From Porticoccaceae bacterium (GTDB lineage Bacteria; Pseudomonadota; Gammaproteobacteria; Pseudomonadales; Porticoccaceae), in NCBI GenBank assembly GCA_029248755.1, contig JAQWIR010000019.1:1-64000 (forward strand): a DNA stretch of 64,000 nt, read 5' to 3'. The position numbers and the translations under genes are program-made. The notes beneath the pieces are model-generated. The model was not told where the DNA came from. It worked only from the letters and a program-made list of their open reading frames with translations, and made no database searches. Positions 1-64,000 of the stretch are shown here, in pieces; positions within the stretch are counted from its first letter, which is position 1; each line of letters opens with the position of its first letter.

Positions 1-1394
1 GCTGGCGGAATATCAGCCAGATCAAAGCGACCTAGTGACTTATTCTGTGCAGCCTGTTTACGCTCACCCTGAACCACGTGAATGGTTACAGCCGTTTGGT
101 TATCTTCTGCGGTTGAGAACACCTGTGATTTCTTGGTTGGAATCGTGGTGTTTTTCTCAATCACTGGTGTCGCCACTGCACCCATGGTTTCAATGCCTAG
201 GCTTAACGGAGTCACATCTAACAATAGAACATCAGTTACGTCACCCGCAAGAACAGCACCCTGCAGTGAAGCACCCACTGCCACAGCTTCATCTGGGTTC
301 ACATCTTTACGTGGCTCTTTGCCGAAAAATTCTGTTACCTTTTCTTGTACTAGCGGCATACGAGTCTGACCACCTACAAGAATAACCTCATCAATTTCAG
401 AGGCTGACTTGCCTGCATCTTTAAGCGCCACTTTTAGCGGAGCTAATGAACGCTCTACTAAGTCTTCAACCAATGATTCAAGCTTCGCTCTGGTCAACTT
501 AACCACTAAGTGCTTAGGGCCTGAGGCATCCGCCGTAATATAGGGAAGATTCACTTCAGTTTGCGAACTAGATGAAAGTTCAATTTTGGCTTTTTCAGCC
601 GCTTCTTTTAGTCGCTGCATCGCTAGCGGGTCACCCGCAAGATCTACACCGCTATCCGCTTTAAATTCTGCTGACAAATATTCGATTAGACGTAAATCAA
701 AGTCTTCACCACCTAGGAATGTATCGCCGTTAGTAGCCAATACTTCGAATTGCTTTTCACCGTCAACATCAGCAATCTCAATAATTGAGATATCAAAAGT
801 ACCACCACCTAGATCGTATACAGCAATAACACTATCGCCTTCGCTTTTATCAATACCATAGGCTAATGCTGCAGCCGTTGGCTCATTGATAATACGCTTT
901 ACTTCTAGACCAGCAATACGACCTGCATCTTTAGTCGCTTGACGCTGCGAATCATTAAAGTAGGCCGGAACCGTAATAACGGCTTCAGAGATTGTCTCTC
1001 CCAGGTAGTCTTCTGCCGTCTTCTTCATTTTCTTAAGAATCTCGGCTGATACCTGTGGTGAAGCTTTGCTTTCGCCTTTAACTTCTACCCAGGCGTCACC
1101 ATTGTCTGCTTTAACAATCTTGTAAGGCACCATATCGATGTCTTTTTGCACAACTTTGTCATCAAAACGACGACCAATAAGACGTTTAACCGCATAAATT
1201 GTATTTTCTGGGTTAGTAACTGCCTGACGCTTGGCCGATTGACCGGCTAAAATCTCGCCATCATCTGCATAGGCAATCACAGATGGGGTAGTTCGGGCAC
1301 CCTCAGCATTTTCAATTACTTTTGGCGCATCGCCTTCAAGTACAGCTACACATGAGTTGGTAGTTCCCAAATCGATTCCGATAATTTTTCCCAT
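1..1394 (-). CDS. dnaK: Chaperone DnaK (Hsp70), N-terminal 464 residues, cut by window edge
   Basis: ATP-dependent Hsp70 chaperone that works with GrpE and DnaJ in cytoplasmic protein folding. The frame is open from ATG at 1394 to the left edge. It starts [14 protein letters not shown], which carries the phosphate-1 signature at residues 6-14. The second Hsp70 signature ([12 protein letters not shown], about residue 195), the third ([11 protein letters not shown], about 340) and the interdomain linker with [11 protein letters not shown] (about 390) follow in order. The nucleotide-binding domain is complete and the substrate-binding domain is cut; the family is about 640 residues. An AGGAGAAA-type ribosome site precedes the ATG ('GGAGAAAAGTA'). 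It follows grpE in the same direction with a 133 bp gap that holds its own heat-shock promoter. dnaJ would be expected beyond the edge. Very secure identification. Confidence 0.98.
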
Positions 1395-1475
1395 TACTTT
1401 TCTCCATCACTTTTTCTATAGCCTGTTATATGGGGTGCAATAACAGGGGTTTAATATTTCTAATCACTTACTCTT

Positions 1476-1504
1476 AATGTGGGTTCTGTTTTCACTATTT
1501 CAAG
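1476..1504 (-). promoter_or_regulatory. Probable sigma32 heat-shock promoter of dnaK
   Basis: Read on the minus strand: -35 element CTTGAAA (1504-1498), a 14 bp spacer, then CCCACATT (1483-1476). The consensus for the RpoH holoenzyme is CTTGAAA-N11-16-CCCCATNT, so the -35 is perfect and the -10 has one change. It lies about 80 bp upstream of the dnaK start, inside the grpE-dnaK gap, so dnaK can be induced independently of grpE. The start of transcription is inferred, not seen. Confidence 0.7.
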
Positions 1505-1527
1505 GGCAAGATCAATAAGTTTTTAAA

Positions 1528-2109
1528 TTAGGCCGAGGTCGATACCACAACCATAGCCGGTCTAACCAAACGACCGTTGAGGGTGTAACCTTTCTGAAAC
1601 ACATTAATTACTGTGTTGGGCTCCACATCATTATTGGGCACTGTGCTTACTGCCTGATGAAGGTCGGCATCAAAAGGTTGCCCTTCGGGATCAACCGCTT
1701 CTACATTATGTTTGGCCAAGACTTCAATAAATGTCTTAAGGGTTAACTCTAACCCCTCTGCCACAGCCTTTTGCGCCTCGTCTTCAGCATCAATGGCTTC
1801 AATGGCTCGCTCGAGATTATCAACCACCGAAAGTAGCTCACTTGCAAACTTTTCTAGCGCGTATTTATGCGCACTTTCGATATCGCGCTGAGCGCGGCGG
1901 CGCACGTTTTGCATCTCTGCCTGCTCACGCAATAACTGCTCGCCTAGGGTGCTGAGTTTCTGCTGTAGCTCATCAATTTGAGTCTCAGGTTGTTCTTCAG
2001 GCAACTCAGGCTGATCTATTTCGACCTCAGCCTGTAATTTTTCGTCCACTTCAACCTCAGGCTGTTGTGGTTCAGCCGCTGTATCTTCTTGGTTAGTATC
2101 TTGAGACAC
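1528..2109 (-). CDS. grpE: Nucleotide exchange factor GrpE
   Basis: GrpE releases ADP from DnaK and acts as a thermosensor of the DnaK cycle. The product is 193 residues, typical for proteobacterial GrpE. An acidic, Glu/Gln-rich tail (1-50) leads into the long dimerisation coiled coil (about 50-105, containing AEMQNVRRRAQRDIESAHKYA) and the C-terminal beta domain, which contains the signature stretch VEAVDPEGQPFDADLHQAVS and ends with NGRLVRPAMVVVS. The start is GTG at 2109, chosen because AAGGAG stands 6 bases before it. It precedes dnaK in the same direction and lies divergent to recN. A sigma32 promoter lies about 60 bp upstream. Confidence 0.97.
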   Translation of the reverse strand: MSQDTNQEDTAAEPQQPEVEVDEKLQAEVEIDQPELPEEQPETQIDELQQKLSTLGEQLLREQAEMQNVRRRAQRDIESAHKYALEKFASELLSVVDNLERAIEAIDAEDEAQKAVAEGLELTLKTFIEVLAKHNVEAVDPEGQPFDADLHQAVSTVPNNDVEPNTVINVFQKGYTLNGRLVRPAMVVVSTSA

Positions 2110-2168
2110 GCCAACTCCTTATAATTCACTTGGATTGTTGATAAAAAATGTTCTTACACTGATACTAC

Positions 2169-2196
2169 AGATGGGGGCAATTTGTAGAGTTTCAAG
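2169..2196 (-). promoter_or_regulatory. Sigma32 heat-shock promoter of grpE
   Basis: On the minus strand, CTTGAAA (2196-2190), a 13 bp spacer and CCCCATCT (2176-2169) match the RpoH consensus CTTGAAA-N13-CCCCATNT at every fixed position. It sits about 60 bp before the grpE GTG in the 147 bp region shared with divergent recN. Direct sequence match; activity is inferred. Confidence 0.87.
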
Positions 2197-2256
2197 TGGA
2201 ATCTTTTGCTTTGCTTCGAAAAATAATTTTTAACCTTATTTTGGTGACTTTTTACC

Positions 2257-3930
2257 TTGCTACTGTCTATTACGATTAACAATTACACCCTTGTCGACAC
2301 TCTGGAGATTGAGTTTTCAGGGGGCACTACGGCAATTACCGGTGAAACTGGCGCCGGAAAATCGCTCATTCTCGATGCTTTGAGCATGGCGCTAGGTGAT
2401 CGCGCTGATAGCAGTACCATCCGCCAAGGTAAGGATCGCGCGCAGATAACCGCTAGCTTCGATTTATCAGCTATACCTGAGGCTAAGCAGTGGTTAGATA
2501 ATCAGGATTTTACTGCCGATGATGAGTGCATACTGCGACGCATTTACACGACTGAAGGCCGTTCCCGCGGCTATATCAATGGACAGCCCTGTACCATGCA
2601 ACAGCTTCAGCAATTGGGAAATCTTTTAGTCGATCTCCACAGCCAGCATGAACATCAGTCACTTCTGCGCCGCAATACCCATCGCAAGCTATTGGATGAA
2701 TTTACTACCAGTACTGAACTGGCTGAAAAAGTGGCAGATAATTTTCACGATTGGCAACGTGCCGTAAAGACATTACATGATCTCGCCGAACGCTCGGATG
2801 AACTTAATGCCCGCAGAGAGTTATTACAATTTCAGGTCGAAGAACTGCAAGAATTTAATTTAGAAGCTAGCTATCTACAGCAGTTAGAACTCGAGCAACA
2901 AAGTTTGGCCAATGCTGAACAAATTATTCAGGATAGCCAGAAATTACTAGCTATAAGCGATCAGGGAGAAGCATTTAATCTTCGTGATGGCTTTAACCAG
3001 GCTCTATCTATTCTAAGTCAGTTAAAACATAAACCTGAAGCCCTCGAAGAAGCCCAACAGCTCCTGCAGTCTGGTTTAATTCAAGTCGATGAGGCGGTGC
3101 GCTGTATTGAACAACATATTGATCGCTTTGAGGCAAATCCTCAGCGTTTACAGCATATTGAAGACGAGCTAGGGCTTATCTTTCAGCTAGCGCGAAAACA
3201 TCGAGTAGATACTCATCAGCTTGGAGAAAAGCTACAGGAATTAGTTTTAGAGCTTAAACAGCTAACTGCCGGCGACCAAAATCTAGAAGCCTTGCAGCAG
3301 CAGGTTGATGAGTTTGCCGCTAAATACCAAACAGCGGCTTCTGAGTTAAGCCTTATTCGCCAACAGGGTGCGGTGAAAATGTCGCAGGGTATTAATCAGC
3401 AATTACAGCAACTGTCGATGCAAGGCGCTGAGCTTTTAATTCAATTAACACCCCTAGATGAAAATAATTTTAAACCCTACGGGCTAGAAGATATTGAACT
3501 GATGATTTCTACCAACCCCGGTCAGGCGCATAAACCCCTAGCTAAGGTAGCCTCTGGTGGTGAGTTGTCACGCGTTAGTCTTGCGATACAGGTCGTTGCT
3601 GCCGCTAACAGCAGTATTCCCACCTTGGTTTTTGATGAGGTCGATGTGGGCATTGGCGGCAGTACAGCAGATGTTGTTGGCAAACTTTTAAAACAACTTG
3701 GCGACCGCGGTCAGGTGATAAGCGTCACTCATCAACCGCAGGTGGCGGCCCATGCTCACCAGCACTATGTGGTGAGTAAAATTACCGCTAATAGCAGCGC
3801 TGAATCAACTATTGTTAATTTAAATAAAACCCAACGTATAGAAGAGCTTGCTCGAATGCTTGGTGGGGCTAAAGTCACAGACCAAACCCTATCTCATGCT
3901 TCGGAACTGTTTGACTTAGCCCGTTTATAA
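2257..3930 (+). CDS. recN: DNA repair protein RecN
   Basis: SMC-like ATPase acting in RecA-dependent double-strand break repair. The 557-residue product has the family length. The Walker A motif GETGAGKS is at residues 29-36, followed by a long coiled-coil middle rich in Leu, Gln and Glu (about 155-365), the ABC-type signature VASGGELSRV (about 430) and the Walker B stretch LVFDEVDVGIGG (about 455). The start is TTG at 2257 with GGTGA about ten bases before it; the residues that follow (LLSITINNYTLVD) align with the usual RecN N-terminus, so no other start fits. Divergent from grpE. I looked for a LexA box (CTG-N10-CAG) in the shared upstream region and found none, unlike E. coli recN. Confidence 0.96.
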   Translation: MLLSITINNYTLVDTLEIEFSGGTTAITGETGAGKSLILDALSMALGDRADSSTIRQGKDRAQITASFDLSAIPEAKQWLDNQDFTADDECILRRIYTTEGRSRGYINGQPCTMQQLQQLGNLLVDLHSQHEHQSLLRRNTHRKLLDEFTTSTELAEKVADNFHDWQRAVKTLHDLAERSDELNARRELLQFQVEELQEFNLEASYLQQLELEQQSLANAEQIIQDSQKLLAISDQGEAFNLRDGFNQALSILSQLKHKPEALEEAQQLLQSGLIQVDEAVRCIEQHIDRFEANPQRLQHIEDELGLIFQLARKHRVDTHQLGEKLQELVLELKQLTAGDQNLEALQQQVDEFAAKYQTAASELSLIRQQGAVKMSQGINQQLQQLSMQGAELLIQLTPLDENNFKPYGLEDIELMISTNPGQAHKPLAKVASGGELSRVSLAIQVVAAANSSIPTLVFDEVDVGIGGSTADVVGKLLKQLGDRGQVISVTHQPQVAAHAHQHYVVSKITANSSAESTIVNLNKTQRIEELARMLGGAKVTDQTLSHASELFDLARL

Positions 3931-3933
3931 GAT

Positions 3934-3968
3934 AAAAAAAAGCCCCCAGTGATCAGATCAATGGGGGC
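3934..3968 (-). terminator. Rho-independent terminator of pnp, also between convergent recN
   Basis: A GC-rich hairpin, GCCCCCA (3942-3948) pairing with TGGGGGC (3962-3968), has an inner TGAT/ATCA pair. On the minus strand it is followed by eight T residues (the A run at 3934-3941). This fits a terminator for pnp, which ends at 3996. On the plus strand only CTTGTT follows, so termination of recN from that side would be weaker. Confidence 0.85.
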
Positions 3969-3995
3969 CTTGTTACTACTGGCGGGACTAAGTAA

Positions 3996-6122
3996 TTAGT
4001 CTTCAGTAGTTTGCGCAGGTTCTTCTGCCGCACCGCCTTCTTCAAGCTGAGCTTCTTTGATAGATAGCTTCACTCGACCACGGTTATCAATCTCAAGAAC
4101 CTTAACGCGAACGTCCTGACCTTCGCTGAGGTAATCAGTCACTTTCTCAACACGCTTATCGGCGATTTGAGAAATATGCACTAGACCATCAGTACCCGGC
4201 ATAAAGTTAACGAAAGCACCAAAATCAACAATTCGTACCACCTTACCATCATAGATAGTACCTGGCTCTGGATCAGCTACGATTGCAGTTACAGCGTCCA
4301 TAGCGGCGTTAAGTGATGCTGAATCTTCAGAGTAGATTTTAACTTCACCGTCGTCAGTAATATCGATCGTAGAGTTGTGCTCTTCACATAGACCGCGAAT
4401 GGTTGCACCACCCTTACCAATAACATCGCGAATTTTGTCGGAATCAATACGCATGGTTCCCATCTTAGGCGCAGATTCTGCTACTTCGTCACGACTTTTA
4501 GCGATAACCTTGTTCATTTCTGCAAGAATATGGACTCGAGCATGCAGTGCTTGCTCTAAAGCAATTTCCATAATTTCTTCAGTGATACCTTCAATTTTAA
4601 TATCCATTTGAAGTGCAGTAATACCATCAGTAGTACCAGCTACTTTAAAGTCCATATCGCCAAGGTGATCTTCGTCACCGAGAATATCGGTCAATACGGC
4701 ATAACCAGCATCTTCTTTAACAAGACCCATTGCAATACCAGCTACTGGGGCTTTTAGAGGTACACCGGCGTCCATCAATGCCAAGCTTGAACCACAAACA
4801 GAAGCCATTGAACTTGAACCATTTGATTCAGTGATTTCAGATACCACACGCATGGCGTAAGGGAATTCTTCTGCCGTTGGAAGTACCGCTGCAATACCAC
4901 GGCGCGCTAAGCGTCCATGACCTACTTCACGTCGGCTAGTAAAGCCAGCACGACCACACTCACCTACCGAATAAGGAGGGAAGTTGTAGTGCAACATAAA
5001 CGGATCATCGCGACGACCTTCAAGTGCATCAATCATCTGTGCATCTCGGGTTGAACCCAAAGTAGCAGCAACTAATGCCTGAGTTTCACCACGGGTAAAT
5101 AAAGCAGAACCATGCACACGATCTAGTACGTCAACTTCAACATTGATACCGCGAACAGTTGTAGTATCACGACCATCGATTCGTGGCTCACCACGAATAA
5201 TACGACCGCGAACAATATCTTTTTCAAGCTGTTTGAATGCATCTTTCAGCTCATCTTCAGGGAACTGATCATCAGCTGATAGTTGAGCAATAGCGGCATT
5301 TTTAAGCTCAGCAATTTTTGCTGAACGCTCTTGCTTATTAACTACCTGATAAGCTGCATCTAGATCACTCGCCACAACACCAGATAGTGCGTTTACTAGA
5401 TCTACATTTTTCTCTTCCGCCTGCCAATCCCAACGAGGCTTGCCAGTTTCTGCAGCTAATTCCTCGATAACACTGATTACGGTTTGCATTTCTTGGTGAG
5501 CAAATAGAACACCACCTAGCATAATATCTTCAGACAGCTCTTTAGCCTCTGACTCAACCATTAGAACTGCGTCCTTAGTACCTGCAACCACCATATCTAG
5601 TGCTGAGGTCTCAAGATCACTGTATGTTGGATTTAGAAGATAGCCTTCTTCGTGCGAATAACCCACACGCGCACCACCAACAGGGCCGTTAAACGGTATA
5701 CCCGAAATAGATAGTGCTGCCGAGGTACCAATCATTGCAGCTATATCTGGATCTATATCTTTTTCCGCGGAAATTACAGTACAGATAACCTGAACTTCAT
5801 TTTTAAACCCATTGGGGAATAACGGACGAATAGGACGGTCAATTAGACGTGACGTCAGTGTTTCTTTTTCACTGGGTCGAGCTTCGCGCTTAAAGAATCC
5901 ACCGGGAATCTTTCCTGCCGCATAGGCTTTTTCTTGATAGTGAACGCCAAGTGGGAAGAAATCGATATCCGCTTTAGCTGTTTTTGCACCAACTACAGTA
6001 CAAAGTACTGTGGTTTGATCAATTGAACATAGAACAGCACCTGTTGCTTGTCTTGCAACTCGTCCTGTTTCAAGTGTTACGGTATGTTTACCGTATTGAA
6101 ATGTTTTAATTACAGGGTTCAT
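3996..6122 (-). CDS. pnp: Polyribonucleotide nucleotidyltransferase (PNPase)
   Basis: Phosphorolytic 3'-5' exoribonuclease and RNA degradosome component. The 708-residue product has two RNase PH domains (about 10-145 and 310-500), a KH domain (about 555-610, with [15 protein letters not shown]) and an S1 domain (about 620-690, with [18 protein letters not shown]). The catalytic-site stretch [17 protein letters not shown] carries the conserved Asp residues of the second PH core. The tail is acidic. The gene follows rpsO in the standard rpsO-pnp arrangement. The 194 bp before it hold two strong palindromes that may be RNase III or stability elements, as expected for pnp autoregulation in relatives. 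Confidence 0.98.
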
Positions 6123-6181
6123 AGTTTTACCTTTAAATGTTTTAGTTTTACCTGAATCTCTGTCATTTTTGTGCTGCTCGG

Positions 6182-6219
6182 GTTACTTATAGCCACCTAT
6201 TTAGATGGCTATAAGTAAC
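6182..6219 (-). promoter_or_regulatory. Perfect 14-bp stem hairpin in pnp leader (possible RNase III site)
   Basis: GTTACTTATAGCCA (6182-6195), a 10-base loop, and its exact complement TGGCTATAAGTAAC (6206-6219). No T run follows on either strand, so it does not look like an intrinsic terminator. In E. coli the pnp leader forms a duplex cut by RNase III, which lets PNPase repress its own mRNA. Position and form match that role here, but the function is inferred. Confidence 0.6.
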
Positions 6220-6276
6220 TCGATCAGCTGTTGTCTGACATTTTCTGGATATTAGTATAGTAAGTTACTCTGGATT

Positions 6277-6304
6277 GCGGCTCGGTATTTAAATACTGAG
6301 CCGC
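6277..6304 (-). repeat. 28-bp near-perfect palindrome just after rpsO
   Basis: The two halves are GCGGCTCGGTATTT and AAATACTGAGCCGC, complementary except for one G/T position. It starts 13 bases after the rpsO stop on the minus strand. No T tract follows, so it is more likely a 3'-end protecting structure or processing site for rpsO mRNA than a classical terminator. Confidence 0.6.
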
Positions 6305-6316
6305 ACGCCTAAGTGA

Positions 6317-6586
6317 CTACCTACGTAGACCAAGCTTTTTAATAACAGCGCTGTAACGCTCTGCTTTGTTAGCTTTGAGATAATCTAACAATTTACGACG
6401 TTGATTAACCATGCGAATAAGTCCGCGACGGGAATGGTTATCTTTTTTGTGATCACCGAAATGGCTTTGAAGTTTGTTGATGTTTTCAGTTAACAGCGCA
6501 ACTTGAACTTCTGGAGAACCTGTATCATTTTCCCCTTGCCCATATTCTGCTACGATTTTTGCTTTCTCTTGTGCACTTAGTGCCAT
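6317..6586 (-). CDS. rpsO: 30S ribosomal protein S15
   Basis: Primary 16S rRNA-binding protein of the 30S platform. The 89-residue product starts [16 protein letters not shown] and ends VIKKLGLRR, the standard S15 ends, with the conserved [14 protein letters not shown] and DNHSRRGL stretches between. The start is the ATG at 6586. A longer frame to 6607 exists, but the ribosome site GGAGTAATGACC lies immediately before 6586 and the family begins here. First gene of the rpsO-pnp pair, downstream of truB. Confidence 0.98.
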
Positions 6587-6733
6587 GGTCATTACTCCAA
6601 TATGCAATGATTAAATTCAGGATGCCCGTGCATAATTACAGACAACCTACCTATATGCCGACTGTTTTAGTCGACTGATTGAGGGACCTCTTGGTCTTCC
6701 TCAAATTCTTTACGAGAACTCCTAATTAAAAGA

Positions 6734-7678
6734 TTAGGCATTCTCAACGATTAATCGCTTAGGGGCAATTTTGCCATCTTCGGTAACAGTTCCTATACCT
6801 AAAAATGCACCATCCTCACGAAAGACGCGCACTATATCGCCTTCTTGCCCTTGGCGAAAGGCTTTATTTAAAGTAATTGATTGCCCTAATTGGAAATACC
6901 CTGCCATTATTTGATCAAATTCTACTGCCGGATAGTTCATAACAGGTGTATCTACAGGCTTCAATAACTGGTCTAATTGCTCAGACCCACCCTGATCTCT
7001 TAGCTTTTCTAATTCGTCGAGTGTAATAGTTTGCTGTTCATCAAAAGGCCCCGCTTTGAATCGATGTAGTGCGCTGACATGCGCGCCACAGCCTAGGGCG
7101 GCACCTAAGTCTTCTGCCAATGTTCTAATGTAGGTGCCTTTGCTACAGTGAACTTCAACATCAACTTGAGGGTGAACACCTGACCTAAAATCAATAATTT
7201 TATAATTGAAAATTGTTATTTGACGAGCAGGGCGATCAATTTCGATACCTTGTCTTGCCAATTTATAAAGTGGTTGACCATTATGTTTAAGTGCAGAGTA
7301 CATCGAAGGTACCTGATCTATATCACCCTGAAAGTTCTTTATTTCTTCTTCTATTTGTTGTTTGGTGAGTTTTGATGCATCCTGCTGGGAAATAATATCT
7401 CCCTCACTATCACCAGTTGCAGTACTTATACCAAAAGTATAGGTGCTGCGATAATATTTATCTGAATCAAGAAGGTATTGACTAAATTTGGTTGCCTCGC
7501 CAAAGCATAAAGGGAGTACTCCAGATGCCAGTGGATCTAGTGCCCCCGTATGACCAGCTCTATTGGCATCAAACAACCATCTAACTTTTTGCAAGACTTT
7601 ATTAGAAGTAAATCCTATAGGCTTATTGAGAAGCAGGACTCCATTGACTGATCGACCCGATTTGCGACGACGACCCAA
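6734..7678 (-). CDS. truB: tRNA pseudouridine-55 synthase TruB
   Basis: Converts U55 to pseudouridine in the T arm of tRNAs. The product is 314 residues. The catalytic motif HTGALDPLASGVLP puts the nucleophilic Asp at residue 48, the same place as in E. coli. CSKGTYIRTLAEDLGAALG (about 179-197) is the second conserved block, and a C-terminal PUA-like segment (about 250-310) follows. Its 5' end lies 2 bp after the rbfA stop, so the two are probably translationally coupled. Confidence 0.97.
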   Translation of the reverse strand: MGRRRKSGRSVNGVLLLNKPIGFTSNKVLQKVRWLFDANRAGHTGALDPLASGVLPLCFGEATKFSQYLLDSDKYYRSTYTFGISTATGDSEGDIISQQDASKLTKQQIEEEIKNFQGDIDQVPSMYSALKHNGQPLYKLARQGIEIDRPARQITIFNYKIIDFRSGVHPQVDVEVHCSKGTYIRTLAEDLGAALGCGAHVSALHRFKAGPFDEQQTITLDELEKLRDQGGSEQLDQLLKPVDTPVMNYPAVEFDQIMAGYFQLGQSITLNKAFRQGQEGDIVRVFREDGAFLGIGTVTEDGKIAPKRLIVENA

Positions 7679-7680
7679 AT

Positions 7681-8061
7681 TTAAGATTCCTCTTGGTTAC
7701 TGTTATCCGAGGATATGGCTAAATCAATGAGAGCGTCAAGACGCTGACTACGCTGTCCGGTTTCATCATAGAAAAAGTTTAATTTTGGCGTAGCACGTAA
7801 AGCAATGCTTGAGGCTAGTAACTTCCTAAGGTATCCCGATGCACCATTAAGTGCATCAAGGCCTTGTTTAATTTCATCGGATGTTCTTTCACCGACAAAA
7901 GCAACATAGACTTTAGCAATTGCAAGATCCCGAGTGACGGTCACATCAGTGACGCTGAGCATACCCACTCGTGGATCGCGAATATGCTGACGAATCAAAG
8001 AAGCTAATTCTTTTTGAACGGCATCTGAAACCCGTTCAGATCGAGTAAATTCTTTTGGCAT
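7681..8061 (-). CDS. rbfA: 30S ribosome-binding factor RbfA
   Basis: Assembly factor for late 30S maturation and cold adaptation. The 126-residue product has the single KH-like fold. It starts MPKEFTRSERVSDAVQKELA and includes the conserved DPRVGMLSVTDVTVTRDLAIAKVYV block and the ATPKLNFFYDE helix-strand. It sits between infB and truB as in most gammaproteobacteria. Its start is 16 bases after the ancestral infB stop at 8078, which is normal operon spacing. The apparent distance from the actual infB stop is larger only because infB is interrupted. Confidence 0.97.
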   Translation of the reverse strand: MPKEFTRSERVSDAVQKELASLIRQHIRDPRVGMLSVTDVTVTRDLAIAKVYVAFVGERTSDEIKQGLDALNGASGYLRKLLASSIALRATPKLNFFYDETGQRSQRLDALIDLAISSDNSNQEES

Positions 8062-8077
8062 TTATTTAGCTCTCTTA

Positions 8078-8152
8078 CTAAAGAGAGCGTTGTACCTGTG
8101 TAATTTCATATACTTCAATTTGATCACCAGGTTTAACATCATTGTAATCTTA
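8078..8152 (-). other. In-frame infB C-terminal tail behind the TAA
   Basis: Minus-strand codons after TAA (8152-8150) read DYNDVKPGDQIEVYE, then ITQVQRSL, and a natural TAG at 8080-8078. E. coli IF2 ends KNYNDVRTGDVIEVFE followed by a similar tail, so this is the lost end of IF2 with no frameshift and no decay. The following rbfA start is 16 bases away. It is either untranslated because of a point nonsense change, translated by readthrough, or the TAA is a sequence error. Confidence 0.9.
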
Positions 8153-10660
8153 AACACCAATGCCACATTCCATACCGTTGCGAACATCTTGTGCATCGTC
8201 TTTAAAGCGTCTTAATGACTCAAGCTCACCTTGGAAGATAACCACATTATCGCGTAGTACACGAATTGGTTTGTTGCGATACACAGTTCCTTCGATGACC
8301 ATACAACCCGCAATTGCACCAAATTTTGGCGATCTAAACACATCTCTAACCTGTGCAATACCGACAATCTCTTCTTTGGTTTCTGGTGCTAACATACCTG
8401 ATAGTGCTTGCTTAACTTCATCAAGCAACTTGTAGATAACACTATAGTATCGAACTTCAATTTGCTCTTTTTCAGCTAACTCACGAGCAACACTGGAGGC
8501 TCGAACATTAAAACCAAGAACAATCGCACCGGTGGTCAAAGCGAGATTGATATCTGATTCAGTAATACCACCAACACCAGAGGCTACAATTTCAACTGCA
8601 ACTTCTTCGGTAGCAAAATCATTCAATGCACTGGTAAGTGCCTCTAAAGAACCTCTCACATCAGTTTTAACCACTAATGGCAACTTATTGACTACGCCTG
8701 ATTCCATATCAGTAAACATATTTTCTAGTTTAGCTGCCTGCTGTCGAGAAAATCTTTCTTTGCGCGCTTGATCCTGTCGTTGCTGAGCTATCTCTTTTGC
8801 TTTTCTTTCATCAGCAACAACAAAGAATTCGTCTCCTGCCTGTGGCGGCTCATCAAGACCCAGTATTTCAACTGGAATAGATGGCCCTGCTTCAGCGGTA
8901 GGCTGCCTAGCATCATTATTTAGTGCACGAATTTTACCCACACTTTCACCGGCTAGTATGAAATCACCTTTTCGAAGAGTTCCCTGCTGAACTAGGGCTG
9001 TTGCAACAACACCTCGGCCCTTATCAATTCTGGACTCAACTACTACACCACGAGCGGGAACATCGACAGGCGCCGTAAGCTCTAATAATTCTGATTGCAG
9101 CAGAACGGCTTCTAATAATTCTTCAATACCGTCACCAGTCTGAGCTGAGACTTTTATAAACTGTGTATCACCACCCCAGTCCTCAGGAAAAACATCTTTC
9201 GCTGCGAGCTCTGTGGTGACACGCTCTGGATCTGCCCCTTCTTTATCCATTTTATTAATAGCTACGACAATAGGTACACCTGCAGCTCGAGCGTGCTGAA
9301 CAGCTTCTTCTGTTTGTGGCATCACACCATCATCAGCTGCAACTACTAGGATAACAACATCCGTACTTTGCGCTCCTCTGGCTCGCATTGCAGTAAAGGC
9401 GGCGTGACCCGGAGTATCTAGAAAAGTAACCATACCTTTTGGTGTATCTACATGGTAGGCACCAATATGCTGAGTAATCCCTCCGGCTTCACCAGAGGCC
9501 ACTCTTGACTCTCTAATATAATCCAAAAGGGATGTCTTTCCATGATCAACATGGCCCATTACTGTTACCACTGGCGCTCTTGGTTGCTGACTACTGTCTG
9601 TATTAAGATCTTCAAATTGCTGGGTAAGTTGATCTTCTAGGGAATCATTAGTAGCTGCGACAGGGGTATGACCTAATTCTTCAACGACTAAGAACGCCGT
9701 CTCCTGATCAATCATTTGATTAATTGTAGCCATTACGCCCATCTTCATGAGCTCTTTGACAACCACACCCGATTTTAGCGACATCATTTGCGCTAAGTCA
9801 GCAACACTAACTTCATCGGGAATGGCTACTTCTACAATCTTTTTATCAACTGGTTTTTTAAATACGTGCTTGTTATCAACTTTAAGAGCCGAACGAAGAC
9901 CTGACTTTAGTCGGGGTCTAGCGCCCTTTTCACCCATTGCTTCATCAAGCTCGACACGAGGTTTTTTCTTGCTTTTGATAGATGGCTTTTTGGCCGCTTT
10001 TCTAGCAATTTTATCTTCTTCATCATCAGATGATTTGGCCTGGCGTCGACCTTTATCTAGAACTGGCTCCGAGGGAACAGGCTGCTGTGTAGGCGATGCA
10101 GCTGTCTTTTTAACTGGCTTCTGCGCTTGATTTTCAGAAGTTTCAGCCGCTTTTTTAGCTTCATCTTCAGTCTTTTCTTCCAATTTTTTCTTTTCAGCAT
10201 CTTCTTCAGCTTGCTTAGCTTCAGTTTCCGCGTTTCGGCGTTTTTCAATGGCTGATTGACGTTTTTGTTCAATATCATCAATTCCGGTACCAAACTCTAC
10301 TTCTGGCACATCCTGTTCACGAAGAACCACTTCTTCAGCCTCAGCCTTAGCTTGAGTCTCTAACTCTTCGTCACTACGCTTGACGTAAGTTCTTTTTTTG
10401 CGAACTTCGATATTAACAGTTTTCTTGTTGCCCGACTTGAGAGTACTCATTGTCTTGCGACGCAAGACAATCTTCTTGGGTTCTCCAGATTTATCGCCAT
10501 GCAAGCTTTTAAGATAGCCAAGAAGAACTTGTTTTTCTTCGTCCGAAACACTGGCATCTGCCGAGCTGTGACTCAAACCAGCTTCTTTCATCTGCAATAG
10601 CAGACGGTCCACAGAAGCCCCTACGGTTTTTGCTAATTCATTTACTGTCACTTCAGCCAT
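8150..10660 (-). CDS. infB: Translation initiation factor IF-2, ended early by an in-frame TAA
   Basis: GTPase that delivers initiator tRNA to the 30S subunit and promotes subunit joining. The open product is 836 residues: IF2N domain (1-50), a long charged Lys/Glu linker (about 90-280), a second IF2N-like module (about 285-335), then the G domain with GHVDHGKT (about 366-373), DTPG (about 413) and NKMD (about 470), domains II and III, and the C2 domain that binds formyl-Met-tRNA. The frame stops at TAA (8152-8150) right after the C2 stretch ECGIGV. The next 23 codons continue in the same frame and encode the usual IF2 C-terminus. Full length would be 860 residues. The stop falls where relatives have Lys, so AAA to TAA would explain it. 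Confidence 0.93.
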
Positions 10661-10698
10661 TCTTTTCGCCTCTGGATAACACCTAGTGATTTAATCTA

Positions 10699-12180
10699 TT
10701 ACTCAAACCAAGGTGCGCGAGCAGTCATAATTAATGACGCCGCTTTTTCTTCATTCATGCCTTCAACATCCATAAGATCATCAACCGCTTGTTCGGCAAG
10801 ATCTTCCATGGTGATGATGCTATTTGCAGCCAATTTAAGGGCTAACTCTTGATCCATACCTTCCATATTAAGAAGGTCATCAGCTGGTTTTGCATTGGTT
10901 AACTGCTCTTCACTTGCAAGTGCCATGGTCAACAATGCATCTTTGGCACGTGCGCGCAACTCTTCAGCAATACCTGGATCAAAGCCTTCAATAGCACTCA
11001 TTTCTTCCAATGGAACATAGGCAACTTCTTCTACGCTAGTGAAGCCCTCTTCTACCAATACAGTAGCAACGTCTTCATCTACATCAAGAGCATTCATTAA
11101 TTTTTCAATCACGCTTACAGATTCTGTTTGCTGCTTTTCTTGCGCATCTTCTATAGTCATTACATTAATAGTCCAACCCGTAAGCTCGGATGCTAGACGC
11201 ACATTTTGACCACCCTTACCAATCGCTTGAGCTAGATTTTCTTCATCTACCGCCACATCCATCGAATGACTATCTTCGTCAACAACAATAGACTCAACCT
11301 CTGCAGGTGCCATGGCATTTATAACAAGCTGTGCTGGATTATCATCCCATAGAACAATATCGACACGCTCATCATCAAGGTCATTAGATACAGCCTGAAC
11401 ACGAGCGCCACGCATACCTACACAAGCACCAACAGGGTCAATACGTGCATCCTTAGTTTTCACTGCAATCTTGGCGCGCTGACCTGGATCGCGAGCAGCA
11501 CCTTTAATTTCGATAACACCTTCAGCGATCTCTGGCACTTCAATCTGAAATAATTGAACTAGCATCTCTGGCGCAGCTCTTGACACCTGCAATTGAGGAC
11601 CGCGCACTTCCTCTCGTATACCAGTAAGAATAACGCGAGTTCGATCGTTTATTCTAAAAATTTCACGGCCGACTAAATCCTCTCTAGGTAATAGTCCTTC
11701 TGCATTATCACCAAAATCAACAACAATATGGTCGCGGGTTACTTTTTTAACCGTGCCATTTAACAATTCACCTACACGGTGTTTAAAGCGATCGATAATA
11801 AGGTTTCTTTCGGCTTCCTTGACGCGCTGAACAATTACTTGCTTCGCAGTTTGTGCTGCAATACGTCCAAACTCTATATTGGGCACTAATTCCTCAAAGG
11901 TATCACCTACTTTTAGGGTAGGATCTTGCTCAAACGCTTCCTCTGTCGTGAACTGGGTACCCAATTCAGCCATTTCATCATCGGCAACCACATCCCACCA
12001 TCGGAATGATTGGTAATCACCCGTTTCACGATCAATTTCGACTCGGATATTGGCACCCTCATCAAAACGCTTCTTTGTCGCCATAGCGAGTGCTTGCTCG
12101 ATGGCTTCAAAAATAATACCTCTATCCACACCTTTTTCGTTGGATACAGCCTCAGCAACCATTAAAATTTCTTTACTCAT
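10699..12180 (-). CDS. nusA: Transcription termination/antitermination factor NusA
   Basis: RNA polymerase-associated factor for pausing, termination and rRNA antitermination. The 493-residue product has the N-terminal polymerase-binding domain (1-130), the S1 domain (about 135-200, with GTVKKVTRDHIVVDFGDNAEG), two KH domains (about 205-345, including the KH2 motif AIGKGGQNVRLASEL) and two C-terminal acidic HhH repeats (about 365-490) as in E. coli NusA. The end is LIMTARAPWFE. It lies between rimP (19 bp gap) and infB (38 bp gap), the standard operon order. Confidence 0.98.
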   Translation of the reverse strand: MSKEILMVAEAVSNEKGVDRGIIFEAIEQALAMATKKRFDEGANIRVEIDRETGDYQSFRWWDVVADDEMAELGTQFTTEEAFEQDPTLKVGDTFEELVPNIEFGRIAAQTAKQVIVQRVKEAERNLIIDRFKHRVGELLNGTVKKVTRDHIVVDFGDNAEGLLPREDLVGREIFRINDRTRVILTGIREEVRGPQLQVSRAAPEMLVQLFQIEVPEIAEGVIEIKGAARDPGQRAKIAVKTKDARIDPVGACVGMRGARVQAVSNDLDDERVDIVLWDDNPAQLVINAMAPAEVESIVVDEDSHSMDVAVDEENLAQAIGKGGQNVRLASELTGWTINVMTIEDAQEKQQTESVSVIEKLMNALDVDEDVATVLVEEGFTSVEEVAYVPLEEMSAIEGFDPGIAEELRARAKDALLTMALASEEQLTNAKPADDLLNMEGMDQELALKLAANSIITMEDLAEQAVDDLMDVEGMNEEKAASLIMTARAPWFE

Positions 12181-12199
12181 TGATCAAACTCCGCCTGCC

Positions 12200-12661
12200 T
12201 CAAAATTGAGGAACTAGGTTCGCCTTTTCGATACCTTCAACAGGAAACAGAAACTCATTATCTGTAACCACCACAACGATCTCATCACCTTCAATTGCCT
12301 TTAAGCGACCCTTGTAGTTCCGTCGCCCCTCGTAAGGAAATCTAAGTCTTAACGAGATCTCTTCGCCCAAATATCGAGCATAATGATCGAGCTCATAGAG
12401 CGGTCGATCCATCCCAGGCGAAGATACTTCTAAAATATACTCTCCTGAAATTACATCTTCTACATCAAGAATTGCACTTGCTTGTCGGCTGACTCGCTCA
12501 CAATCGTCAACGCCGACGCCTACTTCTTCATCTCGGTCGATAAAAATTCTAAGCAACTTAGCTTTACCGCCCATCTGCAACTCTATACCCCAGAGCTCAC
12601 AATCCATCGCTTCTACCACTGGCTGTAACAACTGCTTTAATACTAGATCACCAGACGACAC
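12200..12661 (-). CDS. rimP: Ribosome maturation factor RimP
   Basis: Needed for 30S assembly. The 153-residue product matches the family: the N-terminal domain contains GIELQMGGKAKLLRIFID and VDDCERVSRQASAILDVED, ending in the hallmark EVSSPGMDRPL (about 81-92); the C-terminal SH3-like domain follows. First protein gene of the rimP-nusA-infB operon, downstream of the initiator tRNA and two hairpins. The start at 12661 is ATG, but only a weak ribosome site precedes it (CTCGGAGTATATTG). Confidence 0.96.
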   Translation of the reverse strand: MSSGDLVLKQLLQPVVEAMDCELWGIELQMGGKAKLLRIFIDRDEEVGVGVDDCERVSRQASAILDVEDVISGEYILEVSSPGMDRPLYELDHYARYLGEEISLRLRFPYEGRRNYKGRLKAIEGDEIVVVVTDNEFLFPVEGIEKANLVPQF

Positions 12662-12674
12662 AATATACTCCGAG

Positions 12675-12698
12675 AAAAAATGGGAATACCTCCCATTT
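12675..12698 (-). terminator. Terminator-like hairpin 14 bp before rimP
   Basis: On the minus strand AAATGGGA (12698-12691), loop GGTAT, TCCCATTT (12685-12678), then further T residues (12677-12675). It is directly upstream of the rimP start, so it can act as an attenuator between the initiator tRNA and the nusA operon. It may also affect access to the rimP ribosome site. Confidence 0.6.
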
Positions 12699-12710
12699 AT
12701 AGCCAGCTAA

Positions 12711-12732
12711 AGAAAAGCCCCAATATGGGGCT
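12711..12732 (-). terminator. Intrinsic terminator between initiator tRNA and rimP
   Basis: On the minus strand AGCCCC (12732-12727), loop ATATT, GGGGCT (12721-12716), then TTTCTTT. This is a compact GC-rich terminator. Together with the hairpin at 12675-12698 it makes a tandem barrier, so the downstream rimP-nusA-infB operon would rely on partial readthrough or antitermination. In E. coli the metY-to-nusA leader also contains terminators. Confidence 0.75.
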
Positions 12733-12886
12733 CTTCGATTTGCGCCAATTACGACGCGAATGTTCTAGTGGCCTAAAATACTTAGTCTATAAGCTACAAG
12801 CCATAATACAACTATCGTAGCCTACTTCTTCCACTATATCCATATTGTTTGACCCCATAAACATCGCAAACAATACCTGTAATACT

Positions 12887-12963
<77 letters not shown>

Positions 12964-13007
12964 CCTACATCTTGATGTGTTACCACACCACCCTTTAAGG
13001 GACGCGC

Positions 13008-13036
13008 ATTATAGGTACAGGGGTAGTTGAGGTCAA
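13008..13036 (-). promoter_or_regulatory. Strong sigma70 promoter of the initiator tRNA operon
   Basis: On the minus strand TTGACC (13036-13031), an exact 17 bp spacer, and consensus TATAAT (13013-13008), followed by the GC-rich stretch GCGCGTCCC. Such a discriminator is typical of stable-RNA promoters under stringent control by ppGpp. It sits 45 bp before the tRNA, so this operon is independent of djlA and the transporter upstream. Confidence 0.87.
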
Positions 13037-13060
13037 CCAACTTCAGGACTTATTCAAGTT

Positions 13061-13846
13061 TTATTTTCGGCTTTCTTGAATTAATTCATACGCTTTGCGA
13101 ATTTCTTGAGTTCGCTCGGTTGCCAATTTGATCATATCATCAGGCATACCCTGACCAATTAGCTTATCAGGATGGTTTTCACTGACCAATTTCCGATAGG
13201 TTTTTTTAATTTCGGAGTCTGTATTTTTTGAGCTAACGCCTAATGCTTTATAGGCAGCCTCTAATTGACTGGCTGAACTCGCATAACCACCTGATGAGCC
13301 CGCACCATTAAATTGAGCGCGCGCCATTATCATCTCGATAATTTTTTCAAACAACGCTTTGGATATTCCTAAATACTGGGCGATACTTTGAAGCGCCTGC
13401 CGCTCTGACGGGTGTAACTCACCGTCAGCCAAAGCCAGTGCGATTAAATCATTAAGCAGTGACTGCTTAAGGTTATTCATTCGGCCACAGGTGCCTACAA
13501 ATTGCTGCATTGTTTGATCTAAAGAAAAATCAGACTTTGAACCGGATTTAAAAAAATTAATTGCCTGCTGGCGATGATCTTCGGTCAGACCCATACGGCT
13601 CATTAATGCCTCAGCTTGAGCAATTTCTTCTTCAGAAATACGACCATCAGCCTTAGCTAAATAACCCAGTAAGGTAAACGTAGTTTGGAAATAAGATGCC
13701 CCCACTCGAGCTTGCTCGCTAGATGATAAGGGCCGAGAAAAACTGCTTAATCCACGATCAAAATAACTGCCTATGTAAAAGCCAATGATCCCACCGAAAA
13801 ATCCAGCAATTTGCCAACCCAATAAGGCCGCTATTATTTTAACCAT
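13061..13846 (-). CDS. djlA: DjlA-like membrane-anchored J-domain co-chaperone
   Basis: The 261-residue product has an N-terminal Gly-rich membrane segment (about 4-30, AALLGWQIAGFFGGIIGFYIG), a TerB-like helical domain (about 50-165, with LAKADGRISEEEI and LALADGELHPSERQAL) and a C-terminal J domain (about 195-261) with the HPD tripeptide in SENHPDKLIGQG. This order is diagnostic of DjlA, which recruits DnaK at the inner membrane. In E. coli and Pseudomonas djlA is not in this place; here it lies between tRNA-Leu and tRNA-fMet with the transporter, 48 bp after that gene's stop. Confidence 0.93.
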   Translation of the reverse strand: MVKIIAALLGWQIAGFFGGIIGFYIGSYFDRGLSSFSRPLSSSEQARVGASYFQTTFTLLGYLAKADGRISEEEIAQAEALMSRMGLTEDHRQQAINFFKSGSKSDFSLDQTMQQFVGTCGRMNNLKQSLLNDLIALALADGELHPSERQALQSIAQYLGISKALFEKIIEMIMARAQFNGAGSSGGYASSASQLEAAYKALGVSSKNTDSEIKKTYRKLVSENHPDKLIGQGMPDDMIKLATERTQEIRKAYELIQESRK

Positions 13847-13894
13847 AGTCTCTTTAGCCTTTACCTATAAAATGGTGACATGATCCAGCCATTA

Positions 13895-15283
13895 TTATCG
13901 CCATATTTGCTCCATTTCTTCCAATGATTTGCCTTTAGTTTCAGGCACCAGTCGCCAAACAAACAAAATAGCAATAATACATATAGAAGCAAATAAGAAA
14001 TAAGGTAAAGCGCCGTTAAAGTTGTGAGTATTAAAATGGCTTTTATATAAAATAGGAAAACCATTAGTCACAAAGGCGCTGGTTAAACATTGGGCCCCAA
14101 TAGTAATCGACATCGCTAGACTGCGGACATTATTGGGAAAAATTTCCGCCAATATTACCCAAACGACGGGACCCATCGACATGGCAAATGCACCGACAAA
14201 TACTAATACACCGATTAAAGATAATAAGCCTCCCTGTTGTGTATAGACCGATAAAGCGAGGACTGATAGGCCAAAAAACATACCCAGCGTGCCCCCTATT
14301 AATAAGGGTTTACGGCCCCAACTATCCACCTTATATATAGCGACAAATGTAAAAATTAGATTGACTATACCAACCCAGAGTTGAGGCATAAGTGCCTGCC
14401 TTGGATCATAACCCAGAGCCTGACTAAATATTTCTCCGCTGTAGATCAGAATTGCAACTATTCCGGTAGCCTGCTGAAAGATCGCCAACATGATACCCAA
14501 GAAAAGCGCAAACCCAAGTCCATTTTTGAACAGAAGTTTACGTGAGGGCGCTATCGTCTCCGCAAGAGATTTAGCAATCAATTGAAATTCAGTTTTAGCC
14601 CCACTCTTATCTTCAGCTAGTTGATCAAGCACTGTCTTTGCATGCTGATTATGCCCCTTAAGTATCAACCAGCGAGGGCTATGTGGTATATAAAACAGTA
14701 AGGCAAAAAAGATCACTGCGGGGACTATTTCAGTCCAAAACATAAGTCGCCAACCATAGGCAACTCTGTCAGAATCACTTATATCACCTGTATTGATAAG
14801 AAAACTAACTAAAAAGGGCAAAATAAACCCCACCACCATTGCCAACTGATGATAAGTAATCATCTTGCCTCTAATATTTGATGGTGATATCTCGGCAATG
14901 TACATCGGCGAAGTCATGGCGATCATACCAATACTTAAACCTAGGATAATCCTATAGCTCACAAGAACCGTTAGAGAATCCGCAATACCCGATCCAATCG
15001 CTGAAATAATATATAGCAATGCCGCAAGTATAAGTGTGTATTTTCGGCTTAATGCACTGGTTAGATAACCGGCACTAATGGCACCTAAAAAACAGCCATA
15101 GCCTGCACTACTAATCACCCAGCCCTGCTGGCCAGGGGTGAAGCCAAAGTACTGGGTAAAATATATCTGTGAAGTAGCTACGGTAGCTGCATCGTAACCC
15201 ATTAATAGGCCACCCAAAGCAACAATCAGGGTGATTTGAAGTACCGATAGATTGGGTTTTCCTGAGGAATTTACTGCAATCAT
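13895..15283 (-). CDS. MFS sugar porter family transporter
   Basis: The 462-residue inner-membrane protein has about 12 predicted membrane segments. Sugar-porter signatures are present: GYDAATVATSQIYF in the first helix region, a variant of the loop 2-3 motif (GYLTSALSRKYTL), SPMYIAEISPSNIRGKMITYHQL after helix 4, PHSPRWLILKGH before the central loop, the loop 8-9 motif DSWGRKPLLIGG, and the C-terminal VPETKGKSLEEME. These place it with XylE/GalP-type proton-coupled monosaccharide transporters. The substrate cannot be told. It interrupts the normally tight secG-tRNA-Leu-tRNA-fMet-rimP order. No sugar catabolic gene is adjacent. Confidence 0.9.
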   Translation of the reverse strand: MIAVNSSGKPNLSVLQITLIVALGGLLMGYDAATVATSQIYFTQYFGFTPGQQGWVISSAGYGCFLGAISAGYLTSALSRKYTLILAALLYIISAIGSGIADSLTVLVSYRIILGLSIGMIAMTSPMYIAEISPSNIRGKMITYHQLAMVVGFILPFLVSFLINTGDISDSDRVAYGWRLMFWTEIVPAVIFFALLFYIPHSPRWLILKGHNQHAKTVLDQLAEDKSGAKTEFQLIAKSLAETIAPSRKLLFKNGLGFALFLGIMLAIFQQATGIVAILIYSGEIFSQALGYDPRQALMPQLWVGIVNLIFTFVAIYKVDSWGRKPLLIGGTLGMFFGLSVLALSVYTQQGGLLSLIGVLVFVGAFAMSMGPVVWVILAEIFPNNVRSLAMSITIGAQCLTSAFVTNGFPILYKSHFNTHNFNGALPYFLFASICIIAILFVWRLVPETKGKSLEEMEQIWR

Positions 15284-15389
15284 AGCTTTTTCTATCTAAG
15301 TTTATGACAGCCTAAATATAGACTATAAGGTAATCTGAGTATCGAGTAACTGTTAAGTTAGCGTAGAAACTATAGAAATTATTTTTTGA

Positions 15390-15474
15390 TGGTGCCCAAG
15401 GCCGGACTTGAACCGGCACGGCTTTCGCCACTACCCCCTCAAGATAGCGTGTCTACCAATTCCACCACTTGGGC
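15390..15474 (-). tRNA. leuU: tRNA-Leu (GAG)
   Basis: An 85-nucleotide class II tRNA with encoded CCA. The 5' side starts GCCCAAGTGGTGGAATTGGT and the 3' acceptor strand is CTTGGGC. The anticodon stem CTATC/GGTAG encloses loop TTGAGGG, giving GAG, which reads CUC and CUU. A long variable arm TGGCGAAAGCC is typical of Leu tRNAs. It lies 30 bp after secG, the same secG-leuU order as in E. coli. Confidence 0.96.
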
Positions 15475-15504
15475 AATATTAAATTATTGCTTAATTTCGA
15501 GGTA

Positions 15505-15858
15505 TTAGTCTTCGACCACTGGCAGGGCAGTCTCAGTATTTACCTCAATCTCAGGAATTGAGCTTTCAATGGTAGTTTCTGAAGTCGTTTGCTCAAGCAC
15601 AGGAAGATCAATATCACTTACCACCGTACGATTTTTTGCAACTACAGCCAAACTCACGCTGGTTACAAAGAAAATAGTCGCTAATATAGCGGTAACTTTA
15701 CTGAAGAAATTCCAGCCACCAGAACTACCTAAAACTGTTTGAGATGCGCCTGCGCCAAATGAAGCACCCGCCTCTGCTCCCTTACCCTGTTGAATTAGAA
15801 TAAGGCCGATAAGTGCTACGGCTACTACAAAGTGAAAAATTAAAATAAACTGTTCCAT
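15505..15858 (-). CDS. secG: Preprotein translocase subunit SecG
   Basis: Small inner-membrane subunit of the SecYEG translocon. The 117-residue product has two membrane segments (about 3-21 and 52-72). Between them lies the conserved loop IQQGKGAEAGASFGAGASQTVLGS. The C-terminal tail is acidic and Thr/Glu-rich. The start codon overlaps the last base of the tpiA stop region (15858), so the two are probably coupled. Confidence 0.96.
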   Translation of the reverse strand: MEQFILIFHFVVAVALIGLILIQQGKGAEAGASFGAGASQTVLGSSGGWNFFSKVTAILATIFFVTSVSLAVVAKNRTVVSDIDLPVLEQTTSETTIESSIPEIEVNTETALPVVED

Positions 15859-16604
15859 TACTTTCGCTCGATTAATTGTTGTGCAATATTGTTAAAATGT
15901 TCTGCCTCTAACGAGGCTCCGCCAACCAAACCACCATCTATATCTGGTTGAGTAAATAAATCTGCTGCATTGTCTGCATTGATGCTACCGCCATATAAAA
16001 GCTGCGTATCCACACCCTTGTCACCCAACTCAGCCCTTATAAAGCTGTGGACTTGTTGAGCCTGGTCCGGTGTAGCTGATTCTCCAGTCCCTACAGCCCA
16101 AACTGGTTCATAGGCAACAACTGCATCACATACACTTTGCAATCCTACTTTCTCAATAACTGCAGTAATCTGTGCTTTGATCACTTGCAGTTGAATTTTG
16201 TCCTGCCTTTGCTGAAGGGTTTCACCAACACAAAGTATGGGTGTTAAACCACTTTTTTGAGCTGCCGCAAATTTTTTTGCCACTAACTCGTTGTTTTCAG
16301 CGTTGTATGTTCGCCTCTCTGAGTGCCCCACTAGCACATAAGTACACCCTAGCTCTGCAAGCATTTGTCCAGAAATTTCTCCAGTATATGCTCCATCTGA
16401 ATAGTGACTAACATTTTGTGCGCCAATAGCAACGTTCTTGCGCCCTGATAAAGCAGACACTACGCCTGGAATACTTACGAATGATGGAAATACTATAATT
16501 TCTGGATTTTCACCTGAAATTTCAGCAATTTCGCTAGCCAATTTGGCCGCCGATGTTGCTGTTCCGTGCATTTTCCAATTGCCCGCCAATAGCGGCTTTG
16601 CCAT
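15858..16604 (-). CDS. tpiA: Triosephosphate isomerase
   Basis: Interconverts dihydroxyacetone phosphate and glyceraldehyde 3-phosphate. The 248-residue TIM barrel has all active-site parts: GNWKMHG with Lys11, the electrophile His94 in LVGHSERR, and the catalytic Glu in AYEPVWAVGTG (about 164), the flexible loop 6. The phosphate-binding LYGGSINADN and GGLVGGASL follow. It lies between glmM and secG, as in Pseudomonas. Confidence 0.98.
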   Translation of the reverse strand: MAKPLLAGNWKMHGTATSAAKLASEIAEISGENPEIIVFPSFVSIPGVVSALSGRKNVAIGAQNVSHYSDGAYTGEISGQMLAELGCTYVLVGHSERRTYNAENNELVAKKFAAAQKSGLTPILCVGETLQQRQDKIQLQVIKAQITAVIEKVGLQSVCDAVVAYEPVWAVGTGESATPDQAQQVHSFIRAELGDKGVDTQLLYGGSINADNAADLFTQPDIDGGLVGGASLEAEHFNNIAQQLIERK

Positions 16605-16697
16605 CCTCAGCTCTCCTCTTTAGAGGGTTTTCCCAAACGGTTGCGAATGCTACCCGACTAACAGCTAATATACAACTAGCAAACTAAGTTAAGGGCT

Positions 16698-18041
16698 TTA
16701 TTTAACCTGTTGCCTAACTACATCAGCTATCTGATTCACTAAATTATTCACTAGCACAGAGTCTTCGCCCTCTACCATCACCCGAATAACTGGCTCTGTT
16801 CCAGAGGGCCGAAGCAGAATTCGACCACGACCATCTAACTGTTTTTCTGCATCCACTACCGCTTTATTTACCAATGAATTTTGGCTGATATCAACTTTTT
16901 TAGGTAACCTTACGTTAATCATCATTTGTGGGAATTTAGTCATCTCGGATTTTAGCTGTGCTAATGTTTTCTTTGCATCAGCCAATGCAAGCATGACTTG
17001 TAGAGCAGATACAATGCCATCACCTGTAGTATTAAGTTCACCGCAAAGTATATGGCCAGAACTCTCACCACCTAAAACCCAATCATTTTCCTTTAAAGCT
17101 TCAACCACATAGCGATCACCCACCTTGGTTCGTTCAAATGGGATATTCATTTCAGACAATGCCAATTCTAGACCCAGATTACTCATCTGAGTACCGACTA
17201 CACCGTTGCAATTATTATGGCTATGTCGATGTTGCGCGATAACATACAACAATTCGTCGCCGTCGACTACTTCTCCATTGTTATCAACAAATAACACCCG
17301 ATCACCATCGCCATCAAGAGCAATACCTACATCTGCTTGTTCTTGCTGAACCAACTCTTGCAATGCCTGCATATGGGTTGATCCACACTCTCGATTAATA
17401 TTAAACCCGTCCGGTGCATTGCCTATAGTAACAACTGTTGCACCTAGCTCTTTAAACACTCTAGGTGCTGTGTTGTAGGTTGCGCCATTGGCACAATCAA
17501 GTGCCACTTTTACTCCGGCTAAATTAAAGCCTAACGGCAGTGTTCCCTTACAAAATTCAACATAACGACCCGATGCATCATGAATCCGTCGCGCCTTACC
17601 CAGACTATTTGAGCCATTAGTTATTAACGGCTGATCAATGAGCGCTTCTATTTCAAGCTCAATTTCATCAGGCAGTTTATAACCATCTGCGGCGAAAAAT
17701 TTTATGCCGTTGTCTTCTACGGGATTATGGGAAGCACTAATGACGATACCCGCTGCGGCGCGAAAAGTTCTGGTTAGGTAGGCAATAGCCGGAGTAGGCA
17801 TTGGCCCTAACAAATCTACATCTACACCTGCAGCAATAAGCCCTGCCTCAAGTGCAGATTCGAACATATAGCCAGATACTCTTGTATCCTTACCAATAAT
17901 TACCCGATTTTTTTTACCCTCTGCGTATTTAGTCAGAACCTTGCCGGCTGCCCAACCTAACTTGAGAATAAAATCGGCGGTTATAGGGTCTTCTCCAACC
18001 CTGCCTCGTATGCCGTCTGTTCCAAAATATTTTCGCTTCAT
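16698..18041 (-). CDS. glmM: Phosphoglucosamine mutase GlmM
   Basis: Converts glucosamine 6-phosphate to glucosamine 1-phosphate for peptidoglycan and LPS precursor synthesis. The 447-residue product starts [13 protein letters not shown]. The phosphorylated active-site serine lies in [16 protein letters not shown] (SHNP at 104-107), Mg-binding LDGDGDRV is at about 245, the sugar-binding loop GGESSGH at about 325, and the phosphate-binding [15 protein letters not shown] at about 415-430. It follows folP by 20 bp as in the folP-glmM operons of related bacteria. Confidence 0.98.
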
Positions 18042-18061
18042 CGGTTGTCAAAACCCTATAC

Positions 18062-18937
18062 TTAATGAGTTGCCTGCCAAATTTGAATTGCTTGTTTTGT
18101 CTCTTTTACGTCGTGAACTCTCAAAATCACAGAGCCTCCGACCGAAAAGATTTTTTGTGCCGCCAAGAGCGCCATTGTAACACTTCCAATTAATCTATCA
18201 TTCACTTCTGTATTTATTAATTGTCCAATCATGGATTTTCTAGATAACCCTACCACTATAGGATGGTTTTGCTCTGCCAGTTGAGTTAACCCTGAAAACA
18301 ACGCTAAATTATGCTCAAGGGTTTTACCAAAACCAAATCCTGGGTCTAATAGTATTTGATCGCCAGGAATACCTGATACTATACATTGTAATTTTCGTCG
18401 GTCTAAAAAGTTGATTACATCACTAACAACATCTTGATATTGAGGATTATGTTGCATTGATTTTGGATCATTCTGCATATGCATTAGACAAACCGGCAAG
18501 CCTGTTTCCACAGCGGCATCTAATGCGCCTTCGCGCCTTAGGGCTCTTACGTCATTAATCAAATGAGCACCTGCCCTATCAGCTTCAAGCATCACTTCTG
18601 GAGAGCTTGTGTCCACAGAAAAAATTGCATCAAATCTTTTCGATAATAATTCTAAGACCGGTATTACGCGGTCAAGTTCCTGTTGAACTGTTATTGGAGT
18701 CGCGCCTGGGCGTGTAGACTCCCCCCCAAGATCAATAATATTGGCACCTTGAGCAATCATAGCCTCGACTACATGCAATACTTTGTCTTTATCTATTTCT
18801 TTTTGGGTAAAGAGCTGGCCTCCATCCGAGAACGAATCAGGCGTGATATTTAGCACCGCCATTATTGCAGGGCTGGAGAGATTGAGGGTTTTATCACCGC
18901 ATTTAAGGAACTTGGAATGGCGCTGTGTTTTTGACAT
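18062..18937 (-). CDS. folP: Dihydropteroate synthase
   Basis: Joins para-aminobenzoate and pterin pyrophosphate in folate synthesis; the sulfonamide target. The 291-residue TIM barrel has NITPDSFSDGG (about 31-41), DLGGESTRPGA (about 68-78), the SVDTSSPEVM, LINDVRALR and LMHMQNDPKSMQ loops, DPGFGFGKTLEHN and the C-terminal RVHDVKETKQAI, which are the conserved pterin and phosphate contacts. It is downstream of ftsH as in E. coli and Pseudomonas. Confidence 0.97.
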   Translation of the reverse strand: MSKTQRHSKFLKCGDKTLNLSSPAIMAVLNITPDSFSDGGQLFTQKEIDKDKVLHVVEAMIAQGANIIDLGGESTRPGATPITVQQELDRVIPVLELLSKRFDAIFSVDTSSPEVMLEADRAGAHLINDVRALRREGALDAAVETGLPVCLMHMQNDPKSMQHNPQYQDVVSDVINFLDRRKLQCIVSGIPGDQILLDPGFGFGKTLEHNLALFSGLTQLAEQNHPIVVGLSRKSMIGQLINTEVNDRLIGSVTMALLAAQKIFSVGGSVILRVHDVKETKQAIQIWQATH

Positions 18938-18949
18938 GGCTTAGAAGAT

Positions 18950-18979
18950 AACACCAAGCCACCTAAATGGCTCGGTGTT
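18950..18979. terminator. Hairpin between ftsH and folP
   Basis: AACACC-A-AGCCA (18950-18961), loop CCTAAA, TGGCT-C-GGTGTT (18968-18979). The best T run follows on the plus strand, while ftsH and folP are transcribed from the minus strand, where only TTATC follows. It may be an attenuator or mRNA processing site rather than a full terminator. Confidence 0.45.
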
Positions 18980-18994
18980 TTTACTATTATAAGA

Positions 18995-20908
18995 TTAGAC
19001 GCCTTCTACAGCATCACCCACATTAGGTTTTTTAGGTGCGGCTTTTTTTGCGCTTGAAGCTCCATCGGAAGGACCTGCATCATTGTCATCCCATTGGTGG
19101 GGCGGTCGAACTTTCCGCCTTGCCATTAGATCATCTACCTGATCAGCATCAATGGTTTCATATTCCATTAGCGCATCTTTCATGGCCTCTAAAATATCAC
19201 GATTATCTTCGAGTAATTTTTCGGCAGTACTGTAAGCGTTATTAAGAATATCGCGAACTTCTTGGTCAATTTCTCTTGAGGTATCCTCAGAATAATGGGT
19301 ATTTCCACCACCCGGCGCTTGAGATTCATCTTCACCGTATAAAATTGGACCCATTTTTTCTGTGAGACCCCATTTGGTGACCATATTTCTGGCCAACTGG
19401 GTTGCCCGTTCAATATCATTTGAAGCACCGGTAGTCACACCATCAATACCACCAATCAATTCTTCTGCAATTCGCCCACCAAAGAGGCTGCATATCATAC
19501 TTATCAATTGCCGACGACTTGAGCTGTATTTGTCTTCTTCAGGTAGATACTGGGTCACCCCCAAAGCCCGACCGCGCGGAATAATCGAAACCTTATGCAC
19601 CGGATCATGCTCTGGCACCAAGCGACCAATAATTGCATGACCGGCCTCGTGATAGGCAGTATTCATTTTTTCTTTCTCTGACATCACCATGGAGCGTCTT
19701 TCGGCGCCCATCATGATTTTATCTCGCGCCTTCTCAAATTCTTCCATAGTGACTAGGCGACGATTAGCACGGGCAGAAAATAGCGCAGCTTCATTGACCA
19801 GATTAGCTAGATCCGCACCAGAGAACCCCGGGGTTCCTCGAGCCAAAATACCTAAATCAATTGATTCATCCAAGGGCACTTTACGCGCATGTACTTTAAG
19901 AATTTGTTCACGACCACGAATATCTGGCAAGCTGACATACACCTGACGATCGAATCGCCCGGGACGCAACAAGGCTTTATCAAGCACATCAGGGCGGTTA
20001 GTTGCGGCAATCACAATAACCCCCTCATTGCCTTCAAAACCATCCATCTCAACCAGTAGCTGATTTAATGTTTGCTCACGCTCATCGTTACCGCCTCCAT
20101 AGCCACCTCCACGATGACGGCCTACGGCATCAATTTCGTCAATAAAAATGATACAAGGCGCTTGTTTTTTGACCTGCTCAAACATATCGCGAACGCGGGA
20201 TGCACCGACACCGACAAACATTTCTACAAAATCAGAACCTGAAATTGAGAAGAATGGTACCTTGGCTTCACCCGCAATCGCTTTGGCTAATAATGTCTTA
20301 CCTGTTCCTGGAGGGCCTACCATCAGTATGCCCTTGGGGATTCGACCGCCAAGTCGCTGAAATTTACTGGGGTCGCTTAAAAACTCAACTAACTCACCCA
20401 CATCTTCTTTAGCTTCATCAACACCAGCCACGTCAGAAAAAGTGGTTTTAATTTGATCTCCCGCTAGTAGTTTGGCTTTACTTTTACCAAAGCTCATAGG
20501 GCCACCTCGGCCACCACCACCACCTTGCATTTGACGCATAAAAAACATAAAAATTGCAAGAATTAACAGAATAGGGAATGCAGCAATGAGTAATTGAGAA
20601 AACACGCTGGGGGTTTCTGGTAGCTTACCGACAATTTTCACATTGTAGTTAACCAAGTCCTTAATAAGACCGTCATCCTTAATGGCTGGCGGTATTACTG
20701 TGGTGAACTTACTTCCATCGACACGCTCTCCTTCGATGGTTAACCCATTGTTAACAACAGTAGCCACTCGTTCATTTTGAACTTCCAGAATAAAATCCGA
20801 GTAACTGAGATCATTGACCTCGGTTTTAGGTGTAAAGCTATTGAATACCGACATCAAAATACCTGCCAGCACCAGCCAAATTAGTATATTCTTTAAAAAA
20901 TCATTCAA
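18995..20908 (-). CDS. ftsH: ATP-dependent zinc metalloprotease FtsH
   Basis: Membrane AAA+ protease that degrades sigma32, LpxC and damaged membrane proteins. The 637-residue product has membrane segments at about 6-24 and 103-123 flanking a periplasmic domain, Walker A GPPGTGKT (198-205), Walker [18 protein letters not shown] (about 250-265), the SRH region [21 protein letters not shown] and the zinc site HEAGH (about 420). The C-terminal tail is Lys/Pro/Ala-rich. It follows rlmE by 13 bp as in the rlmE-ftsH operon of E. coli. Confidence 0.98.
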
Positions 20909-20921
20909 ACCATCAACCTCA

Positions 20922-21542
20922 TTAGTTTTGTTGCAGGCCCTTTGCCACTAGGTAAACTTCACGTGATTTTGACCTAGATGCATCTGGCTTTTTAAGACTT
21001 ACAATATTAAACACCTTTCTAGTATTACGCACAAATTCGTCAAATCCCTCACCTTGAAATAATTTAGCAATAAAAATTCCGTCTTTATTAAGCACTTGTT
21101 GCGCTAAATCTACCGCCAACTCTGCCAGATAGACAACTGCTGGCTGATCAACTGCCTTCATACCTGTTAAGTTGGGGGCCATATCTGAAATTACAAGGTC
21201 TACTGGTTTATTTCCTATTTTTTCTAATAATTCGGCCAGTATTTTTTCTTCGGTAAAATCACCCTGGATAAACTCTACACCTGCAATGGGATTCATTGGC
21301 AGAATATCTACCGCGACTACCGCTCCTTTGTGACCTACCTTTTTTATCGCCACCTGAGACCATCCTCCGGGCGCCGAACCAAGATCTACCACAGTCATCG
21401 CTGGTTTAATCATTCGAGCTTTTTCGACAATCTCTAGTAGTTTGTAACTCGCTCTGGAGCGATAGCCATCTCGCTGAGACTGAACAACGTAGGGATCTTT
21501 GACATGCTGTTTGATCCAGGTGCGATTTTTTGATTTCGCCAT
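20922..21542 (-). CDS. rlmE: 23S rRNA (U2552) 2'-O-methyltransferase RlmE
   Basis: Methylates U2552 in the 23S A loop late in 50S assembly. The start is ATG at 21542, giving 206 residues beginning [19 protein letters not shown]; a longer frame to 21659 would run into the divergent yhbY and is not used. The SAM motif [11 protein letters not shown] is at 53-63, and the K-D-K-E catalytic tetrad is visible as SYKLLE (Lys34), [15 protein letters not shown] and SREVYLVA. Upstream of ftsH. Confidence 0.97.
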
Positions 21543-21591
21543 AGAGAAATTTTCGCTAAAATAGGCTGTATTGATAATTAGGTATTGTACT

Positions 21592-21894
21592 ATGACAACT
21601 TCATCTGCGGATAAGAAATATTTACGCTCTTTAGGGCACCAATTAAAGCCTGTAGTCACGGTAGCTGGAAATGGCTTAACGGAGACTGTTTTAGCGGAAC
21701 TTGATCGCGCACTGGGCGATCATGAATTAATTAAAGTAAAACTAGCTGTTGGCGATAGAGATGCTAAAAAAGCGACTATAGATAAAATTTGTCTAGAATC
21801 TAAAGCGCAACTTATTCAATCGATTGGGCATATGATTTTACTTTTCCGAAAAGCCGAAAAGCCGAACCCTAAACTTTCTAATCTTTTACGTTAG
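21592..21894 (+). CDS. yhbY: YhbY family RNA-binding (CRM domain) protein
   Basis: The 100-residue CRM-domain protein associates with pre-50S particles. It starts at ATG 21592 (TTSSADKKYLRSLGHQLKPV); an in-frame TTG seven codons upstream lacks support. The conserved core is LGHQLKPVVTVAGNGLTETVLAELDRAL and DHELIKVKLAVGDRD, and the end is KPNPKLSNLLR. It is divergent from rlmE with a 49 bp gap, the same arrangement as E. coli yhbY and rlmE. Confidence 0.94.
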   Translation: MTTSSADKKYLRSLGHQLKPVVTVAGNGLTETVLAELDRALGDHELIKVKLAVGDRDAKKATIDKICLESKAQLIQSIGHMILLFRKAEKPNPKLSNLLR

Positions 21895-22012
21895 TCATTT
21901 TCGATTTCCTTAATAATTACCCTTGACCAAGAATGAGCAATAGCACTTTAATAGCGCTATTATTAAAACTTGTTTATGCGTTGCAAAAAAAATATTTAGG
22001 TTAAAGAAGATA

Positions 22013-23143
22013 ATGGCTAAAAATCAGGGTTTGAGATTAGCAATAGATTTTATTCGACTGCCGGTTATTACTGGGCTAGCAGTTGCTGCATTGTTATTAT
22101 TGGTTTTTCCAGAGTTTCGCGGCGACTCTATTAGGGCCAACCCAGCATTGAATGAATCTGGCGGGTCTGGCCCTGTCTCCTACGCTCAAGCGGTAAAAAA
22201 AGCAGCCCCATCAGTGGTTAACATCTACACTAAAACCAAAGTTAAGCGCAATGCCCATCGACTATCAAGGCATCCCTTTTTTAAACGAATGTATAAACAA
22301 CAGCCAGAGCGGGTTGAGGGTTCTCTGGGTTCTGGTGTGATTATTGATAAAACTGGATTTATAGTGACTAGTTTTCATGTTGTAGATTCTGTTGACGAAA
22401 TATTGATTCTTCTTTATGACGGCAGGGAACTACCGGCAAAAATCGTTGGAACTGACCCTGAAACCGATTTAGCTGTCTTAAAAATTGATACGGACAACCT
22501 ACAAGAAATTCAATTTGGCGACCCTAATAAAGCTGAAATTGGCGATGTTGTTTTAGCCATTGGCAACCCATTTGGTATGGGACAAACAGTAACACAGGGC
22601 ATTGTGAGCGCGACCCAACGCAATGGATTAAATCTCAATAATCTTGAAAACTATATTCAAACAGATGCCGATATTAACCCAGGCAATTCTGGCGGCGCTT
22701 TAATTGATGCTTATGGCAACTTATTGGGAATCAATGCGGCAATTTTAAATAACGAGAAATCCGATGGTATTGGCTTTGCAATTCCAGCTGATGAAGTAGA
22801 AAAAGTTCTCGCGCACATTATAGAATATGGCAGAGTTGTTAGAGGCTGGTTGGGTGTGGAGGCTATAGAGGTCACTCAAACCCTGGCTAAAAAGCTCTCT
22901 CTTGATCTTTCTAATGGTTTATTGGTGACGGCAACTGTTGAGGATGGCCCTACTGAACAAGCGGGAATTTTACCTGGCGATATAGTGACATCAATTAACG
23001 GCCTATCGGTAACCGATCGTCACCGCAGCATTAGTCAAATCGCTGAAATTTTTCCCGGACAACCGATAGAGCTTATTATTTTAAGAAACCAACAGTTGCT
23101 AACTATTACTGCAATTGCTGGTGAACGTCCCGCTACTAACTAG
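22013..23143 (+). CDS. algW: Membrane-anchored periplasmic serine protease, DegS/AlgW type
   Basis: The 376-residue protein has one N-terminal membrane anchor (about 15-33), a trypsin-like protease domain with triad His122 (TSFHVVDS), Asp152 (PETDLAVLKI) and Ser226 (NPGNSGGAL), and a single PDZ domain (about 265-370). The anchor and single PDZ identify the DegS/AlgW class, which senses misfolded outer-membrane proteins and starts cleavage of the anti-sigma factor RseA/MucA, rather than DegP/DegQ. The gene lies next to hisC as algW does in Pseudomonas. It converges on hisC with 5 bp between stop codons. The substrate is inferred from the family. Confidence 0.92.
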   Translation: MAKNQGLRLAIDFIRLPVITGLAVAALLLLVFPEFRGDSIRANPALNESGGSGPVSYAQAVKKAAPSVVNIYTKTKVKRNAHRLSRHPFFKRMYKQQPERVEGSLGSGVIIDKTGFIVTSFHVVDSVDEILILLYDGRELPAKIVGTDPETDLAVLKIDTDNLQEIQFGDPNKAEIGDVVLAIGNPFGMGQTVTQGIVSATQRNGLNLNNLENYIQTDADINPGNSGGALIDAYGNLLGINAAILNNEKSDGIGFAIPADEVEKVLAHIIEYGRVVRGWLGVEAIEVTQTLAKKLSLDLSNGLLVTATVEDGPTEQAGILPGDIVTSINGLSVTDRHRSISQIAEIFPGQPIELIILRNQQLLTITAIAGERPATN

Positions 23144-23148
23144 ACTAA

Positions 23149-24210
23149 TTAGAGTATCTGCTTTAGACATTCTATCAATAGAGTATTTTGCGCGTCTGTA
23201 CCTATGGTTATTCTTAAAAATTGATCAATTCTTGGCTTAGCGAAATATCGAACAATAATCCCTTTTTCCCTGAGACTTTGGGCCAATAGATCCGCTTTAT
23301 TTTGTGGATGACGTACCAAGACAAAGTTAGACTTGGAGGGTAACACCTCAAAACCAAGACTCTGCAATTTGTCGACTACACGCTCTCTTTCACTGATAAC
23401 TTTTTGCCTAGTATTTTCGAAATATTGTGTATCATCAAAGGCTGCAATGGCTGCCGCAATCTGCAAATGCCCTAGGGGATAGGAATTAAAGCTATTTTTG
23501 ATTCGATTCAGGCCCTCAATTAAATGCTCCGACCCCATAGCATAACCAACTCTCATTCCAGCTAGAGAGCGAGATTTTGACATGGTTTGTACCACCAGCA
23601 AATTATCATATTGATCAATAAGTGAAGCCGCTGTTTGACCACCGAAATCTATATAGGCTTCATCAACCACAACCACTGTGTCAGTATTTTTTTGCAATAG
23701 ACTTTCTATAGCATCTAATCCGAGCAATAGACCGGTTGGCGCGTTTGGATTGGGGAAAATAATGCCGCCATTTGCACGCTGGAAACTATCTAAATCAATC
23801 GAAAAGTCGTCAGCCAGTGGAATTTTTTCATAATGTATTCCATACAGTTGGCAAAATACGGGATAAAAACTGTAGCTAATATCTGGGAACAGTAATGGTC
23901 CTTTTTCTGGGTGGCTCAGAAGACCGTTAAATATATGAGCCAATACTTCGTCTGAACCATTACCCACAAACACCTGTGCCGCGGATAATTGGAAATATTC
24001 GGCTATTTTGCACTTGAGTTGGTCTGCCTCTGGCGGCGGATAAAGTCGCAAGCGATCATCGGCGGCCTCTGAAATTGCAGTAATAACTGCTGGAGAGGGT
24101 CCATAAGGATTTTCGTTGGTATTTAACTTTGTGATATTGCTAATCTGCGGCTGCTCACCCGGACTGTATGGGTCTAGATCTTTAACAAAATCACTCCAGT
24201 AGCTACTCAT
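23149..24210 (-). CDS. hisC: Histidinol-phosphate aminotransferase
   Basis: PLP enzyme of histidine synthesis, converting imidazole acetol phosphate to histidinol phosphate. The 353-residue product has the fold I aminotransferase pattern: [16 protein letters not shown] near the N-terminus, [24 protein letters not shown] with the Asp that contacts the PLP pyridine, the Schiff-base Lys in [15 protein letters not shown] (about 212) and the C-terminal FLRITIGTD. It follows hisD by 18 bp; last gene of hisG-hisD-hisC. Confidence 0.97.
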
Positions 24211-24228
24211 AATAATCGCTCTATTGGG

Positions 24229-25536
24229 TTATTTTATAATGCGGTATTCTGCCGATTTTGCGTGGGCAGTTAAATCTTCGCCTCTACCCAGAACAGAGGC
24301 AACTTTACCTAACTCTGATGCGCCCTCAGGGGAACAATAGATAAGCGAGCTACGCTTTTGAAAATCATACACGCTTAGTGGCGATGAAAATCTTGCAGTC
24401 GCTGAGGTTGGCAAGACATGGCTTGGTCCTGCAGAGTAGTCACCTACCGCTTCTGCTGTGTGGCGACCCATAAAAATGGCACCGGCATGACGTATGTCTG
24501 ACAACCAAGATTCAGGATCATCAACCGATAACTCTAGGTGCTCTGGCGCAATACGATTACTTAGCATAATGGCTTCTTCTTTATCTGCCACTTCAATGAG
24601 CGCGCCTCTATTAGCTAGAGATTGAGCAATAATATCTTTACGCTCCATTTCAGGAAGAAGTTTTGCAATGCTTTGATAAACTGCGTCCAAATGCGAGGCA
24701 TCCCAACTGATTAAAATAGATTGGGCGTTTTCATCATGCTCTGCCTGAGAGAATAGGTCCATGGCAATCCAATCTGGGTCGGTTTTTCCATCACAGATTA
24801 TAAGAATCTCTGTTGGCCCTGCTACCATATCAAGACCTACGGCACCAAATACCATACGTTTGGCGGTGGCAACATAGATATTGCCGGGGCCGACAATTTT
24901 ATCTACTTTGGGTATGCTTTGGGTTCCATAGGCCATAGCTGCAACTGCTTGAGCGCCACCCACTGTATACACCTTATCAACCCCGGCAATCGCGGCGGCG
25001 GCTAATACAATTGGATTTAACTCATCATCCGGTGCTGGCACTGCCATAATCACTTCTTCTACACCGGCAATTCGAGCGGGTATGCAGCTCATTAATACTG
25101 ATGATGGATAACTGGCTTTACCACCAGGAACATAAAGCCCCACCCTTTCTAAAGGAGTAACACGCTGACCAAGAATGGTGCCATTAGGCTCTTGATATTG
25201 CCAAGAATCTTGAATTTGATGCTGATGATAATCGCTAATTCTTTGAGCGGCTGTTTCTAGTGCGGTGCGTGTTTCGGTCTCAATATTTGCTAGAGCCGCT
25301 TCAAGTTGTGCAGAGTCTACACATAGCTGCTCCATTGATTTGACCGAGCGACGATCAAACTGATTGCTAAAATCTATAAGCGCTTGATCACCAGTAGAGC
25401 GAACCTGCTGGATAATCTCTGCTACACGCTCTTCAATATTGGCATCTGAAACAGTATTCCAAGCGATCAGCTTATCAAGCGTGGGAAGAAAATCTACATC
25501 TGAAGTCGACAGTCTTTTGATTAATGGCGTGCTCAT
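24229..25536 (-). CDS. hisD: Histidinol dehydrogenase
   Basis: NAD- and zinc-dependent enzyme for the last two steps of histidine synthesis. The 435-residue product contains [14 protein letters not shown], the NAD-binding stretch [38 protein letters not shown], the zinc and catalytic stretch [25 protein letters not shown] and [13 protein letters not shown]. Its start codon overlaps the end of hisG at 25536, so the two are coupled. Confidence 0.98.
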
Positions 25537-26168
25537 TATTTGGCGCTCACCGCCTCTTCTAGGGCTGTTAAAATCTGTTTAATAACAGGGAACTTTGTTT
25601 TCATGGCTGCTTTATTAACGATTACTCTAGAACTAATATTCGCTATCATTTCTCGAGCTTCTAAACCGTTCGCTTTTAAGGTATTACCAGTATCCACAAT
25701 ATCCACAATTTCATCAGCTAAATCCATCACCGGAGCAAGCTCCATGGCACCATATAATTTAATTAGATCAATTTGTCGTCCCTGTTGAGCATAATATTCT
25801 CTGGCTACTTTGGTATATTTAGTGGCTACACGCAAGCGACCAACGTCTCGCTGATAACCCACCGGCGCCGCAGTCATTAGGCGGCATTTAGCAATCCCTA
25901 AATCCACTGGCTCATAATAACCATCGCCTTGATGCTCAAGTAACCCGTCTTTTCCAGCTATTCCTATATCAGCCTTGCCAAATTGAACGTAAGTAGGCAC
26001 ATCTGACCCTCTTAGTATAAGGAGTCTAATATTATCTTTGGTGGTCGGAAAAAGTAGTTTTCGACTGGTAAATACATCATCCAGAGGCTCAAGGCCAATC
26101 TGCTTTAACAGTGGCAATGTCTCTTTTAAGATGCGCCCCTTGGTGAGGGCTATAGTAATTTGTGTCAT
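25536..26168 (-). CDS. hisG: ATP phosphoribosyltransferase, short form
   Basis: First and feedback-controlled step of histidine synthesis, joining ATP and PRPP. The 210-residue product lacks the C-terminal ACT-like regulatory domain of the approximately 300-residue E. coli form. It contains the family signature [18 protein letters not shown] (PRPP-binding loop) and [15 protein letters not shown] at the N-terminus. Short HisG enzymes work as hetero-octamers with the regulatory HisZ subunit, so a hisZ gene is expected elsewhere; none is in this window. Placed after murA as in Pseudomonas. Confidence 0.96.
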
Positions 26169-26189
26169 AAAACTAATACTTTCTTTTGG

Positions 26190-27521
<1,332 letters not shown>

Positions 27522-27761
27522 TTATGCTAACTTTTGCCACTCTTGCCGCGAATAAGTCTTCATATTTACCGCATGAATAACACCAGATGCAATATGCTCT
27601 TGCAGCACAGCATAAACTAACTGTTGGCGTTGGACTGTTCGCTTACCATCAAAAATATCGCCAACGGCTATTATATTGACATGACTGCCATCGACTTCCA
27701 CTTTAATGTCACATTCAACCAACTGCGCTTCAAGAATTGACTTAACGTCATTTGCATTCAT
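27522..27761 (-). CDS. ibaG: BolA family protein IbaG
   Basis: The 79-residue BolA/IbaG protein has the conserved core VYAVLQEHIASGVIHAVNMKTYS. IbaG proteins form complexes with monothiol glutaredoxins carrying iron-sulfur clusters, and E. coli ibaG (yrbA) responds to acid stress. It lies directly upstream of murA, its standard partner. The mlaC gene precedes it by 20 bp, where relatives usually have mlaB. Confidence 0.93.
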   Translation of the reverse strand: MNANDVKSILEAQLVECDIKVEVDGSHVNIIAVGDIFDGKRTVQRQQLVYAVLQEHIASGVIHAVNMKTYSRQEWQKLA

Positions 27762-27781
27762 TTAATTAGTCCTTAATTTTT

Positions 27782-28402
27782 TTATTCAACATTTGTGGCC
27801 CAGCCAGAAATGACTGCATCAAAATCCCCAGACATCTGCTGTACTGATTGGGAGAATTGATTGCGGAAAATATCGCGTAAATTTATACCGCTGATAGTCA
27901 TGTTAATCACCATCCACTCACCTGTTTTTTTGCGAGCCATGGAGTATCTAAGTGGAAATTTATTACCTGAACTTACAATTTCTTGCTGCAAAATAAGGGT
28001 TTTCTGTCCCTTTTTCAGCGGCGAACGATTAATCAGCACAATCTGTTGATTACCATAATTAATTAACCCCCGCCCATAAGTTTCGATAAGACCTTGGCGA
28101 AATTTTTCGGCAAACAACAATCTTTGTTGTTTTGTGATATTGGCTCTATATTGCCCCATCACTTTTTTAGCAATATAGTTAAAATCCACTGTATTAATCA
28201 GAAGATCGGAAATTGCTTCAAAATACTGTTTTTCGTTTTTCGGATAGTCTTTCTGGTGCAGGCTAATGATACTAATTAGCTCTTGGGTAATTTTTTCAAT
28301 TTTTTCGTAGGGATCTTCAGCTTTACTGGCGGCAAATGAAGCTGGCAATAGAATCAGGGTAATTATTGTACCGAGAACAAAGCTATTTTTTAGAAATTTC
28401 AT
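27782..28402 (-). CDS. mlaC: Phospholipid-binding periplasmic protein MlaC
   Basis: Periplasmic lipid shuttle of the Mla pathway that keeps outer-membrane lipid asymmetry. A signal peptide is clear (MKFLKNSFVLGTIITLILLPASFAAS, cleavage about residue 25). The mature part has MlaC/Ttg2D features: helix-rich VDFNYIAKKVMGQYRANITKQQ, YGRGLINYGNQQIVLIN and WMVINMTISGINLRDIFRNQF. I chose ATG 28402 because TTGGA lies just before it; an in-frame ATG at 28411 would add MLE. The partners mlaF, mlaE, mlaD and mlaB are absent from this locus. Confidence 0.88.
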   Translation of the reverse strand: MKFLKNSFVLGTIITLILLPASFAASKAEDPYEKIEKITQELISIISLHQKDYPKNEKQYFEAISDLLINTVDFNYIAKKVMGQYRANITKQQRLLFAEKFRQGLIETYGRGLINYGNQQIVLINRSPLKKGQKTLILQQEIVSSGNKFPLRYSMARKKTGEWMVINMTISGINLRDIFRNQFSQSVQQMSGDFDAVISGWATNVE

Positions 28403-28533
28403 TTCCAACATCCACTGTAACAGCCAAAAAATATTGAGGCTTTAATTAAATTTTCTACTGACATAAGAGACTACTCACTATACCATTCTGGGTTTATTGA
28501 ATAAACAACCTACTAAGCGTTGCCAGAATATTT

Positions 28534-29508
28534 ATGATGTCATTATACCTACCTATTGGCGCACTTGTCGCTGGCATGCTCGGCCTTATTTGGGGTGCCG
28601 ATAGATTTGTTGCAGGAAGTGCGAGTCTGGCGCGATCCATAGGAATATCGTCTCTGATTGTAGGATTAACCATTGTGTCCATAGGCACATCTGCTCCTGA
28701 GATTATTATTTCTATTAATGCTGCCTTAAAAGGGTCTGGCGATTTAGCTGTGGGTAACGCAATTGGCTCAAATTTGGCCAATATTGGTCTGGTGCTAGGT
28801 ATTACATTGTTGATTGCACCTATACCTTTTAAAAAAAACCTGCTTAAAGAAGAGGGCTTGATTCTTTTACTGGTTACCGGTTTTTCCGGAATATGCTTAT
28901 ACAACAACTTTCTTGGAAGGGTTGAAAGCATTCTTCTTATTCTTTTAGTTATTCCTCTGTTAATGCTTGCGATAAAGTATAAAAAATCTCAAGCTGAATC
29001 ATCACAAGCCCAAGGGATAGCAACTCTGAGCAACAATAGCGCATTTTTTAGCTTCGTAATGGGTCTGGCAGTCTTGTTAGTTAGCGCTGAGTTCACAGTC
29101 TGGGGCGCTAAGTCTATTGCGCTAAGCATGGGTATTAGTGAATTAGTCATCGGCTTAACCGTTGTCGCTATAGGAACCAGCTTACCTGAATTAGCCGCTT
29201 CTGCTGTTAGCGCTCTTCGGGGTCAACATGATATTGCTATTGGAAACATTATTGGATCTAATCTTTTTAATTTACTTTTGGTTATGGGTGCCGCTGGAGC
29301 AATCTCGCCTATTGCTTTGGATAGTCAAGTATTTAACCGCGACTATATAGCCATGGCAGCATTAACCTTGCTAACATTTACATTTATGACTATGGCTGTT
29401 CGCCATAATCCCGACCATGCAAAATTACCTAAAACTATCGGAATAATTTTGCTTGCAGCTTATTGCCTTTACTACTTATTACTCTGGTACTCGACGACGG
29501 GCGGTTGA
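28534..29508 (+). CDS. yrbG: Calcium/sodium antiporter, YrbG family (CaCA superfamily)
   Basis: The 324-residue inner-membrane exchanger has about ten membrane segments in two inverted halves. Each half has the alpha-repeat: SLIVGLTIVSIGTSAPEIIIS with VGNAIGSNLANIGLVLG in the first, ELVIGLTVVAIGTSLPELAAS with IGNIIGSNLFNLLLVMG in the second, carrying the conserved Glu residues that bind cation. It stands first in the run leading to kdsD, as in E. coli (yrbG-kdsD-kdsC-lptC). It is divergent from mlaC with 131 bp between. Confidence 0.94.
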   Translation: MMSLYLPIGALVAGMLGLIWGADRFVAGSASLARSIGISSLIVGLTIVSIGTSAPEIIISINAALKGSGDLAVGNAIGSNLANIGLVLGITLLIAPIPFKKNLLKEEGLILLLVTGFSGICLYNNFLGRVESILLILLVIPLLMLAIKYKKSQAESSQAQGIATLSNNSAFFSFVMGLAVLLVSAEFTVWGAKSIALSMGISELVIGLTVVAIGTSLPELAASAVSALRGQHDIAIGNIIGSNLFNLLLVMGAAGAISPIALDSQVFNRDYIAMAALTLLTFTFMTMAVRHNPDHAKLPKTIGIILLAAYCLYYLLLWYSTTGG

Positions 29509-29574
29509 TGTTAAACACGAAATTGCTTTTTTGCCCTATAATGGCACATTGTAAGGAACGAAACTGAAAGCACT

Positions 29575-30561
29575 ATGTCAAATAACATGATGACAAAACC
29601 TATGTTTATTGAATCTGGACATCGCACTATAGCTCTTGAGACTCAAGCAGTTGGTGAGCTTCAACATAGAATTAATGAAGCCTTTACCACTGCCTGTGAA
29701 ACTCTTCTGGCCTGTGAGGGTCGAGTTATAGTGACGGGCATGGGAAAATCTGGCCATATAGGCAATAAAATAGCTGCCACTCTAGCAAGTACCGGAACGC
29801 CAGCATTTTTTGTACATCCAGGTGAGGCCAGCCATGGTGATTTAGGCATGATAACGAAGAATGACGTGGTTTTGGCAATGTCTAATTCAGGTAATACAGC
29901 TGAATTAGTAACCTTGATCCCTCTTATAAAGCGACTTGGAATTCCGTTAGTTAGTATGACTGGCGATGCCGATTCTGCACTTGCTCAAGCAGCCTGCGCC
30001 AATCTTGATATCAGCGTTTCAAGTGAAGCCTGCCCGTTAAATCTAGCTCCAACAACCAGTACAACTGTCACCCTTGTAATGGGCGATGCACTGGCGATTG
30101 CACTTTTAGAATCACGCGGTTTTACTGCTGAAGATTTTGCTTTTTCTCATCCTGGCGGTGCACTTGGCAGAAAGCTACTTCTAAAGGTCAGCGATATAAT
30201 GCATCAGGATCAAGAAGTACCAAAAGTAACACCTGAGTCACCCTTACAAAATGCACTATTAGAAATGACTGAAAAAGGTTTTGGCATGACTACTATTGTG
30301 GATAAGCAAGGTAGGCTTCTCGGCGTATTTACTGATGGTGACTTGAGAAGAGCTATAGATTCGAACGTTAATCTCAGTAGCGCATTGATAAAAGATGTTA
30401 TGTCCGCAAATCCTAAAACCATTAACCAAAATATTTTAGCCGCTGAAGCTTTGAATATTATGCAGCAAAGTAGTATCACCGCAGTCATTGTTGAAAATGA
30501 AAAAAAACAACCTGTCGGTGTAGTTCATATGCATGATATTCTTCGCGCAGGAGTCATCTAA
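29575..30561 (+). CDS. kdsD: D-arabinose 5-phosphate isomerase KdsD
   Basis: Makes arabinose 5-phosphate from ribulose 5-phosphate for Kdo synthesis. The 328-residue product has an SIS domain (about 30-185, with TGMGKSGHIGNKIAATLASTG, FVHPGEASHGDLGM and MSNSGNTAEL) and two CBS domains (about 205-325). A TATAAT stands at 29537-29542 about 30 bp upstream, but its -35 is poor. The stop TAA shares its last A with the kdsC ATG. Confidence 0.96.
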   Translation: MSNNMMTKPMFIESGHRTIALETQAVGELQHRINEAFTTACETLLACEGRVIVTGMGKSGHIGNKIAATLASTGTPAFFVHPGEASHGDLGMITKNDVVLAMSNSGNTAELVTLIPLIKRLGIPLVSMTGDADSALAQAACANLDISVSSEACPLNLAPTTSTTVTLVMGDALAIALLESRGFTAEDFAFSHPGGALGRKLLLKVSDIMHQDQEVPKVTPESPLQNALLEMTEKGFGMTTIVDKQGRLLGVFTDGDLRRAIDSNVNLSSALIKDVMSANPKTINQNILAAEALNIMQQSSITAVIVENEKKQPVGVVHMHDILRAGVI

Positions 30562-31097
30562 TGAACGAAAATTATCCATCGATTGTTATAAAAGCAGCAC
30601 AAAATATTAAGCTTTTACTGCTTGATGTGGATGGCGTTCTTACTGATGGCCAACTCTATTACGGCAATAGCGGCGAAGAGTTAAAAGCCTTTAATATTCA
30701 GGATGGCCTGGGGATTAAGCTTCTCCAGCGCGGCGGAATCAAAGTAGGTATTATCACTGGTCGCTCGTCTAACTTGCTCAAGCGCCGAGCACAAGAGCTC
30801 GATATTAATCCTGTAGTACAGGGTAGAGAGGACAAACTCACTGCGCTTAATGAATTACTTGAAACTATGGATATTAATATAGAAGAAATTGCTTTCGTTG
30901 GTGATGATTTGCCAGATTTATCGGTTATTAGCCGAGTTGGCTTAGGAATTACTCCTGCTAATGGCAACCATGTTCTTGCTAGTCAGGCACTGTGGCAAAC
31001 CAAAAAGTCTGGCGGAAATGGTGCGGTTAGAGAAGTTGCTGAGTTAATTTTAAATGCTCAAGGTAAACTGGAATCACTTTTGGCCACCTATAGATGA
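30561..31097 (+). CDS. kdsC: 3-deoxy-D-manno-octulosonate 8-phosphate phosphatase KdsC
   Basis: HAD-superfamily phosphatase releasing free Kdo. The 178-residue product belongs to the compact C0 type. The nucleophile motif LLDVDGVLTDG has Asp22 and Asp24, followed by motif II in IITGRSS, motif III Lys in GREDKLTAL and motif IV FVGDDLPDL. The start overlaps the kdsD stop and the end overlaps lptC by 4 bp, indicating one coupled operon. Confidence 0.97.
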   Translation: MNENYPSIVIKAAQNIKLLLLDVDGVLTDGQLYYGNSGEELKAFNIQDGLGIKLLQRGGIKVGIITGRSSNLLKRRAQELDINPVVQGREDKLTALNELLETMDINIEEIAFVGDDLPDLSVISRVGLGITPANGNHVLASQALWQTKKSGGNGAVREVAELILNAQGKLESLLATYR

Positions 31098-31663
31098 TCA
31101 AGCAATTCTTTCTATCCGCCTGTTTGGTCTTGATCACTGGAAGTTTTCTTCTTTTATGGGATAGTCCGCCGGAATCTTTTTTGCGACCTGATGCTAGTAA
31201 GGTTGAAACCCTTCCCAGCGCTGATAGCTACATGAGTAACATCAATGCCTATATATTTTCGCCTGATGGTACCCAAAAATACGTCCTCAAAGCATCTAAA
31301 ATATCAGTTTTTAGTGGCCTTTCTGAACTTAAATTAACACAGCCTTTATTAACTGCTTACAAAACAGATATTCTGGGCGCTCAATTTCAAATAAAAGCGG
31401 AAAATGCCACTCTCTTCAAGGCTGCTCAAATTTTTGAGTTTGATGGCAATGTTAATGCTAATTGGGAAAATCTAGCGGGTAACACAGTTTTAAAGGCTGA
31501 GCAGCTATCTTACTCTTTAGGAGAGGATAGTGCTTCTGCTGAAGGCGGCGTTGAATTAATAGCGCCGAATTCTAAAATTTCAGGAGATTCACTGACAGCT
31601 AATTTTGATACCAAAATTTTAAAAATAGAATCTCGAGTTAGAGGCGTTCATGATTCTATTTAG
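31094..31663 (+). CDS. lptC: LPS export protein LptC
   Basis: Inner-membrane anchored periplasmic bridge component that takes LPS from LptB2FG to LptA. The 189-residue protein has one N-terminal membrane helix (about 6-22) and a beta-jellyroll domain. Recognisable parts are PDGTQKYVLKASKISVFSG and the C-terminal ELIAPNSKISGDSLTANFDTK. It overlaps kdsC by ATGA and lptA by 14 bp. Position in the kdsC-lptC-lptA-lptB row makes the call firm although the family is divergent. Confidence 0.93.
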   Translation: MIKQFFLSACLVLITGSFLLLWDSPPESFLRPDASKVETLPSADSYMSNINAYIFSPDGTQKYVLKASKISVFSGLSELKLTQPLLTAYKTDILGAQFQIKAENATLFKAAQIFEFDGNVNANWENLAGNTVLKAEQLSYSLGEDSASAEGGVELIAPNSKISGDSLTANFDTKILKIESRVRGVHDSI

Positions 31664-32195
31664 AGTATTATTTGTCAGCCTTTTATTTGTGAGTAGCTCT
31701 TGCTTTTCTCTTAGTGATGATCAGGGTCAAACTATTACTATTGAGTCAGATATTGCCGAAAGAAATGAAAAAACCGGTCTGACTCAGTATTCTGGCAACG
31801 TTATTATCCAACAGGGAACCCTAATAATTGATGCCAATAAAGTTGAAGTTTTTTATAAAGATAAAAGAGTTAGTCGCATCCTCTGCGACGGTAATCCGGC
31901 AAGTTATCAACAAAAGACGAAAACTGGTGGACAGGTTATAGCTCGAGCAAGAATCATTGAGTACCTTCCCCAAGATAAAATTATTAATCTTAAAACTGAT
32001 GCCTCACTTTCGAGAAATGGTACCTTAATCAAAGGTGATAGTATCAATTATGACGTTGCCAACGAAACATGGCGCGCAAAAGGCGACAATCAAAGTACTC
32101 AGAAGCGGATTCAACTAGTTATACCGCCACTTCAAAAAACTGAAGATAGTAGCGCAAATACTAATTCTTATAATGACCTGAGTGTGCCTCAATGA
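31650..32195 (+). CDS. lptA: LPS transport periplasmic protein LptA
   Basis: The 181-residue protein has a signal peptide ([22 protein letters not shown], about 22 residues) and an OstA/LptA beta-jellyroll: [27 protein letters not shown], then [12 protein letters not shown]. It polymerises to carry LPS across the periplasm between LptC and LptD. The C-terminal tail (about 155-181) is polar and probably disordered. The start overlaps lptC, and the stop overlaps the lptB ATG by 4 bp. Confidence 0.93.
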
Positions 32196-32917
32196 CTACT
32201 TTAACCGCCAATCACCTGTCTAAAAGTTATGGTAAACGTCCCGTTGTCAAGGATGTATCATTTTCTGTTAGTCAAGGTGAGGTTGTTGGACTTCTGGGCC
32301 CTAATGGCGCCGGTAAGACAACATGTTTTTATATGACTATTGGCCTGGTAAGGCAAGATGGCGGGCAAATACTCATCAACGATCAAGATATTTCTGAATT
32401 ACCCATGCATGGACGCGCTCGAAAAGGCTTAGGTTATTTGCCCCAAGAGCCTTCAATTTTTAGAAAACTTAGCGTCAGTGATAATATCTTAGCAATCTTA
32501 GAAACACGCAAAGATTTAACTCCTCCTCAGCGACGCGAAAAATTGGATAGCCTGCTTAATGAATTTCATATTAGCCATTTAACTGAATCAAATGGCATGA
32601 GCCTTTCTGGCGGCGAAAGACGGCGTGTAGAAATAGCTCGAGCTCTGGCAACTGACCCAAAATTTATTCTTTTAGATGAGCCTTTTGCTGGCGTTGATCC
32701 CATTTCGGTCAATGATATTAAAGGTATTATTCGTCATCTGAGTGACAAAGGAATCGGAGTTTTAATTACTGATCATAATGTTCGAGAAACTCTCGATATT
32801 TGTGCGCGAGCCTATATTGTGGGTGAGGGTCATGTTATCGCTGAGGGAACTACAGCACACATTTTATCTGATCAAAAAGTTCGAGATACCTATCTTGGCG
32901 ATCATTTCACCATGTAG
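32192..32917 (+). CDS. lptB: LPS export ABC transporter ATPase LptB
   Basis: Cytoplasmic ATPase that powers LPS extraction by LptFG. The 241-residue product has Walker A GPNGAGKT (36-43), the Q-loop in [16 protein letters not shown], signature [15 protein letters not shown] (about 138-152), Walker [14 protein letters not shown] and the switch His in [13 protein letters not shown]. LptF and LptG are not in the window, which is usual because they lie elsewhere in gammaproteobacteria. Confidence 0.97.
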
Positions 32918-33002
32918 CCAGAATTTATTGATTCAAATCTTGCTTTACACCTCACTTCGGCACTAACATTAAGTATATGGCAACTAAAAAGTTTTTTAGA
33001 AT

Positions 33003-34520
33003 ATGAGGCAAGGCCTTCAGCTAAAGTTTAGTCAGCAACTAAATATGACCCCGCAGCTGCAGCAAGCAATAAAATTGCTGCAGCTGTCTACGCTTGACCT
33101 TGAACAAGAGATTATTGAACAGCTTTATAACAATCCGCTTTTAGAGACCGATGAACAAGCCGGCGCCAATGATCAAATTCAGCAAGATAACAATTCTGGA
33201 GCGGATGACGTAAGCTTTGATAACGATGATCCTGAAAATTACACTCAATCACAGGACTCAACAGAGCATGTAAGTGGCACTTCAGAAACAACTTGGGAAA
33301 CAGACAACTCGGACAATTTACCTATTGATAATAATTGGAGCGAGGGAGCAAGCACAGCAATCAAGCCCCTATCAAATGACAATGACTTTAATTTAGATAC
33401 AGTTTATCAGGTCACTGAATCTCTTCAAGATCACCTTTTTTGGCAACTCAATTTAATTACCCTATCATATCGCGATAAAGCTGTTGCAGAGGCCTTTATT
33501 GACGCTATAAATGACAATGGTTTCTTATCGAATGATCTTCAGGAAATCACGGTACATTTAAAAGATCAAAATGCAGATGATCCATTACAGGACGATGAAT
33601 TGGTTGCTGTTTTAAAAAGACTCCAGCAATTTGACCCTCCAGGAATTTTTGCCCGGGATCTTAAGGAATGTCTTTCTATTCAATTAAATCAACTTAGCGA
33701 TGACACTCCCTACCTTCAAGAAGCGAAAGTATTGGTTGAAAACTTCTTGGAAGAAATTGCCACAACTGAACTCGCTAAGTTAGTAAAAAAGAGTAAGTTA
33801 GACCAGGACTCCCTACAACAGGGTCTTGAATTAATTCGAACATTAAATCCAAGACCAGGCGAGATGCTGGCGGCAGATGATACAGAATATATCGTACCTG
33901 ATGTATATATTGAAAAACTAAGTGGTCGTTGGCAGGTAAGGTTAAACAGTACCAATATTCCGCGTATTAGAATCAACCAAACTTATAGTGATCTTATTAA
34001 GCGAGCGGATGACAGTGATGAAAATCAGTTCTTAAAAAAGAATTTGAATGAAGCGCGCTGGTTTATTCGTAGCCTTGAAAGTCGAAATGACACTCTAATG
34101 CAAGTCACTATGGCAATCGTAGATTTTCAACAAGGCTTTTTGGAGCATGGCCCGGTCGCAATGAAGCCTCTGGTTCTCTCAGAGATAGCCGAACAACTAG
34201 AACTGCATGAATCAACCGTTTCAAGAGTAACTACAAAGAAATATATGGCAACACCCCAGGGGATTTATGAGCTCAAATATTTCTTTTCTAGCCATGTGGG
34301 TACTTCTGATGGTGGAGAGTGTTCATCGACTGCGGTTTGCGCTATCCTAAAAATGTTAATTGAGGCAGAACGTCCATGTAAGCCTTTAAGTGACAATAAG
34401 TTGACGACTCTTTTAGCCGATCAAGGAATTCAAGTGGCTCGACGAACGGTTGCGAAGTATCGCGAAAGTATGAATATACCCTCGTCGAGCCAGAGAAAAA
34501 GATTTGTAAATAAAATGTAA
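33003..34520 (+). CDS. rpoN: RNA polymerase sigma-54 factor RpoN
   Basis: Sigma factor for nitrogen-related and other enhancer-dependent promoters. The 505-residue product begins with the Gln/Leu-rich activator-interaction region (LQLKFSQQLNMTPQLQQAIKLLQLS), then an acidic linker (about 50-125), the core-binding domain, the helix-turn-helix (about 395-415, LSEIAEQLELHESTVSRVT) and the RpoN box ARRTVAKYRE (about 481-490). A sigma54 promoter before amt at the right end of this window is a likely target. It precedes hpf, ptsN, rapZ and npr. Confidence 0.98.
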   Translation: MRQGLQLKFSQQLNMTPQLQQAIKLLQLSTLDLEQEIIEQLYNNPLLETDEQAGANDQIQQDNNSGADDVSFDNDDPENYTQSQDSTEHVSGTSETTWETDNSDNLPIDNNWSEGASTAIKPLSNDNDFNLDTVYQVTESLQDHLFWQLNLITLSYRDKAVAEAFIDAINDNGFLSNDLQEITVHLKDQNADDPLQDDELVAVLKRLQQFDPPGIFARDLKECLSIQLNQLSDDTPYLQEAKVLVENFLEEIATTELAKLVKKSKLDQDSLQQGLELIRTLNPRPGEMLAADDTEYIVPDVYIEKLSGRWQVRLNSTNIPRIRINQTYSDLIKRADDSDENQFLKKNLNEARWFIRSLESRNDTLMQVTMAIVDFQQGFLEHGPVAMKPLVLSEIAEQLELHESTVSRVTTKKYMATPQGIYELKYFFSSHVGTSDGGECSSTAVCAILKMLIEAERPCKPLSDNKLTTLLADQGIQVARRTVAKYRESMNIPSSSQRKRFVNKM

Positions 34521-34534
34521 CCAAGGAGAACACT

Positions 34535-34822
34535 ATGCACATGACCATTAGCGGACATCATTTAGAGATAACTGATCCAATTCGTGAATATGTCACCGCC
34601 AAGTTAGCCAAGCTTGAACGTCACTATGACCATATTAATAGCACCGCAGTTATCCTAAGCGTAGAAAAACTTTCTCAAAAGGCTGAAGCCACTATTCATG
34701 TCTCAGGCGGAGAATTATTTGCCAATGCTGAACATACGGATCTGTATGCAGCCATTGATGCGCTCAGTGATAAATTAGATCGTCAAATTATCAAGCACAA
34801 AGAAAAACATAGGGATCATTAG
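34535..34822 (+). CDS. hpf: Ribosome hibernation promoting factor, short form
   Basis: The 95-residue protein of the HPF/YfiA fold contains ISGHHLEITDPIREYVTAKLAKLERHYDHI and an internal HVSGGELFANAEHTDLYAAIDALSDKLDRQI. Short HPF acts with RMF to form 100S ribosome dimers. A clear ribosome site, AAGGAG, precedes ATG 34535, and the gap to rpoN is 14 bp. The rpoN-hpf-ptsN-rapZ-npr order matches E. coli. Confidence 0.96.
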   Translation: MHMTISGHHLEITDPIREYVTAKLAKLERHYDHINSTAVILSVEKLSQKAEATIHVSGGELFANAEHTDLYAAIDALSDKLDRQIIKHKEKHRDH

Positions 34823-34830
34823 ACCAAGGT

Positions 34831-35295
34831 ATGAAAATCTCTGATGTACTCACTCCAGAACTAACTAGCTGTAATTTACCCGGACGCAGTAAAAAACGTA
34901 TTCTAGAAAATATTGCCCAGATAATTACTGCGCAGCTGGGTGGCAACAATGAACTCTGTGATCTTTTATTTGATAACTTTGTATCACGAGAAAAATTAGG
35001 TAGCACCGGTCTTGGAAATGGCGTTGCTATTCCTCACTGCCGCACACCGGGCGTTAAAAAAATATATGGTTTTTTAGCCAAGCTAACTTCACCCGTGGAT
35101 TTTGATGCAATTGATGATGAGCCGGTAGATTTGGTGTTTGCCCTAGTTGTGCCGGAAGAAAAAAATGATGAGCATCTGAGCACTCTTGCGAGAATCGCCA
35201 AAATTATGCAGGATGAAGAATCTCGTCAAAAAATTCGCGACTGCGAAAACGATGACTTACTTTTTAACACCGTTTTAGCCTTGGAGCGCAAGTAA
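34831..35295 (+). CDS. ptsN: Nitrogen PTS enzyme IIA (PtsN)
   Basis: Regulatory phosphocarrier IIA-Ntr that receives phosphate from NPr and modulates potassium and nitrogen or envelope functions. The 154-residue product has the phosphorylated His69 in GLGNGVAIPHCR and the following FDAIDDEPVDLVFALVVPE block. Located 8 bp after hpf. Confidence 0.96.
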   Translation: MKISDVLTPELTSCNLPGRSKKRILENIAQIITAQLGGNNELCDLLFDNFVSREKLGSTGLGNGVAIPHCRTPGVKKIYGFLAKLTSPVDFDAIDDEPVDLVFALVVPEEKNDEHLSTLARIAKIMQDEESRQKIRDCENDDLLFNTVLALERK

Positions 35296-35300
35296 AAATA

Positions 35301-36164
35301 ATGAGACTTGTTGTTATTAGTGGCCACTCAGGCTCAGGAAAGACATCTGCTCTCAATATTCTCGAGGATGTTGGCTTTACTTGTGTGGATAATTTACCTT
35401 CAAGCCTGCTTCCCGAGCTCATCAGTCAGCTTAGAGAAGAAAGCAGCGATCCGAAATTACAATTAGCTGTTGGAATAGATGCACGCAACCTAATGGGTGA
35501 TCTAACTAAAATTCCGAAAATGCTAAGCACCATTGAGGATTACGGTGTTCAAGTTGACGTCATCTTTCTAAAAGCACAACGCACAGATTTATTGCGACGT
35601 TATTCTGAAACTAGACGCAAGCATCCATTGAGTAGTAACACCATAGGGCTTAAAGAGGCAATTGATCTCGAGGAAAATATTATCTCACCCATTGCTCAAG
35701 TTGCCAGTCTTACCATTGATACATCGGGACTAACACTTCACCAATTGCGTGATTTGGTTAAAAATACCATCGTGCCTAATAATCAACATCAGATGACCAT
35801 TCTATTTGAAAGCTTTGGTTTTAAGCAGCGTATTCCAAATGGGTCAGACTTTGTTTTTGATGTTCGATGTTTACCCAACCCCTACTGGAAAATAGAACTT
35901 CGAACCCAAACTGGAAATGACTCAGGCGTGATCAATTTTCTTGAAAGTCAGGTTGATGTGGCCTCAATGCTGGCTGATATTATTGGTTATCTGACCCGCT
36001 GGATTCCAAAATTTCAGGCTAATAATCGTAGTTATTTGACTGTTTCAATTGGTTGTACTGGGGGTCAACATCGCTCTGTATATATTGCCAATCGCCTTCA
36101 TGAGCATTTCTCTAAACAATATAACTTAGTTCAGGTAATGCATAAAGAAATTGCTAGCCAGTGA
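35301..36164 (+). CDS. rapZ: RNase adapter protein RapZ
   Basis: The 287-residue nucleotide- and RNA-binding protein has Walker A GHSGSGKT (8-15), the conserved DNLPSSLLPELI, LRRYSETRRKHPL, and the C-terminal block FDVRCLPNPYW followed near the end by SIGCTGGQHRSVYIANRL. In E. coli it guides RNase E to the GlmZ sRNA and so links glucosamine 6-phosphate to glmS expression. The gene follows ptsN by 5 bp. No GlmZ-like RNA was recognised in the window. Confidence 0.96.
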   Translation: MRLVVISGHSGSGKTSALNILEDVGFTCVDNLPSSLLPELISQLREESSDPKLQLAVGIDARNLMGDLTKIPKMLSTIEDYGVQVDVIFLKAQRTDLLRRYSETRRKHPLSSNTIGLKEAIDLEENIISPIAQVASLTIDTSGLTLHQLRDLVKNTIVPNNQHQMTILFESFGFKQRIPNGSDFVFDVRCLPNPYWKIELRTQTGNDSGVINFLESQVDVASMLADIIGYLTRWIPKFQANNRSYLTVSIGCTGGQHRSVYIANRLHEHFSKQYNLVQVMHKEIASQ

Positions 36165-36180
36165 AAAATAGGTAAAAATA

Positions 36181-36450
36181 ATGATTAATTGTAAATTACT
36201 CATAATCAATGAGCTCGGATTACACGCCCGAGCTGCAACTAAACTGGCATCCCTTGCAGGTCGTTACGAGTCTAGTATAAAAACCGGCACAGAATCACCA
36301 TTGGTGGATGCTAAAAGTATTATGTCACTATTACTTTTAGCGGCTAGTCAGGGTACTGAACTTATTTTTGAATTTGACGGACCTGATGAAGATGAGGCAT
36401 GTAGTATGATTACTCGACTGCTGGCTGACTATTTCGGCGAGGGAAAATAA
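36181..36450 (+). CDS. npr: Phosphocarrier protein NPr
   Basis: HPr-like carrier of the nitrogen PTS. The 89-residue product has the phosphorylation site His15 in NELGLHARAATKLASLA and the second HPr motif VDAKSIMSLLLLAASQGTEL. It passes phosphate from PtsP to PtsN, which is encoded two genes upstream. Separated from rapZ by 16 bp. Confidence 0.95.
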   Translation: MINCKLLIINELGLHARAATKLASLAGRYESSIKTGTESPLVDAKSIMSLLLLAASQGTELIFEFDGPDEDEACSMITRLLADYFGEGK

Positions 36451-36553
36451 ACCTCGTAGTTCAAATTTACGCTCTATAGCAAGGCATCCTGGTGTCTTTT
36501 AGGTTAAACTATCGATTCACTGCTGCTTATTGGGCTTTTGAGGAAATAGAAGC

Positions 36554-37903
36554 ATGACTCAGGTAACGCAACATAATAACCTACTGTCACAACTTGGTAG
36601 CGCCATCGACTCGGTGACGTTAAATCAAGTTAGGCACACCCTCAATAATTTATCCCCACCCGATGTTGCCCACCAGTTGGAAACTGCTCCTCCTAAATAC
36701 AGAAGAATTCTTTGGGAACTCGTTGATCCGGAAATATCTGGAGAAGTTATTCATTAATTATCCGATGATATAAGATTAGAATTTTTAGATGAAATGGATA
36801 GCGCCGAAGTCGCATCCATAACCGAGGGTCTGGATGTCGATGACATTGTAGATATCCTCCAGCAATTACCCGATCGCGTTATCCCTGAGGTTTTACAAGC
36901 CATGTCGGCGCAGGATAGACAACGGGTTGAGTCAGTTCTTACTTATAACGAAGATACCGCTGGCGGCCTGATGGACACTGAGGTTATAACCGTTCGTCCG
37001 GATATTACTGTTGATGTTGTTCTACGCTATCTTCGTCGTTTTGAGGAAATTCCAGAAATTACTGATAACCTTTTTGTAGTTAACCGTGATGATACTTTTG
37101 TTGGCAACCTGCCATTGGGAATGTTACTGACATCATCGCCAACGACTAGCGTAAGGGAAGTCATAAATACCGAGGTACGAGGCATCCATGTCAATCTTAC
37201 TGACTCTGAAGTGGCACAGTTGTTTCAGCGCCATGATTTGGTTTCTGCGCCTGTAGTGGACGACGAAAATCGCCTAGTGGGTCGAATCACCATTGATGAT
37301 GTGGTTGATGTTATTGTTGAGGATGCCGATCACTCTTTACTTGCTATGGCTGGCCTCAGTGATACCGAAGATACATTCTCATCGATTGGCAAAACTGTTC
37401 CACGACGTGCCGTATGGTTGGGGGTTAATCTGCTGACTGCAATATTTGCCTCAACTGCTATTAGCCTATTTGAAGATACTTTGGATAAAGTGGTGGCACT
37501 GGCAATTTTGATGCCTATTGTCGCTAGCATGGGAGGTGTGGCAGGAAGCCAGACATTAACCGTAGTTATAAGAGGGATGGCCCTTGGTCAAATTGAGCGC
37601 GGCAACCTAAACTTTCTGCTCAGCAAAGAGTTTGCTGTGGGTGCCCTTAATGGACTCCTTTATGCCCTTATCGTGGGATGTGTAGTATCGCTGTGGTTTC
37701 AAGATGCAACTATGGCTCTTATTATTGGTCTTGCTATGGCAATAAATTTGATGGCAGCTGCACTTACGGGGACGTTACTTCCGGTGTTACTTAAATCTCT
37801 TAAAATTGATCCCGCGCTTGCAGGAACAGTTATCCTGACCACAATTACTGATGTAGTAGGCTTTATTTCGTTCCTCGGCCTTGCAACACTGTTTCTTACC
37901 TAA
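36554..37903 (+). pseudogene. mgtE: Magnesium transporter MgtE, interrupted by in-frame TAA at codon 68
   Basis: MgtE is a Mg2+-gated channel with an N-domain, a CBS pair and five membrane helices. The frame from ATG 36554 (ribosome site GAGGAA) encodes 67 residues ending ISGEVIH, then TAA (36755-36757). The same frame continues without shift as LSDDIRLEFLDEMDSAEVAS to the normal end at 37903, 449 residues in all. N-domain sequence is on both sides of the stop. CBS domains (about 145-265, RPDITVDVVLRYLRRF) and the membrane domain with MPIVASMGGVAGSQTLTVVIRG are intact. The stop probably replaces Gln or Glu (CAA or GAA). An ATG at 36794 could restart a shortened 369-residue product but lacks a good ribosome site. 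Confidence 0.88.
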
Positions 37904-38403
37904 TGTCTGACTTACCCAACGAATCAATAGATCTACCCAGCAGATCACAGCTCAAGAGAGAGAATCAAGAGCTGCGAGATATGGGTGAACAATTAGTGTT
38001 ATTACCTAAGTCGCAACTCGAAAAAATTATTTTGGATGATTCTTTGAAAGCAGCTATCAAAGAAGCACGACGGTTAAAGAATTTGGATGCAAGACGCCGT
38101 CAAATTCAGTACATAGGCAAGCTTTTACGCAGTATTGATGTTAGTAAAATCGAATATTCTCTGGATAAACTCAATCATCAGTCTCAAACTTTTCGCCAAC
38201 ATTTTGCTAAACTGGAGCAGTGGCGAGATCGCTTTATCAATGAGGGTAATGACGCCATCGAGGATTTTATTGGGCACTATCCAAACGCTGACAGACAACA
38301 GCTACGAAACCTTCAAAGACAGGCTTGCCGTGATAAATCTCTTAACAAAAATTCATCTGCAAGTGAAAAGCTATTTCAATATATCAGACAACTAGCCGAT
38401 TAG
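37903..38403 (+). CDS. darP: Ribosome-associated protein DarP (YjgA, DUF615)
   Basis: The 166-residue protein of the DUF615 family promotes 50S peptidyl-transferase centre maturation. Characteristic parts are SRSQLKRENQELRDMGEQLVLLP at the N-terminus, IKEARRLKNLDARRRQIQYIGKLLR in the middle and RQQLRNLQRQACRD near the end. Its ATG begins at the last base of the mgtE stop, so it would be coupled to the interrupted mgtE. The 3' end overlaps the convergent nitrilase gene by 4 bp. Confidence 0.94.
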   Translation: MSDLPNESIDLPSRSQLKRENQELRDMGEQLVLLPKSQLEKIILDDSLKAAIKEARRLKNLDARRRQIQYIGKLLRSIDVSKIEYSLDKLNHQSQTFRQHFAKLEQWRDRFINEGNDAIEDFIGHYPNADRQQLRNLQRQACRDKSLNKNSSASEKLFQYIRQLAD

Positions 38404-39233
38404 TTTTTAAACATTAATCGACCGTGATTCTGAACTGGCATTCTGGTTCTAATATCATCAATCATATTTATATTAATATCGGCAGAAACCACACCAATGT
38501 CATCATCAATTTTGGCAATCACTGTCCCCCAAGGATCAATAATTGCACTGCCACCCCAAAGGCCACGTGAACTACTGGTTCTATCAACTAAATTAGCACC
38601 TATCATAAAAAATTGGTTCTCTACAGCCCGCGCTCTGAGTAAAAGCTGCCAGTGATCTCTGCCGGTAATAGCGGTAAATGCAGCTGGAACTGTAACTATC
38701 TGGGCACCCGCCACCCTAAGCTGATGGTACAAAGCAGCAAACCTTAAATCATAACAAACAGATAATCCTAGCTTACAAGAGTCTGTTTCAACAGTTTTAA
38801 TAGCCGTACCATAGCTATAGGAATCAGATTCACGATAAGCTTGATGGCTATGTTCTGAATGGACGTCGGCATCAAACAAATGGATCTTGTCGTAATGATT
38901 AATGCACTGACCACTGGGGTCGTAGATTAGCGACCTTGCCACTGGCTTAGATTTTTTATCCCCTACCGGAACCGTTCCGCCGATAATCCACAGCTTAAAA
39001 CGCTTGGCCTGCTCACTTAAAAATTGCCTAACAGGGCCACTATCTAATGCTTCCTGACAACCTATGGATTGCAAATCTTGTTCGCCATAATAAGCAAAGT
39101 TTTCTGGCAGAACGACTATCCTTACCTGTTGCCTTGAAGCCTCAGCTAATAACTTTTGAATTTGATTGAGGTTAGCGTCTAATTGTTTTAATGGTCGAGA
39201 CTGTATAGCAGCCACTTTTATAATTTTTTTCAT
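38400..39233 (-). CDS. Carbon-nitrogen hydrolase family protein (Nit/omega-amidase-like)
   Basis: The 277-residue nitrilase-superfamily hydrolase has the Glu-Lys-Cys triad: Glu44 in VLPENFAYYG, Lys in HYDKIHLFDADV (about 113) and Cys in LSVCYDLRF (about 157). It resembles the Nit1/deaminated-glutathione amidase type found beside yhdP in Pseudomonas (PA4475 neighbourhood). The gene is 27 bp after yhdP in the same direction. Repair of deaminated glutathione is the likely reaction but is inferred from family and context. Confidence 0.9.
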   Translation of the reverse strand: MKKIIKVAAIQSRPLKQLDANLNQIQKLLAEASRQQVRIVVLPENFAYYGEQDLQSIGCQEALDSGPVRQFLSEQAKRFKLWIIGGTVPVGDKKSKPVARSLIYDPSGQCINHYDKIHLFDADVHSEHSHQAYRESDSYSYGTAIKTVETDSCKLGLSVCYDLRFAALYHQLRVAGAQIVTVPAAFTAITGRDHWQLLLRARAVENQFFMIGANLVDRTSSSRGLWGGSAIIDPWGTVIAKIDDDIGVVSADININMIDDIRTRMPVQNHGRLMFKN

Positions 39234-39260
39234 AATAATTTTAAGTAATTACTCTGTTTG

Positions 39261-42200
39261 TTATTGTTTTGTTTTGAGAAGCTCATCAGCAAATATTTTA
39301 TCCACCGACACCTCAACATCATCCCAAGGGCCTGTAATCTGATAACTTATACTCGAGATACGATCAACCTGCTTTTTGACTAATTTACTAGTGGCATAAA
39401 CGCCTAAGGCGGCAGGCAGTCCACCCGTTAAACCAACTAGCCAGGGTAAATTAGTTGCCACGGGAAGTGTCGCAACAAGTTGTGCATCAACCGTCTCAAA
39501 ATGAAAGTCAAAATCCCCCGCCATACTCATTCGTCCCGATGGCATTTTAATCTTCAAAGGCTCTTCTAAACTTAGGACTGATTGATCAAAACTTAGAGTT
39601 CCATCTAAGTGGTTATAGGCTAAATTTTGTCCCACCACATCAGAAAAATCCAGTTGTAAGCGCCGAAGCCAATTCGCAAAATTAAATAATCCAACTAGCT
39701 TGAGTGCTGTTCCAGCACCCCCTGGTGTTCGATAAAAATTACCATCGACTAAGCTAATTTTGAAATCACCGCTAAGATTATCTTTGTTTATTGTCCAGGG
39801 CTCTCCGCGCCATGCTATATCAGCATCCAATCTTCCAGACTGACTATCTAATACCTGGGGCAAATCAAAAGAACCAAATAAATCACCTATATTATTAATG
39901 CCTACAGGACCTACCAGCTTACTTAAGTGATTTTCACCATCATAACCCCAGAAAAAATCAGTGGGCGCTTCTGTAGAATAAACACCGGGTTCTAAGCCAA
40001 AAATGTTTCCTGATATATTGTTAAATGAAGCTCCGGAGGGCTCTAATCTTAATTCAAATGAAAGTGATCCTATATCTCGACCGGCAATCGATAACTTATC
40101 GACCGAAAAATCTGTAACCATAAGTAATCTGGGGTCTAAAGCTGAGCTACCTCCGAAACTATTTGGTAATTCAAGTCTGTTTAAAGCAATTTTTGTCGGC
40201 TGAGTAGAATCTCGAAAAAGGGTTACTGACCCATCGGTCAAATCACTGGTAAAAGTTGCATCTAAACCCTGTGTAACTGGCTTAATTCTAACACTCACCT
40301 CTGATAATTGAAGGCCAGACACTTTCCACTGAGCTAATTCTAAATCGAACACAGTTTCAAGCGTTTCAGAACTTTTAGATTTCTGTGCAATCAATTCGCT
40401 AAGTGGTTGCCATGACTTAAAATCTATAGTCGGAAACTTAGCCAATACCAAAAGTCTGTCTTGGTCTGGCATTGTAAGCGGATTATCATAGCTTATAACT
40501 CCTCGCTTTAACCTTCCTTGCTCAAACCTTACATCCGAAACAAGCCGCTGACCAAGCCTTCCCTCAAGCTGAGACAAACTTTGTTCAAAATATAATTTCA
40601 ACTCAAGTAGTTGAGATTGCCCCTTATTTTTTCCAATGGGTGCGGGTAAATTTATCCCTACATCCTTCATATCGCTTTTTATACCTAGGATGGTTTTAGA
40701 TGAATTATCAGGATCCTTTGCTAGCAAACCATTAATAGTTACGGTGTCTGTTAATATATTTTTCCACGGGAAATTTACAAATTGATTCAAGCTTTTGGGT
40801 GCTATTGCTGTAGCAAACGACATCTGCTGTTGGTTGTCTCGATATAGTTTAGCGTTAAATGGTTTATCCCAAAGTAACGCATTCAAATTATCAGAGTAGA
40901 TTCCGTTATTAGATGTAAATTCAATTTCACCCGATAATTTATCTAATGTAACGGGAGAATCAGTAATAGTCATTTTTCCATTATCAATGCTCGAGGTTAC
41001 TCTATAGGATGCTGCAGGCGGCTTAGAGATATCAGATATATAGCTAGGCAGTTCCATATGAAGCTGTGTTTTTGTGTCTCCTGCAAAAGACCAGTTTACC
41101 ATTGGGCCAAGATTGCCCTTTAAGGGCGACTGAACCAAAATATCAATCATTGATGATAAATCAGCATCTAACTGGCCATCAATAATCCATTTTCTTTGCT
41201 CGACTGGTGGCGTTACACTATATTCAATTCTGGTCTGACTGACATTTGCTTTTCCTAAAACAGCGGAATTTATTTGCGCACTTACATTTCCACCATCAAC
41301 CAAAAACAATCCATCTAACTGATTAAATTGTGGCCAATTTGGATTAAACTTTATAGTTGCATCCTCTGTATCAAGCAATAGTTTTAGGGTGCGGGATAAA
41401 CGATTATTTATGGGCGGCCCACTTCTAAAAAGAAGTCCAAATTGCTTTAAGTTACCTTCTTTAACTGCATTTTTAACCCATTTTGACGATCTATCAGGCA
41501 TAGTGTAAGGCAAATAATCGCTAGTAAGACTTAAATCTAAGTTTTTTGCCCCAATCAACAGGTTAAAGTCTGCTGCGATTTTTTCAACGCCAATAGGTTG
41601 CTCTATGGAAAATTGCAACTGACTATGCCCAAATTCTAATTGGGTATGAATTAAATCACTATGAACTATTAGTTGATTATCAGACTGCCAATCAAAATAA
41701 ATTGATCCTTTTGCTTGCTTAAAGGCTAGATAATCCCGATAGGATTTTGGAAAAAGTATTTCGAATCCGTCGTTATCGGCAATATGAAACAATCCATTTT
41801 TATCCTTTAACTCTAAATAACCATGAATTTCTTTGACGCCTGGAACACCCTTGAAAGGTTGCATATAACAACCATCTAAATTCGCGAACAAGTAAAATCC
41901 GTCCACCGATTGACCTAGACTTAAGGATGAAATGTTTCCTCTAGGATTAATAGTCTTTAGCGTTTCTGTTGTTTTTGTTGGTAAAAAACGAGTCTCGTAG
42001 AGTAAATCGCTAACTAACTCTAAATTTATATGATTAATAGATACATCAAATTCTTGCTTTTTAGAGCCCAATTTTTGGGTATATAAGATATTAACAGGCT
42101 CATCAATACTCGTCTTTCCTATATCAAATTTAAGATTTTGTAATCGAGCACTCCAATCTTTTCCTGGTTTATACCCGCCAGTCATTGTGGTTTTAATATC

Positions 42201-43103
42201 GGTGACTGGAGGAACATCATCAGCTAACCAATTAAGGGGGACCTTTGATAGAGACAGATTACCTATATAGTCTAGCTGCCATCCTGGATGAAGGTCTAAC
42301 CAAATTTCTCCATCTGTTTTAATAGAAAACTGATCTCGAGCTAAAGGTAAGTCGGGAAAAAGTGACTGGGCGAAAACTTTTAATGATTCAGAAAGATCTA
42401 AGCCTTCAAGTTTAAGATATCCTTCGGCATTGAATGACTCTAAATTTGAGAGATTGCCAAAGGCTTCCACCACTAAATATGCTGGATTATCATCATCGGT
42501 AACCCTGATAGATAACTGCGTTCGATGAAAATCCTCATCATTTTCAATCAACATCTGACTTCCAAATAGCTGATTTTTTTGACCCGTAAGGGAGTGAAGA
42601 TTAACCGTGAGAGATTTCAGTCGGATATGGCGGCTATATAAAAATGGCTCGAGGATAACATTTAAATCGGTTTCAGATTCACCGTTAAAACCTTTCAATC
42701 GCCAATGACCTTGGCTGTTTTCAATGAAATTGATTTCTAACTGATCAATCACTAAATCACGCCATATAGGTGAACCTAATCTAATACTACTAAATAAGTC
42801 TAGGTCAGCTCGAGCACCCTGAAGACTCAGCACAGGCTCTTGCTGAGAGTCAATTAACTCCATCCCTTGAATATTAATGACTGGGATAAGTTGGGGCCAC
42901 TCGCCGCTCAATCGACCCAAATTGACTTGAAGTCCGATATTAGAGGCAATAAAAGACTGTATCGTTGGCCTTAAATCATCTAGCTGGCCAATAGTTTGGC
43001 GACCGATAAAAATAAGTATGACCATACCAATGATCAATAGCGCTCCCACAAGACAAAGCCATTGGGTTAATGATTTAATTTTTTTCGCTATACTTTTGAT
43101 CAT
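39261..43103 (-). CDS. yhdP: AsmA-like TamB/YhdP family protein YhdP
   Basis: Very large (1280-residue) envelope protein with one N-terminal membrane helix (about 17-35) and a long periplasmic beta-rich body. YhdP is one of the AsmA-like bridge proteins that move phospholipids toward the outer membrane. Typical parts are the N-terminal IGRQTIGQLDDLRPTIQSFIASNIG and the C-terminal DUF3971/AsmA part with GLFNFANWLRRLQLDFSDVVGQNLAYNHLDG and PWLVGLTGGLPAALGVYATSKLV. It follows rng by 5 bp as in E. coli and Pseudomonas. Confidence 0.94.
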   Translation of the reverse strand: MIKSIAKKIKSLTQWLCLVGALLIIGMVILIFIGRQTIGQLDDLRPTIQSFIASNIGLQVNLGRLSGEWPQLIPVINIQGMELIDSQQEPVLSLQGARADLDLFSSIRLGSPIWRDLVIDQLEINFIENSQGHWRLKGFNGESETDLNVILEPFLYSRHIRLKSLTVNLHSLTGQKNQLFGSQMLIENDEDFHRTQLSIRVTDDDNPAYLVVEAFGNLSNLESFNAEGYLKLEGLDLSESLKVFAQSLFPDLPLARDQFSIKTDGEIWLDLHPGWQLDYIGNLSLSKVPLNWLADDVPPVTDIKTTMTGGYKPGKDWSARLQNLKFDIGKTSIDEPVNILYTQKLGSKKQEFDVSINHINLELVSDLLYETRFLPTKTTETLKTINPRGNISSLSLGQSVDGFYLFANLDGCYMQPFKGVPGVKEIHGYLELKDKNGLFHIADNDGFEILFPKSYRDYLAFKQAKGSIYFDWQSDNQLIVHSDLIHTQLEFGHSQLQFSIEQPIGVEKIAADFNLLIGAKNLDLSLTSDYLPYTMPDRSSKWVKNAVKEGNLKQFGLLFRSGPPINNRLSRTLKLLLDTEDATIKFNPNWPQFNQLDGLFLVDGGNVSAQINSAVLGKANVSQTRIEYSVTPPVEQRKWIIDGQLDADLSSMIDILVQSPLKGNLGPMVNWSFAGDTKTQLHMELPSYISDISKPPAASYRVTSSIDNGKMTITDSPVTLDKLSGEIEFTSNNGIYSDNLNALLWDKPFNAKLYRDNQQQMSFATAIAPKSLNQFVNFPWKNILTDTVTINGLLAKDPDNSSKTILGIKSDMKDVGINLPAPIGKNKGQSQLLELKLYFEQSLSQLEGRLGQRLVSDVRFEQGRLKRGVISYDNPLTMPDQDRLLVLAKFPTIDFKSWQPLSELIAQKSKSSETLETVFDLELAQWKVSGLQLSEVSVRIKPVTQGLDATFTSDLTDGSVTLFRDSTQPTKIALNRLELPNSFGGSSALDPRLLMVTDFSVDKLSIAGRDIGSLSFELRLEPSGASFNNISGNIFGLEPGVYSTEAPTDFFWGYDGENHLSKLVGPVGINNIGDLFGSFDLPQVLDSQSGRLDADIAWRGEPWTINKDNLSGDFKISLVDGNFYRTPGGAGTALKLVGLFNFANWLRRLQLDFSDVVGQNLAYNHLDGTLSFDQSVLSLEEPLKIKMPSGRMSMAGDFDFHFETVDAQLVATLPVATNLPWLVGLTGGLPAALGVYATSKLVKKQVDRISSISYQITGPWDDVEVSVDKIFADELLKTKQ

Positions 43104-43108
43104 TTATG

Positions 43109-44566
43109 TCACTGAACTGGAATAATATTAAACTGATCGCTAAGGACTGAGCTTTCTAAAGAAAGTTTAACATTACAGCCTGTTCTATTCTTAAATTCAT
43201 TTAACTGAACAGCATATTTATTTTCAATGGTCTCAATAACAGTTTTGGAGGTAGAGATCTCCAATGCGCGCCATTTGTCATTGAGTTCAATATTTGATAA
43301 CTCGCGAAATATCTCAATAGCCAGTGTTTCACTTGATTTAAAATTTTTTCTAGCTTCACCCTGACTACAGGGTACACATAAAATCTGACTTAAACTCTGA
43401 CTTGTTCGCTTGCGAGCGATTTGAATCAAACCTAGCTCTGTAAAATTTGAGATTACAGTTTTAACCTTATCTTCGGAAAATGCCTGCTTGAGTTGTTGTA
43501 ATACCTGACGGCGATGCTCAGCAACTTTCATATCTATAAAATCAATAATAATAATGCCGGTTAGATTGCGCAATTTAATCTGTTTAGCAGAGGCTTCAGC
43601 CGCCTCAAGGTTTACCTTAAAAAAAGTAATATGATCAATAAATTCACCCGTAAAAGAGCCAGTATTAACATCTATAACCGACAACGCTTCAGTCTCTTCA
43701 ATCACTATATGACCGCCACAATCTAAGGCAACATCTAATTTGAGTGCTGCATTGATTTGGCTCTCTATCTCATAAGTATCAAATAGGTTACCCGGCTCTT
43801 TATAGAAATTGATAATAGGTTTTTCAGCACCCCTACTCTGGTTGCAAACAGCCTCTAATGATTCATAAAAACTGGGGTTATCAACGGTTATTTTATCTAT
43901 TCCTAGACTCAGCATTTGTGTCACTAATCGCTGACTTTTTTGCGTTTCTTTGTACACAGATACGGGTGATTTTTGGGCCTTTAAACTTTCTATAGAGCGC
44001 CAAACCCCAATAAGGCTGTTTATATCGTCCGTCAATTGGTTTTCTTTAATGCCCTCAGCCGCTGAACGTAGTATAAAATTTCCACTGAGGCTATCGGGTA
44101 ATTGTATTGAAGAAACAATAGAACACATAAGGTCATTCAGTCTCGTCCGTTCAGACTTTGGCTTTATTTGTGCTGATATGCCTGGTTTGGAGCGACCCTG
44201 TCTGTAAACCAAATAATCAGTCGCTATCGATATGTCAGTAGTTAATAGAGCCCCCTTCTTATTGATTGGATCCTTCAATACTTGAACCAATATATCCTGA
44301 CCGTCTCTTAGAATATCGGCGATCTTGTCCTGTGAATTAGCGTAATGAATCTCATCAATAGGTAAAAAAGCATTACGCTTCGCACCTATATCCACAAATG
44401 CTGCCTGCATACCTGACATCACTCTGAGTACTTTTGCTTTATATATATTGCCGACTAGACTAGGGTTTTCCTCTCTATCAATATGAATTTCCTTAAGTAC
44501 AGTATTTTCCACCAATGCTAGGCGAGTCTCCAAGGATGTATAATTTATTAAGATTTCTTTTGTCAT
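43109..44566 (-). CDS. rng: Ribonuclease G
   Basis: Endoribonuclease for 16S rRNA 5'-end maturation and mRNA turnover. The 485-residue RNase E/G protein has an S1 domain (about 38-125, GNIYKAKVLRVMSGMQAAFVDIG), the catalytic Asp residues in LSVIDVNTGSF and GIIIIDFIDM, and the zinc-link cysteines in ILCVPCSQG near the C-terminus. It lacks the RNase E scaffold extension. It follows maf and precedes yhdP, the conserved mre-maf-rng-yhdP order. Confidence 0.97.
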   Translation of the reverse strand: MTKEILINYTSLETRLALVENTVLKEIHIDREENPSLVGNIYKAKVLRVMSGMQAAFVDIGAKRNAFLPIDEIHYANSQDKIADILRDGQDILVQVLKDPINKKGALLTTDISIATDYLVYRQGRSKPGISAQIKPKSERTRLNDLMCSIVSSIQLPDSLSGNFILRSAAEGIKENQLTDDINSLIGVWRSIESLKAQKSPVSVYKETQKSQRLVTQMLSLGIDKITVDNPSFYESLEAVCNQSRGAEKPIINFYKEPGNLFDTYEIESQINAALKLDVALDCGGHIVIEETEALSVIDVNTGSFTGEFIDHITFFKVNLEAAEASAKQIKLRNLTGIIIIDFIDMKVAEHRRQVLQQLKQAFSEDKVKTVISNFTELGLIQIARKRTSQSLSQILCVPCSQGEARKNFKSSETLAIEIFRELSNIELNDKWRALEISTSKTVIETIENKYAVQLNEFKNRTGCNVKLSLESSVLSDQFNIIPVQ

Positions 44567-44609
44567 CGGCCAACTTTAGCTCAATACCTAATTCTATAAA
44601 ATAGACTAT

Positions 44610-45206
44610 TTATTTATTTTTAGTAGAGCACCAAATGGGGACGCCAAAACGTTGTAATAATAAAGATGTTTGCTCTATGGGTAATCCAACAACACCGCTG
44701 TAACTTCCTTTTATTGATTCCACAAATACAGCACCATAACCTTGAATAGCATAACTACCCGCTTTATCTTGTGGTTCTCCTGTTTGCCAATAACTAAGGC
44801 ATTCTTGCTCAGACAACTTTCTAAAAATAACATCTGTTGTTGACATGATTACTGAGCATTCTTTTTTATGACCCAAGGCAACCGCGGTATGTACCTGATG
44901 AGATTTGCCTGACAAAGCGTGTAACATTTTCATAGCGTCGTCTTGATCTCTTGGCTTCCCGAAAATATTTGAGTCGCATGCAACACAGGTATCCGCCCCT
45001 AAAACCAATTTATTGTCAGACACTAGTGAAATCACATATTGGGTCTTTTCTATAGCCATTCTTTTAACATAGTCAATGGCTGACTCATGATGTCTAGGTG
45101 TCTCATCAATATTTGCTGGGACTACTTGATGCCTCACGCCTATCTGCCGCAAAATTTCCGTGCGTCGCGGAGAGGCAGATGCCAGAATTAAATCACAATC
45201 GACCAT
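44610..45206 (-). CDS. Maf family nucleotide pyrophosphatase
   Basis: The 198-residue Maf/Ham1-like protein begins LILASASPRRTEILRQIG, has DETP and VKRMAIEKT, and the catalytic stretch VLGADTCVACD followed by KPRDQDDAMKMLHALSGKSHQVHTAVAL and DKAGSYAIQGYGAVFVESIKGSYSGVVGLP. Such enzymes hydrolyse dTTP/UTP or modified nucleotides; which type cannot be told with certainty, although the mreD-adjacent position is that of E. coli yhdE. Lies between mreD and rng. Confidence 0.94.
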   Translation of the reverse strand: MVDCDLILASASPRRTEILRQIGVRHQVVPANIDETPRHHESAIDYVKRMAIEKTQYVISLVSDNKLVLGADTCVACDSNIFGKPRDQDDAMKMLHALSGKSHQVHTAVALGHKKECSVIMSTTDVIFRKLSEQECLSYWQTGEPQDKAGSYAIQGYGAVFVESIKGSYSGVVGLPIEQTSLLLQRFGVPIWCSTKNK

Positions 45207-45234
45207 TTTTTCACCTCGACTAATTGCCTTGGGC

Positions 45235-45711
45235 CTATTTTTGAAGCAAGTAAAAATGTCTTACAACTTTATCCAGAGGAATCCAGCATATTGCAGAAAT
45301 AACTGCTAAAAAAAGTATAGCCTTTATAGATAGTAGTTTATCTATAGAGCTATCAAGGCCTGCCCGCATAAATTCAACCAACAGTAACATTAGAAAAACT
45401 AGAGTGACTCTATGAATCAAATGCAAATAGACAACAATACGATGAAAGAAAATCAAAATAAGACCGCTGATTGAAAAAATTAAAACATGATAGCCAAGGG
45501 TTGAAAGGAAAATAAAATCTGCAAAAATACCCATAATTACCGCAAACTCAATCCCATACTGTTCCGGAAAATATAGCATCCAAGCAATCATCATCAGCAA
45601 AAGAAAGTTTGGCTTCCAAAACACCCAGTCCCCAGCAATGGGTATAAATTGAAGAATTAAGGCCGCAAAAAGCATGATTAGAGCAGGCTTAAAAGTACTA
45701 TGACTATTCAT
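45235..45711 (-). CDS. mreD: Rod shape-determining protein MreD
   Basis: The 158-residue inner-membrane protein of the elongasome has about five membrane helices. Conserved parts are FWKPNFLLLMMIAWMLYFPEQYGIEFAVIMGIFADFIFLSTLG. I chose ATG 45711, giving an 8 bp overlap with mreC and a normal MreD length; a longer frame to 45732 is less likely. Third gene of mreBCD. Confidence 0.93.
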   Translation of the reverse strand: MNSHSTFKPALIMLFAALILQFIPIAGDWVFWKPNFLLLMMIAWMLYFPEQYGIEFAVIMGIFADFIFLSTLGYHVLIFSISGLILIFFHRIVVYLHLIHRVTLVFLMLLLVEFMRAGLDSSIDKLLSIKAILFLAVISAICWIPLDKVVRHFYLLQK

Positions 45712-46555
45712 TAATATCTCTAGTGACATCACCGTCTTTAATAGTAAAAACCAATAGAAGGTGTCGGCTTCGATCCAGCTTTGCCGATGGTATCACTTTA
45801 ATTTCCATAAACTTTTCACCTGGCTTTTGGCTAATAGATGAAACCGTTCCCACTGGGTAACCCATTGGAAAACGACCACCTAAACCAGAACTCACTAATT
45901 TATCACCCTCTTCAATATCTACGGTGGGTGAAACAAATCTTAATGCCATTAGATTAAAATCTGATATACCTTCAACAATTGATCGCAGGCCATTTCGTAA
46001 AACTTGAACCGGAAGAGCATGATTAATATCGGTGATTAGAAGTACTTTGCTGTAGTTTTCATAAACTTCAACCACCTGGCCCATCAAACCCTCAGCATCT
46101 AATACTGGCTGGCCAATATACACCCCATCATTAATGCCACGGTCAACGGTTACTGTATGGTTGACTGGATTGGGCGAGACGCCAATCACTTCAGTCACCA
46201 ACACGCTTTGCATAAGCAACTCTGTCGCATTGAGTAATTGACGTAATCGAAGATTTTCAGCCGCTAATTCTGCACTGCGCTGTAATTGCCCCAATAGGAT
46301 TAAGCGCTCTTTTTCGAGACTTACATTTTTTTGTTCTAGTTTTGTTCTAGAGGTGGTGTTCATACCCACCCATTCTTTCATCTGATAAGGGAAATTTGCT
46401 AGCAGTTGCAGTGGAATAAATAGTTTAGATATATCGGATTTGGCTGATTCAAATACAGACGTATAATTATCCACGGTCATTAGAAGCAGTGCGAGTAAGA
46501 GGGCGAAAAATGTTTTTCGCACTGCTGAGGAAGAATTTACAAAAACTTTTTTAAT
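45704..46555 (-). CDS. mreC: Rod shape-determining protein MreC, probable ATT start
   Basis: Periplasmic scaffold of the elongasome: a membrane helix (about 15-30, TFFALLLALLLMTVD), a coiled coil (about 70-105), then the beta domain with VIGVSPNPVNHTVTVDRGINDGV and VSSGLGGRFPMGYPVG. The only standard start in frame is GTG 46522, which has no ribosome site and removes part of the usual N-terminus. ATT at 46555 has GGAG seven bases upstream and adds IKKVFVNSSSA, which fits the MreC pattern (MKxxF...S...R). A TAG lies six codons above, limiting choices. With ATT the product is 283 residues. Alternatively an ATG was mutated or misread. Confidence 0.85.
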   Translation of the reverse strand: MKKVFVNSSSAVRKTFFALLLALLLMTVDNYTSVFESAKSDISKLFIPLQLLANFPYQMKEWVGMNTTSRTKLEQKNVSLEKERLILLGQLQRSAELAAENLRLRQLLNATELLMQSVLVTEVIGVSPNPVNHTVTVDRGINDGVYIGQPVLDAEGLMGQVVEVYENYSKVLLITDINHALPVQVLRNGLRSIVEGISDFNLMALRFVSPTVDIEEGDKLVSSGLGGRFPMGYPVGTVSSISQKPGEKFMEIKVIPSAKLDRSRHLLLVFTIKDGDVTRDINE

Positions 46556-46625
46556 GGGCGCGCTCCAAAACTAAGACAATAGCAAGGAGCGTCCCTCAAG
46601 CGAGGTACTCCATTACATAAGCCTG

Positions 46626-47666
46626 CTAGTACATAAGCATACCCGAGGCTTTGGCACCCATCATTTCGAGGGCTTCACCACCGCCACGCGCAACACAGGT
46701 GAGAGGCTCTTCGGCCAAAATAACAGGTAGACCTGTCTCAATGGCCAATAGACGATCTAAGTCTTTTAATAATGAACCGCCCCCTGTTAACACAATACCC
46801 GTTTCCGCAATATCGGAGGCTAATTCAGGCGGTGATTGCTCAAGTACACGTTTAACCGCCTGCACAATACCGGATAATGGTTCCTGTAAAGACTGTAGAA
46901 TTTCGTCACTACTAAGTACAAAGCTTTTAGGTACACCTTCAGCGAGGTTACGACCTCTAACTTCAATTTCACGCACTTCTTTTGAAAGATAAGCAGTACC
47001 AATTTCCATCTTAATACGCTCGGCAGTTCCATCGCCAATCACGCTGCCATACTTGCGGCGCACATAATTACAAATTGATTCATCAAAACGATCACCGCCA
47101 ATTCTCACCGAATCGGAGAAAACTACCCCATTCAAAGACAAAATAGCAATTTCAGTGGTACCACCACCGATATCAACCACCATCGAGCCAACAGCTTCTT
47201 CTACCGGCAATCCAGCGCCTATAGCAGCTGCCATTGGTTCTTCAATCAAAAATACTTCTCGCGCCCCTGCGCTAAAAGCAGATTCTTTAATTGCGCGCTT
47301 TTCAACTTCTGTTGCTGTACAGGGCACACAGATTAGTACCCTCGGACTGGGCGGTACAAAACTTTCAGAATGAACTTTTCGAATAAAATGTTGAAGCATT
47401 TTTTCCGTGACTTGGAAATCTGCAATCACTCCATCTTTTAATGGTCGTATAGCCGTTATATTGCCAGGCGTTCTTCCCAGCATACGCTTTGCATCAACAC
47501 CTACTGCTTCAACTTTCTTTTCACCATACTGTTGGCGTATGGCTACAACGGAAGGCTCATTAAGCACAATTCCGTGCTCACGCATGTAGATTAGTGTGTT
47601 GGCAGTCCCTAGATCAATTGATAAATCACTGGAAAAAAGCCCTAAAATTCTCTTGAGTAACAACAT
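46626..47666 (-). CDS. mreB: Rod shape-determining protein MreB
   Basis: Actin-like filament protein that guides lateral wall synthesis. The 346-residue product has phosphate-1 [14 protein letters not shown] (about 14-27), phosphate-2 [17 protein letters not shown] (about 165), the adenosine motif [14 protein letters not shown] (about 290), and [17 protein letters not shown] 47666 is the first codon; its N-terminus [13 protein letters not shown] is a membrane-binding amphipathic segment. First gene of mreBCD, divergent from gatC with a 267 bp gap. Confidence 0.98.
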
Positions 47667-47933
47667 TTTTTAAATTCCATTAATGTGCTGTTTACGGCAT
47701 GTAAAAGTCACGGTTTATAGGCAGAAAACTATCAGTTAGTTACGCGGATGGCAAGTGCAAAAGTAACTGTTTTATTCTGCAAAAAATATCTCTGTTTGGT
47801 AATTGTAACAAGCTGACAAAAAAAAGTGGCTTTTATGTTGCAGAACTGTGTATTTTTCTTCTGCCAAACTAACCTAATTCAACTTAATGTTGTAAACTTC
47901 CCCCTGTAAAAAAATTATTGATAAGATTTCGAT

Positions 47934-48221
47934 ATGAGTATAGAAAAACAAACAATTGAGAATCTGGCCACTCTTGCTCGCCTAGCAGTGGATGATGAGA
48001 GAGTTGATGAGATCTCACAGCGACTCGGCAGTGTATTAGAGTTAGTTGATCAACTTCAGGCAGCAGACACCAGTGGCCTAAGTGGTTTGGATCATCCACT
48101 CAATGAAACCCAGCGCCTAAGAGAAGACGAGGTCAATAAACCCAATATGAGAGAGGAATTTCAAGCTATAGCACCAGATACTGAAAATAATCTCTATTTG
48201 GTACCAAAAGTCATTGATTAA
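47934..48221 (+). CDS. gatC: Asp/Glu-tRNA amidotransferase subunit GatC
   Basis: Small 95-residue subunit that ties GatA to GatB. Typical features are the N-terminal IEKQTIENLATLARLAVDDE, the middle VLELVDQLQAADTSGLSGLDHP and the C-terminal REDEVNKPNMREEF. First gene of gatCAB, which amidates misacylated Glu-tRNA(Gln) and/or Asp-tRNA(Asn). The mreB-gatC adjacency matches Pseudomonas. Confidence 0.96.
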   Translation: MSIEKQTIENLATLARLAVDDERVDEISQRLGSVLELVDQLQAADTSGLSGLDHPLNETQRLREDEVNKPNMREEFQAIAPDTENNLYLVPKVID

Positions 48222-48251
48222 ACTATTCCGCAAGATACAGCCGAGTAAAAA

Positions 48252-49709
48252 ATGCATAACTTAACAATAACTGAGCTTATAGATGGCCTTAAAAATAGAG
48301 TTTTTTCTAGCACAGAAATCACTCAACATTTTTTGGCGCGTATCAAAAACTTAGATTCCGAATTTAATAGCCTAATTACTCTAACTGAAAATCAGGCTCT
48401 TGAAGCAGCTAAAACAGCTGACCAACAGCTGGCCGCTGGCAATGCGCCAGAACTTTGCGGTGTACCTATAGTTCACAAAGATATATTTTGTACTGAGGGT
48501 GTTCGTACTAGCTGCGGCTCAAAGATGCTAGATAATTTTGTGCCGCCCTACGATGCAACTGTAGTTGCGAATTTTAGAAATAGCGGAGCGGTGATGCTCG
48601 GCAAAACCAATATGGATGAGTTCGCTATGGGCTCGTCCAATGAAACTAGTTTTTATGGTCCTGTTAAAAATCCATGGTCTACAGATTCTGTGCCCGGTGG
48701 TTCATCAGGTGGCTCGGCGGCTGCAATTGCGGCGCGACTAGCGCCAGGGGCAACAGCTACGGATACCGGCGGCTCTATTCGTCAACCAGCAGCACTTTGT
48801 GGAATAACTGGGCTTAAGCCAACCTATGGTCGAGTTTCACGCTGGGGCATGATTGCCTTTGCCTCTAGCTTGGATCAAGGCGGCCCCATGGCCAGGACTG
48901 CCGAAGATTGCGCATTGCTATTAAACTGTATGGCCAGTTATGACGATAAAGACTCCACCTGTATTGACCGCTCTGTACCCAATTATTCCGCTCATCTTGG
49001 GGATTCTCTAAAGGGTTTGCGCATTGGTATCCCGAAAGAGTATTTCTCTGAGGGTTTAAACTCTGGAACTGAACAAGCGGTGCGAGAGTCATTAGCCGAA
49101 TATGAAAAATTAGGCGCCGAACTTGTAGAAATCAGCTTGCCCAATACTGGTCTTTCGGTTCCGGCCTATTATGTGATTGCTCCAGCAGAAGCCTCTGCCA
49201 ATTTATCGCGCTTTGACGGTGTGCGCTATGGCCACCGCTGTGACGACCCTAAAGATCTGGAAGATCTTTACCGTCGAACCAGAGCCGAAGGGTTTGGTGA
49301 TGAGGTTCAAAGACGTATTCTTATTGGTACCTACTGCTTATCTGCTGGCTACTATGATGCGTACTACGCAAAAGCACAGCAAGTAAGGCAGCTTATTCGA
49401 CAAGATTTTGTTCAGGCATTTGAAAAAGTCGATCTTATTATGGGCCCTACCTGCCCCTCACCCGCCTTTAAATTTGGTGCTAAAGGCAATGATCCGGTGG
49501 CTATGTATCTAGAGGATATTTACACTATATCTACCAATCTTGCTGGCTTGCCTGGTATGTCACTACCCTGTGGCATGGTTGATAACAAACCCGTAGGTCT
49601 TCAAATAATCGGTAACTATTTTGAGGAAGCGCGCATGTTAAACGCAGCTCATCAATTCCAACAGGTAACTGACTGGCATCAATTAGCGCCTGCGGGGATC
49701 GAATCATGA
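48252..49709 (+). CDS. gatA: Asp/Glu-tRNA amidotransferase subunit GatA
   Basis: Amidase subunit that releases ammonia from glutamine. The 485-residue amidase-signature protein has the catalytic Lys in [11 protein letters not shown] (about 77), the cis-Ser/Ser pair in [19 protein letters not shown], and [27 protein letters not shown]. The stop overlaps the gatB ATG by 4 bp. Confidence 0.98.
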
Positions 49710-51163
49710 ATTGGGAAACAGTGATTGGTCTTGAGGTCCATGTTCAATTGGCCACAAAAACCAAAATATTTTCTGCCGCTAGTACCGCATTTGGCGCAGA
49801 GCCCAATACTCAGGCCTGCGAAATTGATCTAGCTATGCCGGGCACACTTCCTGTGGTCAACAAACAGGCCATTGATTATGCAGTAATGTTTGGTCTAGCG
49901 ATTGATGCTGAAATCGGTAAAACTTCAGTTTTTGAACGCAAAAATTATTTTTACCCAGACCTGCCCAAGGGTTATCAAACTACGCAACTTGAAAAGCCCA
50001 TTGTCGGCGCTGGTGTTGTAGATATTGTTCTTGATAGTGGTGAAACAAAATCTATTCGTATTCATCACGCTCACCTTGAGGAAGACGCCGGAAAATCACT
50101 GCATGAAGGTGACTTCAGATCAGGGGTGTCAGGTATAGATTTGAACCGTGCTGGCACGCCATTGGTTGAAATTGTGTCTGAACCTGATATGAGCAATGCT
50201 GAGGAAGCAGTCGCATTTGCTAAAAAACTTCATAGTATTGTGACCTCACTGGGTATCTGTGACGGAGAAATGTCTCAGGGCAGTATGCGCTTTGATGTGA
50301 ATATTTCAGTTCGCCCTCAGGGTGAGACTCAACTTGGAACGCGAACTGAAACTAAGAATTTGAATTCGTTTAAATTTATGGAAGATGCTATACACCTTGA
50401 AGTAGAACGACAGATTGATCTGCTTGAAGAGGGCGGAAAGATTATTCAGGAAACTCGACTTTATAATGGCGAGACAAGAGTAGCACGCTCTATGCGCAGC
50501 AAGGAAGAAGCCAATGATTACCGCTATTTCCCCTGCCCTGATCTATTGCCGGTTGTGATTAGCGACGCGCAGGTTGAACAGCTTCGAACAAAACTACCGG
50601 AATTACCCGATGCGCGACAACAGCGATTTATCGATCAGTATGATCTCTCTGAATATGATGCAGATATATTAAGCACACAGGCCAGCATGGCCAATTATTT
50701 TGAACAAACGGCAACTCAGTCAAAGAACGCCAAACTTTCAGCCAATTGGGTTTCTGGAGAGTTGATCGCACGGCTTAACGCAGAAAATTTAAACATAGAT
50801 CAGAGCCCAGTTTCTGCCGAACAGCTTGCTAATTTGATTGTCCGTATTGCTGATAATAGTATTAGTAGCAAAATGGCCAAACAGGTATTCGAAGGGATTT
50901 GGAATGGCGAGGGTGATGCCGATCAAATAATTGAAGCCCGCGGCCTTAAGCAGGTATCGGATAGCGGAGCCCTAGAATCCATGGTGGACGAGGTATTAGC
51001 TAGTAACCAAGCTATGGTTGACGACTATATTAATACTGATGCCGATAAGCGCAAGAAAAAACTGGGCGGTTTTATGGGGCAGATAATGAAAGCTTCAAAA
51101 GGCCAAGCCAACCCTCAGCAGGTCAGTCAAATATTGGCTAAGAAATTAGCTGAACTGGTTTAA
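49706..51163 (+). CDS. gatB: Asp/Glu-tRNA amidotransferase subunit GatB
   Basis: tRNA-binding kinase/transamidase subunit. The 485-residue product begins [23 protein letters not shown], contains [56 protein letters not shown] and the YqeY-like tail [22 protein letters not shown] end ([19 protein letters not shown]). Overlaps gatA by ATGA. Confidence 0.98.
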
Positions 51164-51190
51164 AGCATTTTCAAAATAGTAAGGAAAAGC

Positions 51191-51490
51191 ATGTCATTAA
51201 AAAAAGATAAACAGAAAGTTCTCGGTGAAGTTTTTGATGATGAACGTGTTAAAAGCTTTCTCGAGTATCTTCCACCAGAGGGTGTCAGCCGTGATTTTCA
51301 TCTTCTTGAAAAAGCTTACCGCGGGATGAATATTGATAACTTTGTCAGCTTTGTCGAATTTTTTAAACAGTCAGGCCACGATCTTAATGCCACAAACCCC
51401 GACGGTGTTAATATGGTTCAAATTATGAATCAGCACCAACAGGGCGCTGACTACGCAAAGGCACTAATAAAAGCTGGCGCCAGTGCATGA
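51191..51490 (+). CDS. PA4642 family protein of unknown function
   Basis: The 99-residue protein starts MSLKKDKQKVLGEVFDDERVKSFLE and contains DFHLLEKAYRGMNIDNFVSFVEFFKQSGHDLNATNPDG, which I recognise as the PA4642 type found in Pseudomonas and relatives. It has no known activity, no signal peptide and no membrane segment. The C-terminal part (NPDGVNMVQIMNQHQQGADYAKALIKAGA) looks ankyrin-like. Its stop overlaps the ATG of the next gene by 4 bp, so the pair is coupled; it is 27 bp after gatB. Confidence 0.8.
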   Translation: MSLKKDKQKVLGEVFDDERVKSFLEYLPPEGVSRDFHLLEKAYRGMNIDNFVSFVEFFKQSGHDLNATNPDGVNMVQIMNQHQQGADYAKALIKAGASA

Positions 51491-52017
51491 TATTAAATTC
51501 GAGAACATTAAAAACCGTTCTCGGCTATGGCCTATCTCTTGTAGAAAAAATCACTGGGCTTAGCTTTAAAAAAAATAACCTAACATCAATTTTTAATTAT
51601 TTACCCATTGTTTCCAATATAACCACTTCTGGCCAACCCACAAGACAACAGTTGGGCGCTATTCAGTCAGATGGCTATAAAAAAATAATTAACCTAGCAC
51701 CCCCTAGTGGAGAAAATTCACTGGCCAATGAAGCCGGTCTAGTGGCTGATTTGGGCATGGACTATATTAATATTCCGGTTGATTTTAGCCATCCAACCCA
51801 AGCTGACTTTGAACAATTTGTGTTGCACATGCAAAATCAAGATAGTCAAAAAATTTGGATCCACTGTGCCGCCAATATGCGTGTCTCGTGCTTTATTTTT
51901 AAATATAGAACCGCTATCTTAGGTGAGAATCTTATTGATGTAGAAGCTGACCTAAAAAAAATTTGGCACCCCAACAAAACGTGGCAGGATTTTATCGATA
52001 AACCAAGGTCAGTCTAG
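51487..52017 (+). CDS. Protein tyrosine phosphatase-like protein with CX4R loop
   Basis: The 176-residue protein resembles the bacterial DSP/beta-lactamase-hydrolase-like phosphatase fold: ITTSGQPTRQQLGAIQSDGYKKIINLAP near residues 45-72 is the usual N-terminal motif, and the putative P-loop is IHCAANMRVSCF. It has Cys-X4-Arg rather than the classical Cys-X5-Arg; related proteins I recall share this spacing. The substrate is unknown. The start overlaps the PA4642-type gene; a DoxX gene follows. Confidence 0.75.
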   Translation: MILNSRTLKTVLGYGLSLVEKITGLSFKKNNLTSIFNYLPIVSNITTSGQPTRQQLGAIQSDGYKKIINLAPPSGENSLANEAGLVADLGMDYINIPVDFSHPTQADFEQFVLHMQNQDSQKIWIHCAANMRVSCFIFKYRTAILGENLIDVEADLKKIWHPNKTWQDFIDKPRSV

Positions 52018-52052
52018 TAAACGTAAACTCAACTTTAAATAGGGGCACAACT

Positions 52053-52427
52053 ATGAAATTTCTAGAAAACTACCAAGAACAGGCTTATGCACTTCTTCGA
52101 ATTACTACTGGCTTTATGTTTCTTCTTCACGGTACTCAGAAATTTTTTAATTTCCCGCAACAATACCCCTATGGTGAGCTGGGCTTCCTTACAATAGCTG
52201 CAGGTTCTATCGAATTAATTGGTGGCGTTCTGATTATCTTGGGACTGACCACAAGAGGAGCCGCCTTTCTTTGCAGTGGCACCATGGCGGTTGCCTATTG
52301 GTTAGTTCATGGTACTAAATCACTCTACCCATTAGTTAACGGTGGTGAGTTAGCTGCGCTTTACTGTTTCATTTTCTTATATATAGCCTGTAAAGGCGCC
52401 GGTATTTGGAGCATGGATAATAAATAA
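52053..52427 (+). CDS. DoxX family membrane protein
   Basis: The 124-residue protein with four predicted membrane helices has the DoxX start pattern ALLRITTGFMFLLHGTQKFFNFP, then GAIELIGG-type helix 2 (GSIELIGGVLIILGLTTRGAAFLCSG) and WLVHGTKSLYPLVNGGELAALYCFIFLYIA. DoxX proteins are linked to redox balance, but no defined reaction can be given. A ribosome site (AGGGG) precedes ATG 52053. Confidence 0.87.
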   Translation: MKFLENYQEQAYALLRITTGFMFLLHGTQKFFNFPQQYPYGELGFLTIAAGSIELIGGVLIILGLTTRGAAFLCSGTMAVAYWLVHGTKSLYPLVNGGELAALYCFIFLYIACKGAGIWSMDNK

Positions 52428-52442
52428 TCCTACTTGATTACT

Positions 52443-52595
52443 ATGGCTCATAAAAAAGTAAATTTACCCGAAAAAACTTGCCCTGTCTGCGAGCGACCCT
52501 TTGCTTGGCGCAAAAAATGGGAAAAAACCTGGACGCAAGTTAAATACTGTTCTGAACGATGCCGACGCACCCCGCAAAATTTGAGTAACTCCTAA
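52443..52595 (+). CDS. DUF2256 small zinc-ribbon protein
   Basis: A 50-residue protein starting [20 protein letters not shown], with four Cys in CPVC and YCSERC spacing suited to one zinc, and the Trp-rich middle [16 protein letters not shown] that defines DUF2256. The function is unknown. Family members often sit next to photolyase/cryptochrome genes, DoxX-like proteins, SDRs and FAD amine oxidases. It lies 15 bp after doxX and 2 bp before the flavoprotein gene, so it is probably co-transcribed. Confidence 0.87.
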
Positions 52596-52597
52596 TA

Positions 52598-53605
52598 ATG
52601 TCTAAATCTAAATCATCTATTGTCGATACTCTTATTATAGGCTCAGGCTTGGCTGGTCTTAGCGCTGCCAATGATCTTTCTGATGCTGGCGCTAAGGTTA
52701 TTATTGTCGATAAAGGACGAGGGGTCGGAGGCAGGCTTGCGGTTAGGCGAATTGGCGAAGCAGTTTTTGACCATGGTGCGCAATTTTTTACTGCTCGATC
52801 AAACAGGTTTATAGACTGTGTTGCTCAGTGGGTTCAATCAGGCGTAGCTGAGCAGTGGTATCAAAGTTACCCGGGGCAACCCAATGGCCACCCCCGATAT
52901 CGGGGAAAGCCAAATATGGCTTCTATTGCAAAGCATCTAGCTAAAAATCAAATCATCATGCAGTCCAACCGCGCAGAATCCCTAAGCCATGATGGGTACT
53001 ACTGGACAGTAAAATTAGAGTCTGAAGAATCTATTACTGCGCGATCAATTGTTATTACCAGTCCCGTTCCACAAACTTTAGATCTTCTTGAACAGGCTGA
53101 TATATATCTTTCTTCATCTGTCACTGAGCGTCTTCAAAAGATTCAATACGAAAGCTGTATTGCCGTTATGGCTGTTCTTGATGGAACGACTAACCTTGCA
53201 GATCCCGGTGCTATAGCACTTGATCAGGGGCCTATTGCATGGATCAGTGATAATCATAAAAAAGGCGTATCGCCTATACCCGCAATTACCATTCACGCTA
53301 GCGGTGAATTTAGCAAAGCTCATTTTAATGGTGATCGAAAAGAGGTCGGTAAGGAGCTTATCAAACTGGCCAGACCGCTATTTGGCAATGCCAATATACT
53401 AGACTTTCAAGTACATGGCTGGCTATATAGTAAGCCTACAATAACCGATAATGATGCCAGCCTTCTGGTCAGTGATGGGCTAGACATGCCACCCATGGTT
53501 GTTGCCGGTGATGCCTTTGCTGGACCAAGATTTGAGGGCGCAGTACTATCTGGCTGGTCTGCCGCAAAAAAAATTCAGAATGCAGTTAAAAAAACCGACG
53601 CATAA
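52598..53605 (+). CDS. Renalase-like NAD(P)/FAD-dependent oxidoreductase
   Basis: The 335-residue flavoprotein has the FAD-binding GxGxxG motif in TLIIGSGLAGLSAANDLSDAG (about 12-32), followed by DKGRGVGGRLAVRR and DHGAQFFTARS, the pattern of the renalase/amine-oxidase-like family. The C-terminal FAD contact is MVVAGDAFAGPRFEGAVLSGWSAA. The substrate is unknown. It converges with the SDR gene and overlaps it by 20 bp without a terminator. Confidence 0.87.
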   Translation: MSKSKSSIVDTLIIGSGLAGLSAANDLSDAGAKVIIVDKGRGVGGRLAVRRIGEAVFDHGAQFFTARSNRFIDCVAQWVQSGVAEQWYQSYPGQPNGHPRYRGKPNMASIAKHLAKNQIIMQSNRAESLSHDGYYWTVKLESEESITARSIVITSPVPQTLDLLEQADIYLSSSVTERLQKIQYESCIAVMAVLDGTTNLADPGAIALDQGPIAWISDNHKKGVSPIPAITIHASGEFSKAHFNGDRKEVGKELIKLARPLFGNANILDFQVHGWLYSKPTITDNDASLLVSDGLDMPPMVVAGDAFAGPRFEGAVLSGWSAAKKIQNAVKKTDA

Positions 53606-54302
53606 GCCACTTTGGCGTTAAATTAAGAATCCAAGCAACAAGCCGCCAACGCTTAGTCACATAAATATGTCCCTTCTTTTTAAGGATTGCCGATACTAAT
53701 TGTTTCACTGCTTTTTTAACCGGTGCAGTCCACATAGGATTACCCTGAACCATGGGGGTATCAACAAATCCCGGTTCCACCGTAGTAACCGTAATCGGTA
53801 ATTTTGAGTATTCTGCTCTTGAGCGTATACCATTTAGATAGCTGGACACAAAAGCTTTAGTGGCAACATAGGTTGGCGCCAAACCACTCGACATGTGAGC
53901 GGAGACTGAAGAAATGCCCACCAAATGGCCGCTACCCCGCGCCATAAAGTAATCCATAGAAACCAAGGTGAGGGCGGCAAAGCCGCGAATATTAACATCT
54001 ATCATTTCACGCTGAGTCGGCCAATCGAGCTTTTTCTCCATCTGACCCACCCCTGAGTTAAGAATAATCAACTCAACATTTCCCATTTGCTTTATAAGCT
54101 CATTGAGTGCGTCTTGTGCCTGCTGTAGATCAGTGACATCTGACTGGACAACGAAGTGTTCACCGGGAAGGCTGGTAGATAGTTGCTCTAGTTTTTCCAG
54201 TCGTCTGGCGACAAGTCCTAATTGATAGCCTTTTGCAGCTAGCTGAACTGCCAATTCCCAACCAATTCCTGAACTTGCTCCTATTATTATTCCCTGTTTC
54301 AT
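53586..54302 (-). CDS. Short-chain dehydrogenase/reductase
   Basis: The 238-residue classical SDR has the cofactor motif IIGASSGIGWELAVQLA (TGxxxGxG type, about 6-22), NSGVG (in place of NNAG, about 82), the catalytic Ser in LVGISSVSAHMSS and YVATK (Tyr/Lys, about 152-156). The Arg-rich turn VARRLEKL suggests NADP. The C-terminus is basic and hydrophobic (WRLVAWILNLTPKWLMRRFF). Substrate unknown. Good ribosome site (AGGTAGGGC). Confidence 0.88.
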   Translation of the reverse strand: MKQGIIIGASSGIGWELAVQLAAKGYQLGLVARRLEKLEQLSTSLPGEHFVVQSDVTDLQQAQDALNELIKQMGNVELIILNSGVGQMEKKLDWPTQREMIDVNIRGFAALTLVSMDYFMARGSGHLVGISSVSAHMSSGLAPTYVATKAFVSSYLNGIRSRAEYSKLPITVTTVEPGFVDTPMVQGNPMWTAPVKKAVKQLVSAILKKKGHIYVTKRWRLVAWILNLTPKWLMRRFF

Positions 54303-54369
54303 GCCCTACCTCCGTATTTAATTGATGGTATTACTATGTGTGACAATATCAGCATTAAAATCAATCGCC

Positions 54370-54975
54370 TTAGGCATTGATTATTAATAAATTTTCAACT
54401 CTGTTACCCGATAAAAGACAGCTTCTATCAATAGTAAAATAACTCAATAATCTGCCGAAATCATGTCGAGAATGGGGGTAAATATTAGGCTGAGTTGAGC
54501 TAATCGGTTGCTGCCAAAGCTGATTAATTGCGTTGACACCATATTCAGAATACAGCATTTTCTGGCGCGCATTGAGCAACCCTATACTATGCGCTTTGGT
54601 TCTAGGATGCAGGTTAGGCATCAGTGCCTCTAGAAGCGCAGCTATAGCTGGGGCGCTAAGGTAACAAAATATATCCCAAAATAAGATAATATCAATCTTG
54701 CTTTCTGGCTGAAGTTTCAGCTCTTGTTTAAATAATGCCGTCCGCTCTTCATGGCTTAGCTCTTGGTCATTATATTTTTCTATTTCTGGCTCTATCAAAC
54801 CGGTAAATTGTAACCTGCATTTTGTTTGACCAAAAAAATTAACTGAAGCAGCGCTGGCCAAGCCCATATCCAAAACCACCAATGTTTTATCGTCAGTAAT
54901 TTGGTTGAATAACCCAACCAGAAGTGATGAAGATAGAATATTTGTCTCTGGAGTTAGCTGATTTGTTTCAGGCAT
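54370..54975 (-). CDS. Hypothetical protein, possibly a degenerate SAM-methyltransferase fold
   Basis: I do not recognise this 201-residue protein. VVLDMGLASAASVNFF (about 34-49) resembles methyltransferase motif I, but the second Gly-rich turn is lost; IDIILFWDIFCYLSAPAIAALLEALMPNLHPRTK (about 95-128) resembles motifs IV-V. No signal peptide or membrane segment is apparent. The gene follows the bactofilin gene in the same direction by 38 bp, suggesting shared transcription. The methyltransferase relation is a guess from pattern. Confidence 0.55.
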   Translation of the reverse strand: MPETNQLTPETNILSSSLLVGLFNQITDDKTLVVLDMGLASAASVNFFGQTKCRLQFTGLIEPEIEKYNDQELSHEERTALFKQELKLQPESKIDIILFWDIFCYLSAPAIAALLEALMPNLHPRTKAHSIGLLNARQKMLYSEYGVNAINQLWQQPISSTQPNIYPHSRHDFGRLLSYFTIDRSCLLSGNRVENLLIINA

Positions 54976-55013
54976 TAGCTGCTAGCTCTTTTACAGGTCA
55001 GTATAAATGGCAT

Positions 55014-55526
55014 CTATATTGGCTCAGCCACAGGCTCAATTGCAGGTCTAGCCTCAGCTTTCACTTCAATTATCTCAGCCTGTTGTGGATCCATTTCTAT
55101 AATACCTTTAAGTCTGGCACCATTCTCTAAATCAACTCCAGCTGCCTGGATATTTCCGGTAAGTTTTCCAGTGGCCGCAAGTATTACACTATTTTCAGCT
55201 GTAATATCGCCCTTAACTACGCCCTTTATTATTACTTTTTTAGCCCTTATATCGGCATAAACTCGGCCATTAGACCCCACTTCAACAATATTATTTTGTG
55301 CACTAATACTGCCTTTGAAATGACCATCAACCATCAGGTTTTCATCGCAGTGTAAATGCCCCTCTATCATTACGTCTGACATTAATATTGATTCTGGATT
55401 GATTTGCGCCATTGTGGGTGGCTTTATTTTAGCTTTTTGAGGCTCACGTAAAAACTTCGCTCGGCTTACTAATGAGCTGAAATAAGAACTGACAAAATTT
55501 TTAAGTGATTTTAAAAAAATTTTCAT
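55014..55526 (-). CDS. Bactofilin (DUF583) cytoskeletal protein
   Basis: The 170-residue protein has a central right-handed beta-helix of bactofilin type (about 45-140): SDVMIEGHLHCDENLMVDGHFKGSI and VGSNGRVYADIRAKKVIIKGVVKGDITAEN. The N-terminal tail is basic with hydrophobic residues (MKIFLKSLKNFVSSYFSSL), likely to bind membrane. The C-terminal tail is Ala/Glu/Pro-rich. Bactofilins polymerise without nucleotide and place wall enzymes or other factors. No M23 peptidase gene is adjacent, unlike many bactofilin loci. Confidence 0.87.
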   Translation of the reverse strand: MKIFLKSLKNFVSSYFSSLVSRAKFLREPQKAKIKPPTMAQINPESILMSDVMIEGHLHCDENLMVDGHFKGSISAQNNIVEVGSNGRVYADIRAKKVIIKGVVKGDITAENSVILAATGKLTGNIQAAGVDLENGARLKGIIEMDPQQAEIIEVKAEARPAIEPVAEPI

Positions 55527-55647
55527 TGCACTCTTTTATTTTTGTTCATGTTTAGCCAATCCTAACAAGCCAAACAGCTTAGCTCCAGTAAAGTTTTTGT
55601 TGTTTTAAAATAAATATATTCTGTAGCCGTCATCTAATCACACATAC

Positions 55648-57492
55648 CTACTCAGTGCCTAAGAATCCCCCTGTCTGATGATGCCATAACTTAGCATATA
55701 CACCCTGAGATTCCATTAATTGCTGATGTTTACCCTGCTCTATGATTTCACCCTCATCAAACACAATTAACTTATCCATTGCTGCTATTGTAGATAAGCG
55801 GTGAGCAATCGCGATTACGGTCTTTCCTTGCATTAGCTGATACAGGCTCTTCTGAATAGCAGACTCGACTTCAGAATCTAAAGCTGAGGTGGCTTCATCC
55901 ATGATTAATATAGGGGCATCTTTTAAAATGACTCTGGCGATGGCAATTCGTTGTCGCTGTCCGCCTGATAATGAAACCCCGCGCTCACCAACATGGGCGT
56001 CATAACCCGTTCTTCCAGCCACATCTTGTAGCTTTAAAATAAACTCATGGGCCTCGGCTTTTTTTGCCGCTTCAATCATTTCTTCTTCACTGGCATCAGG
56101 ACGTCCAAATAAAATATTCTCTCGTACCGAGCGATGAAGTAGTGATGTATCCTGAGTCACCACAGCTATATTTTCTCGTAAACTTTCTTGCTGAACAGTT
56201 TTAATATCCTGATCATCAATAGATATAACGCCTTTTTGAATATCATAAAAGCGTAACAGTAAATTAATCAGGGTGGACTTTCCTGCGCCACTTCGGCCTA
56301 CAATGCCAATGCGCTCACCTGCGCTTACCTCAAAGGATAGAGAGTCAAAAACAGGATTAGTGATTACCTTCTCATTATCGATATAACTAAAATTCACATG
56401 CTTAAACTTAATCTTGCCGGCACTAACATTTATTTTATGAGCATTTTTTTCGTCTAGTACCACCTGTGGCACAGATAAGGTGTTAATACCGTCCTGAACG
56501 GTACCTAAATTCTCAAATAAATTACTAATTTCCCAAACAATCCAATGGGACATTCCTGACAGTCTTAGCGCCAAACTAATTACCACAGCAATTGCACCCG
56601 GCGTCATGGATTCATAGATCCACAAATAAATTCCAAGTACTAGTGTGCTGAATACCAGCAACATATTTATAATCCATAAACAGATATTGAGGCCTGTGAC
56701 CAAACGCATCTGTGGATGTACTGTATTGAGGAATTCAGTCATACCTTCTTTAACATATTGCGACTCTCTGCTTGAAAAGGAAAAGAGCTTAAGGGTCACA
56801 ATATTAGTGTAACTATCGACAATACGGCCGGTCATAGTCGATCTTGAATTGGCCTGTATTTGTGAAATACTTTTTAATCTTGGAACAAAAATTAACTGCA
56901 ATCCAATATAAAGTAATAACCAAACTAATAGTGGAATACACAGCCTTAAATCTGCACTAGCAACCAAAATCAGCATGGTAATGACATAGACTGTCACGAA
57001 CAGAATAACATCTAACAACTTCATTACGGATTCACGAACTGCTAGTGACGTCTGCATTACCTTAGTGGCAATACGACCACTGAATTCATTTTGAAAAAAA
57101 CCATAGCTTTGATTAAGTAGGTAGCGATGAGCGATCCATCGAACTGCCATTGGAAAATTACCCATTAGGGTCTGATGGACAACGAGTGAGTGTAGGCTGG
57201 CTAAAATAGGAATAACTATCAGTATAAAAACTGACATTACAATAATAGAAGACCATGAGTCCTTGATAAAACTCTCTGGATCACTAGCAACGAGTAAATC
57301 TACTACCTTACCTAAGATCCCAAATAATGAGGCTTCAGCAATAGCAACCAATGCGGTTAGTATTGCCATAGTAATCAACCATGGCTCTAAGCCTTTGGTA
57401 AAATATCGGCAAAACTGATAGATACCCTTAGGTGGCTGTTGGGGTATTTCCTCAGGGAAAGGGTTTACCAAGCGCTCAAAAAAACCAAACAT
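55648..57492 (-). CDS. ABC transporter, MsbA/MDR-type half-transporter with fused ATPase
   Basis: The 614-residue product joins six membrane helices (about 45-330) to an ATPase domain (about 365-610). Walker A is GRSGAGKS (about 410), followed by the Q-loop VVTQDTS, the signature LSGGQRQRIAIARVILKDAP, Walker B ILIMDEATSALD and the switch His in IAIAHRLSTI. This is a type IV exporter homodimer. The cargo is not clear; the role of lipid flippase cannot be assigned without comparison. I start at ATG 57492 (MFGFFERL); a TTG six codons upstream is less likely. Confidence 0.9.
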   Translation of the reverse strand: MFGFFERLVNPFPEEIPQQPPKGIYQFCRYFTKGLEPWLITMAILTALVAIAEASLFGILGKVVDLLVASDPESFIKDSWSSIIVMSVFILIVIPILASLHSLVVHQTLMGNFPMAVRWIAHRYLLNQSYGFFQNEFSGRIATKVMQTSLAVRESVMKLLDVILFVTVYVITMLILVASADLRLCIPLLVWLLLYIGLQLIFVPRLKSISQIQANSRSTMTGRIVDSYTNIVTLKLFSFSSRESQYVKEGMTEFLNTVHPQMRLVTGLNICLWIINMLLVFSTLVLGIYLWIYESMTPGAIAVVISLALRLSGMSHWIVWEISNLFENLGTVQDGINTLSVPQVVLDEKNAHKINVSAGKIKFKHVNFSYIDNEKVITNPVFDSLSFEVSAGERIGIVGRSGAGKSTLINLLLRFYDIQKGVISIDDQDIKTVQQESLRENIAVVTQDTSLLHRSVRENILFGRPDASEEEMIEAAKKAEAHEFILKLQDVAGRTGYDAHVGERGVSLSGGQRQRIAIARVILKDAPILIMDEATSALDSEVESAIQKSLYQLMQGKTVIAIAHRLSTIAAMDKLIVFDEGEIIEQGKHQQLMESQGVYAKLWHHQTGGFLGTE

Positions 57493-57591
57493 ACTAAAAA
57501 TCCAAAGCAATTGCGTTTATGTACATTTTTATTAAATAATCTTAGCCATTTTAGCCTAAAGGCTTAAGCCGCGGTTAAAAAACTAATGATC

Positions 57592-58209
57592 CTAACTATC
57601 AGAATGCTGCCAAAGAGTCTGCTTCTCCATCACTTGACCAAACAAATCTGATTGTAAGAATTGATTTAACCAACGCTGAACCGACGGATAGTCAGACTGA
57701 TCAAACCAAGGTTTGTCAACAAAAGCAAATTGCCTAATAAATGGGAAGATAGCTATATCTGCTAGACACCTATTGCTACCCAATAAATAGCTATTCGTTT
57801 TTAAACACCGCTCAAGTTTTGCTATAAAAATTTCGGCATTACTGCGGTAATCTTGTTGAGTTTGCTGTGGAAATCGATCCCAATATTTATACTTATCCAG
57901 CCACTCTTTAAATTCATTATCATTTTTTTCAATAAGACTTAATTGTTCACTATGGCTATCTAAGGATAACCAATTTTCTGGATCTGACTGCTCTAATGCC
58001 CAGTTCATAATTTCAAGACTTTCATCAATCACCCGATCCTTTAACTGTAATACAGGGACTGTTCCCTTTGACGATAGGGCCAACATTTCAATAGGCTTAT
58101 TTGCCAATGAGACTTCTCGCAATTCTAGGTTTATACTGGCATAAGCGATAGCCATACGAGCTCTAATAGCATAGGGGCAGCGCCTAAAAGAATATAGAAT
58201 GGGTAACAT
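57592..58209 (-). CDS. Glutathione S-transferase family protein
   Basis: The 205-residue protein begins LPILYSFRRCPYAIRARMAIAYA, a thioredoxin-fold N-terminal domain with the glutaredoxin-like CPYA motif (residues 11-14), followed by SKGTVPVLQLKDRVIDESLEIMNWAL with the cis-Pro and the Glu-Ser that bind glutathione. The helical GST C-terminal domain (about 85-200) has NRCLADIAIFPFIRQFA. The substrate is unknown. Divergent from the enoyl-reductase-like gene with 70 bp between. Confidence 0.88.
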   Translation of the reverse strand: MLPILYSFRRCPYAIRARMAIAYASINLELREVSLANKPIEMLALSSKGTVPVLQLKDRVIDESLEIMNWALEQSDPENWLSLDSHSEQLSLIEKNDNEFKEWLDKYKYWDRFPQQTQQDYRSNAEIFIAKLERCLKTNSYLLGSNRCLADIAIFPFIRQFAFVDKPWFDQSDYPSVQRWLNQFLQSDLFGQVMEKQTLWQHSDS

Positions 58210-58279
58210 CTAATGAATCCATTTATGATTGGGTTAAAACAATAATAATACCATTGCACTTACCACAAGGATTTTAACA

Positions 58280-59509
58280 ATGGACAGTAAAACTCTCGAC
58301 ATAATTTTATTCGGTGCTACCAGTTTTGTAGGAAAAATTACTACCCAATACCTTCTAAATGAAGTGGGGATTGGCAAAGGCGTTACATGGGCTATCGCGG
58401 GTCGCTCTTTGGGCAAGTTAAAACACTTAAAAAATCAGTTGGGGCCCGAAGCTGAGAATATACCTATCATAGTCGCCGATAGCGCTGATTCTGCTAGTCT
58501 TACCAAAATGTGTCAGCAAGGTCGGGTTATCCTATCTACAGTTGGACCCTATGCCCTTTATGGTGAATCGCTGGTTGAGGCCTGTGTTCATAATGGCAAT
58601 GATTACTGCGATCTTACGGGTGAGGCATATTGGATAAAAAAAATGCTCGATAAATACCAATTGAGAGCCGAAAAAACCGGCGCACGAATTATTAATTGCT
58701 GTGGATTTGATTCTATTCCTTCTGATCTTGGCGTGTACTTTTTACAACAAGCGAGTCAGCGACAATTCGGCACTGTTTGTAAGGACGTAAAATTGCGAGT
58801 TAAAGCAATGAAAGGTGGCGTATCTGGCGGCACGGTAGCCAGTGGAATTGAAATGGCCAAAGCCGTCAAAAAAGATCCCACTTTGCGACGTAAAATGGGT
58901 AATCCTTACTTACTTTGCCAGTCTCAGTCATCGAGGGTTAAACAGCCTCGTATATTAAAGCCAACCTTTGATAAGGATTTTAATGCTTGGTCTGCCCCGT
59001 TTATCATGGAGACCATTAATAGTCGTATAGTGTTAAGATCGAATAACCTGCAACAACATGATGGCTGTGAAGATTTTACCTATGGTGAAGCGGTTTTAAC
59101 TGGAAAGGGTAGACAAGGCTATTTTCGTGCTTGGGGCATTACACTTGGTCTCGGTGGTTTTGGCCTAGCTGCAAAAAATAAGCTATTACGTTTCTTAATA
59201 CAAAAATTTCTACTGCCAAAACCAGGTCAGGGGCCTAGTCCTAAGCAACAAGAAAATGGTTTTTTTGATCTTCGAATTATCGGTAAAACCAACCAGCAGT
59301 GTTTGACTATCAAAGTCACTGGGGATAAAGACCCAGGCTATGGCTGCACCGCTAAGATGCTGACTCAAGCGGGGCTTTGTATGGCTTTTGATATCGGTAA
59401 AACAGAGTTATCGGGTGGCTTTTGGACTCCCGCTACTGCAATGAATGACAAGCTAATTATACGGTTGGTTGCGTCTGCAGGAATGACTTTCGATATCCTT
59501 GAAGATTAA
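58280..59509 (+). CDS. Saccharopine dehydrogenase-like / trans-acting enoyl reductase family protein
   Basis: The 409-residue protein has an N-terminal Rossmann domain with DIILFGATSFVGKITTQYLL and AIAGRSLGKL (NADP-binding), then TVGPYALYGESLVEACVHNGNDYCDLTGE (about 88-116) and NCCGFDSIPSDLGVYFL. This matches the saccharopine dehydrogenase-like oxidoreductase group that includes the mycobacterial trans-acting enoyl reductase. No polyketide synthase is nearby, so its substrate here is unknown; a lipid is possible. It ends before a strong bidirectional terminator. Confidence 0.85.
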   Translation: MDSKTLDIILFGATSFVGKITTQYLLNEVGIGKGVTWAIAGRSLGKLKHLKNQLGPEAENIPIIVADSADSASLTKMCQQGRVILSTVGPYALYGESLVEACVHNGNDYCDLTGEAYWIKKMLDKYQLRAEKTGARIINCCGFDSIPSDLGVYFLQQASQRQFGTVCKDVKLRVKAMKGGVSGGTVASGIEMAKAVKKDPTLRRKMGNPYLLCQSQSSRVKQPRILKPTFDKDFNAWSAPFIMETINSRIVLRSNNLQQHDGCEDFTYGEAVLTGKGRQGYFRAWGITLGLGGFGLAAKNKLLRFLIQKFLLPKPGQGPSPKQQENGFFDLRIIGKTNQQCLTIKVTGDKDPGYGCTAKMLTQAGLCMAFDIGKTELSGGFWTPATAMNDKLIIRLVASAGMTFDILED

Positions 59510-59520
59510 ATAATCAAAGC

Positions 59521-59554
59521 AAAAAAAACCCGCGCTAAAAGCGCGGGTTTTTTT
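59521..59554. terminator. Strong bidirectional intrinsic terminator
   Basis: AAAACCCGCGC (59525-59535), loop TAAAA, GCGCGGGTTTT (59541-59551), flanked by an A run on the left and a T run on the right, so it works on both strands. It separates the converging genes ending at 59509 and 59574. Confidence 0.95.
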
Positions 59555-59573
59555 GTAACGATCGTTTTATAAA

Positions 59574-59891
59574 TTATTCAGATACTTTGTCTTTGATCGC
59601 GTTCAGAATAACAGCAAGTGCTGCTGCATTAACTATAGTACTCATGTTGCCCATAATGTCACTAACAGGACCGCCAACTACAGGAATTGCACCAGCAGCT
59701 CCTGAAACTGCGCCCAATGCTACGGCGAATACTAGGACATACGTTCTGTTACCTTTATCTGCTTCATCAGCCATGTAACCACCAACCAAACCTAAAACGG
59801 CCATTACTAGCGCTGCTTGAGGAATAGCGGTAAAAGCTCCAACCACTGCTACTGCAATTGATAATAAGCGTACAATTTTTAATGCACTCAT
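59574..59891 (-). CDS. Small hydrophobic membrane protein of unknown function
   Basis: The 105-residue, Ala/Gly/Val-rich protein has about four likely membrane segments (about 5-20, 24-41, 50-75 and 83-98). A charged loop MADEADKGNRT lies between the second and third. There is no signal cleavage site or known motif. The terminator and compact codon choice (many GCT, GTA and CTT-type codons) fit a well-expressed gene, but this is an impression, not a count. The neighbours do not explain it. Function unknown. Confidence 0.7.
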   Translation of the reverse strand: MSALKIVRLLSIAVAVVGAFTAIPQAALVMAVLGLVGGYMADEADKGNRTYVLVFAVALGAVSGAAGAIPVVGGPVSDIMGNMSTIVNAAALAVILNAIKDKVSE

Positions 59892-60135
59892 GATGTTACC
59901 CCATATATTTTTTATTTATTTATTTATACATATGTATGCCTTTTTCGGCACCAGCCTACCCTATCACGATGAACAACTAAAAAAAACCTTTATCCACATA
60001 ACAAGTTTATGGGTTTTTACATAAAATAAGACCATATTTTGTTAATTTAGCCACATTTAGCGTTTTTTACTATCACTTGAAAGCATTACTCTTAATACTT
60101 AATTACGCGATAGATCGATGCAGTAAGATGCCTAT

Positions 60136-61182
60136 TTAAAATGATTTCTGGTATCCAAAATTAATCTTATAGTCGGTGTCCATTTGTAAATTATTCTTAT
60201 CTTGCGCCAAAGGCATTAAGACTTCTAACCCAAATCTATCTACCTCACCTGGAAGTAACTGCATTAAAAAATTTGCCCCTAAACCAAAGTAGGCTTCTTT
60301 CCCACCATAATTTTCAGTGTTTGCAGTCTGTACTGGCGCCATTATCATAGGATTATTACCAGAGATCTTATCTTGATGAATTATTTGTAATCTTGATGAC
60401 AGTGCGACCGCGTGATTTAACTCATACTGGATCCAGGTGTTTAAATCTGTATGATCTCCAAAAGCCCAGCTTTCATTTGATATAGTGGATTTTCTTCGGA
60501 GCTGGCTACCCCATACCCATTTTTGCGCTAGTTTTGTCACATTTGTAATACCCACTACTAATTTAGTCCCTCGGTCACTTGGCTGCATACCATAGGGTAA
60601 AATCATGCTCGAATTCATATTCATTGGTGTCAACACCTCGCCTTTCACATCATTACTTCCGACAGATTTTTGAAGTGTGACCTCTCCATGCCATCTTGAG
60701 GATTCTGATTCTTGAAGTTTTATTAGTGCGCCTAATGAAATATCCGACATATCACTAGACGAAGTACTAAAAGTTCCTAATTGATTTCTATTCATCATGG
60801 GTTGATACGTGTTCAAGTCCATATCTTTCGACATAAACATACCCATTGCCATTATTGTGATTTTATTTGTCGGGGCATACATTCCACCAACCATAGTCAT
60901 TTTCATAATCATTTCTGTAGGCACAACAGATAAATTGGCCGGCATGTTACCCAGAGGGTTTGGCATTGCCAAAATTTCCTGTGTTGAGATGCTATCTCCG
61001 TTGTAACTATTATCCGACATTTTCATATGGCTATGTCTAATCGAAATCATTGCCTCCCCTTTTTTATGGTAATGATCTGCCATAACGCCAATGGGCGCGT
61101 GATCTATAGCCCTTGAATTTGATTTTGTGTCCGCATAGGAATAAGAGGTAAAGAATAATAAAAGTGGCAATAAAAACTTCAT
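60136..61182 (-). CDS. Met-rich outer-membrane beta-barrel protein, probably metal-related
   Basis: The 348-residue protein has a signal peptide (MKFLLPLLLFFTSYSYADT, cleavage about residue 18) and ends with an aromatic residue, INFGYQKSF, as outer-membrane barrels do. The mature start is His/Met-rich: APIGVMADHYHKKGEAMISIRHSHMKM. Later come MIMKMTMVGGMYAP and IMAMGMFMSKDMD, a strong enrichment of Met suited to Cu(I) binding. Similar proteins are annotated only as 'transporter' or copper-locus proteins. It is divergent from csoR with a CsoR operator between, so copper control is likely. Ribosome site AGGAG lies before ATG 61182. Confidence 0.78.
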   Translation of the reverse strand: MKFLLPLLLFFTSYSYADTKSNSRAIDHAPIGVMADHYHKKGEAMISIRHSHMKMSDNSYNGDSISTQEILAMPNPLGNMPANLSVVPTEMIMKMTMVGGMYAPTNKITIMAMGMFMSKDMDLNTYQPMMNRNQLGTFSTSSSDMSDISLGALIKLQESESSRWHGEVTLQKSVGSNDVKGEVLTPMNMNSSMILPYGMQPSDRGTKLVVGITNVTKLAQKWVWGSQLRRKSTISNESWAFGDHTDLNTWIQYELNHAVALSSRLQIIHQDKISGNNPMIMAPVQTANTENYGGKEAYFGLGANFLMQLLPGEVDRFGLEVLMPLAQDKNNLQMDTDYKINFGYQKSF

Positions 61183-61209
61183 GGGTGGCTCCTATAAAAT
61201 AGTCGCGAG

Positions 61210-61215
61210 ATTATA
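61210..61215 (-). promoter_or_regulatory. -10 element of the Met-rich outer-membrane gene
   Basis: On the minus strand GGC-TATAAT-CTC, a consensus -10, lies 28 bp before the gene. The -35 region, about 17 bp further up (61233-61238), is poor and lies against the CsoR operator, which fits repression by CsoR and release with copper. Confidence 0.55.
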
Positions 61216-61236
61216 GCCATTTATTTGATTTACCAT

Positions 61237-61253
61237 ATACCCATAGGGGGTAA
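61237..61253. promoter_or_regulatory. Probable CsoR operator
   Basis: ATACCCATAGGGGGTAA is a pseudo-palindrome almost identical in form to the Bacillus subtilis copZA CsoR box, ATACCCTACGGGGGTAT. It lies between the divergent csoR-like gene and the Met-rich outer-membrane gene, 54 bp before the latter. The short C and G runs are the hallmark of CsoR/RcnR operators. Confidence 0.78.
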
Positions 61254-61305
61254 CTATTTACGAAATATAAGGAAACCCATAAAAAAATCGGTTAAAATCT
61301 ATTTC

Positions 61306-61566
61306 ATGACAAACCCTTGCCATACTAAAAGAATCGCTTCTCTGAAAAGAATAGAAGGTCAAATAAAAGGTATCATTGGAATGATTGAATCTGGTGAGTA
61401 CTGCATTGACATACTTAATCAAACGAAGGCAGCAAGAAATGCTTTGATTTCAGTCGAATCAAAGATAATGGAAAAACATCTTTCAAACTGTGTTCAAGAT
61501 TCCTTCGAAAATCCAGACGAAAGGCATCAAAAAATTCAAGAATTAATAGCTATCCTCAAGCGATAA
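61306..61566 (+). CDS. csoR: CsoR-family copper-sensing transcriptional repressor
   Basis: The 86-residue DUF156-family helical repressor begins MTNPCHTKRIASLKRIEGQIKGI. The Cu(I)-binding triad of CsoR is visible: Cys in GEYCIDIL (about 34), then His and Cys four apart in EKHLSNC (about 60 and 64). This Cys-His-Cys pattern separates CsoR from the Ni/Co sensor RcnR and formaldehyde sensor FrmR. I chose ATG 61306; a longer frame begins at a TTG (61225) that precedes the operator. Probably autoregulated and controlling the divergent Met-rich gene. Confidence 0.88.
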   Translation: MTNPCHTKRIASLKRIEGQIKGIIGMIESGEYCIDILNQTKAARNALISVESKIMEKHLSNCVQDSFENPDERHQKIQELIAILKR

Positions 61567-61643
61567 AGTCATTAATTTCTGGTAAAAAACTAGTTTAAAT
61601 AACAACGTTAATGCCTTAACCAACTGAACAATAAGGGTATTCT

Positions 61644-63314
61644 ATGTGTGCTCAGTACGTATACACCATGAACCAGGTGGGAAAAATTGTTCCTCCCAAG
61701 CGCGAAATTCTTAAAGATATATCCCTTTCCTTTTTTCCTGGCGCCAAAATTGGTGTTTTAGGTCTTAACGGATCTGGTAAATCTACCCTGCTAAAAATAA
61801 TGGCTGGATTGGATTCTGACATTCAGGGTGAAGCTCGCCCTATGGCTGGTATTAATATTGGCTACCTTCCCCAAGAGCCCCAGCTAGACTCGTCAAAAGA
61901 TGTCAGAGGCAATGTTGAAGATGGTGTTAGAGAGGCTGTTGATGCCTTGAAGGGGCTTGAACAGGTATACCTTGATTATGCCGAGCCCGATGCAGATTTT
62001 GATGCTTTAGCCAAAAAACAAGCAGATTATGAATCAGTGATTGATGCATGGGATGCGCATAATTTAGAGCATACTTTTGATGTTGCTGCCGATGCCCTGA
62101 GATTACCCTCATGGGATGCTAGTATCGATAACCTGTCAGGCGGTGAAAAACGTCGCGTAGCACTGTGTCGGCTTCTACTATCTCGACCTGACATGCTATT
62201 GCTTGATGAGCCTACTAACCACTTGGATGCAGAATCTGTTTTCTGGCTTGAGAAATTTCTTGAGCAGTTTGCTGGAACTGTTGTTGCAGTCACGCATGAT
62301 AGGTATTTTCTGGATAATGTAGCTGGCTGGATTTTGGAGCTCGATCGTGGCCATGGTATTCCCCATGAAGGTAATTACTCAACTTGGCTGGAAAATAAAG
62401 AACAACGTCTAAAAACTGAATCCAAACAAGAGGTTTCTCGACAGCGAGCCCTTAAACAAGAACTGGAATGGGTACGGCAAAATCCCAAGGGGCGACAAGC
62501 AAAAAGCAAGGCTCGTCTTGCTCGATTTGAAGAACTTAATGCCCAAGATTTTCAAACCAGAAATGAAACCAATGAAATTTATATTGCACCCGGTCAGCGA
62601 CTGGGGGATAAGGTAATTGAACTCAATAAAGTCTCTAAATCCTATGGCAATAAAATGCTTATTGAGGACTTATCCTTGTCAATCCCTAAAGGATCTATTG
62701 TGGGTATTATCGGTGGTAATGGCGCTGGTAAATCAACTCTATTTAGAATGATTGCCGGAACCGAGACGCCTGATAGCGGCACTATTGATATGGGTGAAAC
62801 GGTTAAGGTCGCTTATGTTGAGCAGACTCGTGATGCGCTTAATGATAATCATACGGTTTGGGAAGCTATTTCTGGCGGCTTGGATACGTTAAAAATTGGA
62901 AATAATTATGAGGTATCGTCAAGAGCCTATGTTGGTCGTTTTAATTTTAAAGGCACTGACCAACAAAAACGTGTCGGCGAACTATCCGGTGGCGAGCGTG
63001 GCCGCTTGCATCTGGCCAACACATTAAAACAGGGTGCCAATGTATTATTACTCGATGAACCTTCAAATGATCTGGATATTGAAACTTTGCGCGCACTTGA
63101 AGAGGCTATATTATCTTTCCCTGGCTGTGTTTTAGTTATTTCCCACGATAGATGGTTTCTAGATCGAGTCTCTACTCATATACTGGCCTATGAAGATAGT
63201 AGCGATATGGTATTTTTTGAGGGTAATTATAGCGAGTACCATGATGATCTTATTAAGCGTCAAGGCGGTGACGCCCAACCAAAACGCGTGCGACACAAAT
63301 CACTCAAAGACTAA
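61644..63314 (+). CDS. ettA: Energy-dependent translational throttle protein EttA (ABC-F)
   Basis: Ribosome-binding ABC-F ATPase that gates early elongation according to ATP/ADP. The 556-residue product has two ATPase domains: Walker A LNGSGKST (about 41-48) with signature LSGGEKRRVALCRLLL, then GNGAGKST (about 358) with LSGGERGRLHLANTL. Between them lie the tRNA-interacting arm and linker (about 240-310). Both Walker B motifs are LLLDEP. It starts MCAQYVYTMNQVGKIVPPKR; a Cys inserted after Met is unusual for EttA. A terminator follows. Confidence 0.96.
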   Translation: MCAQYVYTMNQVGKIVPPKREILKDISLSFFPGAKIGVLGLNGSGKSTLLKIMAGLDSDIQGEARPMAGINIGYLPQEPQLDSSKDVRGNVEDGVREAVDALKGLEQVYLDYAEPDADFDALAKKQADYESVIDAWDAHNLEHTFDVAADALRLPSWDASIDNLSGGEKRRVALCRLLLSRPDMLLLDEPTNHLDAESVFWLEKFLEQFAGTVVAVTHDRYFLDNVAGWILELDRGHGIPHEGNYSTWLENKEQRLKTESKQEVSRQRALKQELEWVRQNPKGRQAKSKARLARFEELNAQDFQTRNETNEIYIAPGQRLGDKVIELNKVSKSYGNKMLIEDLSLSIPKGSIVGIIGGNGAGKSTLFRMIAGTETPDSGTIDMGETVKVAYVEQTRDALNDNHTVWEAISGGLDTLKIGNNYEVSSRAYVGRFNFKGTDQQKRVGELSGGERGRLHLANTLKQGANVLLLDEPSNDLDIETLRALEEAILSFPGCVLVISHDRWFLDRVSTHILAYEDSSDMVFFEGNYSEYHDDLIKRQGGDAQPKRVRHKSLKD

Positions 63315-63376
63315 CTATCAGACCTTAAATACCCAGCAATTTGGCTCAACTAATGGGCCTAAATCACATATAACTT

Positions 63377-63407
63377 AGGTGTTAGGCAAATGCCCAGCAC
63401 CTTTTTT
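63377..63407 (+). terminator. Intrinsic terminator of ettA
   Basis: AGGTGTTAGGCA pairs with TGCCCAGCACCT (two weak positions) and is followed by six T. It lies 63 bp after the ettA stop. The right arm also carries one of the GCAC-N7-GTGC dyads described for amt. Confidence 0.75.
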
Positions 63408-63411
63408 GTGC
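63397..63411. promoter_or_regulatory. NtrC-type dyad, upstream site for amt
   Basis: GCAC-CTTTTTT-GTGC matches the NtrC core pattern GCAC-N7-GTGC. It stands about 50 bp before the -24 element, within the usual enhancer range. It overlaps the 3' side of the ettA terminator. Confidence 0.55.
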
Positions 63412-63458
63412 CTAACTATATTCAAAAAAGCATTATTTTAGTGCAAAAATTTAATTTA

Positions 63459-63475
63459 TGGCACAAATATTGCTT
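63459..63475 (+). promoter_or_regulatory. Sigma54 promoter of amt
   Basis: TGGCAC-AAATA-TTGCTT gives the exact GG-N10-GC spacing of the -24/-12 sigma54 consensus (TGGCAC-N5-TTGCW). It lies about 130 bp before the amt ATG. RpoN is encoded in this window at 33003-34520. Expected activator: NtrC under nitrogen limitation. Confidence 0.88.
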
Positions 63476-63522
63476 ATAAAACAGGGTAAGTGGGCTAAAA
63501 CAGCCCTTAAAGTCCCCTAATC

Positions 63523-63537
63523 GCACTATATTGGTGC
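63523..63537. promoter_or_regulatory. NtrC-type dyad, downstream site 1
   Basis: GCAC-TATATTG-GTGC, same GCAC-N7-GTGC core as the site upstream, placed between the sigma54 promoter and amt. NtrC-like dyads downstream of a promoter can still act as enhancers or may damp activity at high NtrC-P. Confidence 0.6.
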
Positions 63538-63562
63538 GTAAAGGGTATAATAATTATTTAAA

Positions 63563-63577
63563 GCACTAGTTTAGTGC
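63563..63577. promoter_or_regulatory. NtrC-type dyad, downstream site 2
   Basis: GCAC-TAGTTTA-GTGC, extended to AGCACTA-GTT-TAGTGCT, a perfect 7-bp inverted repeat with a 3-base centre. It lies 23 bp before the amt ATG, so it could also form a small hairpin near the ribosome site GAGGAA. Confidence 0.55.
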
Positions 63578-63600
63578 TAAATACTGCAGAGGAATAACAA

Positions 63601-64000
63601 TGTTTTTACAGTCAAGTGGCCTCCAGCGAGGCACAATCGCATTTCTTTTATGTTTATTATCCGGTCAGGTATTTGGGCAAGAGTTAGATGGCGCTAATAC
63701 ATCATGGATCATGACATCTACCGCTTTAGTCCTATTTATGACCATCCCAGGCCTATCACTTTTTTATGCCGGCCTAGTTCGCTCTAAAAACGTTTTATCC
63801 GTTTTAATGCAGTGTTTTGCCATTACTTGTCTAGCGTCAATTATTTGGCTGGTATTTGGCTACAGTATTGCCTTTGGCGATGGTGGCTCTTTCAATGCTT
63901 ATTTCGGTAACCTAGATAATATCCTTATGGGTAACATCACCGAAGGCTCTATGGCGGGTGATATTCCAGAATCAGTGTTTGCTATGTTCCAAATGACATT
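63601..64000 (+). CDS. amt: Ammonium transporter (Amt family), N-terminal part cut by window edge
   Basis: The open frame from ATG 63601 runs to the right edge, 133 residues. It has a signal-like first segment (FLLCLLSGQVFG, Amt proteins in this group have a cleaved signal) and then the Amt start SWIMTSTALVLFMTIPGLSLFYAGLVRSKN, where FYAGLVR is diagnostic. CFAITCLASIIWLVFGYSIAFGDGGSFNAYFG follows. The C-terminal helices and GlnK contacts are outside the window. A ribosome site (GAGGAA) lies before the ATG; sigma54 and NtrC signals are upstream. Confidence 0.95.

Follow-up and report, generated by a model that had tools for sequence, protein, structure and literature searches.

The in-frame TAA codon that cuts short infB, the gene encoding IF2, in a draft assembly of the SAR92 clade is very probably a wrong or unrepresentative base of that assembly. 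The living organism would most likely make IF2 in full length, up to the TAG at 8080-8078, and the TAA would then have originated as a base-call or consensus error, or as a rare non-viable variant that entered the consensus. We infer an error because similar stops interrupt other core genes of the same assembly and because no relative examined shares the TAA.

The window, i.e. the whole stretch of 64,000 nucleotides that was analysed, belongs to contig C6 of the draft assembly G000, which comprises 1.65 Mb in 44 contigs and is 88.7% complete and 2.37% contaminated. The nearest relatives of the window are Porticoccaceae and SAR92-clade assemblies, mostly MAGs, and G000 is presumably a metagenome assembly too. 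The features that matter here are the following.

8150..10660, minus strand: infB (IF2) as assembled, an open frame of 836 aa matching TIGR00487 with 780 bits at profile positions 5-562 of 587
8150..8152, minus strand: in-frame TAA at IF2 codon 837, private to 1 of the 105 family genomes with a match spanning the site
8081..8149, minus strand: conserved C-terminal end of IF2, 23 residues 3′ of the TAA, from codon comparison with G008 and G014
8078..8080, minus strand: natural infB stop TAG
8069..8088, minus strand: predicted 8-bp hairpin before rbfA, its loop containing the natural stop of infB
7681..8061, minus strand: rbfA-like gene, next in the operon, with a full-length match to frames of relatives; we take it to be rbfA from the gene order
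36554..37903, plus strand: mgtE frame, interrupted at 36755-36757 (codon 68) by a TAA private to 1 of the 46 genus genomes spanning it

The TAA at 8152-8150 directly follows the residues NGMECGIGV, and the frame then reads DYNDVKPGDQIEVYEITQVQRSL up to the TAG at 8080-8078. Hence, two statements of a sequence-only reading of this DNA, that infB stops after ECGIGV and that the same frame continues for 23 residues to a TAG, were borne out by reading the frame. Counting the TAA position and the tail, infB has 860 codons; the stop costs it 24 of these including its own position, that is, the 23 residues behind it. The assembled frame lacks these last 24 codons of the C2 domain, while the DNA 3′ of the TAA still encodes them. 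Read through, the match to the IF2 model TIGR00487 (cut-off 424.4 bits) rises to 816 bits and covers positions 5-586 of 587. The gene thus resembles bacterial IF2 in its conserved tail and, with the stop read through, in covering almost the whole profile, and it differs in that the assembled frame ends at position 562. Scanning the whole assembly with the same model gave five matches, with infB, containing the one TAA, as the only match above the cut-off.

In a scripted reading of 29 related loci (L007-L035), codon 837 was a lysine codon in every one, with the same 24-codon end. Lysine also occupies the position in the 13 other sequences of a 14-sequence alignment, which includes Marinobacter, Acinetobacter and Idiomarina; three of the 13 come from close relatives, and some may duplicate genomes represented among the 29 loci. 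The TAA therefore stands where relatives have Lys, as had been proposed, and a single base change suffices, also as proposed, since codon 837 is one base away from that of the nearest relative, G014. The comparison within the clade that the sequence-only reading had suggested was made with the last 117 infB codons. Within the genus, 46 of 50 genomes gave matches, 45 of them spanning the site; within the family, 106 of 112 genomes were matched and 105 spanned it, the match in G064 being cut before the site and left out. In both searches only G000 had the stop, and the 104 other family genomes with a spanning match were free of stops throughout these 117 codons. Outside the family, the C-terminus of IF2 was reached in 20 of the 21 genomes of the order that were searched, none of them with a stop. 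A separate observation concerns G017 (C1:97121-99695), in which the infB match falls into two pieces that meet near query residues 619-632, with a TAA, and looks like a frame change in that assembly.

The segment behind the stop is conserved at the protein level. Among its 23 codons, not counting the terminal stop codon, 11 differ from G008, all of them synonymously (11 synonymous, 0 nonsynonymous), and six differ from G014, four synonymously and two nonsynonymously. Over the 400 codons 5′ of the TAA, there are 163 synonymous differences and 21 nonsynonymous ones in the comparison with G008, against 109 and 11 with G014. On this codon comparison the tail looks recently functional, which would fit an artefact as well as a mutation too young to have left traces. 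The hairpin around the natural stop is also intact, and we counted both the hairpin and the conservation of the tail in favour of an error. At this position, G014, G008, G010 and G005 are also predicted to form hairpins, which differ in their stem sequences and beat nearly all shuffled sequences; none was predicted in L011 and L012, the two larger-genome relatives that were tried. The predicted hairpin may serve the coupling or the separation of infB and rbfA translation. Short inverted repeats around the infB TAA (8131-8139/8147-8155) and, judged by eye, around the atpD TAA were too short to be given weight.

For a view of the whole assembly, coding frames from 968 kb of G000 were compared with stretches of G005, G008 and G014, yielding 489,423 aligned bases. 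For G000, three stops inside long conserved frames were kept, in infB, mgtE and atpD, and all three are TAA. In mgtE the TAA stands where G005 has Glu, and the relative's protein matches TIGR00400; downstream of the stop, a second ORF begins, 369 aa long. Among the genus genomes, this stop occurs in G000 only. The atpD TAA is located at G000:C10:626 (L174:626), at codon 184 of 465, where both G005 and G014 have Glu. It is present in 1 of the 38 genus genomes with a close match spanning it, again only in its own genome. The relative's atpD protein matches TIGR01039, and this reference has just one close match in G000, the other match being a distant ATPase (2e-6). F1-ATPase cannot be served by a beta subunit that ends at codon 184 of 465, so that the atpD stop can hardly reflect a living cell. 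Thus, further private lesions of the same kind as in infB are present in the assembly. A divergent second ATP synthase beta-like copy, with 51% identity and a TGA inside, was noted in G061 (C231:3096-4370).

The relatives were scored in the same comparison. The GAPDH gene of G008 (L190:19910) contains a private in-frame TGA, present in 1 of 47 genomes, and one further possible private stop of that assembly (L202) is perhaps a TAG; no stop was kept for G005 or G014. These numbers depend on choices made by eye among the rows marked as stops. For G000, 12 rows were marked, of which three were kept and nine dropped, six because the reference ORF was shorter than 100 codons (four in L269, one each in L281 and L284) and three because they lay in the first 36 codons, a region affected by uncertainty about the start (L180, L278, L280). 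Of five rows for G008, L190 was kept as strong and L202 as possible, and L233, L236 and L242 were dropped, as was the one row each for G005 and G014, located near the N-terminus in both cases. Rows scored weak by the script were left uncounted. For atpD, mgtE and GAPDH the genomes of the genus were counted by eye, leaving out distant paralogues, among them the G061 copy with the TGA. Frame-shifting errors were not seen in the compared genes, a point against the error reading.

Three kept stops in 489,423 aligned bases for G000 compare with one or two in 739,857 for the three relatives, a rate that is higher but not distinguishable (binomial P of 0.18 with one control event and of 0.31 with two). 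For three events, the 95% interval is 1.3 to 17.9 stops per million bases. As 4.4% of the single substitutions in the compared genes create a stop, three stops would correspond to about 69 wrong bases, or 1.4e-4 per base. Raw Illumina substitution rates average 0.0026 to 0.0109 per base according to the accessible part of PMC4787001, and residual errors at 1.4e-4 would therefore be plausible at low depth, assuming Illumina-like data and low depth for G000. The type of change gave no signature that we would use. That all three stops are TAA is not remarkable, since TAA makes up 44% of the possible single-base stops and three of three is expected with a probability of 0.086. The T of the TAA is preceded by T in all three cases, but 39% of the possible TAA changes copy the preceding base, which gives 0.06, and this candidate was not used. 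The Illumina error motifs described in the accessible part of PMC4787001 end in GG, and the infB site does not follow such a motif.

Private radical missense changes were counted in three genome triples, giving 2 for G000 versus 6 for G008 and 8 for G005, 5 versus 2 for G014 and 11 for G008, and 3 versus 1 for G014 and 12 for G005. G000 thus exceeds its sister G014 in each of the two triples with both and lies below the other partners; there is no clear excess in G000, a further point against an error, but such small counts have little power. A search for contigs of the same species in viral_contigs gave no exact match to one pattern.

Among the readings offered from the sequence alone, a sequence or assembly error is hence the best supported, given the private stops in G000, including that in atpD, and the similar stop in the GAPDH gene of G008. 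A real and recent nonsense mutation, leaving an IF2 without its last 24 residues in a cell that tolerates the loss or is dying, is possible, with a rather small probability in our judgement. The infB data taken alone fit a very recent mutation equally well, and the loss is confined to the end of the protein. C2 is a six-strand barrel, and the part of PMC4611024 available to us places its fMet pocket in Geobacillus IF2 at R654, Q655, F657, G667 and E713. Our query matches 1d1n at 19-115 to 2-98, over equal lengths. With this match and an assumed residue numbering, all five pocket residues presumably map 5′ of the TAA. It had been claimed that the lost part completes the C2 domain that binds fMet-tRNA; the end of the barrel is indeed lost, but the named pocket residues would lie upstream of the stop. 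Against a harmless truncation, the lost segment contains the columns K94, Y96, D98, K100, D103, I105, E106, V107 and R115, invariant among the 14 aligned sequences with the stop of the window read as Lys. Moreover, in E. coli IF2 the single C2 substitution R847G strongly lowers the affinity for fMet-tRNA, as stated in the accessible part of PMC8709274. With the end of the barrel missing and one substitution having such an effect, the shortened IF2 would probably be impaired.

In-frame stops are widespread in bacterial genes and mostly short-lived, on the scale of polymorphisms, according to the part of PMC7918605 available to us, which speaks for a real mutation. The infB case resembles the stops treated there: one nonsense codon interrupts a conserved gene, and conservation extends to either side of it. 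It differs in being unshared, whereas that study focused on stops common to at least two species in order to minimise artefacts. A tolerated truncation, as considered in the sequence-only reading, is possible for infB by itself but does not fit atpD, and a real mutation in infB does not account for the atpD stop of the same assembly.

Readthrough of the TAA, by a natural suppressor tRNA or ambiguous decoding that would cover infB, atpD and mgtE alike, is unlikely. In its favour, the three kept stops of G000 are uniformly TAA, compared with a TGA and perhaps a TAG in G008, and the frame behind the infB stop is open and conserved, as it would be in programmed readthrough or recoding. However, the infB stop is missing from all 104 other family genomes with a match across the site, whereas a recoding site under selection should recur in relatives. 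TAA is also the commonest terminal stop, ending 263 of the 425 compared G000 genes (62%), as in the relatives (56-66%). TAA is read by both release factors, and in G000 the frames of two genes with the class-I release-factor domain PCRF are open. No UUA anticodon was found among the 34 tRNA genes above the Rfam cut-off, and a further, weaker match was not recognised as a tRNA. Neither a Trp tRNA nor an Ile tRNA with GAU was among those read, so the tRNA inventory is incomplete, the test for a suppressor is not final and such a tRNA could sit in the missing part. A 93-nt fold past the TAA is strong (z -4.4) but includes the hairpin at the natural stop, and no RNA readthrough signal is claimed. 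The suggestion of programmed readthrough thus found no support. A more specific form, in which an ochre suppressor private to this SAR92 lineage and encoded in an unassembled stretch of its genome would cause TAA to be decoded ambiguously, with in-frame TAA entering infB, atpD and mgtE while still ending most genes in an early codon reassignment, would be a very improbable situation. A change of the genetic code was rejected because TAA ends 62% of the compared genes and in-frame stops are few.

The least likely explanation is that the interrupted infB is a pseudogene copy or lies on a contaminating contig, with a working infB elsewhere: incompleteness and contamination of G000 leave some room for it, but a single match exceeds the IF2 cut-off, the gene order around infB is the same as in G014, G008 and G005 in the compared stretches, and the nearest relative of infB, at 96%, belongs to the genus and shows normal conservation.

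A real stop would imply that a bacterium lives with a shortened IF2 or can read TAA codons, and this would be a great surprise. Private stops interrupt core genes in two of the four draft assemblies of the genus compared here and call for caution: before a private stop is interpreted biologically, it should be checked against relatives and against further core genes of that assembly.
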